64,000 nucleotides of DNA from Flavobacterium supellecticarium (GTDB taxonomy: Bacteria; Bacteroidota; Bacteroidia; Flavobacteriales; Flavobacteriaceae), in NCBI RefSeq assembly GCF_004801375.1, contig NZ_SSNZ01000005.1, forward strand, positions 62,001-126,000, written 5' to 3'. The translations under genes were made by a program, and so were the position numbers. Positions 1-64,000 of the stretch are shown here, one piece after another (position 1 is the first letter of the stretch; each line of letters starts with the position of its first letter). The notes beneath the pieces were generated by a model, which saw only the letters and a program-made list of their open reading frames with translations, made no database searches and was not told the origin of the DNA.

Positions 1-1380
1 ACCGATATATATACCTGCACCTCTTTTACATTACCTCCGTTAAACAACGGACACTATTTTACAGGACCAGGCGGAACCGGAACCCAGTTAAGTCCGGGTA
101 CGGAAATTTCGACCACGCAAACGCTGTATATCTATAACAACTGGAGCGATTTTCCGCAATGTAGTAATCAAACGGTATTTACGGTAAACGCAATAGGTGT
201 TGAAGTAAGTACGTTTGACGATGTTAAAGCCTGCGACAGTTATACGCTTCCTAATCTTACCATAGGAAATTATTACACACAACCCAATGGTCAGGGTGCT
301 GTTATTCCGGCTGGAACCGTTTTAACCACCAGTCAGACAATATATGTATATGCCATTTCCGGGAACCGTATCAATTGTACGGACGAAGATGATTTTCTCG
401 TTACCATTTCCACCACACCGACCCTTCCGAATTTCAACAACGTGGAACGCTGCGGTAGTTATACCTTACCGCCTCTGGCCTCGGGCAGCTATTTTAGCGG
501 TAGTGGCGGAACGGGCACGGCCTACCAACCGGGCGACAGTATTAGCAATTCGCAAACCGTATATGTATATCTTGCTGCGTCGGATAATGCAGCTTGCTTT
601 AGTGAAAAACAATTTCTGGTCACCATATACCCTTTATTAGATCTCAATATAGCCAACGGTAGTATTTGCGTAGACCCGATTACGCAGAATCCACTGACGA
701 CCCATACTTTCACAACCGGATTAAGCCCAGCCTTATTTACCGTAGAATGGTATCAAAACAACCAACTGATTCATACCGGACCCAACTATACCGCTACTCA
801 GGTTGGGCAGTATACGATCAACACCATAAAACTCACTCCGGAGTCGGGTAACGATTGTAATTATAATCCAACGACTGTCACCATTGAACCATCCAGTATA
901 GCTGTGGCTACACTTTCCGTTGGAGAACCTTTTTCTGATGACAGTTCGATTACCGTTAACATAACCGGCGGATATGGTCACTACGAATATCAACTGGACG
1001 ATGGCAATCCGCAATCTTCCAATTATTTCACTAATGTTTCCGGTGGCGAGCACTGGGTAACCATTACCGATACCAAAAACAATTGCGGCAATATCCGACT
1101 AAGAGCTTTTATTCTGAAATACCCGAATTTTTTCACACCCAATGGTGATGGCTATAACGACACCTGGAATATCCGCGACCTGCGAAATCAGAAAGATGCA
1201 CGGATATATATTTTCGACCGCTATGGTAAATTTCTGAAACAACTTCGACCGGATGGACCGGGTTGGGACGGAACCTATAATGGCTATCCGCTTCCGTCGA
1301 CCGATTATTGGTTTAAGGTAATCTTTAAAGATAACGGAGAAGAAAAAGAATTTAAGTCCCATTTTTCGATGAAACGGTAG
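1..1380 (+). CDS. T9SS type-B sorting domain exported repeat protein (5' truncated)
   Basis: The frame is open from base 1, so the N terminus lies outside the window; 459 residues are visible. Three repeats of about 72 residues start near residues 6, 78 and 151. Each begins with C-x-S-[YF]-T-L-P and ends with a [ST]QT-[LIV]-Y-[IV]-Y strand. From about residue 375 the protein ends in the gliding-motility-associated (type B) C-terminal domain, with FFTPNGDGYND, a DRYGK strand and GWDGTYNG. This domain is known to direct passage through the type IX secretion system and surface attachment or release. The repeats look like extracellular beta-sandwich or adhesin modules. The substrate or ligand cannot be read from the sequence. 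Total length is unknown but such proteins are often over 1,000 residues. Confidence 0.9.
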   Translation, partial: TDIYTCTSFTLPPLNNGHYFTGPGGTGTQLSPGTEISTTQTLYIYNNWSDFPQCSNQTVFTVNAIGVEVSTFDDVKACDSYTLPNLTIGNYYTQPNGQGAVIPAGTVLTTSQTIYVYAISGNRINCTDEDDFLVTISTTPTLPNFNNVERCGSYTLPPLASGSYFSGSGGTGTAYQPGDSISNSQTVYVYLAASDNAACFSEKQFLVTIYPLLDLNIANGSICVDPITQNPLTTHTFTTGLSPALFTVEWYQNNQLIHTGPNYTATQVGQYTINTIKLTPESGNDCNYNPTTVTIEPSSIAVATLSVGEPFSDDSSITVNITGGYGHYEYQLDDGNPQSSNYFTNVSGGEHWVTITDTKNNCGNIRLRAFILKYPNFFTPNGDGYNDTWNIRDLRNQKDARIYIFDRYGKFLKQLRPDGPGWDGTYNGYPLPSTDYWFKVIFKDNGEEKEFKSHFSMKR

Positions 1381-1470
1381 GTCTTTCATTTTTAAAGCCC
1401 GCCTATTTAAGCATATGCGTTTTTTTTATTTAAAAAACCTTCGCAACTTTGTACCTAATACTTTATTTCG

Positions 1471-2520
1471 ATGATAGAAGACAAAACACCTCAAAGAACC
1501 AGTTTGTCGCAACTGGGCGAATTTGGATTAATAAGTCATCTGACCCAAAATTTCAAAATCAATCAGCCATCCACATTAACAGGGATTGGCGACGATGCGG
1601 CCGTACTGGATTTTAAGGATAAAAAAGTGGTGATTTCAACCGATTTACTGGTAGAAGGTGTTCATTTTGACCTGGCCTATATGCCTTTAAAACATTTAGG
1701 TTATAAAGCCGTTGTGGTAAATCTTTCCGACATCTGTGCGATGAATGCCAAACCGACACAAATTACAGTGTCGATTGCCGTTTCGAACCGTTTTCCTTTG
1801 GAAGCACTGGAAGAATTGTATGACGGAATTGCACTGGCTTCCAAAATATATGATGTAGATGTGATTGGTGGTGATACCACTTCGTCTCAAAAAGGATTGA
1901 TTATAAGCATCACCGCTATTGGCGAGGCTAAGGAAGAAGAACTGGTTTACCGTAACGGTGCCAACGAAACCGATTTATTGGTAGTGACCGGTGATATCGG
2001 TGCCGCCTATATGGGATTACAGGTTTTAGAACGTGAAAAACAGGTTTTTCAGGTAAACCCGAATAACCAGCCCGATCTGGATGCGTATACGTATTTAATC
2101 GAGCGTCAGTTAAAACCCGAAGCCCGTAAGGATATTAAAGAGTTATTGGAGGCTTTGGATTTAAAACCGACTTCGATGATTGATGTTTCCGATGGGTTAT
2201 CATCTGAGATCATTCATCTTTGTAAGAATTCCTCAAAAGGCTGTAATTTATATGAAGACAAATTGCCTTTGGATCCACAATTGATCAATGCCTGTGAAGA
2301 ATTTAATGTCGATAGTACAACAATCGCGATTAATGGCGGTGAGGATTACGAATTATTGTTTACTATTAAAATGGACGATTACGACAAAATCAAAGCGAAT
2401 CCGAATTTTACGGTAATTGGCCATATGACACCGGAAAGCGATGGAATTCACCTGATTACCAGAGCAAACACCAAGATTCCATTAAAAGCGAGAGGATGGA
2501 ATGCTTTGAAAAATGAGTAG
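1471..2520 (+). CDS. thiL: thiamine-monophosphate kinase
   Basis: This 349-residue cytoplasmic enzyme phosphorylates thiamine monophosphate to thiamine diphosphate with ATP, the last step of cofactor synthesis. The N-terminal GIGDDAAVLD motif binds Mg-ATP. The VVNLSDICAMNAKP segment, DVIGGDTTS and the later IDVSDGLSSE motif are typical of ThiL in the AIR-synthase-like fold. Length is normal for bacteroidotal ThiL. It stands alone between an exported-protein gene and a structured intergenic region, with a strong hairpin terminator 35 bp after the stop. No thi operon partners are visible. No TPP riboswitch was recognised in the 90 bp upstream. Confidence 0.95.
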   Translation: MIEDKTPQRTSLSQLGEFGLISHLTQNFKINQPSTLTGIGDDAAVLDFKDKKVVISTDLLVEGVHFDLAYMPLKHLGYKAVVVNLSDICAMNAKPTQITVSIAVSNRFPLEALEELYDGIALASKIYDVDVIGGDTTSSQKGLIISITAIGEAKEEELVYRNGANETDLLVVTGDIGAAYMGLQVLEREKQVFQVNPNNQPDLDAYTYLIERQLKPEARKDIKELLEALDLKPTSMIDVSDGLSSEIIHLCKNSSKGCNLYEDKLPLDPQLINACEEFNVDSTTIAINGGEDYELLFTIKMDDYDKIKANPNFTVIGHMTPESDGIHLITRANTKIPLKARGWNALKNE

Positions 2521-2554
2521 AAATTCTTACAAAATTAAAATAAATCCATAAAAA

Positions 2555-2586
2555 AAGCGTTAGTACATTACTAACGCTTGATTTTT
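2555..2586. terminator. bidirectional intrinsic terminator after thiL
   Basis: A perfect 11-bp inverted repeat (2555-2565 and 2569-2579) has a 3-nt loop. A run of five T follows on the plus strand and of seven on the minus strand. It can end thiL transcription, and also any minus-strand transcript coming from the 2590-2900 region. Confidence 0.8.
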
Positions 2587-2612
2587 AATGAGCTAAACCA
2601 AATCCTCTATTT

Positions 2613-2648
2613 GGCTGGGCTGTAGCAAGACCTTTTACAGGCTGGGCT
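2613..2648. repeat. 9-bp direct repeat GGCTGGGCT, two copies
   Basis: Identical 9-mers lie at 2613-2621 and 2640-2648, offset by 27 bp. They flank a CTGTA/TACAG hairpin (2620-2640), so each copy abuts one side of the stem. They sit in the inverted-repeat-rich region between thiL and glyS. Confidence 0.6.
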
Positions 2649-2746
2649 AAAGAAGGTAATCCACTATATTTACCTTATACTGTATAAACTAACTTAATTA
2701 AGTATTTAATGACACTGTAAAAGTACTTGTTTCCCACACAAGCATT

Positions 2747-2896
2747 TTACGGTTTTTTTCAGTTTTTTTTACGGTTTGACTTTTTTTTGGCTTTTTTGTC
2801 CATTTTAACACTTTTAATGGCTTTCAAAACTCCTGTTTTGTCCCAAAAAGGCTACCCAAACCGTAATTTTAACCGTAAGTTAGTTCGCAACCGTAA
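2747..2896. repeat. five copies of AACCGTAA in mixed orientation
   Basis: The exact 8-mer occurs at 2859-2866, 2871-2878 and 2889-2896, and its complement at 2747-2754 and 2769-2776. The orientation (inverted on one side, direct on the other) lets the copies pair in a nested way. This could be an RNA fold or a set of protein-binding sites. Confidence 0.6.
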
Positions 2897-2898
2897 CG

Positions 2899-2930
2899 AA
2901 AAAAGCTTCCCGATTACGGAAAGCTTTTTC
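2899..2930 (-). terminator. intrinsic terminator of glyS
   Basis: On the minus strand just after the glyS stop, the arms at 2921-2930 and 2901-2910 form an AAGCTT-containing stem with one bulge and a loop of about 8 nt. A run of T follows, as expected for factor-independent termination. Confidence 0.7.
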
Positions 2931-2941
2931 GATATAGGGTA

Positions 2942-4483
2942 TTACATTTTCATTAACCAGTTGCGCATCGAAACTTCTTCACTAATAATTCCTCTTAATT
3001 CAGAAATTTTAACGCGATCTTGCTTCATGCTATCTCGATGACGGATCGTTACGGTTTGGTCTTCCAATGTCTGGTGATCAACCGTAATACAGAATGGTGT
3101 TCCCAAAGCATCCTGACGACGGTAACGACGCCCTACAGCATCTTTTTCGTCGTACGATACATTGAAATCCCATTTCAGATCGTCAATAATATTTCGGGCA
3201 ACTTCCGGTAAACCGTCTTTTTTAACCAATGGCAAAACGGCTGCTTTGGTTGGCGCCAACACCGACGGTAATTTTAATACCGTACGTGTCGATCCGTCTT
3301 CCAATGTTTCTTCCCGTAAGGCTTTGGAGAAAACCGCCAGGAACATACGATCCAATCCAACGGATGTTTCCACTACATACGGCACATAGCTGGAATTGGT
3401 TTCATTGTCAAAATATTGTAATTTCTTTCCGGAATGCGATTCGTGTGCTTTAAGGTCGAAATCGGTTCTGGAATGAATTCCTTCTAATTCTTTAAATCCG
3501 AATGGAAAATTAAATTCGATATCCGCAGCAGCATTGGCGTAATGCGCCAGTTTTTCATGGTCGTGGAAACGGTAATTCTCTTTTCCAAGTCCTAATGAAA
3601 GATGCCATTTCAATCGGGTTTCCTTCCAGTATTCGTAATATTTCATTTCTTCGCCCGGACGAACGAAAAACTGCATTTCCATTTGTTCAAATTCACGCAT
3701 ACGGAAAATAAACTGACGGGCTACAATTTCATTACGGAAAGCTTTTCCGGTTTGTGCAATACCAAAAGGTATTTTCATACGTCCCGTTTTCTGAACGTTC
3801 AGGAAGTTTACAAAAATTCCCTGAGCCGTCTCCGGTCGTAGGTATAAATCCATAGCCGAATCGGCGGATGCTCCTAATTTTGTTCCGAACATCAGGTTAA
3901 ACTGACGTACTTCTGTCCAGTTTTTGGATCCCGATTCCGGACAAGCGATTTCAAGCTCTTCGATCAGTGCTTTTACATCGGCCAGGTTTTCGGTTTCCAA
4001 CGAACGCGCCATACGCTCCAGGATTTCTCGCTGACGGGAACGGTATTCGATCACACGGGCATTTGTAGCTACAAACTGTGCTTCATCAAAAGCATCACCA
4101 AAACGTTCGCGTGCTTTATCGATTTCTTTTTGCGCTTTCTGATTTAATTTTTCGGCATAATCCTCAATTAAAACATCAGCACGATATCTTCTTTTGGAAT
4201 CTTTATTGTCAATTAACGGATCGTTAAACGCATCTACGTGGCCAGAAGCTTTCCAGGTCGTTGGGTGCATAAAAATAGCCGCGTCGATACCAACTATATT
4301 TTCGTGCATCTGAACCATGGATTTCCACCAGTATTCCCGTATATTTTTCTTTAATTCAACACCGTTCTGAGCATAGTCGTAAACTGCACTCAATCCATCA
4401 TAGATTTCGCTTGAAGGGAATATAAATCCGTATTCTTTAGCATGCGAAACTACATTTTTAAATAAGTCATCTTGTTTTGCCAT
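2942..4483 (-). CDS. glyS: glycine--tRNA ligase (class II, dimeric type)
   Basis: This 513-residue enzyme charges tRNA-Gly with glycine in the cytoplasm. It has the alpha2 (eukaryote/archaeon-like) architecture used by Bacteroidota rather than the alpha2beta2 type. Class II motifs are visible: the FRNEI motif 2 region, RPETAQGIFVNF and the motif 3 stretch around VETSVGLDRMFLAV. The C terminus holds the anticodon-binding domain with VTIRHRDSM. The start MAKQDD is followed by the conserved N-terminal stretch up to FPSSEIYDG. A TATTTTTG -7 element ends only 4 bp before the ATG, so the mRNA may be leaderless or nearly so. A terminator follows the stop. Confidence 0.96.
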   Translation of the reverse strand: MAKQDDLFKNVVSHAKEYGFIFPSSEIYDGLSAVYDYAQNGVELKKNIREYWWKSMVQMHENIVGIDAAIFMHPTTWKASGHVDAFNDPLIDNKDSKRRYRADVLIEDYAEKLNQKAQKEIDKARERFGDAFDEAQFVATNARVIEYRSRQREILERMARSLETENLADVKALIEELEIACPESGSKNWTEVRQFNLMFGTKLGASADSAMDLYLRPETAQGIFVNFLNVQKTGRMKIPFGIAQTGKAFRNEIVARQFIFRMREFEQMEMQFFVRPGEEMKYYEYWKETRLKWHLSLGLGKENYRFHDHEKLAHYANAAADIEFNFPFGFKELEGIHSRTDFDLKAHESHSGKKLQYFDNETNSSYVPYVVETSVGLDRMFLAVFSKALREETLEDGSTRTVLKLPSVLAPTKAAVLPLVKKDGLPEVARNIIDDLKWDFNVSYDEKDAVGRRYRRQDALGTPFCITVDHQTLEDQTVTIRHRDSMKQDRVKISELRGIISEEVSMRNWLMKM

Positions 4484-4487
4484 GTTG

Positions 4488-4495
4488 CAAAAATA
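4488..4495 (-). promoter_or_regulatory. candidate glyS -7 promoter element
   Basis: TATTTTTG on the minus strand matches the Bacteroidota TAnnTTTG element, but no clear TTG -33 element is seen. Its closeness to the ATG (4 bp) implies a leader of about 0-3 nt if it is used. Confidence 0.45.
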
Positions 4496-4544
4496 GGAAA
4501 AAGAGATTGTATAAAACAGGGGAAATTTTAACTTTTTACACCAA

Positions 4545-5339
4545 TCATCTAAATTGGAAATTCGCGGTTCCGATTACACGGTCCTGATGGATTATGTTTA
4601 CTTCATAATCGCCACGAATCAGTTTTTTTTTATCCACATCGACAAAGGCGCAGACATCGGTGGATTTATTTTCGTAGAATACGATTCCTTTTGCTGTACA
4701 GCTTAAATCACAGTCAAATTTTTCATCCGGATGAGAACAATTGCCCAGTACCATATGTTCCGGATTTACAATCTGATAAAAGATTTCCTGATTTCCTTTC
4801 GGAACGGTTTCATTATATCCTAAGGTATAACAAATGCGGATCTGGTCTATTTTTTTGGAACGATTGGTTTCGAGGATGTCACTGTAGATAATTTTAACAC
4901 CTCTTACACTAACATTGAGTGCTTTTAAGTATTTCGAAGAGGCGTCGGAAGTAGCAGAAGACGTGTCGGATTCGGCTACTGTTTTAACCGGTTTCCGTTT
5001 TTCCTTTTTAATCCTAGCGCTTAAGGGTTTATTTTTTACAACTTCTGTCTTAATATGACCGGTTCCGATTGTTTTTAAAAGGGTATTGGATGGTGTAGCA
5101 GACTTAAAAGGAGTCATTGCGGCCTTTGTGTGACCGACCAACATACTATTGACCGAATCGTACCGCTTTAAAATCTCCAAAAGTTCGTTTTTATGAAGGG
5201 AATTCTCCAGAGAAAGCTTATCTTTAAGCGTCTTATTTTCAACCGATAACCGGTATAAATTAAAAGACAGGGTGAACACTCCAATGAGCAGTACACCAAC
5301 ACTTACCTGAATTAATTTTGTAGCGCTTTTACGTACCAT
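4545..5339 (-). CDS. membrane-anchored coiled-coil protein of unknown function
   Basis: This 264-residue protein is not recognised as a named family. Residues about 8-28 form one transmembrane segment (QVSVGVLLIGVFTLSFNL). A heptad-like charged stretch follows (LSVENKTLKDKLSLEN onwards) that suggests a short coiled coil. Residues about 80-130 are basic and Ser/Thr-rich, probably a flexible linker. The C-terminal 130 residues, from about VRGVKIIY, look like a compact beta-rich domain with four cysteines (CSHPDEKFDCDLSC and a later one). The protein is therefore likely single-pass with an extracytoplasmic or cytoplasmic C-terminal domain; topology is uncertain. It lies downstream of nothing obvious and 61 bp upstream of glyS on the same strand. 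Confidence 0.75.
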   Translation of the reverse strand: MVRKSATKLIQVSVGVLLIGVFTLSFNLYRLSVENKTLKDKLSLENSLHKNELLEILKRYDSVNSMLVGHTKAAMTPFKSATPSNTLLKTIGTGHIKTEVVKNKPLSARIKKEKRKPVKTVAESDTSSATSDASSKYLKALNVSVRGVKIIYSDILETNRSKKIDQIRICYTLGYNETVPKGNQEIFYQIVNPEHMVLGNCSHPDEKFDCDLSCTAKGIVFYENKSTDVCAFVDVDKKKLIRGDYEVNIIHQDRVIGTANFQFR

Positions 5340-5401
5340 TTCTATTTAATAATCGCTAAAAGTATTCCGCCTTCCGTAATCCAAAAAAAATAATCGATGA
5401 A

Positions 5402-6085
5402 ATGATAAAAAACTTGATAAACTTACTTTTTCCGCCAATTTGCGTTGGTTGTAATTCTGTTTTATTGCAAAATGAGAAGATTATATGCCTTAAATGCCGT
5501 CACGAACTTCCCTTCACTAACCATCCGCGCACCAACACCAATATGACTTATAAAAAGTTTTACGGACGACTTCCGTTAGTCCACGGATCTTCGCTTTTAT
5601 ATTATCGCAAAAATGGTATTACACAACAACTTATCCACCATTTAAAATACAAAGGTCAACAGGAAATTGGAGCTTTGCTGGCCGAATGGTACGTGTTTCG
5701 TTTTGAAGCCAATCCGGATCTACAAACCGTGACCGATATCATTCCCGTTCCGCTACACCCAAAACGGTTACGCGAACGCGGTTATAACCAACTAACCACA
5801 TTTGGTCGTACTTTGGCCGACGGTTTCCATACTTTTTATAACGACCAACTCTTATACCGGAAACGGTACTCGAAAACCCAAACCCAAAAGACGCTTTTCG
5901 GGCGAACCGAAACCGATGCAGAACTCTTTGCGCTTCGCGATACCAATTACTGTCATGGAAACCATTTCCTGTTAATCGACGACGTGATAACCACGGGATC
6001 AACACTGGAAGCCTGTGGCAAACAATTGTTAAAAATACCAGGAGCCAGACTAAGTATTGCCACCATTGCCTATACCGACTCGTAA
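5402..6085 (+). CDS. comF: ComF family phosphoribosyltransferase-like protein
   Basis: The 227-residue protein has the ComF layout. An N-terminal four-cysteine zinc-binding motif (CVGC near the start, then CLKC about 17 residues later) precedes a type I phosphoribosyltransferase fold. The PRPP loop LLIDDVITTGSTLEACG lies near the C terminus, and IIPVPLHPKRLRERGYNQ is the usual ComF signature. ComF proteins support DNA uptake during natural transformation and may act with primosome or DprA-type proteins. The biochemical reaction is not settled. It is divergent from the 4545-5339 gene, with 62 bp between the start codons. Confidence 0.93.
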   Translation: MIKNLINLLFPPICVGCNSVLLQNEKIICLKCRHELPFTNHPRTNTNMTYKKFYGRLPLVHGSSLLYYRKNGITQQLIHHLKYKGQQEIGALLAEWYVFRFEANPDLQTVTDIIPVPLHPKRLRERGYNQLTTFGRTLADGFHTFYNDQLLYRKRYSKTQTQKTLFGRTETDAELFALRDTNYCHGNHFLLIDDVITTGSTLEACGKQLLKIPGARLSIATIAYTDS

Positions 6086-6163
6086 TTTTACAAAGATTTT
6101 CTAAAAAGATTTTCTTTCCACTGAATATAATCGTTATTTTGTGCTGTTAAAATCACTGCTAAC

Positions 6164-7777
6164 ATGTTGAAATACCGCATCGCTTTTCTTATTGTTGTTT
6201 TTTCGCTACTACTAACCAATTGTGCCAAAAGAGGTATGGTTTCCGGTGGACCGAAAGATACTATTCCGCCGACGATTACTTTTAGTACGCCTAAGAATTT
6301 CAGCACTAATTTTACCGGTAATTTTATCAAAATCAATTTTAGTGAATATATTAAGGTAAAAGACATCAACAAGCAGTTAATTATTTCACCTCCGATGAAA
6401 AAAGCTCCGGATATCGTTCCAATGGGCTATGCCAGTAAATATATCACGATTAAAATCAAAGACACGCTACAACCGAATACCACTTACAGTTTTAATTTCG
6501 GACAAAGTATTTCCGACAATAATGAGCAAAACCCGTACTCACAGTTTAAATATGTTTTTTCGACCGGATCGTATATCGATTCTTTAAAAATTGGCGGGAT
6601 CATTCGTGATGCATACGATAAAAAAGTTGACCACTTTGTTTCCGTAATGCTTTACGAAGCGGCTACTTTTACCGATTCTACCGTTTTCAAACAACAACCC
6701 CGTTATGTAACCAATACACTAGACAGTTTAAAGGTTTTTACACTGGAAAACCTAAAAGAAGGCGATTATTATCTTGTGGCACTTAAAGACAAAAACAACG
6801 ATTATAAATTCAACCCTAAAGAGGATAAAATCGCGTTCTTTAAAAAACCGATACGGATTCCTAATGATACTATCTTCCGTTTGGATTTGTTTAAGGAAGA
6901 ACTGGCTTTTAAAGCCGAAAAGCCGACACAGGAAACATCCAATAAACTGATCATGGGTTTTGAAGGTAAGGAAAAAGCAAAAAACACAAAGATTACGGTT
7001 TTCAAAGGTGGTGAACCGCTGACTTCGGTTATCACAAAATATCCTTCCAAAGATTCCTTAAACATTTGGTTTCCGAAAGTAAAAGCCGATTCCCTGAAGA
7101 TTCATGTTAGCAATGGCGATTATACCAGGGAGTTTGTCGCAAAAATAAAAGAAATGAAGACCAAAAGCGACACCTTGTCTTTTGAAGCCAAACCAACCGG
7201 CTCAATCGGTTTTAGAGATGTTTTCACCATTACACCGTCGATACCTTTGTCTAAAATCGATACTTCAAAAATCAAACTGATCAACGTTAAAGATTCAACA
7301 GCAGCAGTACCATTCCAGCTTAAATATCTCGAATATGAAAAGAAATTGGAAATCGACTTTAAAAAAGAAGCCGATCAACGGTATAAACTAACCCTCTTAC
7401 CGGGTGCTTTGACCGATTTTTACGAAACCAAAAATGATACTTTAAAGTATACGTTAGGTACGCGTAGCAATACCGATTTTGGAAATTTACGTGTCCGCCT
7501 TGAAAATGTAAAACGCTTTCCGGTTTTACTGGAAGTATTGGATAAAAACGGAAAGATACTCGCCACGGAGTATAGTGAAAAAGAGACGGTCATTGATTTC
7601 AATTTACTGGAACCAAGTACCTATACCTTACGTCTTATTTACGACGATAATAAAAACCGCAAATGGGATACCGGTAATTTCCTAAAAAAAGAACTACCGG
7701 AAGAAGTTCTCTATTTTCCAGGGGAAGTGGATGTGCGCGCCAATTGGGATGTCGATCAGGTTTTTAAAGCAGATTAA
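6164..7777 (+). CDS. Ig-like (Big_5/SbsA-type) domain lipoprotein
   Basis: The 537-residue protein starts with a lipoprotein signal peptide ending in LLLTNCAKRG, so the mature protein would be lipid-anchored at Cys20. The following GGPKDTIPPTI with STPKNFSTNFTGNFIKINFSEYI is the SbsA/Big_5 Ig-like domain common in Bacteroidota lipoproteins. The rest is beta-rich, with a further Ig-like or carbohydrate-binding-like segment near LKEGDYYLVALKDKNNDYKFNP. A similar EPSTYTLRLIYDDNKNRKWDTG segment sits near the C terminus. The function is unknown; a structural envelope role is plausible. Its 3' end overlaps the convergent omega-amidase gene by 14 bp. Confidence 0.85.
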   Translation: MLKYRIAFLIVVFSLLLTNCAKRGMVSGGPKDTIPPTITFSTPKNFSTNFTGNFIKINFSEYIKVKDINKQLIISPPMKKAPDIVPMGYASKYITIKIKDTLQPNTTYSFNFGQSISDNNEQNPYSQFKYVFSTGSYIDSLKIGGIIRDAYDKKVDHFVSVMLYEAATFTDSTVFKQQPRYVTNTLDSLKVFTLENLKEGDYYLVALKDKNNDYKFNPKEDKIAFFKKPIRIPNDTIFRLDLFKEELAFKAEKPTQETSNKLIMGFEGKEKAKNTKITVFKGGEPLTSVITKYPSKDSLNIWFPKVKADSLKIHVSNGDYTREFVAKIKEMKTKSDTLSFEAKPTGSIGFRDVFTITPSIPLSKIDTSKIKLINVKDSTAAVPFQLKYLEYEKKLEIDFKKEADQRYKLTLLPGALTDFYETKNDTLKYTLGTRSNTDFGNLRVRLENVKRFPVLLEVLDKNGKILATEYSEKETVIDFNLLEPSTYTLRLIYDDNKNRKWDTGNFLKKELPEEVLYFPGEVDVRANWDVDQVFKAD

Positions 7778-8531
7778 ATTTATCCCGATCTCTTAGAAAG
7801 CCTAGTTTATTTCGGTTCGCCAACATTAATTCTTTATCCAGTTGTACCGAAAAGACAACTTCTTTTTCCACCGGTTCTACTAAGGCATTCCCCAAATAAT
7901 CCAAAACCTGTGAATGTCCGGAATAAAAATTGTGGTTCACATCGTCGCCAATACGGTTAACACCAATCACATACGACATGTTTTCGATTGCTCTTGCTTT
8001 TAAAAGCGTATCCCAGGCCAGAATTCGTACCTGCGGCCAATTGGCAACATAAATCAGTAAGTCGTAATCGTCATTATTCCGGGAATATACCGGGAATCGC
8101 AAATCGTAGCAAATTAGCGGACAAATACGCCAGCCGAGATAGTTCACCACCAAACGTTCGGTTCCTCCGGAAGTGTAGGTTTTATGTTCTCCCGCCAAAG
8201 AAAACAAATGACGTTTGTCGTAGTGTTCGACATCGCCGTTTGGAAAGACAAAAAGCAAACGATTATAAAAATTCCCATCTTCCTTAATCACCAGACTACC
8301 CGTTATGGCGCAGTTTTTTTCCGTAGCCGTCTGTTTCATCCAGTTTACCGTTGTACCATCCATCGTTTCAGCGACTTCACCAGGATTCATCGTAAAACCA
8401 GAACTAAACATTTCCGGCAAAACAATTAGCAAGGAGTCTTCTGGTATATTCTGAATTTTAGCTGCAAAATAATTTCTGTTCACTTCCGGGTTTTCCCAAA
8501 ATAGCGGTGCCTGAATGATACTGATTTTCAT
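7764..8531 (-). CDS. omega-amidase (YafV/Nit2-like nitrilase superfamily)
   Basis: The 255-residue protein belongs to the carbon-nitrogen hydrolase superfamily. The catalytic triad is visible as Glu40 (LPEMFSSGFT), Lys106 (YDKRHLF) and Cys141 (CPLICYDLRFP). The FSSGFTMNP and DLRFPVYSRN stretches match the YafV/omega-amidase branch. That branch hydrolyses alpha-ketoglutaramate and alpha-ketosuccinamate to the keto acid and ammonia, as metabolite repair after glutamine transamination. The start codon is preceded by 100 bp of AT-rich sequence. Substrate identity is by family only. Confidence 0.88.
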   Translation of the reverse strand: MKISIIQAPLFWENPEVNRNYFAAKIQNIPEDSLLIVLPEMFSSGFTMNPGEVAETMDGTTVNWMKQTATEKNCAITGSLVIKEDGNFYNRLLFVFPNGDVEHYDKRHLFSLAGEHKTYTSGGTERLVVNYLGWRICPLICYDLRFPVYSRNNDDYDLLIYVANWPQVRILAWDTLLKARAIENMSYVIGVNRIGDDVNHNFYSGHSQVLDYLGNALVEPVEKEVVFSVQLDKELMLANRNKLGFLRDRDKFNLL

Positions 8532-8632
8532 CTCGTGTTGTTAATTTTAGAGTTGGCGCGTTTTTATCTAATAAAAATATAAAAGTTCTTTCAAAAGAAA
8601 CCGTTTCGGCCTATAATTTCGATGTAAAAAAC

Positions 8633-8667
8633 AAAAACGCACCCAACGGAATGAAGGATGCGTTTTT
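8633..8667 (-). terminator. terminator of the sdhCAB operon
   Basis: On the minus strand the arms 8656-8667 and 8633-8643 form a stem built on AAAAACGCA/TGCGTTTTT with a loop of about 12 nt. A short T/A-rich run follows. It sits 22 bp past the sdhB stop. Confidence 0.65.
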
Positions 8668-8688
8668 GAATCGTGATTTTTTTAAAAC

Positions 8689-9432
8689 TTATTTGATACT
8701 TGCTTTAAAGTATTCTCTGTTCATACGAGCAATATTCTCAAGCGAAATACCTTTTGGACATTCGATTTCACAGGCTCCTGTATTGGTACAGTTTCCAAAT
8801 CCTTCGTGGTCCATTTGCTCTACCATGTTTAGCACACGCTCGGCTGCTTCAACTTTACCTTGTGGTAATAAGGCAAACTGGGAAACTTTGGCCGATACGA
8901 ATAACATTGCAGATGAGTTTTTACAAGTCGCTACACAAGCTCCGCATCCGATACAAGTCGCCGCATCAAAAGCTCTGTCGGCATCGTGTTTTGGAATTGG
9001 AATCGCATTTGCATCCTGTGTATTTCCGGAAGTGTTTACCGAGATAAATCCACCTGCGTGCTGGATTCTGTCGAAAGCACTTCTGTCTACTACTAAATCT
9101 TTAATTACCGGGAATGCTTTGGCACGGAATGGTTCGATAAAAATCGTATCACCATCTTTGAACATACGCATGTGTAACTGACATGTTGTTACACCTCTGT
9201 CCGGTCCGTGCGCTTCTCCGTTGATATAAAGGGAACACATTCCGCAGATTCCTTCACGACAATCGTGGTCGAAAGCTACCGGTTCGTCTCCTTTTTCAAC
9301 TAATCCGTCGTTTAATACGTCTAACATTTCAAGGAAAGACATATCCGGTGACACATCGCTGATTTTATAATCAACTAATTGTCCTTTATCTTGAGCGTTT
9401 TTCTGACGCCATATTTTTAACGTTAAATTCAT
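8689..9432 (-). CDS. sdhB: succinate dehydrogenase/fumarate reductase iron-sulfur subunit
   Basis: This 247-residue subunit carries electrons from the flavin to quinone in respiratory complex II at the inner membrane. The N-terminal plant-type ferredoxin domain has the [2Fe-2S] cysteines in [17 protein letters not shown]. The C-terminal domain has [11 protein letters not shown] and [15 protein letters not shown] for the [4Fe-4S] and [3Fe-4S] clusters. It is the last gene of sdhCAB, 44 bp after sdhA, and is followed by a hairpin terminator. The order C-A-B is usual for the type-B enzymes of Bacteroidota. Confidence 0.96.
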
Positions 9433-9476
9433 AACTTTAAGTATTAAGTATTAAGAGGATCCCTTAACACATTACA

Positions 9477-11477
9477 TTATTTGTAACTTCTTTGTACCAG
9501 TTTCACATTTTCGAATTTCAGCTCTTCTTTGTGTAATACGGCTTCTCTTGGATCTCCTTTGTATTCCCAGGCAGCTACGTATGCAAAGTTAACGTCATCA
9601 CGTTGTGCTTCTCCTTCTTCGGTTTGATATTCTTCTCTGAAGTGTCCACCACATGATTCGTTTCGATGTAAAGCATCTTTCGCGAATAATTCTCCTAATT
9701 CAAGGAAATCGGCTACACGTAATGCTTTTTCCAGTTCCTGGTTGAATCCGTTAACATCACCCGGTACACGAACGTCTCTGTAGAATTCTTCACGGATCGC
9801 TTTGATTTCTTCCATCGCTTCTGATAATCCTTGAGCGTTACGCGCCATTCCTACTTTATCCCACATTACTTTTCCAAGTTTTCTGTGGAAGTAGTCTACG
9901 GAATGCGTTCCGTTATTTTTACTTAATCTTTCAATCTGATCTCTAACGTTTTTCTCTGCCTCGACAAACTCCGGTAAATCGGTTGAGATTTTTCCGGTAC
10001 GGATATCTTTAGACAAATAATCTCCGATTGTATACGGTAATACGAAATAACCATCGGCAAGACCCTGCATTAAAGCAGATGCTCCTAATCGGTTCGCCCC
10101 GTGATCGGAGAAGTTGGCTTCACCAATAGCATAACAACCTTCGATAGTCGTCATCAGGTTATAATCTACCCAGATTCCACCCATAGTATAGTGAACCGCA
10201 GGATAGATCATCATTGGTGTTTCGTATGGATTATCGTCAACGATTTTCTCATACATCTGGAACAAGTTACCATATTTGTTGGCTACTACTTCTGTTCCTA
10301 ATTTTTTAACAAGAGCTGCATCATCCGGATCAAGGTGTTTGATTTTTGCCTGCTCTTTTCCATAACGCTGGATCGCAGAGGCGAAATCAAGATAAACCGC
10401 TTCTCCTGTTTTGTTTACTCCGAAACCGGCATCACATCTTTCTTTTGCCGCACGCGATGCTACGTCACGTGGTACAAGGTTACCAAAAGATGGATAACGT
10501 CTTTCCAAATAGTAATCTCTATCTTCTTCGGCAAGATCCGTCGGTTTTAAACGACCTTCACGGATTGCCTGTGCATCTTCTAATTTTTTAGGTACCCAGA
10601 TACGACCGTCATTACGCAATGACTCGGACATCAATGTTAATTTTGACTGGTGATCACCCGAAACCGGAATACAGGTTGGGTGAATTTGCGTATAACAAGG
10701 GTTTGCAAAATATGCTCCTTTTTTGTGGATTTTCCAGGCTGCCGTTACGTTACTTCCCATCGCATTTGTAGAAAGGAAGAATACGTTTCCATAACCGCCG
10801 GAAGCAATCACTACAGCGTGAGCCGAATGTCTTTCAATTTCTCCGGTAACCAGGTTACGGGCAATGATTCCTCTTGCTTTTCCATCAACGATTACAAGAT
10901 CCAACATTTCGTGACGGTTATACATTTGGATTTTTCCACGTCCGATCTGACGGTTCATCGCAGAATAAGCTCCTAATAACAACTGTTGTCCTGTTTGTCC
11001 TTTTGCGTAGAACGTTCTCGATACCAAAGTTCCCCCGAAAGAACGGTTATCCAATAATCCGCCATATTCACGAGCCAAAGGCACGCCCTGAGCCACACAC
11101 TGGTCAATAATATTGGCCGAAACTTCCGCTAAACGGTGTACGTTTGCTTCTCGGGCGCGGTAATCTCCACCTTTTACCGTATCATAAAATAAACGGAAAG
11201 TTGAGTCACCATCTCCCTGATAGTTTTTTGCCGCATTGATACCTCCCTGTGCCGCAATCGAGTGCGCACGACGTGGAGAATCCTGAAAACAAAATGCTTT
11301 TACGTTATATCCTAATTCTGCTAAAGTTGCTGCAGCCGAACCTCCTGCCAATCCGGTTCCAACGATAATTACATCGATGTTACGCTTATTAGCCGGGTTC
11401 ACTAAGTTTATATGATCTTTATAGTCTGTCCATTTCGTCGAAATAGGACCTTGAGGTATTTTAGAATCTAATGCCAT
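9477..11477 (-). CDS. sdhA: succinate dehydrogenase/fumarate reductase flavoprotein subunit
   Basis: The 666-residue catalytic subunit oxidises succinate to fumarate with covalently bound FAD. The dinucleotide fold [17 protein letters not shown] is near residue 40. [20 protein letters not shown] follows, then substrate-site motifs HPTCIP and [11 protein letters not shown]. The long form (over 640 residues) fits the type-B, menaquinone-linked enzymes. It lies 20 bp after sdhC and 44 bp before sdhB, so one transcript is expected from the promoter upstream of sdhC. Confidence 0.97.
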
Positions 11478-11497
11478 AATCTTTATCTATTATAGGA

Positions 11498-12334
11498 TTA
11501 TTTAAAGAAGTGAATATATAAAGGAATAATAGCAAATAATAACGGTACAATAATTGCAAATCCTTTTCCGAAAACTTTGATCGCCGGGGTGTATTTAGGA
11601 TTGTTTGCTCCTAACGACTGAAATGCACTGTTAAATCCGTGTAGTAAGTGGAACGCTAATACCGCCATCGAAAACACGTAGAAAATTGTGAATGCCAATC
11701 CCCATTTCGGATCTTTAAAGAATTCAATTGTAATCGTATGCAAATCTTTATATCCTTCTGCAAATTTCACTTTAAGTGGTTTTGTGTAGTAGAAATCACG
11801 TCCGTCAAGAACAATATTTTCCCCATCAACACTTTGTACCGGAATAAATTTATCTTGTCCCCATCCTGAAGTCAGGTAAAAATCCTGAGTCGCTCCCGGT
11901 TGCGCTTCAACCGTAATTTTTTGTAACGGCATTGTTGTAAAGTGCATTTTTGCCCAGAAGTTCACCATGTGCGTTGCAATGAAAATCAAAATCAATGTCC
12001 CTAAAACAGCCATATTCCTAGATGCCCAGGCACTGTTTGCTCCAGCATTGTTCTTCGCATAACCAATAGGCCTTGCTTTTTTGTTTTGAATAGTTAGAAG
12101 AATACCGTCGATCGCGTGGAAAAGGATCGAAATGTAGGTAACATAAGATAGAATTTTTACCGCTGGATTGGTTGTCATAAACAATGCATATTCGTTGAAC
12201 TGCAATTGTGTACCGAACAATAACTGTAGATTACCTGCTAAGTGTCCCACCAAAAACAAGCATAAAAATAAACCCGTAAGAGCCATCCAGTATTTCTTTC
12301 CAATAGATGACTTTAAAAGTGCAGATTTCGCCAT
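11498..12334 (-). CDS. sdhC: succinate dehydrogenase cytochrome b subunit
   Basis: The 278-residue membrane anchor binds two hemes and the quinone. Five hydrophobic helices are visible, with histidines in LVGHLAGNLQLLFG, SILFHAIDGILL, IATHMVNFWAKMHF and LAFHLLHGFNSAFQSLG, as in the type-B single-anchor enzymes. A loop of about 60 residues between the third and fourth helices, including QPGATQDFYL, is an extension typical of Bacteroidota. It is first in the operon and has a well-formed promoter 36 bp upstream. Confidence 0.95.
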   Translation of the reverse strand: MAKSALLKSSIGKKYWMALTGLFLCLFLVGHLAGNLQLLFGTQLQFNEYALFMTTNPAVKILSYVTYISILFHAIDGILLTIQNKKARPIGYAKNNAGANSAWASRNMAVLGTLILIFIATHMVNFWAKMHFTTMPLQKITVEAQPGATQDFYLTSGWGQDKFIPVQSVDGENIVLDGRDFYYTKPLKVKFAEGYKDLHTITIEFFKDPKWGLAFTIFYVFSMAVLAFHLLHGFNSAFQSLGANNPKYTPAIKVFGKGFAIIVPLLFAIIPLYIHFFK

Positions 12335-12369
12335 AGTGTTTGATTGTAATAGTTTTTAAAAAAATCAAA

Positions 12370-12400
12370 CAAAAATAAGGCTATTTCAAATTAACCGCAA
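12370..12400 (-). promoter_or_regulatory. sdhCAB promoter
   Basis: On the minus strand TTG (12400-12398), 20 nt, then TATTTTTG (12377-12370) match the Bacteroidota sigma-ABfr pattern TTG-N19/20-TAnnTTTG. The -7 element lies 35 bp before the sdhC ATG. Confidence 0.75.
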
Positions 12401-12511
12401 CCCTTTCAAGCTTATTTATAATGAATTTAAAGTATTTATCAGATAGCACTGAGAAAACCATATTCTCATTTTTCTATCTTATTAAATTATAGCAGAATAA
12501 CTTTTGGGATT

Positions 12512-13378
12512 TTATTTCTGATAGGTCGGCAACAAGCCTCTTAAGCCCATATCGACCACATTTTCCCCGGCTGATGGCTCGTATTTTCCATCCACATGAA
12601 CTTCTTTCCACTCGAAACTGTTGTTTACGGACAGCGAAAGCGTCACTTCTACGTCGCGGGTTTCATTTCCGGTGATCACCAAAGGCGTAGCAAATTTACC
12701 GGTTACGACACACGATTTAGGCGGAATTGGAGATGTTGCATAAAGCGGATTCGGAACCGTGGTCGCTCCGGCTTCGGTCTGACCTGAAAACGGCATTCCG
12801 TTTACACTCAAAGCCCAATAACCCTGTTCGCGGTTTCCGTTTACCGGAAAACTACTGTTTCCGATATGATGCGTGGTCAAATAGGTTTTAAAACCGACAA
12901 AACTAGCCAGCGTACCGGTATAATCGGTTCCCTGATGCAATATATTGATATCGTAGTTTTGATACGAAAGTGACGTTCGGATCCATTCGTAGCTTCCTGT
13001 TGCTACCTGACTTAAGGGTATCGACAAAAAGATTTCGTTTTCACCAACAATTTTCGACTGACTGAAATCGATTGCTTTCGCCCCTCCTGCCATTGTTTCG
13101 GGCGCATGGTACAGTATCGTACCCATACCTAAGGCCGTATTAGCATTGGGCGCCAGTTCCATATAATGCGAACTGATTGCATTAAACGACGGGGATTGTG
13201 CCGCATTTCCCTCAGCAACAGCCACAGGCTGTCCCAAATTGTTCAATCTTGGCTGTGTCGCATCAAACTTAAATCGCATCACCAAGTGTGGCTCAGCATT
13301 TTTCACATCATCATTGTCATCACACGAAAAGAATGCGATGGCAAGTAATACTACTAATATAATGCTTTTAAATTTCAT
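12512..13378 (-). CDS. lipoprotein of unknown function
   Basis: I do not recognise the family firmly. The start is placed at MKFKSII, because it gives a clean lipoprotein signal (LLAIAFFSCDDND); an ATG 15 bp upstream adds only MLIQA. The 288-residue mature part is Gly/Ser/Asn-rich and beta-like, with GSYEWIRTSLSYQNYDI as a conserved-looking core. That core and the opening LVMRFKFD strand resemble, distantly, MbnP-type copper-associated lipoproteins, but this is only an impression. It is cotranscribed with nothing obvious; the next gene upstream (ChaN-like) ends 54 bp before it on the same strand. Confidence 0.7.
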   Translation of the reverse strand: MKFKSIILVVLLAIAFFSCDDNDDVKNAEPHLVMRFKFDATQPRLNNLGQPVAVAEGNAAQSPSFNAISSHYMELAPNANTALGMGTILYHAPETMAGGAKAIDFSQSKIVGENEIFLSIPLSQVATGSYEWIRTSLSYQNYDINILHQGTDYTGTLASFVGFKTYLTTHHIGNSSFPVNGNREQGYWALSVNGMPFSGQTEAGATTVPNPLYATSPIPPKSCVVTGKFATPLVITGNETRDVEVTLSLSVNNSFEWKEVHVDGKYEPSAGENVVDMGLRGLLPTYQK

Positions 13379-13431
13379 AGCCTGAATTAACACAATATTA
13401 CCAACAAAAATCCTGCCAAGATTTTGTTAAA

Positions 13432-14286
13432 TCAATAGGTCTTGGTTACATCTTCATCTACAACGAGAATATAGTCGGCTTTATTGTAGTGTTCCGCCTC
13501 TAATCGTGAAATATTTTTTTGCGTAACCGTAGCAATGGTAATTATCTTACTTTCCGGGTTGGTTTTCTTTAAATACCAATAGATTCCTTCGAAATTATCG
13601 CTATGATAGGTTCCGTTATAATGAATAAATACCGCTTCCGGTTTTTGGTTTTTTTGGATAAAATAAGCCATCGTAGCATCTTTAATCGCTTGTGCTTTTG
13701 GTAAATTATCCCCTCCGTGACCGCCCATCATTTCGATCATCTTTACATAACCTGGTAATTGCGCATCATAGGCTATCGGCAACGGTGCGATCCAGGTTTT
13801 CTCTTCCGTCGTTAGGGTTTCCAAAATCTCAAGTCCTTTTTTAAAAACCATACTGGCATAACGGCGCGGCACATTGGTAGCGACAAAATGTTTATGATGT
13901 TCTTTTGCATAGTCTACCAAAGGCTTGTAATCCGTTTTATGATTGTTCCACAGCCTTGCTAAAGTATCAAAAGCTTTTTGATCAATTTCGCCACGCAGGT
14001 ACTGATCCAATTGCTTCTGATTGTCAGCTTCGATCATTTCGGCACCTAATACCACGTCTTTTTTTTCACCCAGATCTTTTGTCAGTTCCAACTGCAACCA
14101 GTGTACCACCGAATTATCATGATGTTCACCAAACAAAACTACATCGGTTTTTTCAGCTGTTTTTAGCAGTTTGCTATAGGTTGACTTTTTTCCTTTTTTA
14201 TCAAATAACTGATACGGCATTTTGTCCTGCGCCTGCAAAATTGTCACAAAAAACAGGAATATAAAGAGGGGTCGTATTTTTTTCAT
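13432..14286 (-). CDS. ChaN-like (haem-binding uptake, Tiki superfamily) exported protein
   Basis: The 284-residue protein has a Sec signal peptide (KKIRPLFIFLFFVTILQAQ) without a lipobox cysteine. The mature part opens with DVVLFGEHHDNSVVHWLQ, the GEHHD signature of the ChaN/DUF399 family. VVLGAEMIEADNQKQLDQYL and a C-terminal VFIHYNGTYHSDNFEGI follow. ChaN from Campylobacter binds haem and is linked to iron uptake, while related Tiki proteins are metalloproteases. Which applies here is unknown. No iron-uptake genes are adjacent; the nearest is feoAB, almost 50 kb away. Confidence 0.82.
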   Translation of the reverse strand: MKKIRPLFIFLFFVTILQAQDKMPYQLFDKKGKKSTYSKLLKTAEKTDVVLFGEHHDNSVVHWLQLELTKDLGEKKDVVLGAEMIEADNQKQLDQYLRGEIDQKAFDTLARLWNNHKTDYKPLVDYAKEHHKHFVATNVPRRYASMVFKKGLEILETLTTEEKTWIAPLPIAYDAQLPGYVKMIEMMGGHGGDNLPKAQAIKDATMAYFIQKNQKPEAVFIHYNGTYHSDNFEGIYWYLKKTNPESKIITIATVTQKNISRLEAEHYNKADYILVVDEDVTKTY

Positions 14287-14361
14287 GGCAGAAAATTACC
14301 CATTATTATGAATTCTTCAAAATTTTAAATTGCCATTAACACCATTTCGACCTAAAATCTC

Positions 14362-14369
14362 TAAATTTG
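14362..14369 (+). promoter_or_regulatory. candidate pepP promoter -7 element
   Basis: TAAATTTG matches TAnnTTTG and lies 27 bp before the ATG. No clear TTG is found at the expected -33 position. Confidence 0.5.
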
Positions 14370-14396
14370 AGGTTCTATACTTAAATTTATTTCGTT

Positions 14397-15689
14397 ATGA
14401 AATACCATCAGATTGACCGAAACCTTTTTATCAAAAACCGCAAGAAATTCACTGCGGCTATGAAACCAAACGGTATTGCTATTTTTAACTCCAACGATAT
14501 CTATCCGGTAAGTGCCGACAGTACGCTTCCGTTTGCTCAACACCGCGATATTTTCTATCTGTCGGGCGTAGATCAGGAAGAAAGTATTTTAGTGCTTTTC
14601 CCGGATGCTCCGTACGAACATCAGAGAGAAATTCTTTTCCTTAGAGAAACCAACGAGCATATCGCTGTTTGGGAAGGTGAAAAACTGACTAAAGAACGCG
14701 CTTTCGAAGTGTCGGGTATCAAAACCGTATATTGGTTACAGGATTTCAAAAAAGTTTTATACGAACTGATGACCTATGCCGATACGATGTACATCAACAC
14801 CAACGAACATTACCGCGCTTCTGTGGAAACCGAAACCCGTGAGGCTCGTTTTATCAAATGGTGGAAAGAAACGTATCCGGCACATAAAGTAGAAAAGAGC
14901 AATCCCATTTTACAACGCATTCGTTCGGTAAAAGAAAGCGAAGAGCTGGATTTGATCCAACAGGCTTGTAATATTACCGAAAAAGGATTCCGTCGTATTT
15001 TATCGTTTGTAAAACCAGGCGTTATGGAATATGAAGTGGAAGCCGAATTTGCACACGAATTTTTACGAAACCGTTCCAAAGGTTTTGCTTATACGCCGAT
15101 TATCGCTTCAGGCAATAATGCGAATGTTTTACACTATATCGAAAACAACCAACAATGTAACGACGGCGATTTATTGTTATTGGACGTAGGTGCCGAATAT
15201 GCCAACTATTCCAGCGATATGACCCGTACAATTCCGGTTTCGGGACGTTTTAACAAAAGACAACGCGAGGTTTACGACGCGGTATTACGCGTTAAAAACG
15301 AAGCTGCCAAAATGTTGGTTCCGGGTAATTTCTGGAAACAATATCATGTGGAAGTTGGTAAAATTATGACGTCTGAGTTATTGGGATTAGGTTTGCTTGA
15401 CAAAGCGGATGTTCAAAACGAAAATCCGGAATGGCCGGCATATAAAAAATATTTTATGCACGGCACTTCACACCATATGGGATTAGATACGCACGATTAC
15501 GGTTTACTATATGAACCAATGCAGGCAAACATGGTTTTCACGATCGAACCGGGAATTTATATTCCGGCCGAAGGATTTGGAATCCGTATTGAAGACGATG
15601 TAGTGATTCAGGCTAATGGAGAACCTTTTAATTTGATGCGCAATATTCCTATCGAGGCCGATGAAATCGAAAGCCTTATGCATTCTTAA
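14397..15689 (+). CDS. pepP: Xaa-Pro aminopeptidase (M24B)
   Basis: This 430-residue cytoplasmic enzyme removes N-terminal residues preceding proline. The N-terminal creatinase-like domain contains the NSNDIYPVSADSTLPFAQHRDIFYLSG segment. The C-terminal pita-bread domain shows the metal ligands in LLLDVGAEYANYSSDMTRT (two Asp), HGTSHHMGLDTHD (His), FTIEPGIYIP (Glu) and IRIEDDV (Glu). Length is normal. It is monocistronic, with a candidate promoter 27 bp upstream and a strong hairpin 22 bp after the stop. Confidence 0.94.
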   Translation: MKYHQIDRNLFIKNRKKFTAAMKPNGIAIFNSNDIYPVSADSTLPFAQHRDIFYLSGVDQEESILVLFPDAPYEHQREILFLRETNEHIAVWEGEKLTKERAFEVSGIKTVYWLQDFKKVLYELMTYADTMYINTNEHYRASVETETREARFIKWWKETYPAHKVEKSNPILQRIRSVKESEELDLIQQACNITEKGFRRILSFVKPGVMEYEVEAEFAHEFLRNRSKGFAYTPIIASGNNANVLHYIENNQQCNDGDLLLLDVGAEYANYSSDMTRTIPVSGRFNKRQREVYDAVLRVKNEAAKMLVPGNFWKQYHVEVGKIMTSELLGLGLLDKADVQNENPEWPAYKKYFMHGTSHHMGLDTHDYGLLYEPMQANMVFTIEPGIYIPAEGFGIRIEDDVVIQANGEPFNLMRNIPIEADEIESLMHS

Positions 15690-15710
15690 TACAATATCAA
15701 ACGGATCATA

Positions 15711-15750
15711 AAAACGGTTTGTAGCTTTGGTTGCAAACCGTTTTTCTTTT
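15711..15750 (+). terminator. pepP terminator
   Basis: A 10-bp stem (15711-15720 with 15735-15744) closes a 14-nt loop. It is followed by a T-rich run. Confidence 0.75.
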
Positions 15751-15772
15751 TCGGCCGTCTCGCTTTATTCTT

Positions 15773-15780
15773 TATTTTTG
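15773..15780 (+). promoter_or_regulatory. candidate promoter -7 element of the alpha/beta hydrolase gene
   Basis: TATTTTTG lies between the pepP terminator and the TTG start at 15801. The implied leader is about 15 nt, which supports a start no further upstream. Confidence 0.55.
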
Positions 15781-15800
15781 CAGGATCAAAATCGCTTACT

Positions 15801-16583
15801 TTGAAGTTTACCCTTTTTAAAAACGCCAAGATTGCCTATACGGATACCGGAAAAGGAACCGCACTTGTTTTTTTGCACGGTTTCCTTGAAAATGCCGGAA
15901 TGTGGGATTTTTATACGGCTGAATTTTCTAAAAAATACCGCGTTATTACCATCGATCTTTTAGGTCACGGACAATCGGAATCGATCGGATATATTCATAG
16001 TATGGAAGATATGGCCGATGCCGTTCAGACGGTTTTAAGCGAACTCCGGATTCGGAAGGCCGTTTTTATCGGGCATTCGATGGGTGGTTATGTGGCACTG
16101 GCTTTTGCCGAACTATATCCGGATCACGTAAAAGGAATGGTTCTTTTAAATTCGACTTCCAGAGCCGACAGTGACGAACGAAAACGCAACCGCGATCGGG
16201 CTATCGTTGCCGTCAAACAGAGTTATACGAATTTTATTAAAATGTCGATCGCCAATCTTTTTAGCGAAGACAACCGCGACCGACTGGCTGATGCAATTGA
16301 AACTGCCAAAACGGAAGCTTTAAAAACACCGTTACAAGGAATTATTGCCGCACTCGAAGGCATGAAAACCCGTAACGACCGGGAAGTGATTTTGCATTTT
16401 GCACCGTATCCGATTGTGCTGATTCTCGGCAAAAAAGATCCGGTTTTAAATTATCAGGATAGTCTGGAACAAATCGAAAATACCGATGTAAAACTGATCA
16501 CGTTTAACGACGGCCATATGAGTCATCTGGAAAATCGGGACGAACTGGTAAGCGTGTTACGCGATTTTTTTAAAACCGTTTAA
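15801..16583 (+). CDS. alpha/beta-fold hydrolase
   Basis: The 260-residue protein starts at a TTG codon. No in-frame ATG lies close by, and the core fold begins at once with LVFLHGFLE (oxyanion hole). The nucleophile is Ser93 in GHSMGG, the acid is probably the Asp in LGKKDPVL, and the base is the His in NDGHMSHLEN. This is the compact esterase/lactonase type of the superfamily, near the pimeloyl-ACP esterase and MhpC branches. Substrate cannot be predicted. It has its own candidate promoter 20 bp upstream and ends directly against the convergent addB-like gene (stops adjacent). Confidence 0.88.
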   Translation: MKFTLFKNAKIAYTDTGKGTALVFLHGFLENAGMWDFYTAEFSKKYRVITIDLLGHGQSESIGYIHSMEDMADAVQTVLSELRIRKAVFIGHSMGGYVALAFAELYPDHVKGMVLLNSTSRADSDERKRNRDRAIVAVKQSYTNFIKMSIANLFSEDNRDRLADAIETAKTEALKTPLQGIIAALEGMKTRNDREVILHFAPYPIVLILGKKDPVLNYQDSLEQIENTDVKLITFNDGHMSHLENRDELVSVLRDFFKTV

Positions 16584-19349
16584 TTATTTGATTTGTTCTT
16601 CGAAAGGAATTTCGGGATTCAAAATTTCGTTGATCAACATAACAAGCTGCGTTCTGAAATCGGCAAGGATTTCCGAGGTTACAATCGTTTCGTAGTCTTT
16701 TTCCACTTTTCTACCAAAAGGCATAAAGCCGCCACGCATGTTTTTAAACGATACAATTCCTACTTCCATTTCCAAACCTGCCGTTTTTTCTTCATACATA
16801 AACGCATAACAAAGCAACTGTATGATTTTGTCGTTTTTGATATCTTCGGTCAGCCCCGTCCACTCTTTTAACTGTACGTTGTTTTTTAAAACTTTTCCGG
16901 TTTTATAATCGACAATCCTGATTTTCCCGTTGCGCTGTTCGATCCGGTCGACATTTCCGGCAATTTTTACCGAAAACGGCAGCCGACTGTCTTCCAGTGT
17001 TCGTTTCAACGGCGTTTCCAAAGCGATTATTTTAACCGCGTCACCGGCTTCCAGTTGGCACTTTTCCTCTTTTAAAAAATTGTATACATTCCGCTTGGCC
17101 ACTTCAAAAGCCAGAAGGTTTTTTCCTTTCGAAATTTCTCCTTCTTTATACACCAATCGGAATTGTTTTTCCACTTCCGAATCGGCCATCGCAAACAACC
17201 AATCCATATCCGTAAACGACAGGAATTTGCCAACATACGGTTTGTACAATTCTTCCAAAGTGGCGTGAATAATCGTTCCCAGTGTATTCAAAGCAATATT
17301 TTCCTCTACTTCTTCCACCTCCGAAATACGCAGAATTCGCTGGTTGTAAAATTGAATCGGATTCCGCATATAGGTCGTCAGTCCCGAAGGTGAAAATCCT
17401 TTTCCGGTTGCGATTTCTTTTAAGCGCACCATCACCCGATCCGATTTTGGTACCGACACCGGTTCGTAGGCTTTGTCCGGTAAAAAGGCATTATAAATCT
17501 GATGCGACAAGTGATGAGCCGGTTGCTTTTCGATTTCCAGTTGCGTTATAAATCGGCTTCGTTCACCTGCATCCAAACCTTCACTTTCCGTATTGTACAA
17601 CAGATAGATGTTTTTGGCCCGCAACAGCAAATGATAAAAGTGATAACTATAAATCGCGTCTTTTTCTTTATACGTAGGCAATCCCAATTCGCGTTTTACA
17701 TCGTACGGAATAAACGAATTCATGGTTTTTCCGGCCGGAAATTTCCCTTCATTCATAGACGTTACGATTACGGTTTCAAAATCAAGAACCCGACTTTCCA
17801 ACACTCCCATGATCTGAAGTCCGGTTAACGGTTCCCCTTCGAAGGAGACTTCCGCCAGATCGATCACTTGTTTGTACACCGTATAAAGCGTACTCACCGT
17901 ATCCAGTTTCGGATGCGCTTCGTGGTAGTTGATCAGCTTGTTAATGACTTTAAAAATCGAGTACAAAAAGGTCTTTGACAACTTGTCTTCTTCCTTATCG
18001 TTATTTAAAAACGATTTGATTGTCAATATGATTTGTGACAATCGATCCAATACTTGTCCGACATCATTATTATCCCATTTTTCAAACAACAACTGAAACA
18101 ATGCGGAGGGTTTTTCCTGAATTTCAAAAAGCTTTTTATATGTTAAAAATGTGATGTTATTTCTGTTGATCACCTGAACCAGCGATCCGGCTTTCACATA
18201 GGGCTCCACCAACGGATGTGTGAGTATATCCAGCACTTCCTTATAATAGAAAACGTAACTTTTTTCGTTTCGCTGAACAGCATTGGTATGAAGTTTAAAC
18301 AGCTTATTGATCAGGATCTGAGCCGGGTTATTTTTACTATTATACCCCATGGTAATATTGAGGCTTTCCACCGATGACGGTAAAGCATAAAGTACCGGAA
18401 TCAACAAATTCTCTTCTCCTAAAACCAAAGCGACTTTGTCCAGACTTTCGGTTTCAAGCTGAATTTCTTCTATTAATTTTCCGGCTATTTTAGCTTGCCC
18501 TACGGTTTTAGGCGTTCCAATGATCCGGATATTTTTTTCCTGACTAAAATCACTTACAATCCATTCAAAAGGCTGGGTAGTATATTGTTTCCATTCTTTT
18601 TTAAATCGGCGTACAAACAAACCGGCATCGTGAAATGAATCATTTAAAAAAGCAGCGTCAATATCCCAATAGACTTTTGCCTGATCATTAAACAGTAATT
18701 GTTGTATGATTTTTTCTTCAGCCTGATTCAAAGCGTTAAAACCGGCAAAAATTAGTTTTTTAGATCCAAGCGCTTCCGAAAAATGATTAAGATTTTCTAC
18801 CGCTTCCCGATAAATCAATCCCTGATAACCAATTCCTTTCCGCAATAAATGATCATACAGCGATTCGTAGTATAACGGTAAAAGCTTCCAGAATTCCAGG
18901 TAATTTTCGATCATCGTGGTTCTTTTCTCCAGATCCAACGACCAGTGTTTGATATCTTCAATATCTTTTAGATATGAAAATATATGGCTCGGTTTTAGCA
19001 GGTAGCGATCGATTTCATTAAAATCCTGTACCAGTGTTTTTGCCCAGTTGGCAAACAGTTCGAACGATTGTTGTTTTTCCGGTGGCGTTAATTCGAGGTA
19101 AACGTCATAAAACTCAAATAACAATTCGATGTTGTCACAGGTTCGTATCCCCGCAACATCCTGAATAAAATCTTCGATACTGACGATTTCCGGTGCAAAT
19201 AAGGTACCCGGTAATTGTTTTTTTAAGGCCTCTATCAGGAAAATACGCGCTCTTTTGTTAGGAAGTATAATTACAATATTGGAGATAGTATCCTGATACT
19301 GATCGATAATCGCACTACTGAGTTTGTCTAAAAAGGAAAACGTTGCCAT
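16584..19349 (-). CDS. AddB-like PD-(D/E)XK nuclease family protein
   Basis: The 921-residue protein looks like the second subunit of a RecBCD/AddAB-type double-strand break resection nuclease. It has an inactive helicase-like N-terminal half (IVIILPNKRARIFLIEAL in place of Walker A). Near the C terminus is a PD-(D/E)XK nuclease with AGNVDRIEQRNGKIRIVDYKTG. The start MATFSFLD at 19349 is preferred; an upstream in-frame ATG at 19394 would read through the terminator of the next gene. Its likely partner is the AddA-like helicase-nuclease at 22156-25308. The two are separated by an OmpA gene and kbl, all on the minus strand. Confidence 0.88.
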   Translation of the reverse strand: MATFSFLDKLSSAIIDQYQDTISNIVIILPNKRARIFLIEALKKQLPGTLFAPEIVSIEDFIQDVAGIRTCDNIELLFEFYDVYLELTPPEKQQSFELFANWAKTLVQDFNEIDRYLLKPSHIFSYLKDIEDIKHWSLDLEKRTTMIENYLEFWKLLPLYYESLYDHLLRKGIGYQGLIYREAVENLNHFSEALGSKKLIFAGFNALNQAEEKIIQQLLFNDQAKVYWDIDAAFLNDSFHDAGLFVRRFKKEWKQYTTQPFEWIVSDFSQEKNIRIIGTPKTVGQAKIAGKLIEEIQLETESLDKVALVLGEENLLIPVLYALPSSVESLNITMGYNSKNNPAQILINKLFKLHTNAVQRNEKSYVFYYKEVLDILTHPLVEPYVKAGSLVQVINRNNITFLTYKKLFEIQEKPSALFQLLFEKWDNNDVGQVLDRLSQIILTIKSFLNNDKEEDKLSKTFLYSIFKVINKLINYHEAHPKLDTVSTLYTVYKQVIDLAEVSFEGEPLTGLQIMGVLESRVLDFETVIVTSMNEGKFPAGKTMNSFIPYDVKRELGLPTYKEKDAIYSYHFYHLLLRAKNIYLLYNTESEGLDAGERSRFITQLEIEKQPAHHLSHQIYNAFLPDKAYEPVSVPKSDRVMVRLKEIATGKGFSPSGLTTYMRNPIQFYNQRILRISEVEEVEENIALNTLGTIIHATLEELYKPYVGKFLSFTDMDWLFAMADSEVEKQFRLVYKEGEISKGKNLLAFEVAKRNVYNFLKEEKCQLEAGDAVKIIALETPLKRTLEDSRLPFSVKIAGNVDRIEQRNGKIRIVDYKTGKVLKNNVQLKEWTGLTEDIKNDKIIQLLCYAFMYEEKTAGLEMEVGIVSFKNMRGGFMPFGRKVEKDYETIVTSEILADFRTQLVMLINEILNPEIPFEEQIK

Positions 19350-19357
19350 AGTATAAA

Positions 19358-19392
19358 AATAAAAAAACGCCCCGATAAACGGGGCGTTTTCC
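19358..19392 (-). terminator. terminator of the ompA-like gene
   Basis: The arms 19381-19389 and 19365-19373 make a perfect 9-bp GC-rich stem with a 7-nt loop. On the minus strand a run of T follows, 20 bp past the stop of the OmpA-family gene. Confidence 0.85.
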
Positions 19393-19412
19393 ATATTTAT
19401 TTGTGTGGGAAA

Positions 19413-20816
19413 TTATTTGATTAATTTAACCTCAACACGTCTGTTGTTTGCTTTACCTTTAGCTGTTTTATTTGTATCGATTGGTTTAGACTCACCATAT
19501 CCGATTGAAGACAATCTATCGGAGTCAATTCCGTTTTCGATTAAATAATCTTTAACAGCTTTAGCTCTGTCTTCAGATAATTTTTGGTTGAATGCATCTT
19601 TACCATCGCTATCTGTGTGTCCTTCGATGCTGAATCTAGAGTTTGGATACTCTTTTAAGATTGCAGTGATTGACTGTAACACAGGGAAAGTTTGTTTTTG
19701 GAAAGAAGCTTTACCAGAGTTGAACAAGATCGTTTTAGCGTAAGCATTTAATTTTTTGATAGTCTCGTCAGAAACTTCAGGACATCCGTTGTTAGCAACA
19801 GTTCCTTTAACATCTGGACATTTATCATCTTTATCAGCTACACCGTCACCATCTCTATCTGGCCAAGGACAACCACCGTTTTCTTTAGGACCTTTTACGT
19901 TTGGACATTTGTCTACGTTATCTGGCACACCATCACCGTCTGTATCAGGACATCCGTTGAATTGTTTTGGACCAGCTACTTCAGGACAAGCATCGTCTTT
20001 ATCAGGAATTCCGTCTCCGTCTGTATCAGGACAACCCTGGAATTCTTTAGGACCAGCTACATCTGGACAAGCGTCATCTTTATCAGGAATTCCGTCTCCG
20101 TCTGTATCAGGACAACCCTGGAATTCTTTTAAACCAGGTACATCCGGACAAGCGTCATCTTTATCATAGATTCCGTCTCCGTCTGTATCTTTACCTCCAA
20201 ATTTGAAAGTAATCCCTGCGAAGTGTTGCATGTGAGAAGGAACGTCTACTGACGGATCTCTTGTCTCATCAAATGAATGTTTGTAAGTTGAACGGAATGA
20301 TAAACCTACGTTTTCAGAGAACCAGAACGTTAATCCTAAACCTCCGTTAACGGTTCCTGTACTAGCATCACCGAAGAATGTGTAACCTCCACCGATGTGT
20401 GCAGACGGATCAATAACTTTAGATCCGATAAGGTTCATGAAGCTATAGTTAATAACCCCATCAATTCCGTAGTAAGATAAATCTCCAGGATTCACTACAT
20501 TGTAATCACCAGGAACTGTAACTCTTGGCTCAACAAACTTAGTGATTTTGTTTACCGATCCCGTTACACCAAAAGAGAAGTTATCTCCAATGTGTCTGGA
20601 AACGTTAACAAAAGATACTGATGGAATAATGTTCCAGTTGGCTTTTGCGTTAAAATACTGTGAAAACTGGTCTTCTAATTTCTTGCTAGCACTGAATCTA
20701 GTGTCTACAGCATTCGCACCAATAGTAATAGCCCAAGGGTTATTGCTATCCTGAGCCTGCGAACTTAGACCCGCAAACATCAATGCTGCTACGAATAATT
20801 TGTTTAGATGTCTCAT
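19413..20816 (-). CDS. OmpA-family outer membrane protein with thrombospondin type-3 repeats
   Basis: The 467-residue protein has a signal peptide (cleavage near SSQAQ) and an 8-stranded porin-like barrel to about residue 209. Five calcium-binding TSP type-3 repeats follow (residues 210-346, unit [17 protein letters not shown] plus about 10 residues). The last part is a C-terminal OmpA peptidoglycan-binding domain with [11 protein letters not shown] and RRVEVKLIK. It probably links the outer membrane to peptidoglycan and is usually abundant in Flavobacterium. The promoter is near-consensus (TTG-N19-TACTTTTG) and the terminator is strong, in line with high expression. It sits between addB-like and kbl. 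Confidence 0.95.
19779..20189 (-). repeat. five tandem TSP type-3 coding repeats (81-87 bp)
   Basis: Five units of 27, 27, 27, 29 and 27 codons encode DxDGDGxxDxxDxC repeats in the OmpA-family gene. The second and third units are nearly identical at the DNA level, so slippage or recombination between units is possible. Two near-identical units share phrases such as the reverse complement of GGTCCTAAAGAATTCCAGGG. Confidence 0.8.
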
Positions 20817-20853
20817 ACTTTTTTTATTTAATTACAATACGTTATAATTAGAG

Positions 20854-20883
20854 CAAAAGTAAGATGTAAAATATTAACTACAA
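20854..20883 (-). promoter_or_regulatory. promoter of the ompA-like gene
   Basis: Minus-strand TTG (20883-20881), 19 nt, TACTTTTG (20861-20854) is a near-perfect Bacteroidota promoter. A leader of about 32 nt would follow before the ATG. Confidence 0.8.
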
Positions 20884-20925
20884 AGCAATTTGTTAAAAAA
20901 TTCGCTTTTTCTTACTAAAAACTTC

Positions 20926-22122
20926 TTACCGAATTACTTCCAATGCCTTTCCAACCTCTGTAAAAGCACTTATAGCCTTGTCTAAATGCTCTTTAGAATG
21001 GGCTGCAGATAATTGTACCCGAATTCTTGCTTTATCTTTTGGAACCACCGGAAAAAAGAAACCAATTACATAGATTCCTTTTTTAAGTAATTCATCTGCC
21101 ATTACTTGCGAAAGTTTTGCATCATAAAGCATTACCGGCACAATTGCTGAGTCGCCATCGATGATATCAAATCCGGCCGCTTTCATTCCTACTTTAAAAT
21201 AATTGGTATTCCACTCCAGTTTGTCGCGCAATGTAGTATCTTTTTCCAACAATTCAAAAACTTTAATCGACGCGCCCACTATAGACGGTGCCAATGAATT
21301 TGAAAACAAATACGGTCTTGAACGCTGTCTTAAAATTTCGATTATTTCTTTTTTGGCCGTTGTATAACCACCCATAGCGCCACCTAAGGCTTTCCCTAAT
21401 GTTCCGGTTATAATATCCACACGCCCCATTACATTTTTAGCTTCCAACGTACCTTTTCCGGTCGCTCCGATAAATCCGGCTGCGTGACATTCGTCTACCA
21501 TCACCATCGCATCGTATTTGTCAGCTAAATCGCAGATTTTATCCAATGGTGCTACCAATCCATCCATCGAAAAAACACCATCGGTTACAATCAATTTAAA
21601 GCGTCTTCCTTCTTCATTGGCTTTGATCAATTGTTGCTCCAAATCGGCCATATTATTATTTTCATAACGGTAACGGGCCGCCTTACACAAACGCACCCCA
21701 TCGATGATTGAAGCGTGGTTTAAACTATCGGAAATGATAGCATCTTCCTCCCCCAACAACGGTTCAAAAACACCTCCATTGGCATCAAAAGCAGCCGCAT
21801 ACAGTATGGTATCTTCCGTACCATAGAAATCGGCAATTTTTCGCTCTAATGTTTTATGAATATCCTGCGTACCACAGATAAAACGAACGGACGACATTCC
21901 GAATCCGTGTGTATCCAAAGCGTCTTTTGCCGCCTGAACCACTTCCGGATGCGATGACAATCCGAGGTAGTTGTTCGCACAAAAATTCAAGACGGTTTCT
22001 CCGGTCGAAATGGTGATTTCCGCACCTTGTGACGATGTGATGATACGTTCTTTTTTAAACAATCCGTTATCCTGAATGGCATTTAATTCGTTCTCTAAAT
22101 GCGCTTTAATTTTTCCGTACAT
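20926..22122 (-). CDS. kbl: glycine C-acetyltransferase (2-amino-3-ketobutyrate CoA ligase)
   Basis: This 398-residue PLP enzyme cleaves 2-amino-3-ketobutyrate with CoA to glycine and acetyl-CoA, the second step of threonine degradation. The PLP lysine is in [13 protein letters not shown], and [11 protein letters not shown] and [15 protein letters not shown] are the alpha-oxoamine synthase signatures. [13 protein letters not shown] near residue 50 and [15 protein letters not shown] are typical of Kbl rather than KAS or BioF. No threonine dehydrogenase gene is adjacent; it may lie elsewhere. It follows the AddA-like gene by 33 bp on the same strand. Confidence 0.94.
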
Positions 22123-22155
22123 GATATGCTGTTTATTCGGTTATTATTATTCCGG

Positions 22156-25100
22156 TTACAAATGTATCACATTTAACGTTTCCCCTATATATACCAGTGT
22201 TTTTTTCGCAACCTCATAGCCCATTTCCTGCAAGGCGAGTTCGTATTCTTCCAGCTGACGGGCGTATTTTGCCTGATGCGCTCCGGTTTTATAATCCAGT
22301 AAATAAGCCGTTTTTCCGCGTATAACCACGCGATCAGGCTTAATGGTCCGACTGTCTTTTTTAATAATACTTTGTTCGTTATAAATGGCATCGGCTTCTT
22401 CGAAAAACAGCCGTAGCTCTTCGTGGTCTACAATCGTATGCAACGTCTGTTCGACGGTTTCTTTTTGCATCCGGACAATCAATCCGGTTTCCTGCGCTTT
22501 GATCAAAGCCAGCGGAATGTCGTTTTTGGTTTTGATAAACGATAGTATTTCGTGTAGTATATTTCCGAATTCAATTGCTTTTTCCTGTGTCGTTCCCCAC
22601 ATCAATGCTTCCCGTTGGGCAATCTTGATGGCTTTTGGATTTAGCTTTTCGTTTACTTCTACAATTAGCTGCTGCGTATCGGTGTAACTTCCTCCTATCG
22701 ACTGTCGGTTCGGTTCTCCGAATTCAAACACCATGCTATCATCATTATAAACACCTTGAAAATCGAGGTATTTAATAAAGAACGATGACATGTTATTTTG
22801 TAATTCCCCTTTACTACTGATGTTACGTCCGGTAATAATATATAATTGTTCTTCGGCACGGGTGAGCGCCACATACAAAACATTGATGTTATCCAGAATG
22901 TCCTGCTGACTTTTTTCTTCATAGACTTCGGCTGCTTTTCCACCGTATTCCGATACTTCTTTTTTAGCATCGACCAAAGCTCTGGAAATCGCAAATTCGT
23001 CTTCTTCCATTTCGAGCCACATCTTATTCCGCGGTGCCGCAGCATAGTTTTCTTCTGCAAACGGAAAGATCACCACCGGAAATTCCAATCCCTTGGATTT
23101 ATGGATCGTCATGATACGAACCGCATTGTTTCCTTCAGGCGACGGAATACTAAACTTGGATCCGTTTTTATCCCAGTAATCGAGAAAATCTGCAATACCG
23201 GACTGGGTTCGCACGTCTCTTTCCAATACCAGATCCAAAAAGTACTGCACATAGGAAATGGTGCTTTTTTCTTTTATAAAAGCGGCAATTATAATTTCAA
23301 CGGTTTCATAGAGCGATTTCTTCCTGCATTCATCAAATGAAATTCCGATTCCGAGTTCCCGTAACCAGTTTTCGAGGGCCGCTTCCGTTTCCTGTTGCAT
23401 CCCCTGTTCAATACAATCGTGAATTGGCAACTTGTTTTGACGATGCCGCGCCACAAAATATAAAAAGGCTGCTTTGGACTCTTTGTCGTTGTTGTTTTTC
23501 AGGTAACGCAGCACGTTTAAAATCAATCGTACTTCGGTTGCATTTTCGATCAGCAAGGTTTCGGACGATAATATCTTGATTCCGTTTTCGGTAAGGTAAT
23601 TTGCCAACGCGACACCTGACGATCGCTTTCGCGTGAGCAACACTATATCTTTGTAGGCATATCCTTTTGCAACGACCTCGTATATTGTTTTTAAGGTCGC
23701 TTTTAGGTATAACTGTTCTTTGTCGTTTGTTTCTTCTCCATCGTCATCGGTTACTTCCACCGTTTCGGGAATAAACGAAATATTGACATAGCCGCCTATT
23801 TTGGAATTGTTTTCCTGACGACTGTGATTGCGATACAAATCCTGATAGTCTTCGTTTGAAAACTCATCGGCCAGCATCGCAAAAAAAGCGTTGTTAAACT
23901 GAATGATTTCCGAGTAACTCCTATAATTTTTCTCCAGTCGGACGAGTTTTTTATCCGGGTTTGAAAACGGATTATGGCATTTACTCAGCGCAATAAACTG
24001 TTCTGCTTTTCCACCGCGCCAACGGTAAATGGACTGTTTTGGATCGCCTACAATCATTAGCGATCCGCGTACGCCCGACAAATCTTCACTGGCCAGTGCA
24101 TTGTCGATTAGCGGAATCAGATTATGCCATTGCATTTCGGATGTATCCTGAAATTCGTCGATAAAAAAATGACGGTAGCGTTCGCCCAGACGTTCATAAA
24201 TAAACGGTGCCGGCTGGTTTTGAATTTCTTTATAAATAATCGCGTTAAACTCCGAAATCGACAGTATGTTTTGTTCTTTCTGAATCCGTTCCAACTCCTG
24301 ACTAATCGAGTTTAACAACGACAATGGCGTTATGTTTTTTAAGAAAGCCGTATAAAAATTCTTTTTTTCGTAATTTTTATAGACCGCATCCAAAATAGCA
24401 ATCAACTCTCCGGAAATCGACTCGATTATGTCCTTATCTTTTGCTGTTTTATTAATCGCAATATCATCGATCTCCCGAAACTTTTTATGCGAACTTTTTA
24501 ATTCGCCTTTTTGGATATACCCCAAATGATTGGGAAACGTTCCGCGGGAAAATGATTTAAGATCGATTCCTTTACTTTCGATCAGCGCCATGGCTTCATC
24601 CGCCTTAGCGACACTATCGGCATCAAGATGCGACACGGCTTCTTTTAGTTTAGCTTTAACCTCCAGAAACTCCCCAATCGATTTATCCTCGAAATTATGA
24701 ATCTCGTTCCGGTTGTTTTCATTGAGTAATAATCGCCCTACATCCAACAATTCGCCGGTCACATCCCAACTTCTGTCGTTATCGGTTTTATCCACCGAAA
24801 AATCGACCAACAAGTTTGTCAATTCGTTTTCTTCTCCCGCTTTGGCCACTATGGCATCCACGGCTTCCATTAAAAGCGAATCGGTTTCGAGCGAAACATC
24901 AAAGGTTACCGGTAAATTCAGATCGTGTGCAAAAGCACGAATTACTTTATGAGTAAATTTATCAATCGTAGAAATATCAAAAGACGCATAATTATGGATA
25001 ATATTTTTGATGATCGCTTTCGATTTGTCCTGAATTGTCGCCAGACTTAACCGCGTTTCCGCCGAAATATCCTTCATCAACTCCAAAGCTTTGTCGCTGG

Positions 25101-25308
25101 TATCGGGTTTTGAAAACTCCGACAAACCGTTTACAATCCGGGTTTTCATTTCCTCTACGGCTTTATTGGTAAAGGTTATGGCCAGAATTTTTTTATACGC
25201 ATCATTCGAATCCGCTGTCAATAAAATTTTAAGATACTCTTTGACAAGCATATAGGTTTTTCCCGATCCGGCGGAAGCGTCATAAATTGAAAAAGCAGTT
25301 TTCTCCAC
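22156..25308 (-). CDS. AddA-like UvrD/RecB helicase-nuclease
   Basis: The 1050-residue protein is the likely motor and nuclease subunit of an AddAB/RecBCD-type recombination complex that resects double-strand breaks. Walker A is YDASAGSGKTYMLVKEYL at residues 8-25, and the Walker B/DExx segment is HFFIDEFQDTS. Motif III/IV is VGDPKQSIYRWRGG, and motif V/VI IMTIHKSKGLEFPVV and NVLYVALTRAEEQL. A C-terminal RecB-type nuclease has KPDRVVIRGK and LLDYKTG. The start is GTG at 25308; a later start would remove Walker A. Its partner AddB-like gene is 2.8 kb downstream on the same strand, beyond kbl and ompA. Confidence 0.92.
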   Translation of the reverse strand: MEKTAFSIYDASAGSGKTYMLVKEYLKILLTADSNDAYKKILAITFTNKAVEEMKTRIVNGLSEFSKPDTSDKALELMKDISAETRLSLATIQDKSKAIIKNIIHNYASFDISTIDKFTHKVIRAFAHDLNLPVTFDVSLETDSLLMEAVDAIVAKAGEENELTNLLVDFSVDKTDNDRSWDVTGELLDVGRLLLNENNRNEIHNFEDKSIGEFLEVKAKLKEAVSHLDADSVAKADEAMALIESKGIDLKSFSRGTFPNHLGYIQKGELKSSHKKFREIDDIAINKTAKDKDIIESISGELIAILDAVYKNYEKKNFYTAFLKNITPLSLLNSISQELERIQKEQNILSISEFNAIIYKEIQNQPAPFIYERLGERYRHFFIDEFQDTSEMQWHNLIPLIDNALASEDLSGVRGSLMIVGDPKQSIYRWRGGKAEQFIALSKCHNPFSNPDKKLVRLEKNYRSYSEIIQFNNAFFAMLADEFSNEDYQDLYRNHSRQENNSKIGGYVNISFIPETVEVTDDDGEETNDKEQLYLKATLKTIYEVVAKGYAYKDIVLLTRKRSSGVALANYLTENGIKILSSETLLIENATEVRLILNVLRYLKNNNDKESKAAFLYFVARHRQNKLPIHDCIEQGMQQETEAALENWLRELGIGISFDECRKKSLYETVEIIIAAFIKEKSTISYVQYFLDLVLERDVRTQSGIADFLDYWDKNGSKFSIPSPEGNNAVRIMTIHKSKGLEFPVVIFPFAEENYAAAPRNKMWLEMEEDEFAISRALVDAKKEVSEYGGKAAEVYEEKSQQDILDNINVLYVALTRAEEQLYIITGRNISSKGELQNNMSSFFIKYLDFQGVYNDDSMVFEFGEPNRQSIGGSYTDTQQLIVEVNEKLNPKAIKIAQREALMWGTTQEKAIEFGNILHEILSFIKTKNDIPLALIKAQETGLIVRMQKETVEQTLHTIVDHEELRLFFEEADAIYNEQSIIKKDSRTIKPDRVVIRGKTAYLLDYKTGAHQAKYARQLEEYELALQEMGYEVAKKTLVYIGETLNVIHL

Positions 25309-25384
25309 AATTAAGAAATGTTTATATTGGCATTACCAATATCAGAATAGAAAATTACTATTTTTTATTCCAAAGTATAATTTA

Positions 25385-25392
25385 TAATTTTG
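25385..25392 (+). promoter_or_regulatory. candidate sodA promoter -7 element
   Basis: TAATTTTG lies 35 bp before the sod ATG. A clear TTG -33 element is absent, so the gene may need an activator. Confidence 0.5.
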
Positions 25393-25427
25393 AATAAAAT
25401 TAATACTAATCTTTAAATAAAAATACT

Positions 25428-26036
25428 ATGGCTTTCGAATTACCAAAACTTCCATATGCCTATGACGCGTTAGAGCCTCATATTGATGCCCGTACAATGG
25501 AGATTCACCATTCTAAACATCACAATGCTTATACTACGAATTTAAACGCTGCAATCGCAGGAACGGATTTAGAAGGCAAAACCATCGAAGAAATCCTTAA
25601 CGGTCTTGATTTGTCTAAAGCAGCTGTTCGTAATAACGGTGGTGGTTTTTACAATCACAATTTATTCTGGGAAGTAATGTCACCAAACGGAGGCGGATTA
25701 CCGACTGGAGAATTAGCAGAGGCTATTAATGCTTCTTTTGGTTCTTTTGACGAATTTAAAGCGCAGTTTTCAAAAGCTGGTGCGACACAATTTGGTTCCG
25801 GATGGGCATGGCTATGTGTTCAGAAAGGTGGAAAACTGGATGTTTGTGGCACTCCAAATCAGGACAACCCGTTAATGCCCGGTATCGGATGTGGCGGAAC
25901 TCCTATTTTAGGAATGGACGTTTGGGAACATGCCTACTATTTGCACTATCAAAACAGAAGACCGGATTATATTGAGGCGTTTTTCAATGTGATTAACTGG
26001 GCTGAAGTAGCAAAACGTTATGCAGCTGCAAAATAA
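25428..26036 (+). CDS. sodA: superoxide dismutase, Mn-type by sequence
   Basis: This 202-residue cytoplasmic enzyme dismutes superoxide to oxygen and hydrogen peroxide. The metal ligands are His27 (MEIHHSKHH), the His in [10 protein letters not shown], and Asp and His in [10 protein letters not shown]. The residues GGG before the second ligand, the Gln of NQDNPLM and NRRPDY favour the Mn form over the Fe form. Cambialistic activity, as known in some Bacteroidota, cannot be excluded. No signal peptide is present. It is monocistronic with a terminator 24 bp downstream. Confidence 0.95.
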
Positions 26037-26057
26037 TCTAAAATAACAACTACAAAT

Positions 26058-26088
26058 AGCCCCGATGGTATTACTGTCGGGGTTTTTT
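26058..26088 (+). terminator. sod terminator
   Basis: The stem CCCCGA/TCGGGG (26060-26065 and 26077-26082) closes an 11-nt loop and is followed by six T. Confidence 0.8.
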
Positions 26089-26102
26089 ATTGATCATAAA
26101 AT

Positions 26103-26132
26103 AAAAAGGTGGAATAGAATTCCACCCTTTTT
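26103..26132. terminator. bidirectional terminator between sod and purF
   Basis: A 12-13 bp stem (26103-26115 with 26119-26132, one bulged C) has a 3-nt loop. A/T-rich flanks allow use from either side, including the purF transcript on the minus strand (130 bp past its stop). Confidence 0.7.
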
Positions 26133-26263
26133 GCCCCAAATCTACCATAAACTTAACCTACTAATGCTATGGTGATACAAATGTATTGTCAATGCTTTTT
26201 GCTATCAAAAAAATCAGATTATCTACTAATAAATTCGATAAAAAGCGTGTTTTTAACTACTTG

Positions 26264-28162
26264 TTAGTACGCGCGGGCGTCTTTACCTTCGTAAAAATTC
26301 ATAAAAGCACGGTTCACTACGCGATTACCACCATTGGTTGGATAGTCACCTGTGAAATACCAATCCCCTAAATTTTTCGGACAAGCCGTGTGTAAATTCG
26401 CCACGGTCTGGAAAATGATTTTCACTTCAGCATTAACATCCGACGAAGTTAACATCTCGGCGATTTTGTCAGAAATTTCCTGATCCGTAAACGGTGCATA
26501 AATTTCTTTTACATAGTTGACCACTTCACTATCCGGGAAGTTTTCCTGCGCTTTTGATTTTTGGTACACTTCGTCTACCAAATGGTATAGATTGCGCTCT
26601 TTTAACAACTCTAATGTAGCCTGAAATGCGATTAAACCTTCCAACTTCGCCATATCAATTCCGTAACAATCCGGATAACGGATTTGCGGTGCCGAAGAGA
26701 CAATTACGATTTTCTTCGGATGCAAACGATCCATCATCTTGATAATACTCTTTTTCAAGGTTGTTCCCCGTACAATACTATCATCGATGATCACTAGATT
26801 GTCGCTTGGTTTGATCACCCCATAAGTTACATCGTATACGTGCGCTACCAAATCGTCGCGGCTACTATCTTCGGTAATAAAGGTGCGGAGTTTCGCATCT
26901 TTAATCGCTACTTTTTCTGTTCGGAGTTTTACCGATAGTATATCCTGTAATTTTTCGGCTGTCAGCACTTCCTTATTCGCTAAAATATCGGAAATCTTAC
27001 GTTGGTTTAAAAAATCCTGCGCGGCCTCAACCATTCCATAAAAGGAGGTTTCCGCTGTATTCGGAATATAGGAAAACACCGTATTATCGGTATCGTTTCC
27101 GATTGCTTCCAGAACCGCAGGCATGATCAATTTCCCTAATTCTTTGCGTTCCTGATAAATTTCGGCATCGCTTCCTCTTGAGAAATAAATTCTTTCGAAC
27201 GAACAGGCTTTTAACGGTAAGGCTTCGCGAATTTGCTCGTCCAGTACGCGTCCGTCTTTTTTAACGATAATCGCATGTCCCGGTGTGATTTCACGGATAG
27301 CTTCAAACGGCACATTAAATACGGTTTGAATTACCGGTCTTTCGGATGCCACAACTACGATTTCGTCGTCCTGATAATAGAATGCCGGACGGATTCCAGC
27401 CGGATCACGGGTTACAAATGCATCGCCATGCCCTAAAAGTCCCGCCATAGCATATCCACCGTCCCAGTTTTTGGACGCGCGTCGTAAAATACGGGCAATG
27501 TCCAAACGTTCTGCAATTTCCGGTGACGCTTCTCTTTTACTTAGTCCTTCGTTTTTACATTGCTGGTACAAATCGGTTACTTCATCATCCAAAAAGTGTC
27601 CGATTTTTTCCATTACGGTAACCGTATCAGCCATTTCTTTCGGATGTTGTCCCAATCGAACCAAATCGTCGAACAATTCTTTAACATTGGTCATATTAAA
27701 GTTTCCGGCTACAATCAGGTTGCGATGCATCCAGTTGTTCTGACGTAAAAACGGGTGGACACTTTCGATACTGTTTTTACCAAAAGTCCCATAACGTACG
27801 TGTCCCAAAAACAATTCTCCTATATAAGGGATTTCCTGTTTTTGTAAATCCACGTTGTCATTATATTCCGGATGCGCAGTCAATTCTTCGTTAATACGCT
27901 GATTGATTTGCGCAAAAATATCCTGAATCGGCTGCGACTGATTGGAACGGATTCTGCTAATATAGCGCTCTCCCGGTTCCACATCCAGTTTAATACTTGC
28001 CAAACCGGCTCCATCCTGTCCTCTGTTATGTTGCTTCTCCATTAAGAGATACATTTTCTGTATTCCGTAGAATGCAGAACCATATTTTTCTTTATAAAAG
28101 GATAATGGTTTTTTTAATCGTAAAAGGGCAATGCCACACTCGTGTTTTATTGCGTCACTCAT
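26264..28162 (-). CDS. purF: amidophosphoribosyltransferase, long bacteroidotal form
   Basis: The 632-residue enzyme makes 5-phosphoribosylamine from PRPP and glutamine, the first committed step of purine synthesis. An N-terminal Ntn glutaminase domain shows HECGIALLRL with the nucleophile Cys9 apparently retained after an 8-residue prefix, and YLLMEKQHNRGQDGAG. The C-terminal phosphoribosyltransferase domain has LVIIDDSIVRGTTLKKSI. It is about 130 residues longer than Escherichia coli PurF, mainly from inserts and a C-terminal extension. Bacteroidota often carry two PurF paralogues; whether this one is the main enzyme is unknown. The PfkB kinase gene lies directly upstream, with a hairpin between. 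Confidence 0.85.
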   Translation of the reverse strand: MSDAIKHECGIALLRLKKPLSFYKEKYGSAFYGIQKMYLLMEKQHNRGQDGAGLASIKLDVEPGERYISRIRSNQSQPIQDIFAQINQRINEELTAHPEYNDNVDLQKQEIPYIGELFLGHVRYGTFGKNSIESVHPFLRQNNWMHRNLIVAGNFNMTNVKELFDDLVRLGQHPKEMADTVTVMEKIGHFLDDEVTDLYQQCKNEGLSKREASPEIAERLDIARILRRASKNWDGGYAMAGLLGHGDAFVTRDPAGIRPAFYYQDDEIVVVASERPVIQTVFNVPFEAIREITPGHAIIVKKDGRVLDEQIREALPLKACSFERIYFSRGSDAEIYQERKELGKLIMPAVLEAIGNDTDNTVFSYIPNTAETSFYGMVEAAQDFLNQRKISDILANKEVLTAEKLQDILSVKLRTEKVAIKDAKLRTFITEDSSRDDLVAHVYDVTYGVIKPSDNLVIIDDSIVRGTTLKKSIIKMMDRLHPKKIVIVSSAPQIRYPDCYGIDMAKLEGLIAFQATLELLKERNLYHLVDEVYQKSKAQENFPDSEVVNYVKEIYAPFTDQEISDKIAEMLTSSDVNAEVKIIFQTVANLHTACPKNLGDWYFTGDYPTNGGNRVVNRAFMNFYEGKDARAY

Positions 28163-28189
28163 AGTTGTTGTGTTGTTGTTGTGTATTAA

Positions 28190-28215
28190 TAAAAAAAGCC
28201 CCGTTTCGAGGCTTC
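28190..28215 (-). terminator. hairpin terminator between the pfkB-like gene and purF
   Basis: AAGCCTCG pairs with CGGGGCTT (one G-T wobble) around a 3-nt loop, followed by seven T on the minus strand. It would reduce read-through from the kinase gene into purF. No clear purF promoter was found after it. Confidence 0.7.
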
Positions 28216-28226
28216 GGATGTTTCCG

Positions 28227-29156
28227 TTAATCTTGTAATGCGATGTCGAACTGTGTCAACGCTTTAAACTGTTGTAGTCGGGATAGTACTTCGTGTTTTT
28301 CCAAACGCTCCATACGTTGTGTCCCGAATTCTTCTACACAGAACGAAGCTAAATTCGAACCGTATACAATTGCATTTTTCATATTGCCAAACGAAATGTT
28401 TTCGCTTTGTGCAATAAATCCTGAGAATCCTCCTGCGAAAGTATCTCCGGCTCCGGTCGGATCAAAAACTTCCTCCAGCGGTAAAGCCGGCGCAAAGAAA
28501 ACGTCTTTATCATGGAACAATAACGCGCCGTGTTCTCCTTTTTTGATCACTACATATTTTGGCCCCATTGTATGGATTTTGGCAGCCGCTTTAACCAAGG
28601 AATATTCTCCTGATAACTGACGCGCTTCCTCATCGTTAATGGTAATTACATCTACTCGTTTCATTACGTCCAGTAATTCCGGTAGTGCACAATCCATCCA
28701 GAAATTCATGGTATCCAATACCACCAACTTCGGACGTGTTGTCATCTGATCCAGAACACTGCTTTGTACAATTGGGTGCAGGTTTCCTAACATAACCACA
28801 TCGGCATCGGTATAATCGGCCGGTACTTTCGGTTGGAAATCCGCTAATACATTTAATTGGGTATCTAAGGTATCTCTGGAATTCAGATCGTTATGGTAGC
28901 GTCCGCTCCAAAAGAACGTTTTTCCACCTTTAACCACTTCTACTCCCGAAATATCGATGTTTTTATTTCGAAGCAAGTCCAAATACGCTTCCGGAAAATC
29001 TTCTCCTACAACCGAAACGATAGCTGATTTTATATTAAAAAATGACGCCGACAATCCGATATACGTTGCCGCTCCACCTAGAATCTTGTCAGTTTTTCCG
29101 AATGGCGTTTCAATCGCATCAAACGCAACGGTACCTACAATTAATAGTTTGTTCAT
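28227..29156 (-). CDS. PfkB-family carbohydrate/nucleoside kinase
   Basis: This 309-residue kinase has the ribokinase fold: the opening LIVGTVAFDAIETPFGK, a GGAATYIGLSA substrate-binding stretch and the catalytic anion hole DPTGAGDTFAGGFSGF with Asp base near residue 238. The family phosphorylates sugars or nucleosides. The position next to purF suggests a purine or ribose substrate (adenosine- or ribokinase-like), but this is inference. It has an excellent promoter (TTG-N20-TATATTTG) 24 bp upstream. A terminator follows the stop. Confidence 0.88.
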   Translation of the reverse strand: MNKLLIVGTVAFDAIETPFGKTDKILGGAATYIGLSASFFNIKSAIVSVVGEDFPEAYLDLLRNKNIDISGVEVVKGGKTFFWSGRYHNDLNSRDTLDTQLNVLADFQPKVPADYTDADVVMLGNLHPIVQSSVLDQMTTRPKLVVLDTMNFWMDCALPELLDVMKRVDVITINDEEARQLSGEYSLVKAAAKIHTMGPKYVVIKKGEHGALLFHDKDVFFAPALPLEEVFDPTGAGDTFAGGFSGFIAQSENISFGNMKNAIVYGSNLASFCVEEFGTQRMERLEKHEVLSRLQQFKALTQFDIALQD

Positions 29157-29179
29157 AAAACGTGTTGAAAATTAGGGTG

Positions 29180-29210
29180 CAAATATACTTCATAAGTTTC
29201 AGAGTTGCAA
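29180..29210 (-). promoter_or_regulatory. promoter of the pfkB-like gene
   Basis: Minus-strand TTG (29210-29208), 20 nt, TATATTTG (29187-29180). The -7 element ends 23 bp before the ATG. Confidence 0.75.
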
Positions 29211-29255
29211 CGGTTCAGCCTCACAAAGTAATGGTAAAATTTCACAATACGATCG

Positions 29256-29732
29256 TTAATCCTGCTGCACTTTTTCGTAATAGGTATCTACCGAAAGTTT
29301 TTCCTGTTGCGAAGCCATTACCGCCAACTGGTCACAACGCTCATTTTGAGGATGATTGTTATGTCCTTTGATCCATTTGAAATCGACACGGTGTTTGCGG
29401 TATATCTTTAGAAAACGCATCCATAGATCGGGATTTTTCTTACCTTCGAAGTTTTTCTTTTCCCATCCGAATACCCATCCTTTTAAAACGGAATCGACTA
29501 CATATTTGGAATCCGAAACCACCAGAACACTAGTTCCCTGGATTTTAAGTTTTTCCAGGCCCACAATTACCGCCAGCAATTCCATTCGGTTATTGGTTGT
29601 TAACCGGAATCCTTCGTAAAATTCTTTTTTATACGGTTTACCCACCCATTGCAGGATTACGCCATAACCGCCAGGGCCCGGATTTCCTTTTGCCGCACCG
29701 TCTGTATATATATGTACTTCGTGAGACTGCAC
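29256..29732 (-). CDS. rnhA: ribonuclease HI
   Basis: This 158-residue enzyme cleaves RNA in RNA-DNA hybrids during replication and repair. The catalytic acidic residues are in IYTDGAAKGNPGPGGYG (Asp), NNRMELLAVI (Glu) and VVSDSKYVVDS (Asp), with a further Asp near the C terminus in NERCDQLAV. The start is GTG at 29732, immediately after the purN stop (1-bp gap), so translation is probably coupled. The next gene downstream has its own promoter. Confidence 0.95.
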   Translation of the reverse strand: MQSHEVHIYTDGAAKGNPGPGGYGVILQWVGKPYKKEFYEGFRLTTNNRMELLAVIVGLEKLKIQGTSVLVVSDSKYVVDSVLKGWVFGWEKKNFEGKKNPDLWMRFLKIYRKHRVDFKWIKGHNNHPQNERCDQLAVMASQQEKLSVDTYYEKVQQD

Positions 29733-29733
29733 C

Positions 29734-30297
29734 TTATGCTTTTAATAGGTTTTCGATTACTATAGGAAAATGTTCGTGTTCCAACTCCTGAACTTTTGCC
29801 GCTATGGCTTCCGGCGTGGTACAATCGGCTACCGATACGGTTGCCTGAAACACAATTCCGCCTTCATCATAATGCTCGTTTACATAATGTATCGTAATAC
29901 CGGTTTCTTTTTCGCCATTTTCGAGTATGGCGCGGTGTACATTCATCCCATACATTCCTTTTCCGCCGTACTTTGGCAATAGAGCCGGGTGAATGTTAAT
30001 AATTTTCCCGGGATATTGTTCGATAATCGATTCCGGAAACTTCCAAAGGAAGCCTGCCAAAACGATTAAATCGGGATCGATCGCCTTAATTTTCGCCAAA
30101 ACCGTACCGTCTGAAAGCGCATTTTTGTCGAAAACGACAGTCGAAATTCCTAAATTTTGGGATTTCTCCAACACTTTTGCATCCGGTTTGTTCGAAAAAA
30201 CGGCCGAAACAAGCCCTAAATTACTATTTTTAAAGTGTAAAATTATTTTTTCTGCATTGCTTCCCGAACCCGAGGCAAATATGACGATCTTTCTCAT
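29734..30297 (-). CDS. purN: phosphoribosylglycinamide formyltransferase
   Basis: The 187-residue enzyme transfers a formyl group from 10-formyl-tetrahydrofolate to GAR, the third step of purine synthesis. FASGSGSNAEKI binds the phosphate of GAR near the N terminus. LAGFLWKFPE, NIHPALLPKYGGKGMYG and the catalytic HYVNEHYDEGGIV complete the signature. It heads the purN-rnhA pair on the minus strand and diverges from acpP. The divergent layout purN/acpP-fabF-rnc is, from memory, common in flavobacteria. Confidence 0.95.
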   Translation of the reverse strand: MRKIVIFASGSGSNAEKIILHFKNSNLGLVSAVFSNKPDAKVLEKSQNLGISTVVFDKNALSDGTVLAKIKAIDPDLIVLAGFLWKFPESIIEQYPGKIINIHPALLPKYGGKGMYGMNVHRAILENGEKETGITIHYVNEHYDEGGIVFQATVSVADCTTPEAIAAKVQELEHEHFPIVIENLLKA

Positions 30298-30412
30298 TTA
30301 TCCTTTGTTTTTCAGACCGCAAAAAAAAGAATAATAAATGATATTAAACAGTTTTTGAGAGCCTTTTCAAATTAATTTTTTATTTTCGTAGCTACATTTA
30401 TTAACTAAAATG

Positions 30413-30441
30413 TTGTTTTAAAATAAAGTTTTTTATTTTTG
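30413..30441 (+). promoter_or_regulatory. acpP promoter
   Basis: TTG (30413-30415), 18 nt, TATTTTTG (30434-30441) match the Bacteroidota housekeeping promoter. About 30 nt of A-rich leader follow. Confidence 0.8.
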
Positions 30442-30471
30442 CCAACAAATTAAATTTTAAAATTAAAGATT

Positions 30472-30708
30472 ATGTCAGACATTGCATCAAGAGTAAAAGC
30501 GATTATCGTAGACAAATTAGGTGTTGACGAAAACGAAGTTGTAACGGAAGCAAGCTTCACTAACGATTTAGGAGCTGATTCATTAGACACTGTTGAGCTT
30601 ATTATGGAGTTCGAAAAAGAATTCGATATTCAAATTCCAGATGACCAAGCTGAAAACATTTCTACTGTTGGCCAAGCTATCTCTTACATAGAAGAAGCTA
30701 AAAAATAA
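30472..30708 (+). CDS. acpP: acyl carrier protein
   Basis: The 78-residue acidic four-helix protein carries growing acyl chains on a 4'-phosphopantetheine group. The attachment site is Ser37 in [15 protein letters not shown]. Length and sequence are canonical for fatty-acid synthesis ACP. It is followed by a hairpin and then fabF 198 bp downstream, the usual AcpP-FabF pairing. The promoter is strong. Confidence 0.98.
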
Positions 30709-30721
30709 TAACCTCATTAAT

Positions 30722-30768
30722 CCCATGTATTCCGGTTTTACTGTGAATACATGGGTGTTATTATTTTT
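30722..30768 (+). terminator. hairpin after acpP (terminator or attenuator)
   Basis: An 11-bp stem (30722-30732 with 30745-30755) starts with CCCATGT, has a 12-nt loop and is followed by a T/A-rich run. The same CCCATGT arm recurs in the next hairpin at 30832. Confidence 0.65.
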
Positions 30769-30831
30769 CAACGGTATTTGGTTAAGAAATACAACTGATT
30801 GGCAACAATCATTAAATATACTATCAAATTG

Positions 30832-30878
30832 CCCATGTTTCCTTTAGTTTATAAAAGAAAACAACATGGGTATTTTTG
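30832..30878 (+). promoter_or_regulatory. hairpin overlapping the candidate fabF promoter
   Basis: Arms CCCATGTT (30832-30839) and AACATGGG (30863-30870) frame a loop of 23 nt that can itself pair partly. The -7 motif TATTTTTG (30871-30878) follows directly. The fabF ATG is at 30907, so the leader is about 22 nt. The element could be a weak terminator for acpP, an operator or both. Confidence 0.5.
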
Positions 30879-30906
30879 TTTAAATTGAAACTATAAAATT
30901 GAACGT

Positions 30907-32160
30907 ATGAAATTAAGACGAGTTGTAGTAACAGGATTAGGTGCTCTTACTCCTATTGGAAACAATATTCAGGAATACTGGAATGGTCTTATTAACGGTG
31001 TAAGCGGAGCTGCTCCAATTACTTATTTTGATGCCTCCAACTTCAAGACACAATTCGCCTGCGAATTAAAAGGTTTTAATGTTGAGAATTTCATAGATCG
31101 TAAAGAAGCTCGAAAAATGGATCGCTATGCACAATATGCAATGGTGTCATCAGAAGAAGCGGTTAACGATGCGAATTTCAATTTTGATAAATTAGACAAA
31201 GACAGAGTAGGTGTAATTTGGGGATCCGGAATTGGCGGATTGGAAACCTTCCAACAGGAAGTTATTGATTTTGCCAGAAGTAGCGGAATCCCGAAATTCA
31301 ACCCGTTCTTTATCCCTAAAATGATTGCCGATATTGCCGGTGGTCATATTTCCATCAAATATGGTTTTAGAGGACCAAACTTTACTACGGTATCCGCTTG
31401 TGCTTCTTCTACTAATGCGCTTATCGATGCCTTTAACTACATCCGTTTAGGACATGCCGATGTGATGGTTACAGGAGGATCGGAAGCTGCTGTTACTATT
31501 GCCGGAATGGGAGGTTTTAACGCTATGCATGCTTTATCGACCCGAAATGATGATCCAAAAACAGCTTCCCGTCCGATGGACAAAGACCGTGAAGGTTTTG
31601 TTTTAGGTGAAGGTGCCGGTGCTTTGGTATTGGAAGAATACGATCATGCTGTTGCCCGTGGCGCCCGAATCTATTGTGAAATAGGTGGTGGTGGTATGTC
31701 GGCTGATGCACATCACATTACCGCTCCACATCCGGAAGGTTTTGGTGCGAAAAACGTAATGTTAAACTGTTTACGCGATGCCGGTTTACAACCTACCGAC
31801 GTAGACGGTGTGAATATGCACGGTACATCGACACCTCTTGGTGATATTGCCGAAAGTAAAGCAATCCAACACGTATTTGGCGAACATGCCTATACGCTAA
31901 ACCTGAACGCTACCAAATCGATGACCGGTCACTTGCTAGGTGCTGCCGGAGCTATCGAAGCCATAGCTTCTATTCTTTCGATCGTACACGGAATCGTTCC
32001 ACCAACTATCAACCATTTTACAGACGATGAAAACATCGACAGTAAATTGAATTTTACTTTTAACCAGGCTCAGAAAAGAGACATGAAAGTGGTTATGAGC
32101 AATACGTTTGGTTTTGGTGGTCACAATGCTTGTGTACTTGTAAAAAAATTGGATCTGTAG
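30907..32160 (+). CDS. fabF: beta-ketoacyl-ACP synthase II
   Basis: The 417-residue condensing enzyme elongates acyl-ACP with malonyl-ACP. The catalytic Cys is in TTVSACASSTNALIDA (about residue 164). The two histidines are in MHGTSTPLGD and NATKSMTGHLLGAAG. The RRVVVTGLGALTPIG start is typical of FabF. It sits between acpP and rnc; rnc begins 7 bp after its stop, so the two are cotranscribed. A candidate promoter lies upstream. Confidence 0.97.
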   Translation: MKLRRVVVTGLGALTPIGNNIQEYWNGLINGVSGAAPITYFDASNFKTQFACELKGFNVENFIDRKEARKMDRYAQYAMVSSEEAVNDANFNFDKLDKDRVGVIWGSGIGGLETFQQEVIDFARSSGIPKFNPFFIPKMIADIAGGHISIKYGFRGPNFTTVSACASSTNALIDAFNYIRLGHADVMVTGGSEAAVTIAGMGGFNAMHALSTRNDDPKTASRPMDKDREGFVLGEGAGALVLEEYDHAVARGARIYCEIGGGGMSADAHHITAPHPEGFGAKNVMLNCLRDAGLQPTDVDGVNMHGTSTPLGDIAESKAIQHVFGEHAYTLNLNATKSMTGHLLGAAGAIEAIASILSIVHGIVPPTINHFTDDENIDSKLNFTFNQAQKRDMKVVMSNTFGFGGHNACVLVKKLDL

Positions 32161-32167
32161 TCTTGTA

Positions 32168-32908
32168 ATGCGTATTATCAAAAAAATATTTTCAAATTCC
32201 CGCTCTAATGAAGACGGGATTTTTTTTGATGAAGTTTCTAAAATACTAGGGTTCAAACCCCTAAACATGATTCATTACCGCAAGGCATTTACCCATCGTT
32301 CGATGAATAAATCTGATGATGAAGGCAATCCGATGAATTATGAACGCCTGGAATTTTTAGGGGACGCCATGCTCGGATCGGTAATTGCGGCACATTTGTT
32401 CAATAAAGTTCCAACCGGCGACGAAGGTTATCTGACCAAAATGCGGTCTAAAATCGTGAGTCGCGAACATTTGAACGAACTCGGCAAAGACCTGAACCTG
32501 ATCCGACATGTGGAAAGCAAAGTATCGACACAGCACTTTGGCGAAAACATCCACGGCAATTTATTTGAAGCCTTAATCGGCGCTATTTATCTGGATCGCG
32601 GCTTTACCTATTGCGAGAAATTTATCCATAAAAAAGTGATCGTTCCGTATGTGGATATTGCCAAACTCGAAGGAAAAGTAATCAGCTACAAAAGCCTGTT
32701 AATCGAATGGTGTCAGAAAGAAAAACATACCTTCCAGTACGACGTTTTCGAAGATAACGGTAACGAAGGAATCAAATATTTTGGCGTAAAACTAAAGATC
32801 GACAATAAAATCATAGCCAAAGCCAGAGCTACTTCCAAGAAAAAGGCCGAGGAAAAAGCCTCGCAACGTGCCTATTTCGCATTCCAGGAAAAAATTAACA
32901 AAAAGTAA
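32168..32908 (+). CDS. rnc: ribonuclease III
   Basis: This 246-residue double-strand-specific RNase processes rRNA and structured mRNA. The signature NYERLEFLGDAMLGSVIA is near residue 55, with further acidic catalytic residues in FEALIGAIYLDRG. A C-terminal double-stranded RNA-binding domain covers about residues 175-242 (SYKSLLIEWCQKEK to KKAEEKASQRAYFAF). It is transcribed with fabF (7-bp gap). Confidence 0.96.
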   Translation: MRIIKKIFSNSRSNEDGIFFDEVSKILGFKPLNMIHYRKAFTHRSMNKSDDEGNPMNYERLEFLGDAMLGSVIAAHLFNKVPTGDEGYLTKMRSKIVSREHLNELGKDLNLIRHVESKVSTQHFGENIHGNLFEALIGAIYLDRGFTYCEKFIHKKVIVPYVDIAKLEGKVISYKSLLIEWCQKEKHTFQYDVFEDNGNEGIKYFGVKLKIDNKIIAKARATSKKKAEEKASQRAYFAFQEKINKK

Positions 32909-33003
32909 GTGCCGTCTTTGCTAAATTATCGTTAACAACCTTACTTTCCTGTTTTTTAAATCTTTAATGTAGTATCTTTACCTCTGGATTTTTTTCAAAG
33001 AAT

Positions 33004-33489
33004 ATGGCTATTCATAAACTACTGATTAACGATTTTATCTCCGAAGATTATGAATTGATTGCAATTCATTCGACTCTGGAAGACTATCGGTTAGCCTATT
33101 TTATCAACCAGAAGCTTCCCGTTACATTCGAAAAAAGCAGCAAGGATATCGGTATTCAGGTACCGGAAGGAAAAAGTCATTTTACCCGCTTTATTTTCGA
33201 CGACGAAGCACATGAATTATTCTGGAATCTGATTCCAAATAAAACAACGCTGGTTACCCGACAAACGAAAGCCACATCCCTTTTTGAGGAAACGGAATTT
33301 GATATCGCAACCAACATATATCTGTTGCCAGAGCTCAAAAAAGTGGATTATATCATAAAAATTGAAAACACAGACGATTTTTTTGACCTGGACCAATTGA
33401 TTGATCAACTGTTGACAATCAAACAGATTACCACGGCCTATAAAATTGAACAAAACAAACTAAAATCGAAAAATAATTTAATTTTCTAA
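33004..33489 (+). CDS. IPExxxVDY family protein (function unknown)
   Basis: The 161-residue protein belongs to a Bacteroidota-restricted family named for its C-terminal motif, here LPELKKVDY at about residues 109-117. It has no signal peptide and no membrane segment. The rest is mixed alpha/beta with FEKSSKDIGIQVPEG in the middle. It lies 95 bp after rnc and only 5 bp before pyk, so it is almost surely cotranscribed with pyruvate kinase. The upstream segment holds a TATCTTTA motif close to the -7 consensus. Function is unknown; a link to RNA processing or glycolysis is suggested only by position. Confidence 0.85.
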   Translation: MAIHKLLINDFISEDYELIAIHSTLEDYRLAYFINQKLPVTFEKSSKDIGIQVPEGKSHFTRFIFDDEAHELFWNLIPNKTTLVTRQTKATSLFEETEFDIATNIYLLPELKKVDYIIKIENTDDFFDLDQLIDQLLTIKQITTAYKIEQNKLKSKNNLIF

Positions 33490-33494
33490 TACCA

Positions 33495-34925
33495 ATGCTG
33501 ACAAGAAAAAAGACAAAAATCGTAGCGACACTTGGCCCTGCTTGTAGTACAAGAGAAATAATAAAAGAAATGATTGATACAGGAGTAAATGTCTTCCGAA
33601 TTAATTTTTCTCACGCTGATTATACGGATGTTAAAGAACGTATCGATATTATTAGAGGACTAAACGATGAATTTGGTTATACCACTTCTATTCTTGCCGA
33701 CCTGCAAGGTCCAAAACTTCGCGTCGGTGTCATGAAAGAAGACGTAGTAGTGAGTAAAGGTGATACCATTACATTTACTACTGCTGAAGATATTCTGGGA
33801 ACTGCCGAAAGGGTGTATATGAATTACAAAGAGTTTCCAAAAGATGTAAATCCCGGAGAGCGTATTCTTTTGGATGACGGAAAACTGATTTTTGAAGTAC
33901 TGGAAACCGATAAAAACACTGAGGTAAAAACCGTGGTCATTCAAGGTGGTCCGTTGAAATCGAAAAAAGGAGTAAACCTCCCAAACACTAAAGTTTCATT
34001 ACCGGCTTTAACGGAAAAAGACATCCGCGATGCGATTTTCGCTATTGAAAATCAAGTGGACTGGATTGCCTTATCGTTTGTTAGAACACCAAAAGATCTG
34101 GAGGATCTTCAGGATTTAATTGCCAAACATTCCGATCATAAAATTCCGATTATCGCTAAAATTGAAAAACCCGAAGCGGTTGAAAATATTGATAAAATCG
34201 TTGCTTTTGCCGACGGACTAATGGTTGCCCGTGGAGATCTTGGTGTGGAAATTCCGGCTCAGGAAGTTCCGTTAATCCAGAAAAAACTGGTTCACCGTGC
34301 CAAAACAGCCCGTATTCCGGTTATTATCGCAACACAGATGATGGAAACGATGATCACCAGTTTAACACCAACCCGTGCCGAAGTAAACGACGTAGCCAAC
34401 TCGGTTATGGATGGTGCCGATGCGGTAATGCTTTCCGGAGAAACTTCCGTAGGAAACTATCCGGTGCAAGTAATTGAAAAAATGACTCAGATTATCGAAA
34501 GTGTTGAAAATTCACCGCTAATCAAGGTTCCGCAAAATCCACCATTAGTTCGAACCAAACGCTATATTACTAAATCGATCTGTTACCACGCCGCTTTGAT
34601 GGCTAATGATATCGATGCAAAAGCGATTTCAACACTAACCAATAGTGGTTATACGGCCTTCCAGATTTCGGCCTGGCGCCCTCATTCTCACATTTTGGTA
34701 TTTACATCCAATAAAAAAATTGTGACCCAATTGGGTTTACTTTGGGGTGTTCATACGTTCTACTACGACAAATTGGTGAGCACCGATGATACCGTAGAAG
34801 ACATCAACCGCATTTCAAAAGAAAAAGGATTTGTAAAAGAAGACGATATGATGATTAACCTGGCCGCCATGCCGGTAATTGATAAAGGGATGGTTAACAC
34901 CCTGCGTATTTCTCAAATCAGCTAA
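33495..34925 (+). CDS. pyk: pyruvate kinase
   Basis: This 476-residue enzyme converts phosphoenolpyruvate and ADP to pyruvate and ATP. Signatures include TKIVATLGPACSTREIIKEM, the active-site IPIIAKIEKPEAVENID and MVARGDLGVEIPAQEVPLIQK, and MMETMITSLTPTRAEVNDVANSV. A C-terminal regulatory-type domain follows from about residue 345. Length is normal. It is transcribed with the IPExxxVDY gene, and a hairpin follows the stop. Confidence 0.97.
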   Translation: MLTRKKTKIVATLGPACSTREIIKEMIDTGVNVFRINFSHADYTDVKERIDIIRGLNDEFGYTTSILADLQGPKLRVGVMKEDVVVSKGDTITFTTAEDILGTAERVYMNYKEFPKDVNPGERILLDDGKLIFEVLETDKNTEVKTVVIQGGPLKSKKGVNLPNTKVSLPALTEKDIRDAIFAIENQVDWIALSFVRTPKDLEDLQDLIAKHSDHKIPIIAKIEKPEAVENIDKIVAFADGLMVARGDLGVEIPAQEVPLIQKKLVHRAKTARIPVIIATQMMETMITSLTPTRAEVNDVANSVMDGADAVMLSGETSVGNYPVQVIEKMTQIIESVENSPLIKVPQNPPLVRTKRYITKSICYHAALMANDIDAKAISTLTNSGYTAFQISAWRPHSHILVFTSNKKIVTQLGLLWGVHTFYYDKLVSTDDTVEDINRISKEKGFVKEDDMMINLAAMPVIDKGMVNTLRISQIS

Positions 34926-34950
34926 TCCACATGATTATAAAATAGTACAA

Positions 34951-34978
34951 ACCTGTCGCAATCGGCAGGTTTTTTTTT
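34951..34978. terminator. pyk terminator
   Basis: ACCTGTCG pairs with CGGCAGGT (one wobble) around a 4-nt loop, followed by eight T. The T-run overlaps the stop region of the convergent dinB gene. Confidence 0.8.
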
Positions 34979-36059
34979 AAAAGTCAAACCGCAATTGTAC
35001 GGCAATAGTTTTTTTGATTTCCGTATTCAGGTTGTGTAACGAAATACCTAGTAAGCGTACGGAATCTTTCATTTTCTCCTGATACAGCAATTCTTTCGCC
35101 GCTTCCAGAATCAGAGCTTTATCGGCTATAAAATACGGTAGCGTTTTGCTTCGCGTTTGTAGTGTGAAATCGGAATATTTGATCTTTAACGTTACCGTTT
35201 TTCCGGCTATTTTATAAGACTTCAGTCGTTTTTCTAATTCATTTGCGATATTTTCCAGCTTTTCAACCATAAAAATTTCGGACGATAAGTTGACATTAAA
35301 AGTTCTTTCGGCGCCAACCGATTTTAACATTCGATCCGGTTTTACCGCACTATTATGAATACCTCTTACAATATTGTAATAATGGGTTCCGCTTTTTCCA
35401 AAATGTTCCTCCAGATAATCCAGCGATTTTGCTTTTAAATCTTTTCCGGTAAAAATGCCACTCTGGTACATTTTTTCGGCTGTTACTTTCCCAATACCGT
35501 AGAATTTTTTAATATCCAGTTCTTCGAGAAATTGGATTATTTCTTCAGGATTAATCGTTTTTTGTCCGTTGGGTTTGTTATAGTCACTGGCTACTTTTGC
35601 CAGGAATTTATTTACCGAAATTCCCGCTGAAGCCGTTAGTCCGATTTCCTCAAAAATACGTTTCCGGATTTCCTGCGCGATTAGCGTGGCACTCGGATTC
35701 CCTTTTTTATTCTCCGTTACGTCCAGATAGGCCTCGTCCAGCGAAAGCGGTTCTACCAGATCGGTATATTCGTAAAATATTTTCCGGATTTTTTTAGAGA
35801 TTTCTTTATACCGGTCAAAGCGGGGACGAACAAAAATAAGTTCCGGACAGTTTTTGCGCGCCATATAACCACTCATCGCACTTCGAACGCCAAATTTACG
35901 GGCTTCATAACTTGCCGCTGAAACCACTCCTCTGACTTCACTTCCACCAACGGCTACCGGTTTTCCCTTTAATTCCGGATTATCCATTTGCTCTACGGAA
36001 GCATAAAACGCATCCATATCCACGTGGATAATCTTTCTGAAATTCGGGGTAGTTTCCAT
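34977..36059 (-). CDS. dinB: DNA polymerase IV (Y family)
   Basis: The 360-residue error-prone polymerase copies past damaged bases. The catalytic DMDAFYASVEQMDNP at the N terminus supplies the first Asp residues, and EPLSLDEAYLDV supplies the second set. A helix-hairpin-helix (LDIKKFYGIGKVTAEKMYQ) and a little-finger domain are present. The C terminus IAVQLRFDF can act as a beta-clamp-binding peptide (QLRFDF-like). No LexA-type operator was recognised upstream. Confidence 0.95.
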   Translation of the reverse strand: METTPNFRKIIHVDMDAFYASVEQMDNPELKGKPVAVGGSEVRGVVSAASYEARKFGVRSAMSGYMARKNCPELIFVRPRFDRYKEISKKIRKIFYEYTDLVEPLSLDEAYLDVTENKKGNPSATLIAQEIRKRIFEEIGLTASAGISVNKFLAKVASDYNKPNGQKTINPEEIIQFLEELDIKKFYGIGKVTAEKMYQSGIFTGKDLKAKSLDYLEEHFGKSGTHYYNIVRGIHNSAVKPDRMLKSVGAERTFNVNLSSEIFMVEKLENIANELEKRLKSYKIAGKTVTLKIKYSDFTLQTRSKTLPYFIADKALILEAAKELLYQEKMKDSVRLLGISLHNLNTEIKKTIAVQLRFDF

Positions 36060-36099
36060 ATCGTAAATGTAGGCATAAACCTGAAAAAAACAGACAGAA

Positions 36100-38148
36100 T
36101 CAGGATACGGATTCTTCCTCCCGTTTGTCTTTTACCGGGATAAAAAACGATAGCGGTCGCTTTCTAAAATGAATCCAGATGGCCTTGTTTAAAAGCCGGA
36201 ATTCCGAAAGCGGTATATTTCGGGAACGGAACGCTAATCCGATCGACAAACCAAAACTGATAATAAAGTTCATAAACCCAATAAGTCCGATTCCTAAAAT
36301 ACTCCAGCCAATCATCCATAAATCGGCTTTAAAATTCATCCCGTATAATCCTAAGGCAAAATTTCCACTCGCAAATGTAATGTGTCGAATGTCCAGATTT
36401 AACCCCAAAAAGATCCCTATCGACGCCGTACTTCCCAGGAAAACTCCAAACCAGCCGTTCGAAACGATACCGGCCCAATTGTGTTCAAACCAGTTGGCTA
36501 TTTTTTTTGTTTTTTCGACACCGAAACTCATTTTCAAAAACGGATGCTCTTGAATACGGTAATACACCTGATTGTGTTTGTTTCGGTTGGAAATACTTCC
36601 GGAAATAATCCCCGACAAAAAAAGGAATACACCGGCTATGGAAGCGTGAAAAATGGCAGGTGAAAAAATCGGATTCAAATCGCCTAACAGTTTGGGCCAT
36701 TTTGTTTCAGCAATATTGTAATCGAAAACCTGATCGATCGCCCAAATTCCCAATAAGGAAACCGGAAAAGCCATAACAACATTTCCAACAAATGCGATAA
36801 ACTGAGATCGGAACAAACGGGCAAATAATTTGGCAAACGAACTGTGCTTATTTTCCGTTTTTCCTTGTTTTTTCATCCCTTTCTCCAATGCCTGAATGAT
36901 GGTCGCAGCGGTCATTGCCGGTTGTTTGGTCGCCAATGTAAAGCCACAAAGGTAAATGGCAATAAAACCAAGCGAATAGTTTAAACTATACAGAAATGCA
37001 TGCCCGAAAGCACTGGTTTCTATTTTGGAAAACAACAATTTGATGATACACAATATCCCTACGATAAAACCACCTCCCAAAGCAGCTTTAAGCATCCCGA
37101 AATACTCTTTCGGACTTTCGGTTATATAATGCTCTCCCGTTTTGGCCGTATGTTGTGTGATCTCATACGAAAGCAATTGCGTACTTTCATTGATCAGCTG
37201 ACCAACGTTGTTTTTATAACAGTTAAACTTAATAAGCTGTAAGGCCAACTGAATCGTGTTGTGTTTTTTGTCTTCTTCTTTATTGACTACCAATAACGGA
37301 ATCAGGATTTTCATACGGTACAATTGCTGTCGAATGCGTAACAAACTTTGGTTTACCTTAATCGAAATCCCGTATTTGGAACTGTTGGCAAAAGCTTTGT
37401 CGACATACTCTTCGCATTGTTTGTGCAGGATTAGCAGTTGCTTATACAACAAATCATCGGAAGTAATGGCATGTTGTTCTCCGGTACGTATTTTTTCGAT
37501 AATTTCCTGCAACTCTTTTTCAAAAGCTGTAAACGGACTTTCAAACTGACTGTATTCCGGCACCATTTTGATCACGTCATTTTCCATCGCTCTTCCGCTC
37601 ATACGCTGCGGAATCAGGTTCATCACATTGAGCAATTCGGATAATGGTGATTTTTCTTTAACCGAAACATAGATATCCCGAAACGAAAGCAGATCAAATA
37701 ATCGCAATAATTCTTCCATTGGAACTTTTTTGATCCAAATACCATCTGAATTCAGATAAAAAACCTGATTCAGGATATATTGAAGGGTGTCTTTTTGCGG
37801 TTGATACGGTAGCACTTTAGCCAATAATCTTTTTTTGACTTCAAAGACAAAATCGGCATCCTGCAAAATCGCAGCGTCCGATAACATCCGACTGAATTTT
37901 CGTTCTTTAAACAACTGTGCCAGATAGCCAATCAGTAATTCGCGTTTATCCGGGTGTTCTTCGAGAAAATAAAGCAATTTTTCGATGGAAACCGTCGCTT
38001 GTTTTTGTGGTTTTTTCGGGCGGAACAAATGTACCAGATCCACTAAAAAATGTAAGCTATCTTCAGAGACATACCGCTGGTTTTCAAAATGTTTGTCAAA
38101 CAGGTTTTCTATCGTTGTCTTTGATTGTAGCTTATGTCTTAAATTCAT
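36100..38148 (-). CDS. Gcr/SpecificRecomb family multispanning membrane protein
   Basis: The 682-residue protein belongs to the family annotated as site-specific recombinase Gcr. It does not resemble tyrosine or serine recombinases. The N-terminal 340 residues are charged and helical (probably cytoplasmic). At least six hydrophobic helices follow from about residue 350, for example GGGFIVGILCIIKLLF, FIAIYLCGFTLA and IGWSILGIGLIGFMNFIISFG. The loop between them is basic. The function is unknown, and the recombinase name should not be taken as evidence of mobile-element activity. Upstream on the minus strand a TAATTTTG -7 element is present near 38180. It stands 40 bp upstream of dinB. Confidence 0.8.
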   Translation of the reverse strand: MNLRHKLQSKTTIENLFDKHFENQRYVSEDSLHFLVDLVHLFRPKKPQKQATVSIEKLLYFLEEHPDKRELLIGYLAQLFKERKFSRMLSDAAILQDADFVFEVKKRLLAKVLPYQPQKDTLQYILNQVFYLNSDGIWIKKVPMEELLRLFDLLSFRDIYVSVKEKSPLSELLNVMNLIPQRMSGRAMENDVIKMVPEYSQFESPFTAFEKELQEIIEKIRTGEQHAITSDDLLYKQLLILHKQCEEYVDKAFANSSKYGISIKVNQSLLRIRQQLYRMKILIPLLVVNKEEDKKHNTIQLALQLIKFNCYKNNVGQLINESTQLLSYEITQHTAKTGEHYITESPKEYFGMLKAALGGGFIVGILCIIKLLFSKIETSAFGHAFLYSLNYSLGFIAIYLCGFTLATKQPAMTAATIIQALEKGMKKQGKTENKHSSFAKLFARLFRSQFIAFVGNVVMAFPVSLLGIWAIDQVFDYNIAETKWPKLLGDLNPIFSPAIFHASIAGVFLFLSGIISGSISNRNKHNQVYYRIQEHPFLKMSFGVEKTKKIANWFEHNWAGIVSNGWFGVFLGSTASIGIFLGLNLDIRHITFASGNFALGLYGMNFKADLWMIGWSILGIGLIGFMNFIISFGLSIGLAFRSRNIPLSEFRLLNKAIWIHFRKRPLSFFIPVKDKREEESVS

Positions 38149-38244
38149 GCGCTTGTTTTTGGTAAATTATTCTGTTGCAAAATTACGATCCGGGAGCTAT
38201 AATTTTCTTAACTTGCTCCTAATTTATATTAATTTCTCCAGAAA

Positions 38245-38712
38245 ATGCAGGAAATCGAGCGAAAGTTTTTAGTCAAATCCGAGGCTTTTATTACCGAATC
38301 ACACCATCAAAACAGGATTGTTCAAGGTTATCTTAATTCGGATCCGGAACGAACCGTTCGCGTTCGTATTAAAGGCGAAAAAGGTTTTCTAACCGTTAAA
38401 GGAATCGGCAATGCTTCCGGAACGACACGCCTGGAATGGGAAACGGAAATTCCGGTTTCCGATGCCGAAACGCTCCTGCCGCTCTGCGAAAAAGGTGTTA
38501 TCGACAAAGTTCGTTATGAGATCCAAAAAGGAAACCACACTTTTGAGGTGGATGTTTTTTCCGGAGCCAATGAAGGACTGATTATTGCCGAAGTGGAATT
38601 GCAATCGGAAAACGAGCTCTTTGAAAAGCCGGACTGGCTCGGATCCGAGGTTACCGGCGACAAACGGTATTACAATGCTTTTTTAAGCAACAACCCTTAT
38701 AAACTCTGGTAA
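38245..38712 (+). CDS. CYTH domain protein (triphosphate tunnel metalloenzyme)
   Basis: The 155-residue protein has the CYTH N-terminal signature EIERKFLV and repeated basic and acidic strands (RTVRVRIKGEKGFLTVKG, EWETEIP and IIAEVELQSE). Such enzymes bind triphosphate in a charged tunnel and hydrolyse inorganic triphosphate or similar substrates. The specific substrate is unknown. The next gene begins 1 bp after its stop. Confidence 0.92.
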   Translation: MQEIERKFLVKSEAFITESHHQNRIVQGYLNSDPERTVRVRIKGEKGFLTVKGIGNASGTTRLEWETEIPVSDAETLLPLCEKGVIDKVRYEIQKGNHTFEVDVFSGANEGLIIAEVELQSENELFEKPDWLGSEVTGDKRYYNAFLSNNPYKLW

Positions 38713-38713
38713 A

Positions 38714-39157
38714 ATGAAAACGCCGCGGTATACTTTAGTTTTTCTGCTTGCGGTTTTATCCTGTAGCAGTCCTAAGAAAACAGTCCAAACACCATCCATT
38801 CCAACCGGACTTGCCCCGGAGACTTTTAGTTATCAGGACAATGGTATCACTTATGTGATGCAAAAATATTTTCTGGTCTTACTAAAAAAAGGTCCTAACA
38901 GAACTCAATCAAAAGAGGACGCTGAGGAAATTCAGAAAAAGCATATGGAACATCTTTCCTGGTTGCATCAAAACGGAAAAATCAGCCTTGCCGGTCCTAT
39001 GGACAAACACGAAACCATTTCGGGCATTCTGGTTTTTAACACACCTACATTACGCGAAGCCGACAGTCTTGCAAAATTGGATCCGGCGGTAAAATCCGGA
39101 CGACTGGAAGTGGAAACTATGGGATGGTGGGCAGCAAAAGGAAGTAAACTCGAATAG
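38714..39157 (+). CDS. YciI-like domain lipoprotein
   Basis: The 147-residue protein opens with a lipoprotein signal (TLVFLLAVLSCSSPKKT). The remainder is a YCII domain: YFLVLLKKGPNRTQ, HMEHLSWLHQNGKISLAGPM and a C-terminal MGWWAAKG. YCII domains occur in small cytoplasmic enzymes of dioxygenase-like fold, so an exported form is unusual. The substrate is unknown. It probably forms an operon with the CYTH gene (start 1 bp after its stop) and converges with rlpA (1-bp gap between stops). Confidence 0.82.
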   Translation: MKTPRYTLVFLLAVLSCSSPKKTVQTPSIPTGLAPETFSYQDNGITYVMQKYFLVLLKKGPNRTQSKEDAEEIQKKHMEHLSWLHQNGKISLAGPMDKHETISGILVFNTPTLREADSLAKLDPAVKSGRLEVETMGWWAAKGSKLE

Positions 39158-39158
39158 T

Positions 39159-39620
39159 TTAATCCTGAATCACTTCAATATTTACGTTTACGAATCCACG
39201 GCCTTTTCCGTGTGTAATTTCCATAAACGCTTTTTTAGAAAGGTCAATTTCCCGTCCTCGTGAGAATGGTCCGCGATCGGTTACTTCTACGATAACGGCT
39301 TTTTTATTCGCTACATTCGTTACTTTTATTTTGGTTCCGAAAGGTAGATTTCTATGCGCAGCGGTATATTTTGAATTGTCAAATTTCCTGCCGCTTGCGG
39401 TTCTTCTTCCATTAAATCGGTCGGCATAATACGATGCATGTACATTTTTTTTATAATTCTTAAGCTTAAGACCTCCCTGAATCGTGATAGAATCTTTTTT
39501 TATCGTATCGTTCGCTTTCACTTTAGGATCTGTCTGAAAAGCAAAAACCCTTCCGGTTGTTGCACTGATTAACAAAACAGCGAGTGTAACAAATACGATG
39601 TAAACTATTACTTTTTTCAT
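39159..39620 (-). CDS. RlpA-like septal-ring lytic transglycosylase
   Basis: The 153-residue protein has an N-terminal signal anchor (VIVYIVFVTLAVLLISATTG) and a double-psi beta-barrel domain. That domain contains HASYYADRFNGRRTASGRKF, TAAHRNLPFGTKIKVTN and VTDRGPFSRGREIDLSKKA, including the Asp-Arg-Gly motif. RlpA proteins cleave glycan strands lacking stem peptides at the septum. It lacks the C-terminal SPOR domain found in E. coli RlpA, as is common for short Bacteroidota forms. Confidence 0.9.
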   Translation of the reverse strand: MKKVIVYIVFVTLAVLLISATTGRVFAFQTDPKVKANDTIKKDSITIQGGLKLKNYKKNVHASYYADRFNGRRTASGRKFDNSKYTAAHRNLPFGTKIKVTNVANKKAVIVEVTDRGPFSRGREIDLSKKAFMEITHGKGRGFVNVNIEVIQD

Positions 39621-39666
39621 TCTATTCGTTTTTTAGATGGTGAAAGGCAAGAAATATGCCAAGTTG

Positions 39667-39688
39667 AAAAAGGCCCTTACGGGCCTTC
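39667..39688 (-). terminator. terminator of the small membrane protein gene
   Basis: AAGGCCC/GGGCCTT arms (about 39682-39687 and 39670-39676) form a short GC-rich stem with a 4-nt loop. A run of T follows on the minus strand, just after the stop at 39692. Confidence 0.75.
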
Positions 39689-39691
39689 ATT

Positions 39692-40117
39692 TTATTTAAA
39701 CCATAAACTCCATGGTATTCTGCTTAGTATTAAAACCAAACCTATCGCATAGAAAATGGCTATTTTTTTGAATTTATCCGTTCCGGTAGCTGCTTTTTTA
39801 TGTTTCGACCAACCAATTGTGATCAATGCAATGGCAATGATATTGATTAGCGGATGCTCCAAAGAAGTTAATCGAAGCGCACTGTTACTCATTTGTCCGA
39901 ATGATGCCGAACCCAGTGGTGAAACAAAATATAGGATAAAACCGAAAAGCAACTGAATATGAGAAAAGATCAATCCAAAAAGTGAAATGCTTCTGTCTTT
40001 TGGTTCAAAATCTCTTTTGGAACTCATTCCTAAAAAAGCGTTGATTACAGCGATGAATAAAGCCAATAAAGCTAAGTAAGCCAATCCGGAATGGCCTTTT
40101 TGAATAATTTCGTACAT
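39692..40117 (-). CDS. small four-helix membrane protein (cytochrome-b-like name in relatives)
   Basis: The 141-residue protein has four predicted transmembrane helices: LAYLALLALFIAVINAFLG, LFGLIFSHIQLLFGFILYF, LINIIAIALITIGWS and IAIFYAIGLVLILSRIPW. Histidines occur in HSGLAY, SHIQLLFG and EHPLINI, which could bind heme; relatives are sometimes called cytochrome B without evidence. No redox partner is adjacent. Function unknown. It has its own terminator and lies between rlpA and a protease gene on the same strand. Confidence 0.75.
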   Translation of the reverse strand: MYEIIQKGHSGLAYLALLALFIAVINAFLGMSSKRDFEPKDRSISLFGLIFSHIQLLFGFILYFVSPLGSASFGQMSNSALRLTSLEHPLINIIAIALITIGWSKHKKAATGTDKFKKIAIFYAIGLVLILSRIPWSLWFK

Positions 40118-40160
40118 AGTTAGTTTTTTGTTTTCAAAACAAAGATAAGGAATTGAAACT

Positions 40161-40196
40161 AAAAAAGCCGCTTACCCTAAGTGGTAAACGGCTTTA
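40161..40196 (-). terminator. terminator of the metalloprotease gene
   Basis: An AAAGCCG/CGGCTTT stem (40190-40196 and 40164-40170) contains a second inner pair TTACC/GGTAA. A T-run follows on the minus strand, 25 bp past the stop. Confidence 0.8.
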
Positions 40197-40220
40197 ATCA
40201 TCCGATTTCGTTATTTTTAA

Positions 40221-42416
40221 TTATAATTTAACAACTTTAAAATTAACGGTCTGGTTGTTGATTTTCATTTTGAAAAGATAGGTTCCGGTCGCATAGGCCG
40301 TCATGTCTACTTTTGTTGTCAGGTCGTTCAACTGACTGTTATACAACAATTGTCCCTGAACATTAAATACCTGAATTTCTGTTATTGCGTCTTTTGATGC
40401 AATATTTACAAAACCGTTAACCGGGTTCGGGTAATAGGAATAATCCATATACACAGCATCTTCCAATCCTAAAGAAGGCGTACAAGAGGTTGTTGCCACC
40501 CATCCTGCTTCGGTTACACCTCCGTCAGAAACGAATTTCATGGTTAAAGCACCGTCTGCAGCAGTCGATTCGATTGGTGCCGGTAACGTTAATCCGGTTA
40601 AACCAGCGCCGCCTACTAATGGCGCTTCTGTACTTGATCCGTTGTAGATATATAAGAAATCATAACCATCTTCCAGTCTGAAAGCAGTAAAGGTTAGTTT
40701 TACTTTATTGTTTGCCAGATTTGGAATAAGCGTTCTAACAAACACCTGATTGTTACCATATTGTCCAAATGTTCCTCCGGTATCGGTCAATTGAATGCCG
40801 TTACAATAATCGGCTCCGGTCAACAATATAAAATCTCTGGCCAATGATGTCATTCCAAGACCACAAACCGGACGGATTCGCACTCTGTAATACGTATTTG
40901 GCGTTAAGTTTTGCGCTGTATATGAATTTGTTCCTACCGTAGTATATTGGCCTGCTGTTCCAGAGTACGGGAACACAACTATTTGCCATGAAGTAGCACT
41001 TCCGGCATCCGACCAGGTAATCACAGCCGATGTATTTCCGGCTCCCATAGTAGAATTGATATCCATAACCGTATTAATACAGGTATTGATACAATCCGTA
41101 CTTAAACAAGTTCTGGAATCAACATGATTTAAAATTGCCGCTGATGGTTGTGGTCCGAATCCATTATTAAAACTGATTCCTACACCACTCACCAAATGGC
41201 AATAACTCATGATTGTCCCTTTTACAGAAGAAGAAGGAATTGTTGGCGGACTGGTCATACAGTTGTATCCTTCCGATGTCGACCCTAAAGCAGCCGGAGC
41301 ACAGTTATCAATAGCGGTATTATTCCCATTCCACACACAAGCGTGGGTATGTCTTGAACCTAGCAAGTGCCCTAATTCGTGTGTCACTACCTGAACAGTC
41401 CAGGAATACGTTGGAACGGTACTATAACTAAAATTCACATCCGAATAACAATAATTATTAGCGGTACACAGTCCTCCGATTGTTACTGCTACTCCACCTA
41501 ATCCACCCGGATCGATCCCTACCAATTGTCCTACATCACCATCGAAAACAGGTCGTACTGCATTAAATTTTGCCAGATAATCACCAGAACTGTTACCTAC
41601 TCCTTCATACGGATCTTCTGTTGTCCAGATGTATACCGATTTTAATGCTGTCGTAATTCCATCGTTATTATATAAGGTCTGTACATTATTAAAAACCGAA
41701 GTCATCCAGTTGGAAGTGGTGGTTGTATTACTTCCGTTTGATTGATACAGGTTATAATCGATTTCAAAATAAACCGTTACACATTTATTACTGGCCGGAC
41801 TTGCTGATGGAGTTGTTGGAGCGCTTTTAAACTCTTCAACTCTATCATCCGTAGCACATTCAAAATCGTGGGTCACGTTCATTTTTTGATCTTCATAGAT
41901 AATATAGTCCGTTTTGTTTCCTTTTTTGTCCAATTTACCCACTGTTAAATTGCTTAACTTTGAACTAGATGCGATTCCATTCAGTTCGCCTTTAAAAAAG
42001 TTAAAAGACACCAAGGAGTTTGAATCACCTTTTACAATACCACGGTAATAAACTCCCGGTTCGTAAATGATGTTTTTTCCTTTATCGGTATCCAGGTGAA
42101 AACCTTCGGCTAATATGTCTACCCGATAAAGTTGTAGTGTTACCGTTTCGTTATGATACGGTAGATTCAATTCGATCGCGTTGGGTTTTTTGGACACGAT
42201 TTCATTGACAGCAGCTTCTTTTATAATAGCAAAAGAAGCGTCGTTTACAACTCTGGCAATTTCTTTACCTGGAGTTTTAGTCGACGCTTCTAATACTGAA
42301 AATTTTTTAAAGTCTGTGTTCTGTGAGCGTAACTCGGCGACCCTTTGGGCGACCCTGTTTTGCGAAAACACAGTCAGCCCGGTTAAAAGGGCTAAAAAAA
42401 GTGTAAATTTTTTCAT
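40221..42416 (-). CDS. secreted reprolysin-type zinc metalloprotease with T9SS type-A signal
   Basis: The 731-residue protein has a Sec signal peptide (cleavage near TVFSQ) and a propeptide of about 190 residues. The M12-type protease domain has the zinc motif HELGHLLGSRHTH near residue 350 and a Met-turn in GTIMSYCHL. A fibronectin type III domain follows (AVITWSDAGSATSWQIVV to TYYRVRIRPVCG), then a CUB-like domain containing GYDFLYIYNGSS. The T9SS type-A sorting domain starts at about YYPNPVNGF (residue 660). It is expected to be secreted and cleaved. A TATATTTG -7 element lies 31 bp upstream. Confidence 0.93.
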   Translation of the reverse strand: MKKFTLFLALLTGLTVFSQNRVAQRVAELRSQNTDFKKFSVLEASTKTPGKEIARVVNDASFAIIKEAAVNEIVSKKPNAIELNLPYHNETVTLQLYRVDILAEGFHLDTDKGKNIIYEPGVYYRGIVKGDSNSLVSFNFFKGELNGIASSSKLSNLTVGKLDKKGNKTDYIIYEDQKMNVTHDFECATDDRVEEFKSAPTTPSASPASNKCVTVYFEIDYNLYQSNGSNTTTTSNWMTSVFNNVQTLYNNDGITTALKSVYIWTTEDPYEGVGNSSGDYLAKFNAVRPVFDGDVGQLVGIDPGGLGGVAVTIGGLCTANNYCYSDVNFSYSTVPTYSWTVQVVTHELGHLLGSRHTHACVWNGNNTAIDNCAPAALGSTSEGYNCMTSPPTIPSSSVKGTIMSYCHLVSGVGISFNNGFGPQPSAAILNHVDSRTCLSTDCINTCINTVMDINSTMGAGNTSAVITWSDAGSATSWQIVVFPYSGTAGQYTTVGTNSYTAQNLTPNTYYRVRIRPVCGLGMTSLARDFILLTGADYCNGIQLTDTGGTFGQYGNNQVFVRTLIPNLANNKVKLTFTAFRLEDGYDFLYIYNGSSTEAPLVGGAGLTGLTLPAPIESTAADGALTMKFVSDGGVTEAGWVATTSCTPSLGLEDAVYMDYSYYPNPVNGFVNIASKDAITEIQVFNVQGQLLYNSQLNDLTTKVDMTAYATGTYLFKMKINNQTVNFKVVKL

Positions 42417-42447
42417 TTTGCGGGGTTAGTTAGTATTTTAGTCAGTC

Positions 42448-42455
42448 CAAATATA
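42448..42455 (-). promoter_or_regulatory. candidate promoter -7 element of the metalloprotease gene
   Basis: TATATTTG on the minus strand, 31 bp before the ATG. No distinct TTG element is seen upstream. Confidence 0.5.
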
Positions 42456-42514
42456 AAAAATATTTAGGTTCTGAGTCACATTCCCGGCTTAACTACACAA
42501 TTTTAACCTTTTAA

Positions 42515-43174
42515 CTACAAACTTTTAAGGTCTTTAATAGCTTTGAAAGCGATATCTACTTGATCATCACTAACAATAATGGTGAATTCGTAATTTGTGG
42601 AAACCACTTCGCAAATATTCACACCTTCCCATGCCAAACGTTGAAATACGTAGTAAAACAATCCCGGTACTGAAAGGTTGTCTTTAGGTAGCTTTACCGT
42701 AATCGAAGCTAGGTTTTCGGTTTTATGAGCCCATTTTTCTTCTGCAAAGTATTTCTCTACTAAGTGGTTTAGGGAATCACTTACAATGATATTGGTTTCA
42801 TTTACCCCTCGCGAAGAAGTATAGAATATATCTGTATAGTTATTAATTTCTGCGATTAAATCCGATTGACAACTCAATACTTTGGGAGTAATTGCGAAAT
42901 TATAATCCGTCAATGAGGAACGTACAGTAATCTCTCCCAGATTCTTCAGAACTTTATCCAGTTTGTGGTTCATCCGGAAACCAAGTTCTTCCGATAATCG
43001 TTTCAGAGCCATTACGACTGCTCCTTGTTTAATGTTTTTCCCTAATTCCTGCTCTAATTCCGGCATCATTACTCTTGCTAAGGAGGTCAGATTAATAATA
43101 CCCTGGGAGAGGCCATTGAGCAAAAAGGGTTTCGTTTTAATGTAATGTTCAACTACAGAGGAAATAGTTTTCAT
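42515..43174 (-). CDS. ACT-type regulatory protein (function unknown)
   Basis: This 219-residue protein has an N-terminal helical segment of about 90 residues (HTH-like, GKNIKQGAVVMALKRLSEELG) and a C-terminal ACT-like region. That region contains SVPGLFYYVFQRLAWEGVNICEVVST and FTIIVSDDQVDIAFKAI. Relatives are often labelled aspartate kinase because the ACT part matches LysC, but no kinase domain is present. A regulatory or amino-acid-binding role is plausible. It follows yraN by 72 bp on the minus strand. The actual ligand is unknown. Confidence 0.75.
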   Translation of the reverse strand: MKTISSVVEHYIKTKPFLLNGLSQGIINLTSLARVMMPELEQELGKNIKQGAVVMALKRLSEELGFRMNHKLDKVLKNLGEITVRSSLTDYNFAITPKVLSCQSDLIAEINNYTDIFYTSSRGVNETNIIVSDSLNHLVEKYFAEEKWAHKTENLASITVKLPKDNLSVPGLFYYVFQRLAWEGVNICEVVSTNYEFTIIVSDDQVDIAFKAIKDLKSL

Positions 43175-43246
43175 AATTATAGTGGGTTTTAAAAATCTCG
43201 TAAAATTACAAAAAAAACAATCTGTTAAAACTTTAACAAAAATAAA

Positions 43247-43606
43247 TTAGAAATAATAAAATGCATCAGGATAATGCTTAATATCAAAAACAGCTCCCTG
43301 TTTGTGAATAGCAATTATATCAAAACGGACGTCACATTCGATGTCCCTTAGGATTACATATTCGTTAACAGCTTTCACTAAAAGCTGAATTTTCTTCGAT
43401 TTCACAAATTCTTGTGGTAATCCATACTCTAATTTAGAACGAGTTTTAACTTCTACAACTACTAAAGTTGTACCTTTTTTTGCAATTATGTCAATCTCGG
43501 CTTTACAAAATATCCAGTTTCGTTCTAGAATTTCGTATCCGTTCTGTATCAAAAATGCTACTGCACGCGATTCTCCTTCTTTTCCAAGTTCATTATGACG
43601 TGCCAT
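43247..43606 (-). CDS. yraN: YraN (UPF0102) family endonuclease-like protein
   Basis: The 119-residue protein is a small member of the Holliday-junction-resolvase-like fold. The signature GKEGESRAVAFLIQNGYEILERNW is followed by the active-site-like AEIDIIAKKGTTLVVVEVKTR, which has the E-x-D-x(n)-E-x-K pattern. The biological role is unclear. It starts 8 bp after the LD-carboxypeptidase gene, so they form one operon. Confidence 0.92.
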   Translation of the reverse strand: MARHNELGKEGESRAVAFLIQNGYEILERNWIFCKAEIDIIAKKGTTLVVVEVKTRSKLEYGLPQEFVKSKKIQLLVKAVNEYVILRDIECDVRFDIIAIHKQGAVFDIKHYPDAFYYF

Positions 43607-43614
43607 TTTTTATT

Positions 43615-44610
43615 TTATTGGAATTCTAACACAACTTTATCGTCGGTTATTTCAAAATTAACCGTAGCACCCAAAATTAGTGCCCGATTATCTTTAACAT
43701 GTCCGGCCGGAAAGTAAAAACATACCGGAATATTATATTCTTTTGCGATGGAAGTGATAATACCTACCTCATTTTGCCCAAAAGGAATTTCGTTATCATG
43801 CATATCTGTCATTCCTCCTACTACAAGTCCTTTTAGTCCGTCAAAATAACCATTTCTTTTTAAATTATACAGCATTCGATCTATATGATATAAATATTCG
43901 TCCAGATCTTCTATAAATAATATCTTATCTTTTGTATCAATTGAGGATTTGGATCCTAACAAACTGTATAATATAGACAGGTTACCTCCTACTAATTGCC
44001 CCGTTGCTTTTCCCTTAATTTCATATCCTTTTGCCGAAACCTCATATCGGATTTTCTCTCCAAATAGTGCTTTTCGTAGCGTTTCTTTTGAAATTTCTTC
44101 CGTTCGTGGCACCGTAAACGGCATGATACTATGCAGGGTTGCCACTTTCATAGTATGAACATGACTATGCAAAACGGTAACATCACTAAATCCAATGATC
44201 CATTTTGGATGTTTTTTAAACTTTGTAAAATCCAAACCGTCTATAATGCGAACCGTTCCATAACCTCCACGTGCACACCATATTGCTTTGATGTTATCAT
44301 CGTCCAGCATTTGCTGAAAATCATCGATACGCTCGCGATCCGTACCACCCAACTGGCAACTATCCAATCCTATCGTACGTCCTAATTTGACTTCCAATCC
44401 CCACGATTTTAAGAGTTCAATGGCGGGTTGTGCATCTTCTGGAAAAAATTTTCTTGCGGTACAAACAATGGCTACGGTATCACCTTTCTTTAAATAGGAT
44501 GGAATTTTCATTTTTCGTTGTGAATATAAATCGGTCGTTGTAAAAATTAACACTAAAATCAAGAATGATCTCAAAAATACGGCTTTCGGATGGAGGCGGT
44601 TTGTTTTCAT
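43615..44610 (-). CDS. LD-carboxypeptidase (S66 peptidase)
   Basis: The 331-residue protein removes the terminal D-alanine from tetrapeptide stems in peptidoglycan recycling. The catalytic serine is in the GFSDVTVLHSH segment, the Glu/His pair in FIEDLDEYLYHIDRM and PAGHVKDNRAL. The nucleotide-like IWCARGGYGTVRIIDGLD is typical. The first about 30 residues form a possible signal peptide (FLILVLIFTTTDLYSQ); an alternative start at MKIPSYLKKG (44511) gives a cytoplasmic enzyme. I cannot decide between them. It heads the LD-carboxypeptidase-yraN operon and diverges from metG. Confidence 0.88.
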   Translation of the reverse strand: MKTNRLHPKAVFLRSFLILVLIFTTTDLYSQRKMKIPSYLKKGDTVAIVCTARKFFPEDAQPAIELLKSWGLEVKLGRTIGLDSCQLGGTDRERIDDFQQMLDDDNIKAIWCARGGYGTVRIIDGLDFTKFKKHPKWIIGFSDVTVLHSHVHTMKVATLHSIMPFTVPRTEEISKETLRKALFGEKIRYEVSAKGYEIKGKATGQLVGGNLSILYSLLGSKSSIDTKDKILFIEDLDEYLYHIDRMLYNLKRNGYFDGLKGLVVGGMTDMHDNEIPFGQNEVGIITSIAKEYNIPVCFYFPAGHVKDNRALILGATVNFEITDDKVVLEFQ

Positions 44611-44734
44611 TTGAAATCGTTTCTAACAAATTTAGCATTTTTAAAACAATCCGATAAACATCCGTTAAAGGATTTGTCAACGCTTTTTTGCACAATTTGA
44701 ATGAAAAAAACATTCAAATTCGTGGCTAATAGCC

Positions 44735-44742
44735 TATTTTTG
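44735..44742 (+). promoter_or_regulatory. candidate metG promoter -7 element
   Basis: TATTTTTG, 42 bp before the chosen ATG. Its position inside an upstream open frame argues against a start further upstream. No TTG element is clear. Confidence 0.5.
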
Positions 44743-44784
44743 CATTTCATCTTGAAAATACATTCAAAATCTAATCTTTTTTTT

Positions 44785-46845
44785 ATGATACAAAATCCTA
44801 AAAGATATACCATTACAGCTGCTTTACCGTATACGAACGGTCCGATTCATATTGGCCATTTAGCCGGAGTATATGTACCGGCTGATATCTATGCGCGTTT
44901 TTTACGTCAGCAAGGTAAAGATGTAGCTTTTATTTGTGGGAGTGACGAACATGGTGTTGCCATTTCGATGAAAGCGAAAAAAGAAGGCATTACACCTCAG
45001 GAAGTTATCGATAAATATAACGGGATTATTAAACAATCTTTTGCTGATTTCGGAATCTCTTTTGACAATTATTCCAGAACTTCAGCCAAAATACACCACG
45101 ATACCGCTTCTGATTTTTTCAGAAAATTATACGACAACGGTAAATTCATCGAAGAGGTTACCGAACAATTATACGACGAAAAAGCCCAACAATTCCTGGC
45201 CGATCGTTTTGTGACCGGAACTTGTCCAAAATGTGGTAATGAAGAGGCATACGGCGATCAATGTGAAAAATGTGGTACGTCGTTAAATGCAACCGATTTA
45301 ATCAATCCAAAATCGACCATAACCGGGACAAAACCGATCTTAAAATCAACCAAACACTGGTTCCTGCCATTAGATCAATACGACACTTTTTTAAGAGAGT
45401 GGATTCTGGAAGGTCATAAAAACGACTGGAAACCGAATGTTTTCGGACAGGTAAAATCATGGCTGGACGACGGTTTAAAACCGCGTGCCGTTACGCGTGA
45501 TCTGGACTGGGGAATTCCGGTTCCGGTTGAAGGTGCCGAAGGAAAAGTACTATATGTATGGTTTGACGCGCCTATCGGTTATATTTCGTCTACAAAAGAA
45601 TGGGCCGAAAGAGAAGGAAAAGACTGGGAACCGTACTGGAAAGACCAGGATACCAAACTGGTACATTTTATCGGAAAAGACAATATCGTTTTCCACTGTG
45701 TGATTTTCCCGGCGATGTTAAAAGCCGAAGGAAGTTATATTCTACCGGACAATGTTCCGGCCAATGAGTTCCTGAATCTGGAAGGTAACAAACTGTCGAC
45801 ATCCAAAAACTGGGCGGTATGGTTACACGAATACCTTATCGATTTCCCGGAAAAACAGGACGTATTGCGTTATGCTTTAACCTCCAATGCTCCGGAAACC
45901 AAAGACAATGATTTTACCTGGAAAGATTTTCAGGCACGTAATAATAATGAACTGGTTGCTATTTTCGGAAACTTTATCAACCGTGTAGTGGTATTAAGCA
46001 ACAAATATTACGACGGTATCATTCCGCAGCCTAACGAACTGACCGAAGCGGACGAAGCGGCTTTAACCGAATTAAAAGCCTATCCGGCAGTTATTTCGAG
46101 TTCAATCGAGCGTTACCGTTTCCGCGAAGCTTTAGGTGAATTGATGAATGTAGCGCGTTTAGGGAACAAATACCTGGCCGATGAAGAACCGTGGAAAATT
46201 GTAAAAGAAAATCCGGAAAGAGTAAAAACGCAAATGTATGTAGCCTTACAGATTGCTGCAGCATTGAGCGTTTTAGCCGAACCGTTCCTTCCGTTTACCG
46301 CTCAGAAATTAAAATCAATTTTAAAAATTGACAATGCTTTCGGATGGAATGATATCGCTCAAAATTCCGATTTAATACCGGCAGGTCATCAGATCGGACA
46401 AGCGGAACTGCTATTCGCTAAAATTGAGGATGAAGAAATTCAAAAACAAATCGACCGACTAGAGGCTACAAAAGTGGCCAATAAAGCCGAAAATCAAGTG
46501 GTAACACCACAAAAAGAAGTGGCTACTTTTGATGATTTTGCCAAATTGGATTTACGCGTAGGAACCATTGTTTCTGCCGAAAAAATGCCAAAAGCAAATA
46601 AATTACTGGTGCTTAAAGTCGACACCGGACTTGATGTTCGTACCATCGTTTCGGGAATTGCCGAGCATTTTACACCGGAAGCTATTATCGGCAAAAAAGT
46701 AACCGTTTTAGCCAATCTGGCGCCAAGAGCTTTACGCGGTGTGGAAAGCGAAGGAATGATTCTGATGACGGAAAATGCCGAAGGTAAACTGGTTTTTGTA
46801 AACCCGGATGCCGATGGCGTTAAAAACGGAGCGACTATTAATTAA
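44785..46845 (+). CDS. metG: methionine--tRNA ligase
   Basis: The 686-residue enzyme charges tRNA-Met and initiator tRNA. The class I motif is PIHIGHLAG near residue 18, and the KMSKS variant is NKLSTSKNW. Zinc is bound by [20 protein letters not shown]-terminal tRNA-binding/dimerisation domain (about residues 585-686) shows [24 protein letters not shown]. The start [11 protein letters not shown] is chosen at 44785. An in-frame ATG at 44701 would add 28 residues before the catalytic core, and the -7 element lies between the two. It is followed at once by a HAD gene. Confidence 0.96.
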
Positions 46846-46866
46846 GATTACAAATACAAAAATAAA

Positions 46867-47556
46867 ATGGCACTAAAAGTTATAGCCTTTGATGCAGATG
46901 ATACCCTTTGGGTAAATGAGCCTTATTTTGAAGAAACCGAAAAAAAATTCTGCGGATTGATGGAAGATTATCTGTCACACCAGGGATTATCACAGGAGTT
47001 ATTCAAAATTGAAATACAAAATTTACCGGCCTATGGTTACGGTATCAAAGGCTATATTCTTTCGATGATTGAAGCGGCCTTAAAAATTTCAAATAATACC
47101 ATCGATGTCGCCATCATTGGCCGTATTATCGAGCTGGGAAAAGAGTTGCTGGAAAAACCAATCGAATTACTCGATGGCGTTGAAGAAACACTGGAAACTT
47201 TAAAAGGAAAATACCGCTTGGTCGTCGCTACTAAAGGCGATCTAAAAGACCAACATCGCAAATTACACGATTCCGGACTCGGGGCTTATTTTCACCATAT
47301 TGAAGTAATGTCCGATAAACAGCCTTTGGATTACCAAAAACTGGTAAGCCGTTTGGATCTAAAACCGGAGGAGTTTTTTATGATTGGAAATTCATTAAAA
47401 TCGGATGTATTACCGGTATTGGAAATTGGTGGTCATGCCGTACACGTGCCGTTCCACACCACCTGGGCGCACGAACGTATCGATCATAAAGTGGAACATC
47501 CCAACTTTAGAACCATTGAAAAATTAACCGATATCCTACCACTTTTAGTATCGTGA
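46867..47556 (+). CDS. HAD superfamily hydrolase
   Basis: The 229-residue phosphatase-like protein has the HAD nucleophile motif FDADDTLW (Asp9, Asp11 as acid/base), a threonine motif in ATKGD and a C-terminal acidic motif IGNSLKSDVLP. The cap is helical (about residues 20-100). Such proteins dephosphorylate small metabolites; the substrate is unknown. It begins 21 bp after metG and overlaps the next gene by 4 bp, so metG-HAD-CAT-Nudix-HDAC seem to be one transcription unit. Confidence 0.9.
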   Translation: MALKVIAFDADDTLWVNEPYFEETEKKFCGLMEDYLSHQGLSQELFKIEIQNLPAYGYGIKGYILSMIEAALKISNNTIDVAIIGRIIELGKELLEKPIELLDGVEETLETLKGKYRLVVATKGDLKDQHRKLHDSGLGAYFHHIEVMSDKQPLDYQKLVSRLDLKPEEFFMIGNSLKSDVLPVLEIGGHAVHVPFHTTWAHERIDHKVEHPNFRTIEKLTDILPLLVS

Positions 47557-48182
47557 AACAAAAATTAGACCTGACCACCTGGAGCAGAAAAGAACACTTC
47601 GAATTTTTTAAAAATTTTGAAGAGCCTTTTTTCGGCCTTATCGCAACGGTTGACTGTACCAAAGCCTACGATAACGCCAAGGAAGCCGGTGTGCCGTTTT
47701 TTATTTATTACCTGTACAAAACGCTGGTCGCGGTAAATGCTGTCGAAGCTTTTCGCTACCGGATTCAGGATAATGAAGTGGTTATTTACGATCGTATCGA
47801 TGCTTCTTCGACGATCTTGCGGGAAGATCATTCTTTTGGTTTTTCGCTGATCGAGTTTGACCACAATATTCAAAATTTTAAAGCCATGGCTCAAAACGAA
47901 ATCGAAAGGGTACGACAAACGCCGGGACTTTTTACCCGAAGTTTTGAAATGGACAACCTGATTCATTTTTCTTCTATTCCTTGGGTGAATTTTACCTCGT
48001 TGTCACATGCGAGAAGTTTTACATTCCCCGATAGTTGTCCGAAAATTTCCTTTGGTAAAATGACGCTTATCGGAGCCAAAAGAGAAATGCCGGTTTCCGT
48101 ACACGTACATCATGGATTGGCCGACGGTTATCATGTAGGCCTGTTTTTTGAAGAATTACAAAAACAACTGGATCAGAAATGA
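47553..48182 (+). CDS. chloramphenicol acetyltransferase-like acyltransferase
   Basis: The 209-residue protein starts with GTG, overlapping the preceding stop (GTGA). The CAT fold is shown by RKEHFEFFKNFEEPFFGL and PFFIYYLYKTLVAVNAV. The catalytic HHGLADGYHVG follows near residue 187, matching HHxxxDG. Trimeric CAT enzymes acetylate chloramphenicol, but many chromosomal relatives act on unknown substrates, so resistance should not be assumed. The 3' end overlaps the Nudix gene by 4 bp (ATGA). Codon usage looks like that of its neighbours, with no sign of recent transfer. Confidence 0.85.
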   Translation: MKQKLDLTTWSRKEHFEFFKNFEEPFFGLIATVDCTKAYDNAKEAGVPFFIYYLYKTLVAVNAVEAFRYRIQDNEVVIYDRIDASSTILREDHSFGFSLIEFDHNIQNFKAMAQNEIERVRQTPGLFTRSFEMDNLIHFSSIPWVNFTSLSHARSFTFPDSCPKISFGKMTLIGAKREMPVSVHVHHGLADGYHVGLFFEELQKQLDQK

Positions 48183-48634
48183 GAAAAATTGCCGCTTTTA
48201 TCATCTTAAAATGTAACGATGAGTTGCTTTTACTAAAACGCTTTAAAGAACCCTTTAAAGGCTATTACGTACCTGTTGGCGGCAAGCTCGATCCTAACGA
48301 AACACCTTTGGATGCCGCAATACGCGAAACATTTGAAGAAACCGGTATTCGTCCGGAACATTTTACTTATATGGGAACGCTTTTCGAGGTTTCGCCCGTG
48401 GAATACAACTGGCTTACTTTTGTCTATTTGGCCGAAATTCCATACCAACCGGCACCTGAATGTAACGAAGGAATATTGGAATGGATTCATAAAGATAATC
48501 TGAAAAATATCCTGACACCGGAAACGGATCTGCATATTTACGAAAAGGCTTTTAACCAACAGCCTTTCGCCTATAGTGCCCGTTATGATGCGGAACGCAA
48601 CTTATTGGAATTGATCGACGAATTAAATCCGTAA
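48179..48634 (+). CDS. Nudix hydrolase
   Basis: The 151-residue enzyme hydrolyses a nucleoside diphosphate linked to another moiety. The Nudix box is complete: G35-x5-E41-x7-R49-E50-x2-E53-E54-x-G56 (GKLDPNE, REtFEEtG). It resembles the MutT/8-oxo-dGTP-type Nudix proteins with a short N-terminal strand IAAFIILKCNDELLLLKR. The substrate is unknown. It starts inside the previous stop codon and lies 8 bp before the HDAC-like gene. Confidence 0.9.
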   Translation: MRKIAAFIILKCNDELLLLKRFKEPFKGYYVPVGGKLDPNETPLDAAIRETFEETGIRPEHFTYMGTLFEVSPVEYNWLTFVYLAEIPYQPAPECNEGILEWIHKDNLKNILTPETDLHIYEKAFNQQPFAYSARYDAERNLLELIDELNP

Positions 48635-48642
48635 TAAACGGT

Positions 48643-49545
48643 ATGTTCCCGATTGCCTTCCATCCGATTTACAAACATCCGCTACCGGAAGGCCATCGCT
48701 TTCCGATGATCAAATACGAATTACTACCACAACAACTGGTACATGAAGGTATTGTTTCCGACAATGCTTTTTTTGAACCGGATATGCCGGATATGCAACC
48801 AATATTGGCTGTACATCAAAAAGAATATGTAACCGATTTGATCCGATTAACACTGGATCCGAGAGCGGTTCGCAAAATAGGGTTTCCATTATCGGCCGAA
48901 TTGGTCGAACGGGAATTACGAATTGTACAAGGTTCCATAACCGGTGCCAAAAAAGCATTACAAACCGGAATTGCCTTTAATATCGCAGGCGGAACACACC
49001 ATGCCTATGCCGATCATGGCGAAGCTTTTTGTCTGTTAAATGATCAGGCTATAGCGGCACAGTATTTACTGGACCAAAAGTTGGCTAAAAAAATTCTGAT
49101 TGTAGATCTTGACGTACATCAGGGAAACGGAACCGCAGCGATTTTCGAACACAATCGTTCCGTTTTTACCTTTTCGATGCACGGTCAGTCCAACTATCCT
49201 TTTAAAAAAGAACGTTCCGATCTGGACATCGCACTGCCAGACCATACGGCCGACGATGCGTATTTATCGCTATTAAATCAGACGTTGCCACAACTCATTG
49301 TCTCAGAACGCCCTGATTTTATCTTTTACCTTAGCGGTGTCGACATATTGTCTTCCGATAAACTCGGAAAACTCGCCTGTTCGCTGGAAGCCTGTAAAAA
49401 GCGGGATGAAATCGTATTTTCACATTGCCATAGCGCGGGAATACCGGTTCAATGTAGTATGGGCGGCGGCTATTCGCCGGATATCCGAACGATTATCCAG
49501 GCCCATACCAATACCTACCGGGTAGCTTCCTATATTTATAGCTAA
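48643..49545 (+). CDS. histone-deacetylase superfamily (acetoin-utilisation/polyamine-deacetylase-like) hydrolase
   Basis: The 300-residue metallohydrolase has the arginase/deacetylase fold. The His pair GGTHHAYADHGEAFCLLND, the zinc Asp and His in DLDVHQGNGTAAIF and the later SGVDILSSDKLGKL Asp are visible. The bacterial family deacetylates acetyl-lysine, acetylpolyamines or similar amides; the substrate is unknown. The Tyr of the active site is probably in the MGGGYSPD segment. It ends the metG unit and converges with ssb (5 bp between stops). Confidence 0.9.
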   Translation: MFPIAFHPIYKHPLPEGHRFPMIKYELLPQQLVHEGIVSDNAFFEPDMPDMQPILAVHQKEYVTDLIRLTLDPRAVRKIGFPLSAELVERELRIVQGSITGAKKALQTGIAFNIAGGTHHAYADHGEAFCLLNDQAIAAQYLLDQKLAKKILIVDLDVHQGNGTAAIFEHNRSVFTFSMHGQSNYPFKKERSDLDIALPDHTADDAYLSLLNQTLPQLIVSERPDFIFYLSGVDILSSDKLGKLACSLEACKKRDEIVFSHCHSAGIPVQCSMGGGYSPDIRTIIQAHTNTYRVASYIYS

Positions 49546-49550
49546 TTCGT

Positions 49551-49877
49551 TTAAAGCAATAAAATCTCGTTTACGACAATCTCTGTCGAATATCGTTTAT
49601 GTCCCTCTTTGTCTTCCCAGGTTCGGTGAACCAGCTTGCCTTCTAAAACAACCTCTTTTCCCTTTTCTACAAATTTCTCAACAATGTCGGCTAGCTTCCC
49701 CCAGGCTTTTACAACATGCCATTGCGTGTCAGTAACTTTTTCACCTTTTTCATTGTAATACACTTCGTTCGTAGCAACCGACAATTTTGCCAGTTTTCTA
49801 CCTTCTTCCAATGTCTTAATTTCCGGATCACTTCCTACGTTTCCGATCAATTGCACTCGGTTTCTCAATGTGTTCAT
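49551..49877 (-). CDS. ssb: single-stranded DNA-binding protein (short form)
   Basis: The 108-residue protein is an OB-fold SSB: NTLRNRVQLIGNVGSDPEIKTLEEG at the start and WHVVKAWGKLADIVEKFVEKGKEV in the middle. It ends at IVNEILLL and lacks the flexible Gly/Pro-rich linker and acidic DDxPF tip that recruit partner proteins. It is therefore probably an accessory or recombination-type SSB rather than the main replicative one. A full-length copy is expected elsewhere in the genome. Confidence 0.92.
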   Translation of the reverse strand: MNTLRNRVQLIGNVGSDPEIKTLEEGRKLAKLSVATNEVYYNEKGEKVTDTQWHVVKAWGKLADIVEKFVEKGKEVVLEGKLVHRTWEDKEGHKRYSTEIVVNEILLL

Positions 49878-49930
49878 GGCTCATAATTTTAATAGGTTAA
49901 CTTTTAATTCGGGGAAAAGGGAGTATAGGG

Positions 49931-51691
49931 TTATTTGTTTTTTACAAATTTCTGATATTCTTTTAGTTGTTGTGCTGCATCTTCAATTCCCAACACATAA
50001 ATCCCGGCGGCCAGTTTGGATACCTCAATTCCTTTTTCGCCAATAGTAGCTCCTGTTACCTTAAAAATCTGTCTTCCGTTTAAGTCATATACCGCGATTT
50101 GTGCCTGATCGGATAATTGTTCCTTGTTTTTAATAAACAATCGTTCGCTGGCCGGATTGGGATATACTGCAAAATGGGCTGTTCCAAACTCGGCAAGCCC
50201 TAAAGCCGATTCTCCGGTTTTGGCAATATAAATCGATTGCTTGTTGTTGGTTTCTATCGCCAGATTATTTAATTGTATGTCTACAGAAGCCGTCGAAATA
50301 ATCGTAAAATTATCCGGATCGGAATCCAGTACTTTCAAATTTGAGGATCCATTTGCAGGAGCGGGATAAATCTCACAGGCCTGAATATTTCCTTGTGTAT
50401 TATATTTAGCTATGAAGTTGAAAAAATTATTATCAATCGTATAGGTAAAATCCGGGGAAAGATTGACATATCGGTAAAAATTTCCGCCTACATAAATATT
50501 ATCCTGTGCATCGATATACAATCTCGAAAACTTCGACGAGGAACTCGCATTGGTTCCCGGTGCCTGATCGGTTGATATTCCCGCTTTTCTAGCCCATATC
50601 AGGTTTCCGGCAGTACCGTGTTTTACCATATAACCGCCGTAATTTCCTGGAAACTGTAAAATGGTTCCATCAAAATTTATTGTCGAATTATAGGCCATCC
50701 CTACCAAATATACGTTGTTTGCTGAATCTACCGCCAGATTAAACGCCTTGGTGTCGGAACTTGACCCAACGGTAGCTGTTTTTGCCCAGACCACCGCTCC
50801 GGTATTATCATAGCGCACATAAAATAATCCTGCGTTCGAAGCCGAACTGCGGTTTAACGTAATATTTCCAAAGGTTACCGAACGCGACAGAAAATCGCCC
50901 GCTACATAAACATTCCCGTTATTGTCGACAACCATAGCTTTCATCTGTGCTCCGATTCGGTCGGACATATTCGAACTGGTCGTACCGGTATAACGCGAAG
51001 ACGAAGCCCAAACCAGATTGCCGGTACCGGCATCGAATTTGGCTACCAGGTTTTTATCCATACCTTGAATTGCTGGTGCATAATTCACCATCGGTAAGGT
51101 TAATCCTTCAAAAGAAAATTGATCCGACGAATAATTGGCCGCCAGATACAGGTAGTTGTTTTTATATTGCAGGTAACCACCTCCCATATACTCCGGGAAT
51201 TCCTTAATCCAAACCGGATTGCCATCTAATGTAAATTTCACGATAAAGCTACGTTCTCCATAGGTATTTGTATTGACCAAAGTGGTCGTACCGATTTGCA
51301 TAGTACCTCCAAAACTCCCTATAGCATAATAATGATCATTACCATCATAGGCGACAGCAGTAAATTGTTCGTACTTGCTTCCGCTAAAATGCTTTACATT
51401 TAAAAGTATACCGTTCGTATCAAATTTGGCAATATAAGCATCTCCTTTGGTTGTGGCCGACGGATCGCTGGTGTTTTGTATCGTAGTCCCCTGTATTGTT
51501 GCCGTATCGGTTCTGAAATTTCCAAGCATAATATAATTGCCGTATCGGTCAACAAAACCTTGTGGTTGGTTTTCCTGCAAGCCGCTGTTTTCGGTTACAG
51601 CACTCCAAAGCCATTGACTCTGGTTAAAATTCTGAGCTTGGACGCCACAGAAACTAATTAGAGTTGTTGTAATAAGTAGTTTTAGTTTCAT
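49931..51691 (-). CDS. secreted SBBP-repeat beta-propeller protein with T9SS type-A sorting domain
   Basis: The 586-residue protein has a signal peptide (LITTTLISFCGVQAQ). Repeats of the SBBP type include GNVYVAGDFLSRSVTFG, NNVYLVGMAYNSTINFD and DNIYVGGNFYRYVNLS, which suggests a beta-propeller of about seven blades. The C terminus (about residue 505 to end) has AVYPNPASERLFIKN and GIYVLGIEDAAQQL, the T9SS type-A cargo signal. It is probably surface-exposed or released; binding partners are unknown. A TAAATTTG -7 element is 27 bp upstream. Confidence 0.92.
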   Translation of the reverse strand: MKLKLLITTTLISFCGVQAQNFNQSQWLWSAVTENSGLQENQPQGFVDRYGNYIMLGNFRTDTATIQGTTIQNTSDPSATTKGDAYIAKFDTNGILLNVKHFSGSKYEQFTAVAYDGNDHYYAIGSFGGTMQIGTTTLVNTNTYGERSFIVKFTLDGNPVWIKEFPEYMGGGYLQYKNNYLYLAANYSSDQFSFEGLTLPMVNYAPAIQGMDKNLVAKFDAGTGNLVWASSSRYTGTTSSNMSDRIGAQMKAMVVDNNGNVYVAGDFLSRSVTFGNITLNRSSASNAGLFYVRYDNTGAVVWAKTATVGSSSDTKAFNLAVDSANNVYLVGMAYNSTINFDGTILQFPGNYGGYMVKHGTAGNLIWARKAGISTDQAPGTNASSSSKFSRLYIDAQDNIYVGGNFYRYVNLSPDFTYTIDNNFFNFIAKYNTQGNIQACEIYPAPANGSSNLKVLDSDPDNFTIISTASVDIQLNNLAIETNNKQSIYIAKTGESALGLAEFGTAHFAVYPNPASERLFIKNKEQLSDQAQIAVYDLNGRQIFKVTGATIGEKGIEVSKLAAGIYVLGIEDAAQQLKEYQKFVKNK

Positions 51692-51717
51692 ATAGTAGTA
51701 TTTGATTTGTTTTTAAC

Positions 51718-51725
51718 CAAATTTA
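51718..51725 (-). promoter_or_regulatory. candidate promoter -7 element of the SBBP-repeat gene
   Basis: TAAATTTG on the minus strand 27 bp before the ATG. The 252-bp divergent region up to 51943 also holds the start region of the GNAT-nitrilase gene, with TTG (51897) and a TAACTTTC near -7 match at 51920. Confidence 0.5.
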
Positions 51726-51943
51726 TAAGAATAATATAATCTTAAAGACTTAATACTGTTAAATGTTTTTACAATACTTTAAAATAATCGCTAAACCCGC
51801 ATTATTCGCAATGTTAGCACTGTGTTAAAATTATAGCACAGCACATTAAATATCTCTTTTTTGTGAAAATATCTAACTGTCCTGCTTTGCAATCGCTTGT
51901 AAAAAGATGGTATTTTTTGTAACTTTCTAAAAAATACGCCCCT

Positions 51944-53473
51944 ATGCAACAAGCTATCAATAAAGTTGAGTTACGAAATTTACAGATCGAAGATTATAAA
52001 GAACTGAAAAATTCCATGGTGGAAGCCTATAGCGAACTAAAAGAAGCCTATTGGCAAGAAGAGCAAATCGAACGCTTACTGGAAATTTTCCCTGAAGGCC
52101 AACTTGTAATACTGGTCGACGGCAGAGTGGTTGGTTCGGCACTTTCATTAATTGTAGATAACCGGAAAGCCAGTGCGACACATACTTATGAAAAAATCAC
52201 CGGAAATTATACCTTTTCCACACACGATCCTTTTGGCGATGTGTTATACGGTATCGATGTTTTTATTCATCCGGATTATCGCGGACTCCGTTTAGGCAGA
52301 CGTTTGTATGATGCCCGGAAAGAAATCTGCGAAAAACTGAATTTACAATCGATCATCTTTGCCGGAAGAATTCCGCGTTATGCCGAACATGCCAAAGAGA
52401 TGACACCAAAACAATATATCGAAAAAGTACGCGCCAAGGAAATCCACGATCCGGTATTGTCGTTTCAACTGAGTAATGATTTCCACGTGATCAAGGTGAT
52501 GAAAAATTACCTCGAAGGCGATGTTAGCTCGCAGGAATATGCCGTGCTTTTGGAATGGAACAATATTTATTATGAAAAACATCAGCAATTGATCAACACA
52601 CGAAAAAGTGTCATCCGACTAGGGTTGATTCAATGGCAGATGCGACCGCTCAACAATCTGGAAGCGCTGTTTGAACAGGCCGAGTTTTTTATTGATGCCG
52701 TTTCCGGATATGCCAGCGATTTTGCTATGTTTCCTGAGTTGTTTATCGCGCCCCTAATGGCCGATTACAATCATCTTTCAGAAGCCGATGCGATTCGGGA
52801 ATTAGCGCGCTATACCGATTCGATCCGGAAAAAATTTCAGGAATTCGCGATTTCCTATAATATCAATATCATCACCGGTAGTATGCCGTTGCTGGAAAAC
52901 GGGAATTTGTACAATGTCGGTTTTCTGTGTAAAAGAGACGGAACATCCGAAATGTATTCCAAAATTCATATTACACCAAACGAGGTGTTTTATTGGGGTA
53001 TGAAAGGCGGTTCGCAAATCAAAACGTTTGATACCGATTGTGGAAAAATCGGTATTATGATTTGTTACGATGTGGAATTCCCGGAATTGTCCCGCTTACT
53101 GGCCGACGAAGGAATGGACATCCTATTTGTTCCCTTTCTAACGGATACGCAAAACGGATATACCCGGGTTCGCAATTGTGCGCAGGCGCGGGCTATCGAA
53201 AACGAATGTTATGTCGCCATCGCCGGTTGTGTCGGGAATCTTCCCAAAGTGAACAATATGGATATACAGTTTGCACAGGCGGCCGTTTTTACCCCTTCGG
53301 ATTTTGCGTTTCCTACCAACGGAATCAAGGCCGAAGCAACACCAAATACCGAAATGACGCTAATTGTAGATGTGGATGTAGATTTATTAAAAGAATTACA
53401 CGAACACGGTAGTGTCCGCACTATGAAAGACCGAAGAAAAGATTTGTATCAAATCAAAAAATTAAAATCATAA
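51944..53473 (+). CDS. fused GNAT acetyltransferase and nitrilase-type amidohydrolase
   Basis: The 509-residue protein joins two enzymes. Residues 1 to about 200 form a GNAT domain with VFIHPDYRGLRLGRRLYDAR as the acetyl-CoA-binding motif A. From about 222 a carbon-nitrogen hydrolase domain begins (RLGLIQWQM). Its triad is Glu in AMFPELFIAPL, Lys in MYSKIHITP and Cys in IGIMICYDVEFPELSR. Such fusions are known in Bacteroidota and proteobacteria and are thought to hydrolyse an amide and acetylate a related compound. The substrate is unknown. A 7-bp gap separates it from the next gene. Confidence 0.92.
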   Translation: MQQAINKVELRNLQIEDYKELKNSMVEAYSELKEAYWQEEQIERLLEIFPEGQLVILVDGRVVGSALSLIVDNRKASATHTYEKITGNYTFSTHDPFGDVLYGIDVFIHPDYRGLRLGRRLYDARKEICEKLNLQSIIFAGRIPRYAEHAKEMTPKQYIEKVRAKEIHDPVLSFQLSNDFHVIKVMKNYLEGDVSSQEYAVLLEWNNIYYEKHQQLINTRKSVIRLGLIQWQMRPLNNLEALFEQAEFFIDAVSGYASDFAMFPELFIAPLMADYNHLSEADAIRELARYTDSIRKKFQEFAISYNINIITGSMPLLENGNLYNVGFLCKRDGTSEMYSKIHITPNEVFYWGMKGGSQIKTFDTDCGKIGIMICYDVEFPELSRLLADEGMDILFVPFLTDTQNGYTRVRNCAQARAIENECYVAIAGCVGNLPKVNNMDIQFAQAAVFTPSDFAFPTNGIKAEATPNTEMTLIVDVDVDLLKELHEHGSVRTMKDRRKDLYQIKKLKS

Positions 53474-53480
53474 ACGCACA

Positions 53481-54017
53481 ATGGAACTCGAGCAATTAAA
53501 ATATCCGATTGGAAAGTTTATCGTTCCTACGGAAATCGACAAGGATCATATCCTGGAATGGAAAACCACGATACGGGAATTGCCACAGGATCTGGAAAAG
53601 CTGGTAAAAGGCCTTTCCCAAACGGAATTAAACTGGATATACCGACCGGATGGCTGGTCGGTGAAACAGGTGGTACATCATCTGGCCGATAGTCATATGA
53701 ACAGTTTTACCCGTTTTAAACTAACACTTACCGAAAATGTTCCGGCTATCCGACCATATGAAGAGCAACTTTGGGCCGCTACGCCCGATGGTAAAGACAA
53801 CGATATTTCGGCCTCCTTACTTATGATCAAAGGAATACACAGTCGCTGGAGTTATCTGCTTGATCATTTATCGGAGCAGGATATGAATCTGTTGTATTTT
53901 CATCCGCAACACCAACGGTTATATTCGTTAAAAGAAGCCATCGGGCTATACCATTGGCATTCCCAACATCATTTGGCACATATCCGACAGGCGTTACAAC
54001 ACAAAGGGATTTTTTAA
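53481..54017 (+). CDS. YfiT/DinB-like metal-dependent hydrolase or thiol transferase
   Basis: The 178-residue protein is a DinB-fold four-helix protein of the YfiT/BstA type. Metal ligands are probably His in VVHHLADSHMN and the two His near the C terminus in YHWHSQHHLAHIRQAL. The N-terminal LKYPIGKF is typical of YfiT. Known relatives transfer bacillithiol or mycothiol or hydrolyse their conjugates. Whether this organism makes bacillithiol is not shown here. It is closely linked (7 bp) to the preceding fusion gene. Confidence 0.9.
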   Translation: MELEQLKYPIGKFIVPTEIDKDHILEWKTTIRELPQDLEKLVKGLSQTELNWIYRPDGWSVKQVVHHLADSHMNSFTRFKLTLTENVPAIRPYEEQLWAATPDGKDNDISASLLMIKGIHSRWSYLLDHLSEQDMNLLYFHPQHQRLYSLKEAIGLYHWHSQHHLAHIRQALQHKGIF

Positions 54018-54077
54018 TCGCGATGGAACGAATGACTGCAAAAAAAGAAGTTACTTTGTTCCGATAAAAACAAAAGC

Positions 54078-54884
54078 ATGAAACCTTCTATTGCAATTGT
54101 CGGCTGCGGCTGGCTTGGTCTTCCATTGGCAAAAAAACTAATCCAACTCGGTTATCCGGTGAGTGGTTCAACAACCACACCCGAAAAAATAGCGGTATTG
54201 CAGGAATCACAAATCGATCCCTTTTTGATCAAATGCGGCGAGGAGCAGGTAGAAGGTAACTGGGAAGCTTTTTTTTCCGGAAAAGAAATTGTCATTATAG
54301 ACATTCCGCCAAAGCTTAGAGGTGAAAACCAGGAAAATTTTGTAGCCAAAATACAAACCCTTATTTCCTGTATTGTCACAACAACCGTTACAAAAGTCAT
54401 TTTTGTAAGTTCCACTTCTGTCTATTCCGATACCAATACAACGGTAACCGAATCCTCAATTCCGCAACCGGATACCGAAAGCGGAAAGCAACTTTTGGAA
54501 GCCGAAAACTACTTACTTGAGAAGCCGAATCTTCAGACGACTATTGTCCGATTTGGCGGACTGATCGGGAACGACCGGAATCCGGTAAAATTCCTCGCCG
54601 GAAAGGAAAATATCGAAAACCCCGAAGCTCCGATAAATTTTATCCATCAAACGGATTGTATCGGTATTCTTCTGGCGATAATCGAAAAAGAAATCTGGAA
54701 CGAAACCTTTAATGCCGTCGCGCCTTCCCATCCTACACGGGAAGCATATTATACCCGAAAAGCATTGGAATTCGGATTACCGTTACCGCAATTCAGTCAC
54801 GAAAAACCATCGTCCGGAAAAAGCATCAGTTCGGAAAAAGTACAGCATCTTTTGGAATATGAATTTCAGATTCCGGAACTATGA
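54078..54884 (+). CDS. NAD(P)-binding SDR-like protein (YeeZ-type)
   Basis: The 268-residue protein begins with the dinucleotide-binding motif IVGCGWLGLPLAKKLIQLGYPVSGSTTT. The remaining sequence contains FVSSTSVYSDTNTTVTE and FGGLIGNDRNPVKFLAG, as in YeeZ/extended-SDR epimerase-like proteins. The catalytic YxxxK motif is absent or unclear, so a simple sugar-epimerase activity is doubtful. It starts 60 bp after the YfiT gene and lies upstream of the winged-helix gene by 40 bp. Confidence 0.85.
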   Translation: MKPSIAIVGCGWLGLPLAKKLIQLGYPVSGSTTTPEKIAVLQESQIDPFLIKCGEEQVEGNWEAFFSGKEIVIIDIPPKLRGENQENFVAKIQTLISCIVTTTVTKVIFVSSTSVYSDTNTTVTESSIPQPDTESGKQLLEAENYLLEKPNLQTTIVRFGGLIGNDRNPVKFLAGKENIENPEAPINFIHQTDCIGILLAIIEKEIWNETFNAVAPSHPTREAYYTRKALEFGLPLPQFSHEKPSSGKSISSEKVQHLLEYEFQIPEL

Positions 54885-54924
54885 TCTAAAAAAAGCGGTA
54901 CATTTATAGCTAAAACGATCCCAA

Positions 54925-56004
54925 ATGGATTTAACCAATATCGTTAGCCTTCGTCTCAACAATCAGTGGTTACACCAAAGCCCGGCTCTGGATATTCCAG
55001 AAATCGTATCCCGTATGGGTGCGCTACAGGCGCAGGATTTTGCCATGTCGAAATGGGCCTTAGGCATCCGAAAACCCGGTGCATTTGAAACCGAAATCGA
55101 AACCGCTTTTAATTCCGGATCGATTGTTCGCACCCATGTTATGCGTCCGACCTGGCATACGGTAGCCGCATCCGACATTTACTGGATGCTGGATTTATCC
55201 GCCAAACGAATCAAAGGTTCTGCCAAAGGTCGGTTAAAAGAACTGGAATTAACGCCTGAAGTCCTTTCCCGTTCCTATTCCATTTTGGAAAAAACACTGG
55301 CCGGAAACAACCATCACACCCGCGACGAACTGGTAAGCTTATTCGAACAAAATAGTATTGCCAACTACGACAATCGGATGTCCCATATTTTAATTCTGGC
55401 CGAACAGGACGGTCTTATCTGTAGCGGAAAAATAAAACAGGGAAAAACCACATATGCATTGTTAGAAGAATGGGTTCCGCAAAAAAGTAATATTAGCAGG
55501 GAAGAAGCGTTGGAAAAACTGGCCCGGAAATACTTTTCCAGTCATGGTCCGGCAACACTGACCGATTTTCAATGGTGGTCCGGCTTGTCTTTGTCGGAAG
55601 TCCGAAAAGCACTCAACCTGATCCAACATGATTTCCTGTCCGAAAACATCGGTTCGGAGACCTATTGGTTTTCACATACAATTACATCATCAGTTCCCGA
55701 AAACACGATTCACCTCCTACCGGCTTTCGACGAATGCATCATTAGTTACAAAGACCGTACGGCAACACTAACCGTTGATCATCATAAAAAAGCGGTAACG
55801 CGAAACGGAATCTTTCATCCGGTTATTTTGCATAACGGAAAAGCTGTTGGCATCTGGAAACGAACAATCAAAAATCAAAAAGTAACGATCGATATCCATC
55901 CTTTCGACTCTTTTACGCCTTCCTTGGTTGCGCCACTGGAAAACAAAATACACGAATTTGGCGTTTTCCTCAATAAAGAACCTCATATCCAGTATCACTC
56001 ATGA
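54925..56004 (+). CDS. winged-helix DNA-binding protein, AlkZ/AlkX (HTH_42)-like
   Basis: The 359-residue protein belongs to the PF06224 (HTH_42) superfamily. Visible features are IVSRMGALQAQDFAMSKWALG, with the Q-x-Q-like element (ALQAQD) of AlkZ glycosylases, MRPTWHTVAASDIYWML and three winged-helix-like repeats. AlkZ unhooks DNA interstrand crosslinks; other members are uncharacterised. A role in repairing alkylated or crosslinked DNA is possible but not proven. The VOC gene overlaps its stop by 4 bp. Confidence 0.85.
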   Translation: MDLTNIVSLRLNNQWLHQSPALDIPEIVSRMGALQAQDFAMSKWALGIRKPGAFETEIETAFNSGSIVRTHVMRPTWHTVAASDIYWMLDLSAKRIKGSAKGRLKELELTPEVLSRSYSILEKTLAGNNHHTRDELVSLFEQNSIANYDNRMSHILILAEQDGLICSGKIKQGKTTYALLEEWVPQKSNISREEALEKLARKYFSSHGPATLTDFQWWSGLSLSEVRKALNLIQHDFLSENIGSETYWFSHTITSSVPENTIHLLPAFDECIISYKDRTATLTVDHHKKAVTRNGIFHPVILHNGKAVGIWKRTIKNQKVTIDIHPFDSFTPSLVAPLENKIHEFGVFLNKEPHIQYHS

Positions 56005-56390
56005 AACAGAACATCACACATATCACCCTTTTGGTAAACGATTATGACGAAACCATTGCTTTTTATACGGAAAAACTTCAATTTTCGGTATTGGAAAACA
56101 TATCCGGCGACGATGGCAGACGTTGGGTAACGCTTGCACCAAAGGGTTATTCCGGTAGCGCATTTGCCTTGATCAAAGCTACGACACCGGCACAACAGGA
56201 ACGCGTTGGAAACCAAACCGGCGGTACGGTTTCTTTTTTTCTGAATACCGATGACATCGAACGTGATCTGGCCCATTTCCGACAACAGAATGTTTCCATC
56301 GTTCGGGATATGGTTCATGAACCTTGGGGCAAAGTGGCCATTTTTACCGATCTTTATGGTAACCTTTGGGATTTAATCGAAACGCCATGA
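56001..56390 (+). CDS. VOC (glyoxalase/bleomycin-resistance-type) family protein
   Basis: The 129-residue protein has the vicinal-oxygen-chelate fold: NITHITLLVNDYDETIAFYTEKL, SAFALIKATTPAQ and IFTDLYGNLWDLIE. Metal ligands are probably His5-region His, Glu near 95 and Glu near the C terminus, but the pattern is not that of a clear glyoxalase I. Members bind or inactivate small molecules such as fosfomycin or bleomycin. The start is coupled to the preceding gene (ATGA) and its stop to the next (ATGA). Confidence 0.88.
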   Translation: MKQNITHITLLVNDYDETIAFYTEKLQFSVLENISGDDGRRWVTLAPKGYSGSAFALIKATTPAQQERVGNQTGGTVSFFLNTDDIERDLAHFRQQNVSIVRDMVHEPWGKVAIFTDLYGNLWDLIETP

Positions 56391-56797
56391 AGTCGACCAA
56401 TTATCAAAATACGTTTATTGCTGTTGCCGAAGATTGTCCGGTCTCGCAAGCGGCCATTCCGCCTATACGCGGTAGTGAAAAATCGGCTGTAAATTTACAG
56501 TTTGAAACATTGCGCGACAATCCGTATCGCTATACTTCCGATGATATTTTATTTGCGGTTTATGCGCTGAAAAATCATATTCCAAAATCCAATTACGATT
56601 CGGAACGGGAACTATTTTTCACTAAAAGTCAGGCGTGTTTGCGTTGTTCACCCTTATCCAAACGTTATGGTTGGGGAACACATCACAATGCCGAAGGTAA
56701 AGTCGCACTCTACGCTATCGATTCCGACGACTACAAAAAACTGGCGCAGGATTCCGTACTAACACAGGTTAAGGCAATGCGTTCCAAACGGAAATAA
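56387..56797 (+). CDS. DUF6157 family protein
   Basis: The 136-residue protein starts at MKSTNYQNTFIAVAEDCPVS, where the ATG overlaps the VOC stop (ATGA). An upstream ATG at 56366 would lie deep inside the VOC gene and is not used here. The sequence contains PIRGSEKSAVNLQFETLRDNPYRYTSDDILFAVY and RCSPLSKRYGWGTHHNAEGKVALYA, features of DUF6157. Family function is unknown. It ends the operon and is followed by a terminator. Confidence 0.85.
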   Translation: MKSTNYQNTFIAVAEDCPVSQAAIPPIRGSEKSAVNLQFETLRDNPYRYTSDDILFAVYALKNHIPKSNYDSERELFFTKSQACLRCSPLSKRYGWGTHHNAEGKVALYAIDSDDYKKLAQDSVLTQVKAMRSKRK

Positions 56798-56812
56798 TTC
56801 TCCTTTTATTTT

Positions 56813-56838
56813 AAGCCGGCTTATCGCCGGTTTTTTTT
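56813..56838 (+). terminator. terminator after the DUF6157 gene
   Basis: CCGGC/GCCGG arms (56816-56820, 56826-56830) with a 5-nt loop and eight T after the stem. Confidence 0.8.
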
Positions 56839-56917
56839 GTTTTTAACATTTTTTATCACAAAAAATTTATTTTTTAAATATCATCACGTTTTTACAACAA
56901 CTATTTAATTAAATTTT

Positions 56918-56925
56918 TATATTTG
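56918..56925 (+). promoter_or_regulatory. candidate promoter -7 element upstream of the M12/FG-GAP protease gene
   Basis: TATATTTG at 56918-56925, 171 bp before the ATG. If used, the leader is long (about 165 nt). The rest of the 258-bp gap (56839-57096) is AT-rich, with no other signal I can support. Confidence 0.4.
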
Positions 56926-57096
56926 ATACAAATAATACCATTTACAATATTTAAAACAATACAAAATGGTACTTTTTGCCCAATATTCACACCTTTATTA
57001 TTTGATACAAGCCTCATAATTTTTCGCATTTGTTTTCAGGGTATTACAGCATTCGCATAGTCACCAATAGCATATTAACACCAAAAACAATAAATT

Positions 57097-59823
57097 ATGA
57101 AAAAAAGCTTACTCCTACTGTCGGCTTTGCTGCTTTCTTTTACAGCAATGGCGCAGGTTCCGGAAACCAGTAGTCCGGACGATCCTCCAAGTTACACCCA
57201 ACCTCAGGAAAACCAGACTCCGGTGTATGAATTACAACCGACGCAGTTAAGTGCGGAAGTACAGGAATACCTCCACGGGCGTGTGGAAGGTTTTTCGGCC
57301 TATCGTTTTGATTATGGCGCCTTAAACGATTACCTGCTCAAAAATCCGTATGCACTCGAATTCATTCTGAAATCCGATGCCGGTACGACCAAATTTACCA
57401 TGCAACGCCACGATATGCGCGCCCTCGATTATACCGAAGGGGTTACTCATGAAGGCGGTGAAAATCAGATTACATTCCAACGTACTGCCGAAACCGATCT
57501 CAACTATAATGTTCCAACGATAAAAGGGATTGCCGATAATAATCCCTCCATTCTGACACGTCTGGCTGTTTTTAACGACAATCTTGTCGGTTTAAAATGG
57601 AATACCGAAAGCAATGAAGTGCTCTATTATACGTCACTTCAGGATTTTATCAAATTAAACGGTGACGATTTTGTGACCGATGAAAATCCGTTATTGGTTT
57701 TTAACCTCGGAAATATCATCAGTAGGCAAAACTCCCGTTGTACGCAAATCAAGGAGTTGATTCAGGAACCGCCTGTGGCCGAAAAAGGCTTTTTCTATCA
57801 GTGTACGCCGCGATTCCTGACAATCGCTGCCGAAGGTGATAAACCCTGGTGCGATCAAAATGGAAGTAATTCGGCTTCCAATATCCTAAGCAATCTGTTT
57901 TTTGTCGAATGTGTTTACACGCATTATTTCAACATTTCTTTTATTGTAAAACACGTCAATCTTTTACCCAATAACGGTTCGCTGTACAACACCAATGATG
58001 CGACCGACTTACTGTATAAATTCCGCGATAACTGGAATGCCAACCATACCAATAAAGACCGCGATTTAGCATTGTTGTTTACCGGAAGGCGTCCGAATAG
58101 CGGAACGGTTGGTATCGCATTTACCAACTCGCTTTGCACCAGCTATTCTGCCTATGGCGTTATTGGTAAAGATCCTACACGAATTCGTATTACCGCTCAT
58201 GAAATAGGCCATATTTTTGGTTCGCTGCACGATGACGAACACTACGGAACCTCATCCTGTAGTGGGAACGATATGCCTATTATGTGTATGTATACCTCAA
58301 CTTATACACCGCTGTATTTTAGTCCGCATACCCGAAATATTATTCTGAATTCCATTAATAGTCATGCGTATTGCCTGAACGATTATGCCAACGTAAATAA
58401 TTCAAGTGAAATCGTAAAATCCTGGACCAATAACCGAAACCTGAAATGGGTGGCAACCTGGTATATGCAGGACGGCGATTATATTCTGACCGGAAACTTT
58501 GACGGAGAAAACAATGATGAAGAGATTTTCTTTGCCAATCCCGACAGAAATTGGGCCGGTATTATGGATTTCTCCTGCGATCAGGGAACCGACTGGTATC
58601 ATCTTTGGGGGAATGGCGGAAACCGTACTTTCGGATGCTGGTATCGTAATTATGGCGATCGTTACTACTCGGGTGATTTTGACGGTGACGGAAAAGATGA
58701 AATCTTATCCCGCACCGATACCGGAAGTTGGGCACAAATTAAAGAATACCTCCCTTCGACCTGGTCGTGGAAGGAACGCTGGAGTAATAATGGCAGTAAT
58801 ACCCCTATCGCCTATTGGTATATGGGACCAAAAGACACCTTCCTTGTGGGTGATTTCGATGGTGACGGAAAAGACGAATTACTTTGCGTAAATCCAAACG
58901 GATGGTCGCATCTGGTAAAATTCAATTCGTCTCCAGGCGGATGGTATTCCCCGCAAACAATATGGAGTAACAACGGTTCCGGATGGATTGGCGGGTTACA
59001 GATTTCACAGATTCAACGGTATATGAAAGGTAAAATGCGTACCACTACCCGCGATGAGCTGTATGCATTTGTGAGCAATTCATCCAGTAGTTTTTCTGCC
59101 ATCATGCGTTTTACCGGTAGCGGATGGACGCTCACCGGCGGACAGGGATTGGGAACCAGCTTTACCACTACCAATGTCACTCCGGCGCATTACAGCTATA
59201 AAATGATGACTGGGAATCTGGATAACGATGGCTATAGTGAATATTTGGCAATCAGCAATACCTGGATCGGAAGCTACGACTATAGTAACGGTGGTCCCGG
59301 AATGTCGTTTAACTGGAGTAACGGTGGTAGTTCCTATTATAACGACTGGTACCTGAACCAACCTTCACGTCAGTTCCTGGTAAAAGCAGCACCAACGGCT
59401 CCGGATCAGATTTTTAACATTCAATATATTAAGAGAAGTTCCGGATGGTGGTTCTGGTACCGAGAATGGTACGAAGCATCTCTGGCGTCTATGTATCGCG
59501 GCGAATTACCAAATCAGAATATGAAAGCAGCGGAACCGGAGTTGGATTTTGGAAAACCATCAATTATTTCGGTAAACGACAATATGTTGATTTATCCAAA
59601 TCCGACTAAAGATATTCTGAATATCGATTTTAACAATCTGGAAGTAAAACAAGCCAATGCTTCCCTGATCGATATCACTGGTAAAACGGTACTACAACAA
59701 CCGCTAACCGGCCCGAATAATGTACTATCCTTACAGGCTCTTTCCGAAGGGGTATATATTATAAAGATCGATTCGGAAAATCAACCGGTAATCACTCAGA
59801 AAATTGTGATTCAGAAAAAATAA
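57097..59823 (+). CDS. secreted zinc metalloprotease with FG-GAP-like repeats and T9SS type-A signal
   Basis: The 908-residue protein has a signal peptide ending near TAMAQ. A propeptide-like region leads to the M12-like zinc motif HEIGHIFGSLHDD near residue 367, followed by a Met-turn IMCMYTS. From about residue 460 there are FG-GAP/VCBS-like repeats with NFDGENNDEEIFF, DFDGDGKDEILS and DFDGDGKDELLC, predicted to bind calcium. The C terminus (from about residue 830, LIYPNPTKDILNIDF) is a T9SS type-A sorting domain. It is expected to be secreted and to digest an unknown protein. A bidirectional terminator separates it from the M13 gene. Confidence 0.92.
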   Translation: MKKSLLLLSALLLSFTAMAQVPETSSPDDPPSYTQPQENQTPVYELQPTQLSAEVQEYLHGRVEGFSAYRFDYGALNDYLLKNPYALEFILKSDAGTTKFTMQRHDMRALDYTEGVTHEGGENQITFQRTAETDLNYNVPTIKGIADNNPSILTRLAVFNDNLVGLKWNTESNEVLYYTSLQDFIKLNGDDFVTDENPLLVFNLGNIISRQNSRCTQIKELIQEPPVAEKGFFYQCTPRFLTIAAEGDKPWCDQNGSNSASNILSNLFFVECVYTHYFNISFIVKHVNLLPNNGSLYNTNDATDLLYKFRDNWNANHTNKDRDLALLFTGRRPNSGTVGIAFTNSLCTSYSAYGVIGKDPTRIRITAHEIGHIFGSLHDDEHYGTSSCSGNDMPIMCMYTSTYTPLYFSPHTRNIILNSINSHAYCLNDYANVNNSSEIVKSWTNNRNLKWVATWYMQDGDYILTGNFDGENNDEEIFFANPDRNWAGIMDFSCDQGTDWYHLWGNGGNRTFGCWYRNYGDRYYSGDFDGDGKDEILSRTDTGSWAQIKEYLPSTWSWKERWSNNGSNTPIAYWYMGPKDTFLVGDFDGDGKDELLCVNPNGWSHLVKFNSSPGGWYSPQTIWSNNGSGWIGGLQISQIQRYMKGKMRTTTRDELYAFVSNSSSSFSAIMRFTGSGWTLTGGQGLGTSFTTTNVTPAHYSYKMMTGNLDNDGYSEYLAISNTWIGSYDYSNGGPGMSFNWSNGGSSYYNDWYLNQPSRQFLVKAAPTAPDQIFNIQYIKRSSGWWFWYREWYEASLASMYRGELPNQNMKAAEPELDFGKPSIISVNDNMLIYPNPTKDILNIDFNNLEVKQANASLIDITGKTVLQQPLTGPNNVLSLQALSEGVYIIKIDSENQPVITQKIVIQKK

Positions 59824-59843
59824 AAACGGTAATCCGATTTATA

Positions 59844-59872
59844 AAAAAAGCCTCCCATTTGGGAGGCTTTTG
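59844..59872. terminator. bidirectional terminator between two protease genes
   Basis: An AAGCCTCCC/GGGAGGCTT stem (59848-59856 and 59861-59869) with a 4-nt loop, flanked by A and T runs on each side. It ends both convergent transcripts. Confidence 0.8.
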
Positions 59873-59874
59873 CA

Positions 59875-61953
59875 TTACCAGATCTTAACTCTGTCTTCTG
59901 GTTTTACATATAATTTATCGCCCGGTTTAATGCTAAATGCTTCGTAGAAAGCATCCACATTTTGCAACGGCACATAAGCACGGTACATTCCCGGTGAGTG
60001 TGGGTCGGTTTTCACCTGATTTTTAATTGCCTCGTCTCTCATTTTAGAACGCCAGATGGTCGCCCATGAAATAAAGAAACGTTGTTCCGGTGTAAATCCG
60101 TCGATTAATCCAGGGTTTCCGTTTTTCTTAAGGAATAATTGTAGTCCGTCATAAGCAGCATTAACACCACCAAGGTCACCAATGTTTTCACCTAACGTAA
60201 ATTTACCATCTACGAAGGTTCCCGGTAGTGGCTCCAAAGCACTGTATTGCGCTGCCAAAGCACCTCCTAAACCGGTAAATTGTTTTAAATCTTCGTCCGT
60301 CCACCAGTTTACTAAGTTTCCATCGGCATTGTAACGCGCTCCGGAATCATCAAAACCGTGTGAAATTTCGTGTCCGATAACCGCTCCGATTCCACCGTAG
60401 TTAACCGCCTCATCCGCTTTATAATCGTAGAATGGCGGTTGTAAAATTGCAGCCGGGAATACGATTTCGTTATACGACGGATTGAAATAAGCATTTACTG
60501 TTTGCGGTGACATTCCCCAACGGGTTTTGTCTACCGGCTTTTTCAAATCGTCGATATTTTCCTGGAATCCCCAACGGGCTACGTTTTTCATGTTTTCATA
60601 GTACGCACCACCATTAGCAGGTCCTGTAATTACCAATTTGGAATAATCTTTCCATTTATCCGGATATCCGATTTTAACGGTCGACTTACGCAATTTTTGG
60701 ATCGCTCCCTGTTTGGTTGCCGGTGTCATCCAAGGCAAACGGTTGATACGATTTTCGAAAGCTAAGAATACGTTTTCGATCATCGCTTTGGCTTTGGCTT
60801 TGGCCTCGGCCGGGAATTTTTCGGCTACATATAATTTACCTAAGGCTTCTCCTACTGTTCCGTTTACAACCTGTAACGCTCTTTCTTCTCTAGGACGTTG
60901 TTTGATCGCTCCTTGTAATGTTTTGCTGTAGAAATCCCAGTTTGCATTTTCAATATCAGTTGTCAATACCCCTGTCGATTTGTTGATCAATGTCCAACGT
61001 AAATACGCTTTCCAACTGTCTACATCATTTTGTTTGAAGATGTCTTCCAAAGCCGTCATATAACGCGGTTGTGATACCACTAACGAATCCAGGTTTTGTA
61101 TGCCTACTCCTTCAAAATAGTTTTTCCAGTTTACCGATGGTGTCAATTTTTGTAAATCGGCTACCCGCATCGGGTTGTATGTTTTTCGTCTGTCGCGACG
61201 TTCCACACGATCCAGTCTTGGTTTGGCCATTGCTGTTTCCAATGCCAATACTTTATTCGCATCTTCTTTCGCCTGGGTTGGTCCTTCCCCTAAAAACTGC
61301 AACATACGCGCTACGTGCGCTACGTATTTTTCTCTTTTTTCTTTTGAATCGGCATCATCCGACACATAATAATCACGATCCGGTAATCCAAGACTTCCCA
61401 AACCTACATATACTACGTTACGGTTACTGTTTTTAGCATCGGCTCCTACTCCCATTCCATAGAATCCCATACCGCCTTCCGATTCCATTTCCAGTAAAAG
61501 CGCATTCAGATCCTGTACGTTTTTAACCGCATTGATTTTGGCTAATGTCGCTTTAATCGGATCAATACCTCTTTTGTCTCGGGCAATGGTATCCATAAAA
61601 GTTTTATACACATTTACCGCTTTCGCCTGATCGGAATTCGGATCCAGATTTTTGTCGGCTGCCGCTTTTTTTAAGATCGCTAATGCATCTTTATCCGTAT
61701 TCTGGCGTAGTTCGTCAAAACTTCCCCAACGGGTTTTATCGCTTGGAATTTCGGTTTTGTCATACCAGGTTCCGTTTACATAACGGAAGAAATCGTCACC
61801 CGGTTTAACCGATTTGTCCATATAGCTCAAATTGATGCCCGGATGCGTCGCCTGCTTGTCGGCCGATGCGGTAGTCTGTCCTGATTTACAGGAAAACAAA
61901 ACCAACGTAGCGGTTGCGCCAAGTAATACGCCTTTATTCATTTTTATTTCCAT
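59875..61953 (-). CDS. M13-family zinc metallopeptidase lipoprotein
   Basis: The 692-residue protein is a neprilysin-type peptidase. The zinc motif is GHEISHGFDD, with the downstream GENIGDLGGVNAAYDG supplying the third ligand Glu. Other M13 landmarks are NAYFNPSYNEIVFPAAILQPP and the C-terminal YRAYVPLQNVDAFYEAF. A lipobox-like LVLFSCKSG gives a membrane-anchored protein. The start at 61953 (MEIKMNKG) is chosen; 61941 (MNKG) is also possible. An upstream in-frame ATG at 61992 overlaps the -7 element 61990-61997 and is unlikely. It probably digests small peptides in the periplasm. Confidence 0.92.
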   Translation of the reverse strand: MEIKMNKGVLLGATATLVLFSCKSGQTTASADKQATHPGINLSYMDKSVKPGDDFFRYVNGTWYDKTEIPSDKTRWGSFDELRQNTDKDALAILKKAAADKNLDPNSDQAKAVNVYKTFMDTIARDKRGIDPIKATLAKINAVKNVQDLNALLLEMESEGGMGFYGMGVGADAKNSNRNVVYVGLGSLGLPDRDYYVSDDADSKEKREKYVAHVARMLQFLGEGPTQAKEDANKVLALETAMAKPRLDRVERRDRRKTYNPMRVADLQKLTPSVNWKNYFEGVGIQNLDSLVVSQPRYMTALEDIFKQNDVDSWKAYLRWTLINKSTGVLTTDIENANWDFYSKTLQGAIKQRPREERALQVVNGTVGEALGKLYVAEKFPAEAKAKAKAMIENVFLAFENRINRLPWMTPATKQGAIQKLRKSTVKIGYPDKWKDYSKLVITGPANGGAYYENMKNVARWGFQENIDDLKKPVDKTRWGMSPQTVNAYFNPSYNEIVFPAAILQPPFYDYKADEAVNYGGIGAVIGHEISHGFDDSGARYNADGNLVNWWTDEDLKQFTGLGGALAAQYSALEPLPGTFVDGKFTLGENIGDLGGVNAAYDGLQLFLKKNGNPGLIDGFTPEQRFFISWATIWRSKMRDEAIKNQVKTDPHSPGMYRAYVPLQNVDAFYEAFSIKPGDKLYVKPEDRVKIW

Positions 61954-61989
61954 ATTGTTAATTTTGGTTGCTATTTGTGTTTCGGATAA

Positions 61990-61997
61990 CAAAAATA
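61990..61997 (-). promoter_or_regulatory. candidate promoter -7 element of the M13 peptidase gene
   Basis: TATTTTTG on the minus strand, 36 bp before the chosen ATG at 61953. It rules out the upstream in-frame ATG at 61992. Confidence 0.55.
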
Positions 61998-62089
61998 AGA
62001 ATTCATCGCCGAATCGCTTTTTTTATTTGTTAAAATTAAACCTGCTGTGATTTAGGTAATATTTAACCCCCTAATAGCGAACTTCTTTA

Positions 62090-62097
62090 TACTTTTG
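62090..62097 (+). promoter_or_regulatory. candidate promoter -7 element of the SCO gene
   Basis: TACTTTTG lies 14 bp before the ATG (leader of about 8 nt). No TTG element is clear upstream. Confidence 0.5.
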
Positions 62098-62111
62098 CAA
62101 AAAATTATATC

Positions 62112-62783
62112 ATGCTTCGCTTTTTCAAAAAATACCGACTGTTTTTTATCGTTCTTTTTGTTCTTTCCGCTATTATCATTACGCTTTTTTATAACGCACT
62201 GACGCCTAAAAAACACTTGCCTATCTATTCACCGTCTATGGTTAATCCGGAATTGGTGGATACCACGATACAACACGTAGCCAACAAACATACTATTGCT
62301 GATTTTGCTTTTGTCAATCAAAACGGAAAAACGATTACTCAAAAGGATTACGAAGGGAAAATTTATGTGGCCGATTTCTTTTTTACCACTTGTCCGACTA
62401 TTTGTCCGATTATGACCACTAATATGGTATGGCTTCAGGACAAAATCAAAAACAATCCTAAGGTAATGTTGTTGTCACATTCGGTAACACCTGATATCGA
62501 TAGTGTACCGGTGTTAAAAAAATATGCACTGGAAAAAGGCGTGATTGACAGCAAATGGAATTTGGTTACCGGAGACAAAAAAGACATTTATTATATTGCC
62601 CGTAAATCGTATCTGGCTGTTAAAACCGGAAAGCCGGAAGAACTTTATGATATGGTACATACCGAAAATTTTGTGTTAGTCGATAGCAAACGTCGTGTCC
62701 GCGGTTTTTACGACGGAACCAAAATGGAGGATGTGCAACGACTACTGGACGACATCAACTGGTTGTCGGCTCAGGAAAAATAA
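62112..62783 (+). CDS. SCO1/SenC family copper chaperone
   Basis: The 223-residue protein has an N-terminal membrane anchor (RLFFIVLFVLSAIIITLFY) and a thioredoxin-like domain with the copper-binding CxxxC as Cys94 and Cys98 in TTCPTICPIM. The third ligand is probably the His in DMVHTENFVLVD. SCO proteins deliver copper to the CuA site of cytochrome c oxidase or work in thiol redox. No oxidase gene is adjacent. It ends 106 bp before feoA. Confidence 0.93.
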   Translation: MLRFFKKYRLFFIVLFVLSAIIITLFYNALTPKKHLPIYSPSMVNPELVDTTIQHVANKHTIADFAFVNQNGKTITQKDYEGKIYVADFFFTTCPTICPIMTTNMVWLQDKIKNNPKVMLLSHSVTPDIDSVPVLKKYALEKGVIDSKWNLVTGDKKDIYYIARKSYLAVKTGKPEELYDMVHTENFVLVDSKRRVRGFYDGTKMEDVQRLLDDINWLSAQEK

Positions 62784-62818
62784 TCCGCTAAAGACGGATT
62801 CATAAAAAAATGTAAAAG

Positions 62819-62860
62819 TCCGTTTTAACATGGCGTATCCGTTTTAAATGCTTACTTTTG
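62819..62860 (+). promoter_or_regulatory. feoAB promoter region with 10-bp direct repeat
   Basis: TCCGTTTTAA is repeated at 62819-62828 and 62838-62847 (19-bp spacing), immediately upstream of a TACTTTTG -7 element (62853-62860). The repeats sit where an activator or repressor would bind. A Fur box was not clearly recognised. Confidence 0.5.
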
Positions 62861-62889
62861 TAGTTCTATTTTAATTCAATCTAAATAAG

Positions 62890-63123
62890 GTGAAAATTAC
62901 GTTAGCCCAGATAAAAAAAGGACAGAAAGCTTTGATTAACGACTTTAATGTTGACGTTATCCCTCTTAAACTACTGGAAATGGGATGTCTTCCGGGTAAT
63001 ACCGTAGAGTTGTTACAAGTGGCACCACTGGGTGATCCGTTATATATCAATGTTAACGACAGCCACGTAGCGATTCGCCTTGAAACCGCCAGACAAATTG
63101 AGGTTGAAATTATAAAGGAATAA
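62890..63123 (+). CDS. feoA: ferrous iron transport protein A
   Basis: The 77-residue SH3-like protein regulates FeoB. It starts at GTG (62890); the conserved ITLAQIKKGQKALINDF begins directly after it. LLEMGCLPGNTVELLQVAPLGDP is the FeoA core. It lies 4 bp before feoB, so the two are cotranscribed from the promoter 30 bp upstream. Confidence 0.93.
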   Translation: MKITLAQIKKGQKALINDFNVDVIPLKLLEMGCLPGNTVELLQVAPLGDPLYINVNDSHVAIRLETARQIEVEIIKE

Positions 63124-63127
63124 GTTC

Positions 63128-64000
63128 ATGAGTACAAGCACGTTAAAAGTAGCCTTAATAGGTAATCCGAACACCGGAAAAACATCCGTCTTTAATCAGC
63201 TAACCGGCTTAAACCAAAAAGTAGGAAACTATCCGGGTATCACGGTCGACAAAAAGCAAGGGGTTTCCAAGTTATCCCCTTCCGTTAAAGCGACTATTCT
63301 TGACCTACCGGGGACGTATAGTTTAAACGCCAGCTCACTCGACGAAAATGTCGTGATCGAGTTGTTGATGAATAAAAACGACAAGGATTTTCCCGATGTT
63401 GCCGTGGTGGTTACCGAAGTGGAAAACTTAAAACGAAACCTGCTGCTTTTTACTCAGATAAAAGATCTGGAAATTCCTACCATTTTGGTGATCAATATGT
63501 CCGACCGTATGGAACAGAAAGGAATTACGTTGGATATTCCGTATTTGGAAAAGGAATTAAAAACCAAAATTGCTTTGGTAAGTTCCCGTAAAAAAACGGG
63601 GATTGAAAATCTAAAAAACCTGATCATCAATTACAAAGAGCTTTCTACAGAACCATGTTTGAATGCTTCCGAAATCGATCCGGACTATTTTAACAACCTG
63701 CGTCATACTTTTCCAAATCAGCTGTTGTATAAATTATGGCTGGTGATTACGCAGGATGTAAACTTTGGAAACCTGCACCGCAACGAAGTTTCAATCCAAT
63801 CGTTTGTTAAATCGGAGGCAGAATTAAAACGATTACAACAAAAAGAAACTATAAAACGCTATCAGTTTATCAACGATGTGCTAAAAGTGGGCTATACCGT
63901 TAACCGCGAAGCGGCAACCGATATCCGCGCCCGACTGGATCGTGTTTTAACGCATAAATTTTTTGGTTATATCATCTTTTTTGGTATTCTCCTGTTAATC
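63128..64000 (+). CDS. feoB: ferrous iron transport protein B (3' truncated by window end)
   Basis: The frame is open to the last base; 291 residues are visible and the membrane domain continues beyond the window. The N-terminal G domain has G1 GNPNTGKTSVFNQLTG, G3 DLPGTYS and G4 NMSD. The GTPase-helix linker follows, and the first transmembrane helix starts at the very end (FFGYIIFFGILLLI). FeoB imports Fe(II) with feoA as a partner. The residues around VTEVENLKRNLLLFTQI replace the usual VVDATNLERNLYL, a mild variant. The N-terminal part is otherwise regular. Confidence 0.95.
   Translation, partial: MSTSTLKVALIGNPNTGKTSVFNQLTGLNQKVGNYPGITVDKKQGVSKLSPSVKATILDLPGTYSLNASSLDENVVIELLMNKNDKDFPDVAVVVTEVENLKRNLLLFTQIKDLEIPTILVINMSDRMEQKGITLDIPYLEKELKTKIALVSSRKKTGIENLKNLIINYKELSTEPCLNASEIDPDYFNNLRHTFPNQLLYKLWLVITQDVNFGNLHRNEVSIQSFVKSEAELKRLQQKETIKRYQFINDVLKVGYTVNREAATDIRARLDRVLTHKFFGYIIFFGILLLI

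Follow-up and report, generated by a model that had tools for sequence, protein, structure and literature searches.

A predicted regulator-controlled promoter with a tandem CCGTAA operator between thiL and glyS of Flavobacterium supellecticarium, and its counterparts in the genus

Introduction

Small RNAs that are switched on by response regulators of the NarL/FixJ type are familiar from the enterobacteria, where RcsB controls RprA and UvrY controls CsrB and CsrC. The system described here resembles these in that its regulator family, judged by sequence, finds its best match among solved structures in RcsB. It differs from them in belonging to another phylum and in possessing a Bacteroidota -7 box, a tandem 22-bp operator, and an unrelated RNA. 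A second comparison is offered by the csRNAs of streptococci (CiaRH) and LhrC of Listeria (LisRK), which are multi-copy small RNAs under OmpR-type regulators. Sibling small RNAs under a two-component system and C-rich unpaired stretches are common to these systems and to the one described here, but the Flavobacterium units adjoin the regulator gene and thiL, and the regulators of the csRNA and LhrC systems are of the OmpR type. The operator itself invites comparison with the LytTR-type tandem operators of AgrA, ComE, and PlnD; LytTR proteins recognize direct repeats that adjoin promoters and lie ~21-22 bp apart. Direct repeats ~22 bp apart next to a promoter are likewise present here, but relatives show palindromic sites, and there are loci that carry sites and no LytTR gene.

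A regulator-controlled small-RNA promoter is, as a kind of system, already known. To our knowledge, few regulator-operator pairs and few regulator-controlled small RNAs have been worked out in Bacteroidota. Among the titles and abstract openings searched, mostly from outside subscription journals, there was no earlier account of a CCGTAA operator or of the RNA family described below. Within the genus, the available portion of a study of F. psychrophilum describes the RNA Rfp18 as structured and conserved in the genus and gives the new Rfp RNAs a median length of 176 nt (PMC9723704). Rfp18 is, like the RNA predicted here, a small RNA of the genus; from that portion of the study it can be compared by description only (PMC9723704).

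Results

Repeats in the thiL-glyS gap

The window analyzed is a stretch of 64,000 nucleotides of F. supellecticarium, in which thiL and glyS converge on a gap of 421 bp (Table 1). An earlier note on this DNA had reported five copies of AACCGTAA in 150 bp of the gap, arranged as nested inverted repeats, and had judged them to be beyond what a simple spacer would give. The copies are present on the minus strand at 2747 and 2769 and on the plus strand at 2859, 2871, and 2889, as are the 10-bp pair 2769-2778/2857-2866 and the 8-bp pair 2747-2754/2871-2878, and the two hairpins at 2825-2840 and 2832-2851 can be read directly in the sequence. The judgement on chance also holds: the five copies in 2521-2941 compare with a shuffle mean of 0.057, and five or more were reached in 0 of 5,000 dinucleotide shuffles. 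Across the whole window, AACCGTAA occurs 12 times against 4.1 expected, and two of the other seven copies lie inside glyS. When the genome was searched for clusters of AACCGTAA, same-orientation pairs with no more than 25 bp between copies were confined to the thiL-glyS gap, with three placements in the 3.85-Mb genome and none for the reversed control.

Table 1. Coordinates of features in and around the thiL-glyS gap, and placement of the double box in relatives.
Feature	Position	Strand	Basis or remark
thiL	1471..2520	+	AIRS domain; name from the earlier note and from sequence
Intrinsic terminator-like hairpin	2555..2579	both, on paper (thiL and predicted RNA)	sequence
Predicted short transcript	2555..2713	-	start placed from the box at -12 to -5
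-7 box TACTTTTA	2718..2725	-	21 nt after the proximal CCGTAA; offset conserved in 45 sites
Tandem operator CCGTAA-N16-CCGTAA (two left AACCGTAA copies, 22 bp apart)	2747..2774	-	coordinates, recurrence
Right-hand AACCGTAA copy 1	2859..2866	+	half-site facing the other way
Right-hand AACCGTAA copy 2	2871..2878	+	half-site facing the other way
Right-hand AACCGTAA copy 3	2889..2896	+	half-site facing the other way
Inverted repeat after glyS, probable glyS terminator	2900..2929		loop with a sixth CCGTAA (TTACGG at 2914)
glyS	2942..4483	-	stop at 2942; class II tRNA synthetase core and anticodon-binding domain
Double box, distance from thiL end	L050 ~+272 and +619; L056 +266; L065 +177; L096 +176		window +254

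A probable composite promoter on the minus strand

The left pair of AACCGTAA copies repeats in tandem with a 22-bp period, and a minus-strand -7 box, TACTTTTA, stands at a fixed distance from it, a relationship that the earlier note had missed. This box agrees with the Bacteroidota -7 consensus TAnnTTTG at five of six positions. According to the portion of the F. psychrophilum study available, sigma-A promoters of that species carry TAnnTTTG at -12 to -5, and a TAnnTTGY variant also exists (PMC9723704). The start of the predicted transcript is placed near 2713 because TACTTTTA at 2725-2718 would occupy -12 to -5.

Five matches came from a search with the gap DNA in 60 relatives. Four of them, one each in G002 and G028 and two in G014, fall on the left pair, and the one in G004 covers another part of the gap. 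The motif was then searched in exact form as CCGTAA-N16-CCGTAA-N22-A-N3-T-K, which the window site fits with no mismatch. This composite gave 99 sites in 51 of 299 genomes of the genus, a figure that counts all matches and includes some that are clearly coding or chance (e.g., in G007, G201, G142, and G093), and the reversed control gave nine matches in nine genomes. Two of the sites belong to the genome under study, one in the window and one at C8:101983. Among 45 distinct sites, collected with at most one mismatch, A stands at +22 in 44, T at +26 in all 45, and T or G at +27 in 41. At least five of the six TAnnTTTG positions are found at offset 21 in 25 of the 45, whereas other offsets average 0.39 of 45. 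The 17 misses listed at offset 21 read TAnnTTGC (nine), AAAATTGC (four), GAAnTTGC (three), and TTATTTTA (one).

We conclude that the left pair is very probably part of a promoter with a tandem regulator operator. Of the explanations offered by the earlier note, a binding array is the one that this pattern favors, because the CCGTAA pair recurs with a -7 box at constant spacing, in the manner of a tandem operator, and close to the gene of a response regulator (see below). The fuller reading, of a regulator-controlled minus-strand promoter making an RNA of ~160 nt that ends near 2555, is probable.

The thiL locus and a small-RNA family in relatives

At 64 of 80 thiL loci in relatives, thiL is followed by the regulator gene, which lies on the minus strand; that gene was not found after thiL at the other 16, a few of which lie on short contigs. 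Most of the 64 thiL-regulator gaps are short and hold a terminator only. The exact double box is present in four of them, in every case firing toward thiL, and the window site has the same place and direction (Table 1). A further pattern, GGGAAACCGTAA or GGGAAAACCGTAA, is carried by 11 of the 64 gaps. In the gap of L050 (F. endophyticum), as in that of L056 (F. microcysteis), there are four promoter units with palindromic operators, TTACGG-GAAA-ACCGTAA and variants. Behind units 2 and 4 lie RNAs of 182-195 nt that end in a terminator, and behind unit 3 a 62-aa lipoprotein-like frame. The palindromic left half, TTACGG, is missing from the window operator, as it is from sites of the G014 type.

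The RNAs behind these promoters form a family with 13 members in six genomes (L050, L056, G278, G205, G279, and G150, with L056 and genome G134 being the same and counted once), often as two or three tandem copies behind the regulator. Their longest closed frames span 3-26 aa. Shared features are the -7 box TANNTTTACA, a core like AATACCACCCTTTTG followed by CCCC, a closing stem of varying sequence, and CCCC in the terminator loop; the C-rich stretches read CCACCCUUUUGCCCC and CCCCAA.

The closing stem covaries. Evaluated on nine of the 13 members, 94.2% of cells are paired and 8 of 19 pairs are changed on both sides, counts that lean toward the stem because the alignment register was set with the stem in view and four members with weaker stems or another register (L050u2, G278a, G205a, and G150a) were left out. 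The percentage paired and the covariation score were each reached by 0 of 500 shuffles, and the number of pairs changed on both sides by 2 of 500; structures slid by one to three columns pair at 31-67%. Further pair types in the stem did not beat the control (14 against 13.3, reached by 228 of 500 shuffles), and RNAalifold recovered the terminator only from an unguided alignment of all 13 members. Beyond the members themselves, the covariance model (R1) found a further copy in G205 (96 bits), a candidate in L062 (47.6 bits), and, weakly, L052 (42.1 bits), which is taken as weak because matches at 40.6 bits and below include plus-strand and terminator-like ones.

A separate set of short RNA candidates in the regulator-thiL gap has a G-rich stretch ahead of the terminator, which reads TTAGGGGG or, for L087 and L116, CAGGG(G). 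These occur in L065, L072, L077, L083, L086, L087, L096, and L116 and have the opposite base character to the C-rich family. Separately, contigs L042, L052, L071, L077, L085, L101, and L112, filed under Rhizobium, Bifidobacterium, Chitinophaga, Nitrotoga, Lentimicrobium, or Klebsiella MAGs, appear to be mis-binned, as their thiL is 83-85% identical in protein sequence to the Flavobacterium one of the window.

The RNA predicted for the window

The RNA predicted for the window shares its surroundings with this family. The intrinsic terminator before thiL is present, as in the family, and the start region TACTTTTACAGTGTCATT, for which the family form is TANTTTTACAGTGT, is identical to that of G150 at 17 of 18 nt and to unit 4 of L050/L056 at 15 of 18, a match that partly reflects the -7 consensus itself; three other family starts match it at 14, 14, and 12 of 18. 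Two GCCCAGCC stretches lie within the RNA, and their C-rich character, like that of the relatives' loops, is suggestive at most.

The body of the RNA is another matter. The covariance model of the relatives' RNA found no member in the window, where the gap fits the terminator only, at 15 bits, and the C-rich core, covarying closing stem, and C-rich terminator loop of the relatives do not appear in the window RNA. A sequence search of 56 genomes (55 others) gave no convincing homolog, the best other match having E 5e-4 over 38 nt, and Rfam gave no match in the window at gathering score. Folding modestly beats the shuffles when the terminator is included (z -2.05, 8 of 200), but this advantage vanishes once it is removed (z -0.08). 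The promoter thus belongs to the relatives' kind, and membership of the RNA in the family does not follow. No closed frame in the predicted RNA exceeds 11 aa. A small frame, GLPSLAQPVKGLATAQPNRGFGLAH, which has no canonical start, was tried as a peptide and rejected; in 299 genomes it had only two weak matches besides itself, and the one that was checked lies out of frame inside another gene.

We favor a small RNA as the most likely product of this promoter, with somewhat less assurance than we attach to the promoter itself. An alternative is that the promoter is real and makes no functional RNA here, being a relic of a regulator operon lost from the thiL-glyS gap. The regulator and its kinase are missing at this locus, the body of the RNA is not conserved, and apart from its terminator the RNA is not unusually folded, all of which would be expected of a relic. 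A relic would not, however, be expected to retain the operator, the 21-nt offset, the -7 box, the start region, and the terminator all intact, nor a box that matches the composite perfectly. We regard this alternative as unlikely, although it deserves to be taken seriously.

The associated regulator

The response regulator encoded beside thiL in relatives matches RcsB by profile across its receiver and DNA-binding parts, with RcsB as the best solved structure (E 6e-11). Its NCBIfam matches fall far under the cut-offs, and Pfam detects the receiver domain only. At least 35 of the 99 composite sites lie within 10 kb of a listed RcsB-like regulator gene, where ~0.5 would be expected; the list comprises matches down to E 1.4e-50 plus eight weaker ones taken only from site-bearing genomes, on which two of the 35 sites rest. 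At least 17 sites are within 1 kb of a listed regulator, and the sites near one come from at least 25 of the 51 genomes. The other 64 sites are not within 10 kb of any regulator among those listed. The usual neighbors of the regulator are an ~80-aa lipoprotein-like frame and a TPR-HisKA_3 kinase, joined in one clade by a LytTR regulator.

The association has its exceptions. In G234, a close regulator pair has no site within 20 kb, and 12 of 15 more distant regulator loci have no site. A de novo search of these 15 loci for other 22-bp repeats gave two matches, both of them the CCGTAA box. In the window's own genome, the regulator operon is absent between thiL and glyS; the nearest listed regulator is on contig C8 (82774-83433), is 47% identical to the G014 regulator, and has no site in the 20 kb around it. 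Adjoining this C8 operon, at 73.4-77.4 kb (L211 3398-7440), four frames share the start MRNLNGTPTATEEGVLAFGSLPLWFIGGNAGATQ and diverge behind it, with small genes between, and resemble orphan polymorphic-toxin cassettes.

The LytTR neighbor raises the alternative that the boxes are the operator of a LytTR-type regulator encoded beside the RcsB-like one, as found in one clade and on C8 of the window's own genome. The operator is a 22-bp direct repeat, and in G103, G245, and G269 the sites between the regulator and the LytTR gene fire into the latter; in these genomes there are also sites just after the regulator stop, and the -7 box of G269 is at 20 nt. An A-rich pattern, TTACGGTNTTTTNNNNTTTTTTTTACGG, is found with at most one mismatch in 22 of the 299 genomes (its reverse in none), and falls in 12 of the 14 genomes that have a close LytTR ortholog compared with 10 of 285 others (Fisher test), where the E-value cut-off defining an ortholog was picked after the ranking had been seen. 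Against this, 11 loci chosen for having both regulator and site contain a kinase in eight cases and a LytTR match in none, and the palindromic sites of relatives better suit an RcsB-type dimer. The LytTR idea was demoted because such loci with a regulator and a site and without LytTR had turned up, and we now consider it improbable. If a regulator acts here, it is very probably the RcsB-like one rather than LytTR.

Right-hand copies and folding of the gap

The three right-hand copies exceed chance expectation. They are spaced by 12 and 18, off the 22-bp register, and a -7 box was not seen 21 nt before the last copy. As a guess, they may serve as additional half-sites, either boosting occupancy or looping the DNA. 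If they are extra half-sites, the nested inverted arms become two half-site clusters that face each other. An inverted array of seven AACCGTAA copies at 9-bp spacing was observed beside a helicase-like gene at G036:C1:173166-173345 (L018 1501-1680), its inner inverted copies 90 bp apart from start to start, as in the window; these are perhaps replication iterons.

The earlier note had also proposed that the repeats form an RNA with alternative folds, and a related possibility is that they act as a DNA cruciform. The left and right copies are complementary. On the plus strand, the fold of 2741-2902 beats its shuffles (z -3.05, 0 of 200), and on the minus strand it does so less clearly (z -1.80, 10 of 200). 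No promoter was found that would transcribe 2741-2902, however, and convergent terminators flank it; the repeats fall outside the predicted transcript because they are upstream of the only promoter found. The left-right pairing is seen at none of the other CCGTAA sites among the 48 listed, and TTACGGT does not occur within 120 bp upstream of any of these others; no relative has the same pairing from which covariation could be read. A structured RNA or cruciform is very unlikely, though the plus-strand fold leaves a small probability for one. The note's third option, a repeat element, is borne out to the extent that operator units stand in tandem in two relatives, but they do so there as promoter units.

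Genes and islands behind CCGTAA sites

Protein genes begin within ~450 nt behind many CCGTAA sites. Behind the second site of the window's own genome, at C8:101983, the frames listed are of 34 and 28 aa. The CCGTAA promoters of L147 (G014:C20, 2402-12796) stand before genes for double-glycine leader peptides 56 and 69 aa long, and nearby are thioredoxin-like genes, a VKOR/thioredoxin protein, and a C39-peptidase ABC exporter; by sequence, this is a peptide-secretion island under the CCGTAA promoter type. The islands of L148, L149, L151, and L152 have CCGTAA promoters before successive genes, including RteC and GYF_2 proteins (Pfam), and some of their sites sit at contig ends. Other genes in these islands we take, from their sequence, to be TIR-, AbiEii-, or PIN-like. 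In G112 (L283, after 8979), degenerate repeats like TGTGGGCTTGACCAGAC / GGGGGTTTGACTGG follow a CCGTAA site with no obvious gene. The idea that the repeats are recombination sites marking the ends of mobile gene cassettes, in the manner of an integron, arose because several genomes have islands in which each of a row of genes has its own site, as well as sites close to contig ends. It is highly improbable and was dropped, as nearly all sites carry a -7 box at one offset, genes start downstream of them, lone sites occur outside islands, and the genes listed include no recombinase.

Discussion

The composite promoter recurs across the genus, is linked to a regulator gene, and in relatives stands before a covarying small RNA. 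For the window, we propose that an RcsB/NarL-like response regulator binds the two CCGTAA sites 22 bp apart, the nearer of which would lie roughly at the place of a -33 element, and that the bound regulator would bring RNA polymerase to the TACTTTTA -7 box. Transcription would then run from near 2713 to the hairpin at 2579-2555, yielding an RNA of ~160 nt without a notable reading frame, most likely a small regulatory RNA. In position, this RNA would correspond to the small-RNA genes found in some relatives in the stretch that separates thiL from the response-regulator gene. In this proposal, regulator binding, transcription at this locus, and an action of the window RNA like that of the relatives' RNA are inferred.

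More broadly, we tentatively suggest, with confidence falling a little short of even, that these loci represent an undescribed Flavobacterium regulon. In it, a TPR histidine kinase, a small lipoprotein-like peptide, and an RcsB-like regulator would control, via tandem CCGTAA operators just upstream of a -7 box, tandem C-rich small RNAs beside thiL as well as variable island genes, including double-glycine peptides with a C39 exporter, RteC, and TIR- and toxin-antitoxin-like genes. On this view, the regulator operon would have departed from the window's locus, leaving a single promoter of this type that makes a different RNA.

The composite motif makes this putative regulon readable from sequence, such that its targets can be listed in any Flavobacterium. 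Those targets include peptide-export and defence-like islands, for all of which a single regulator can be tested, and the system also offers a small-RNA family backed by covariation.
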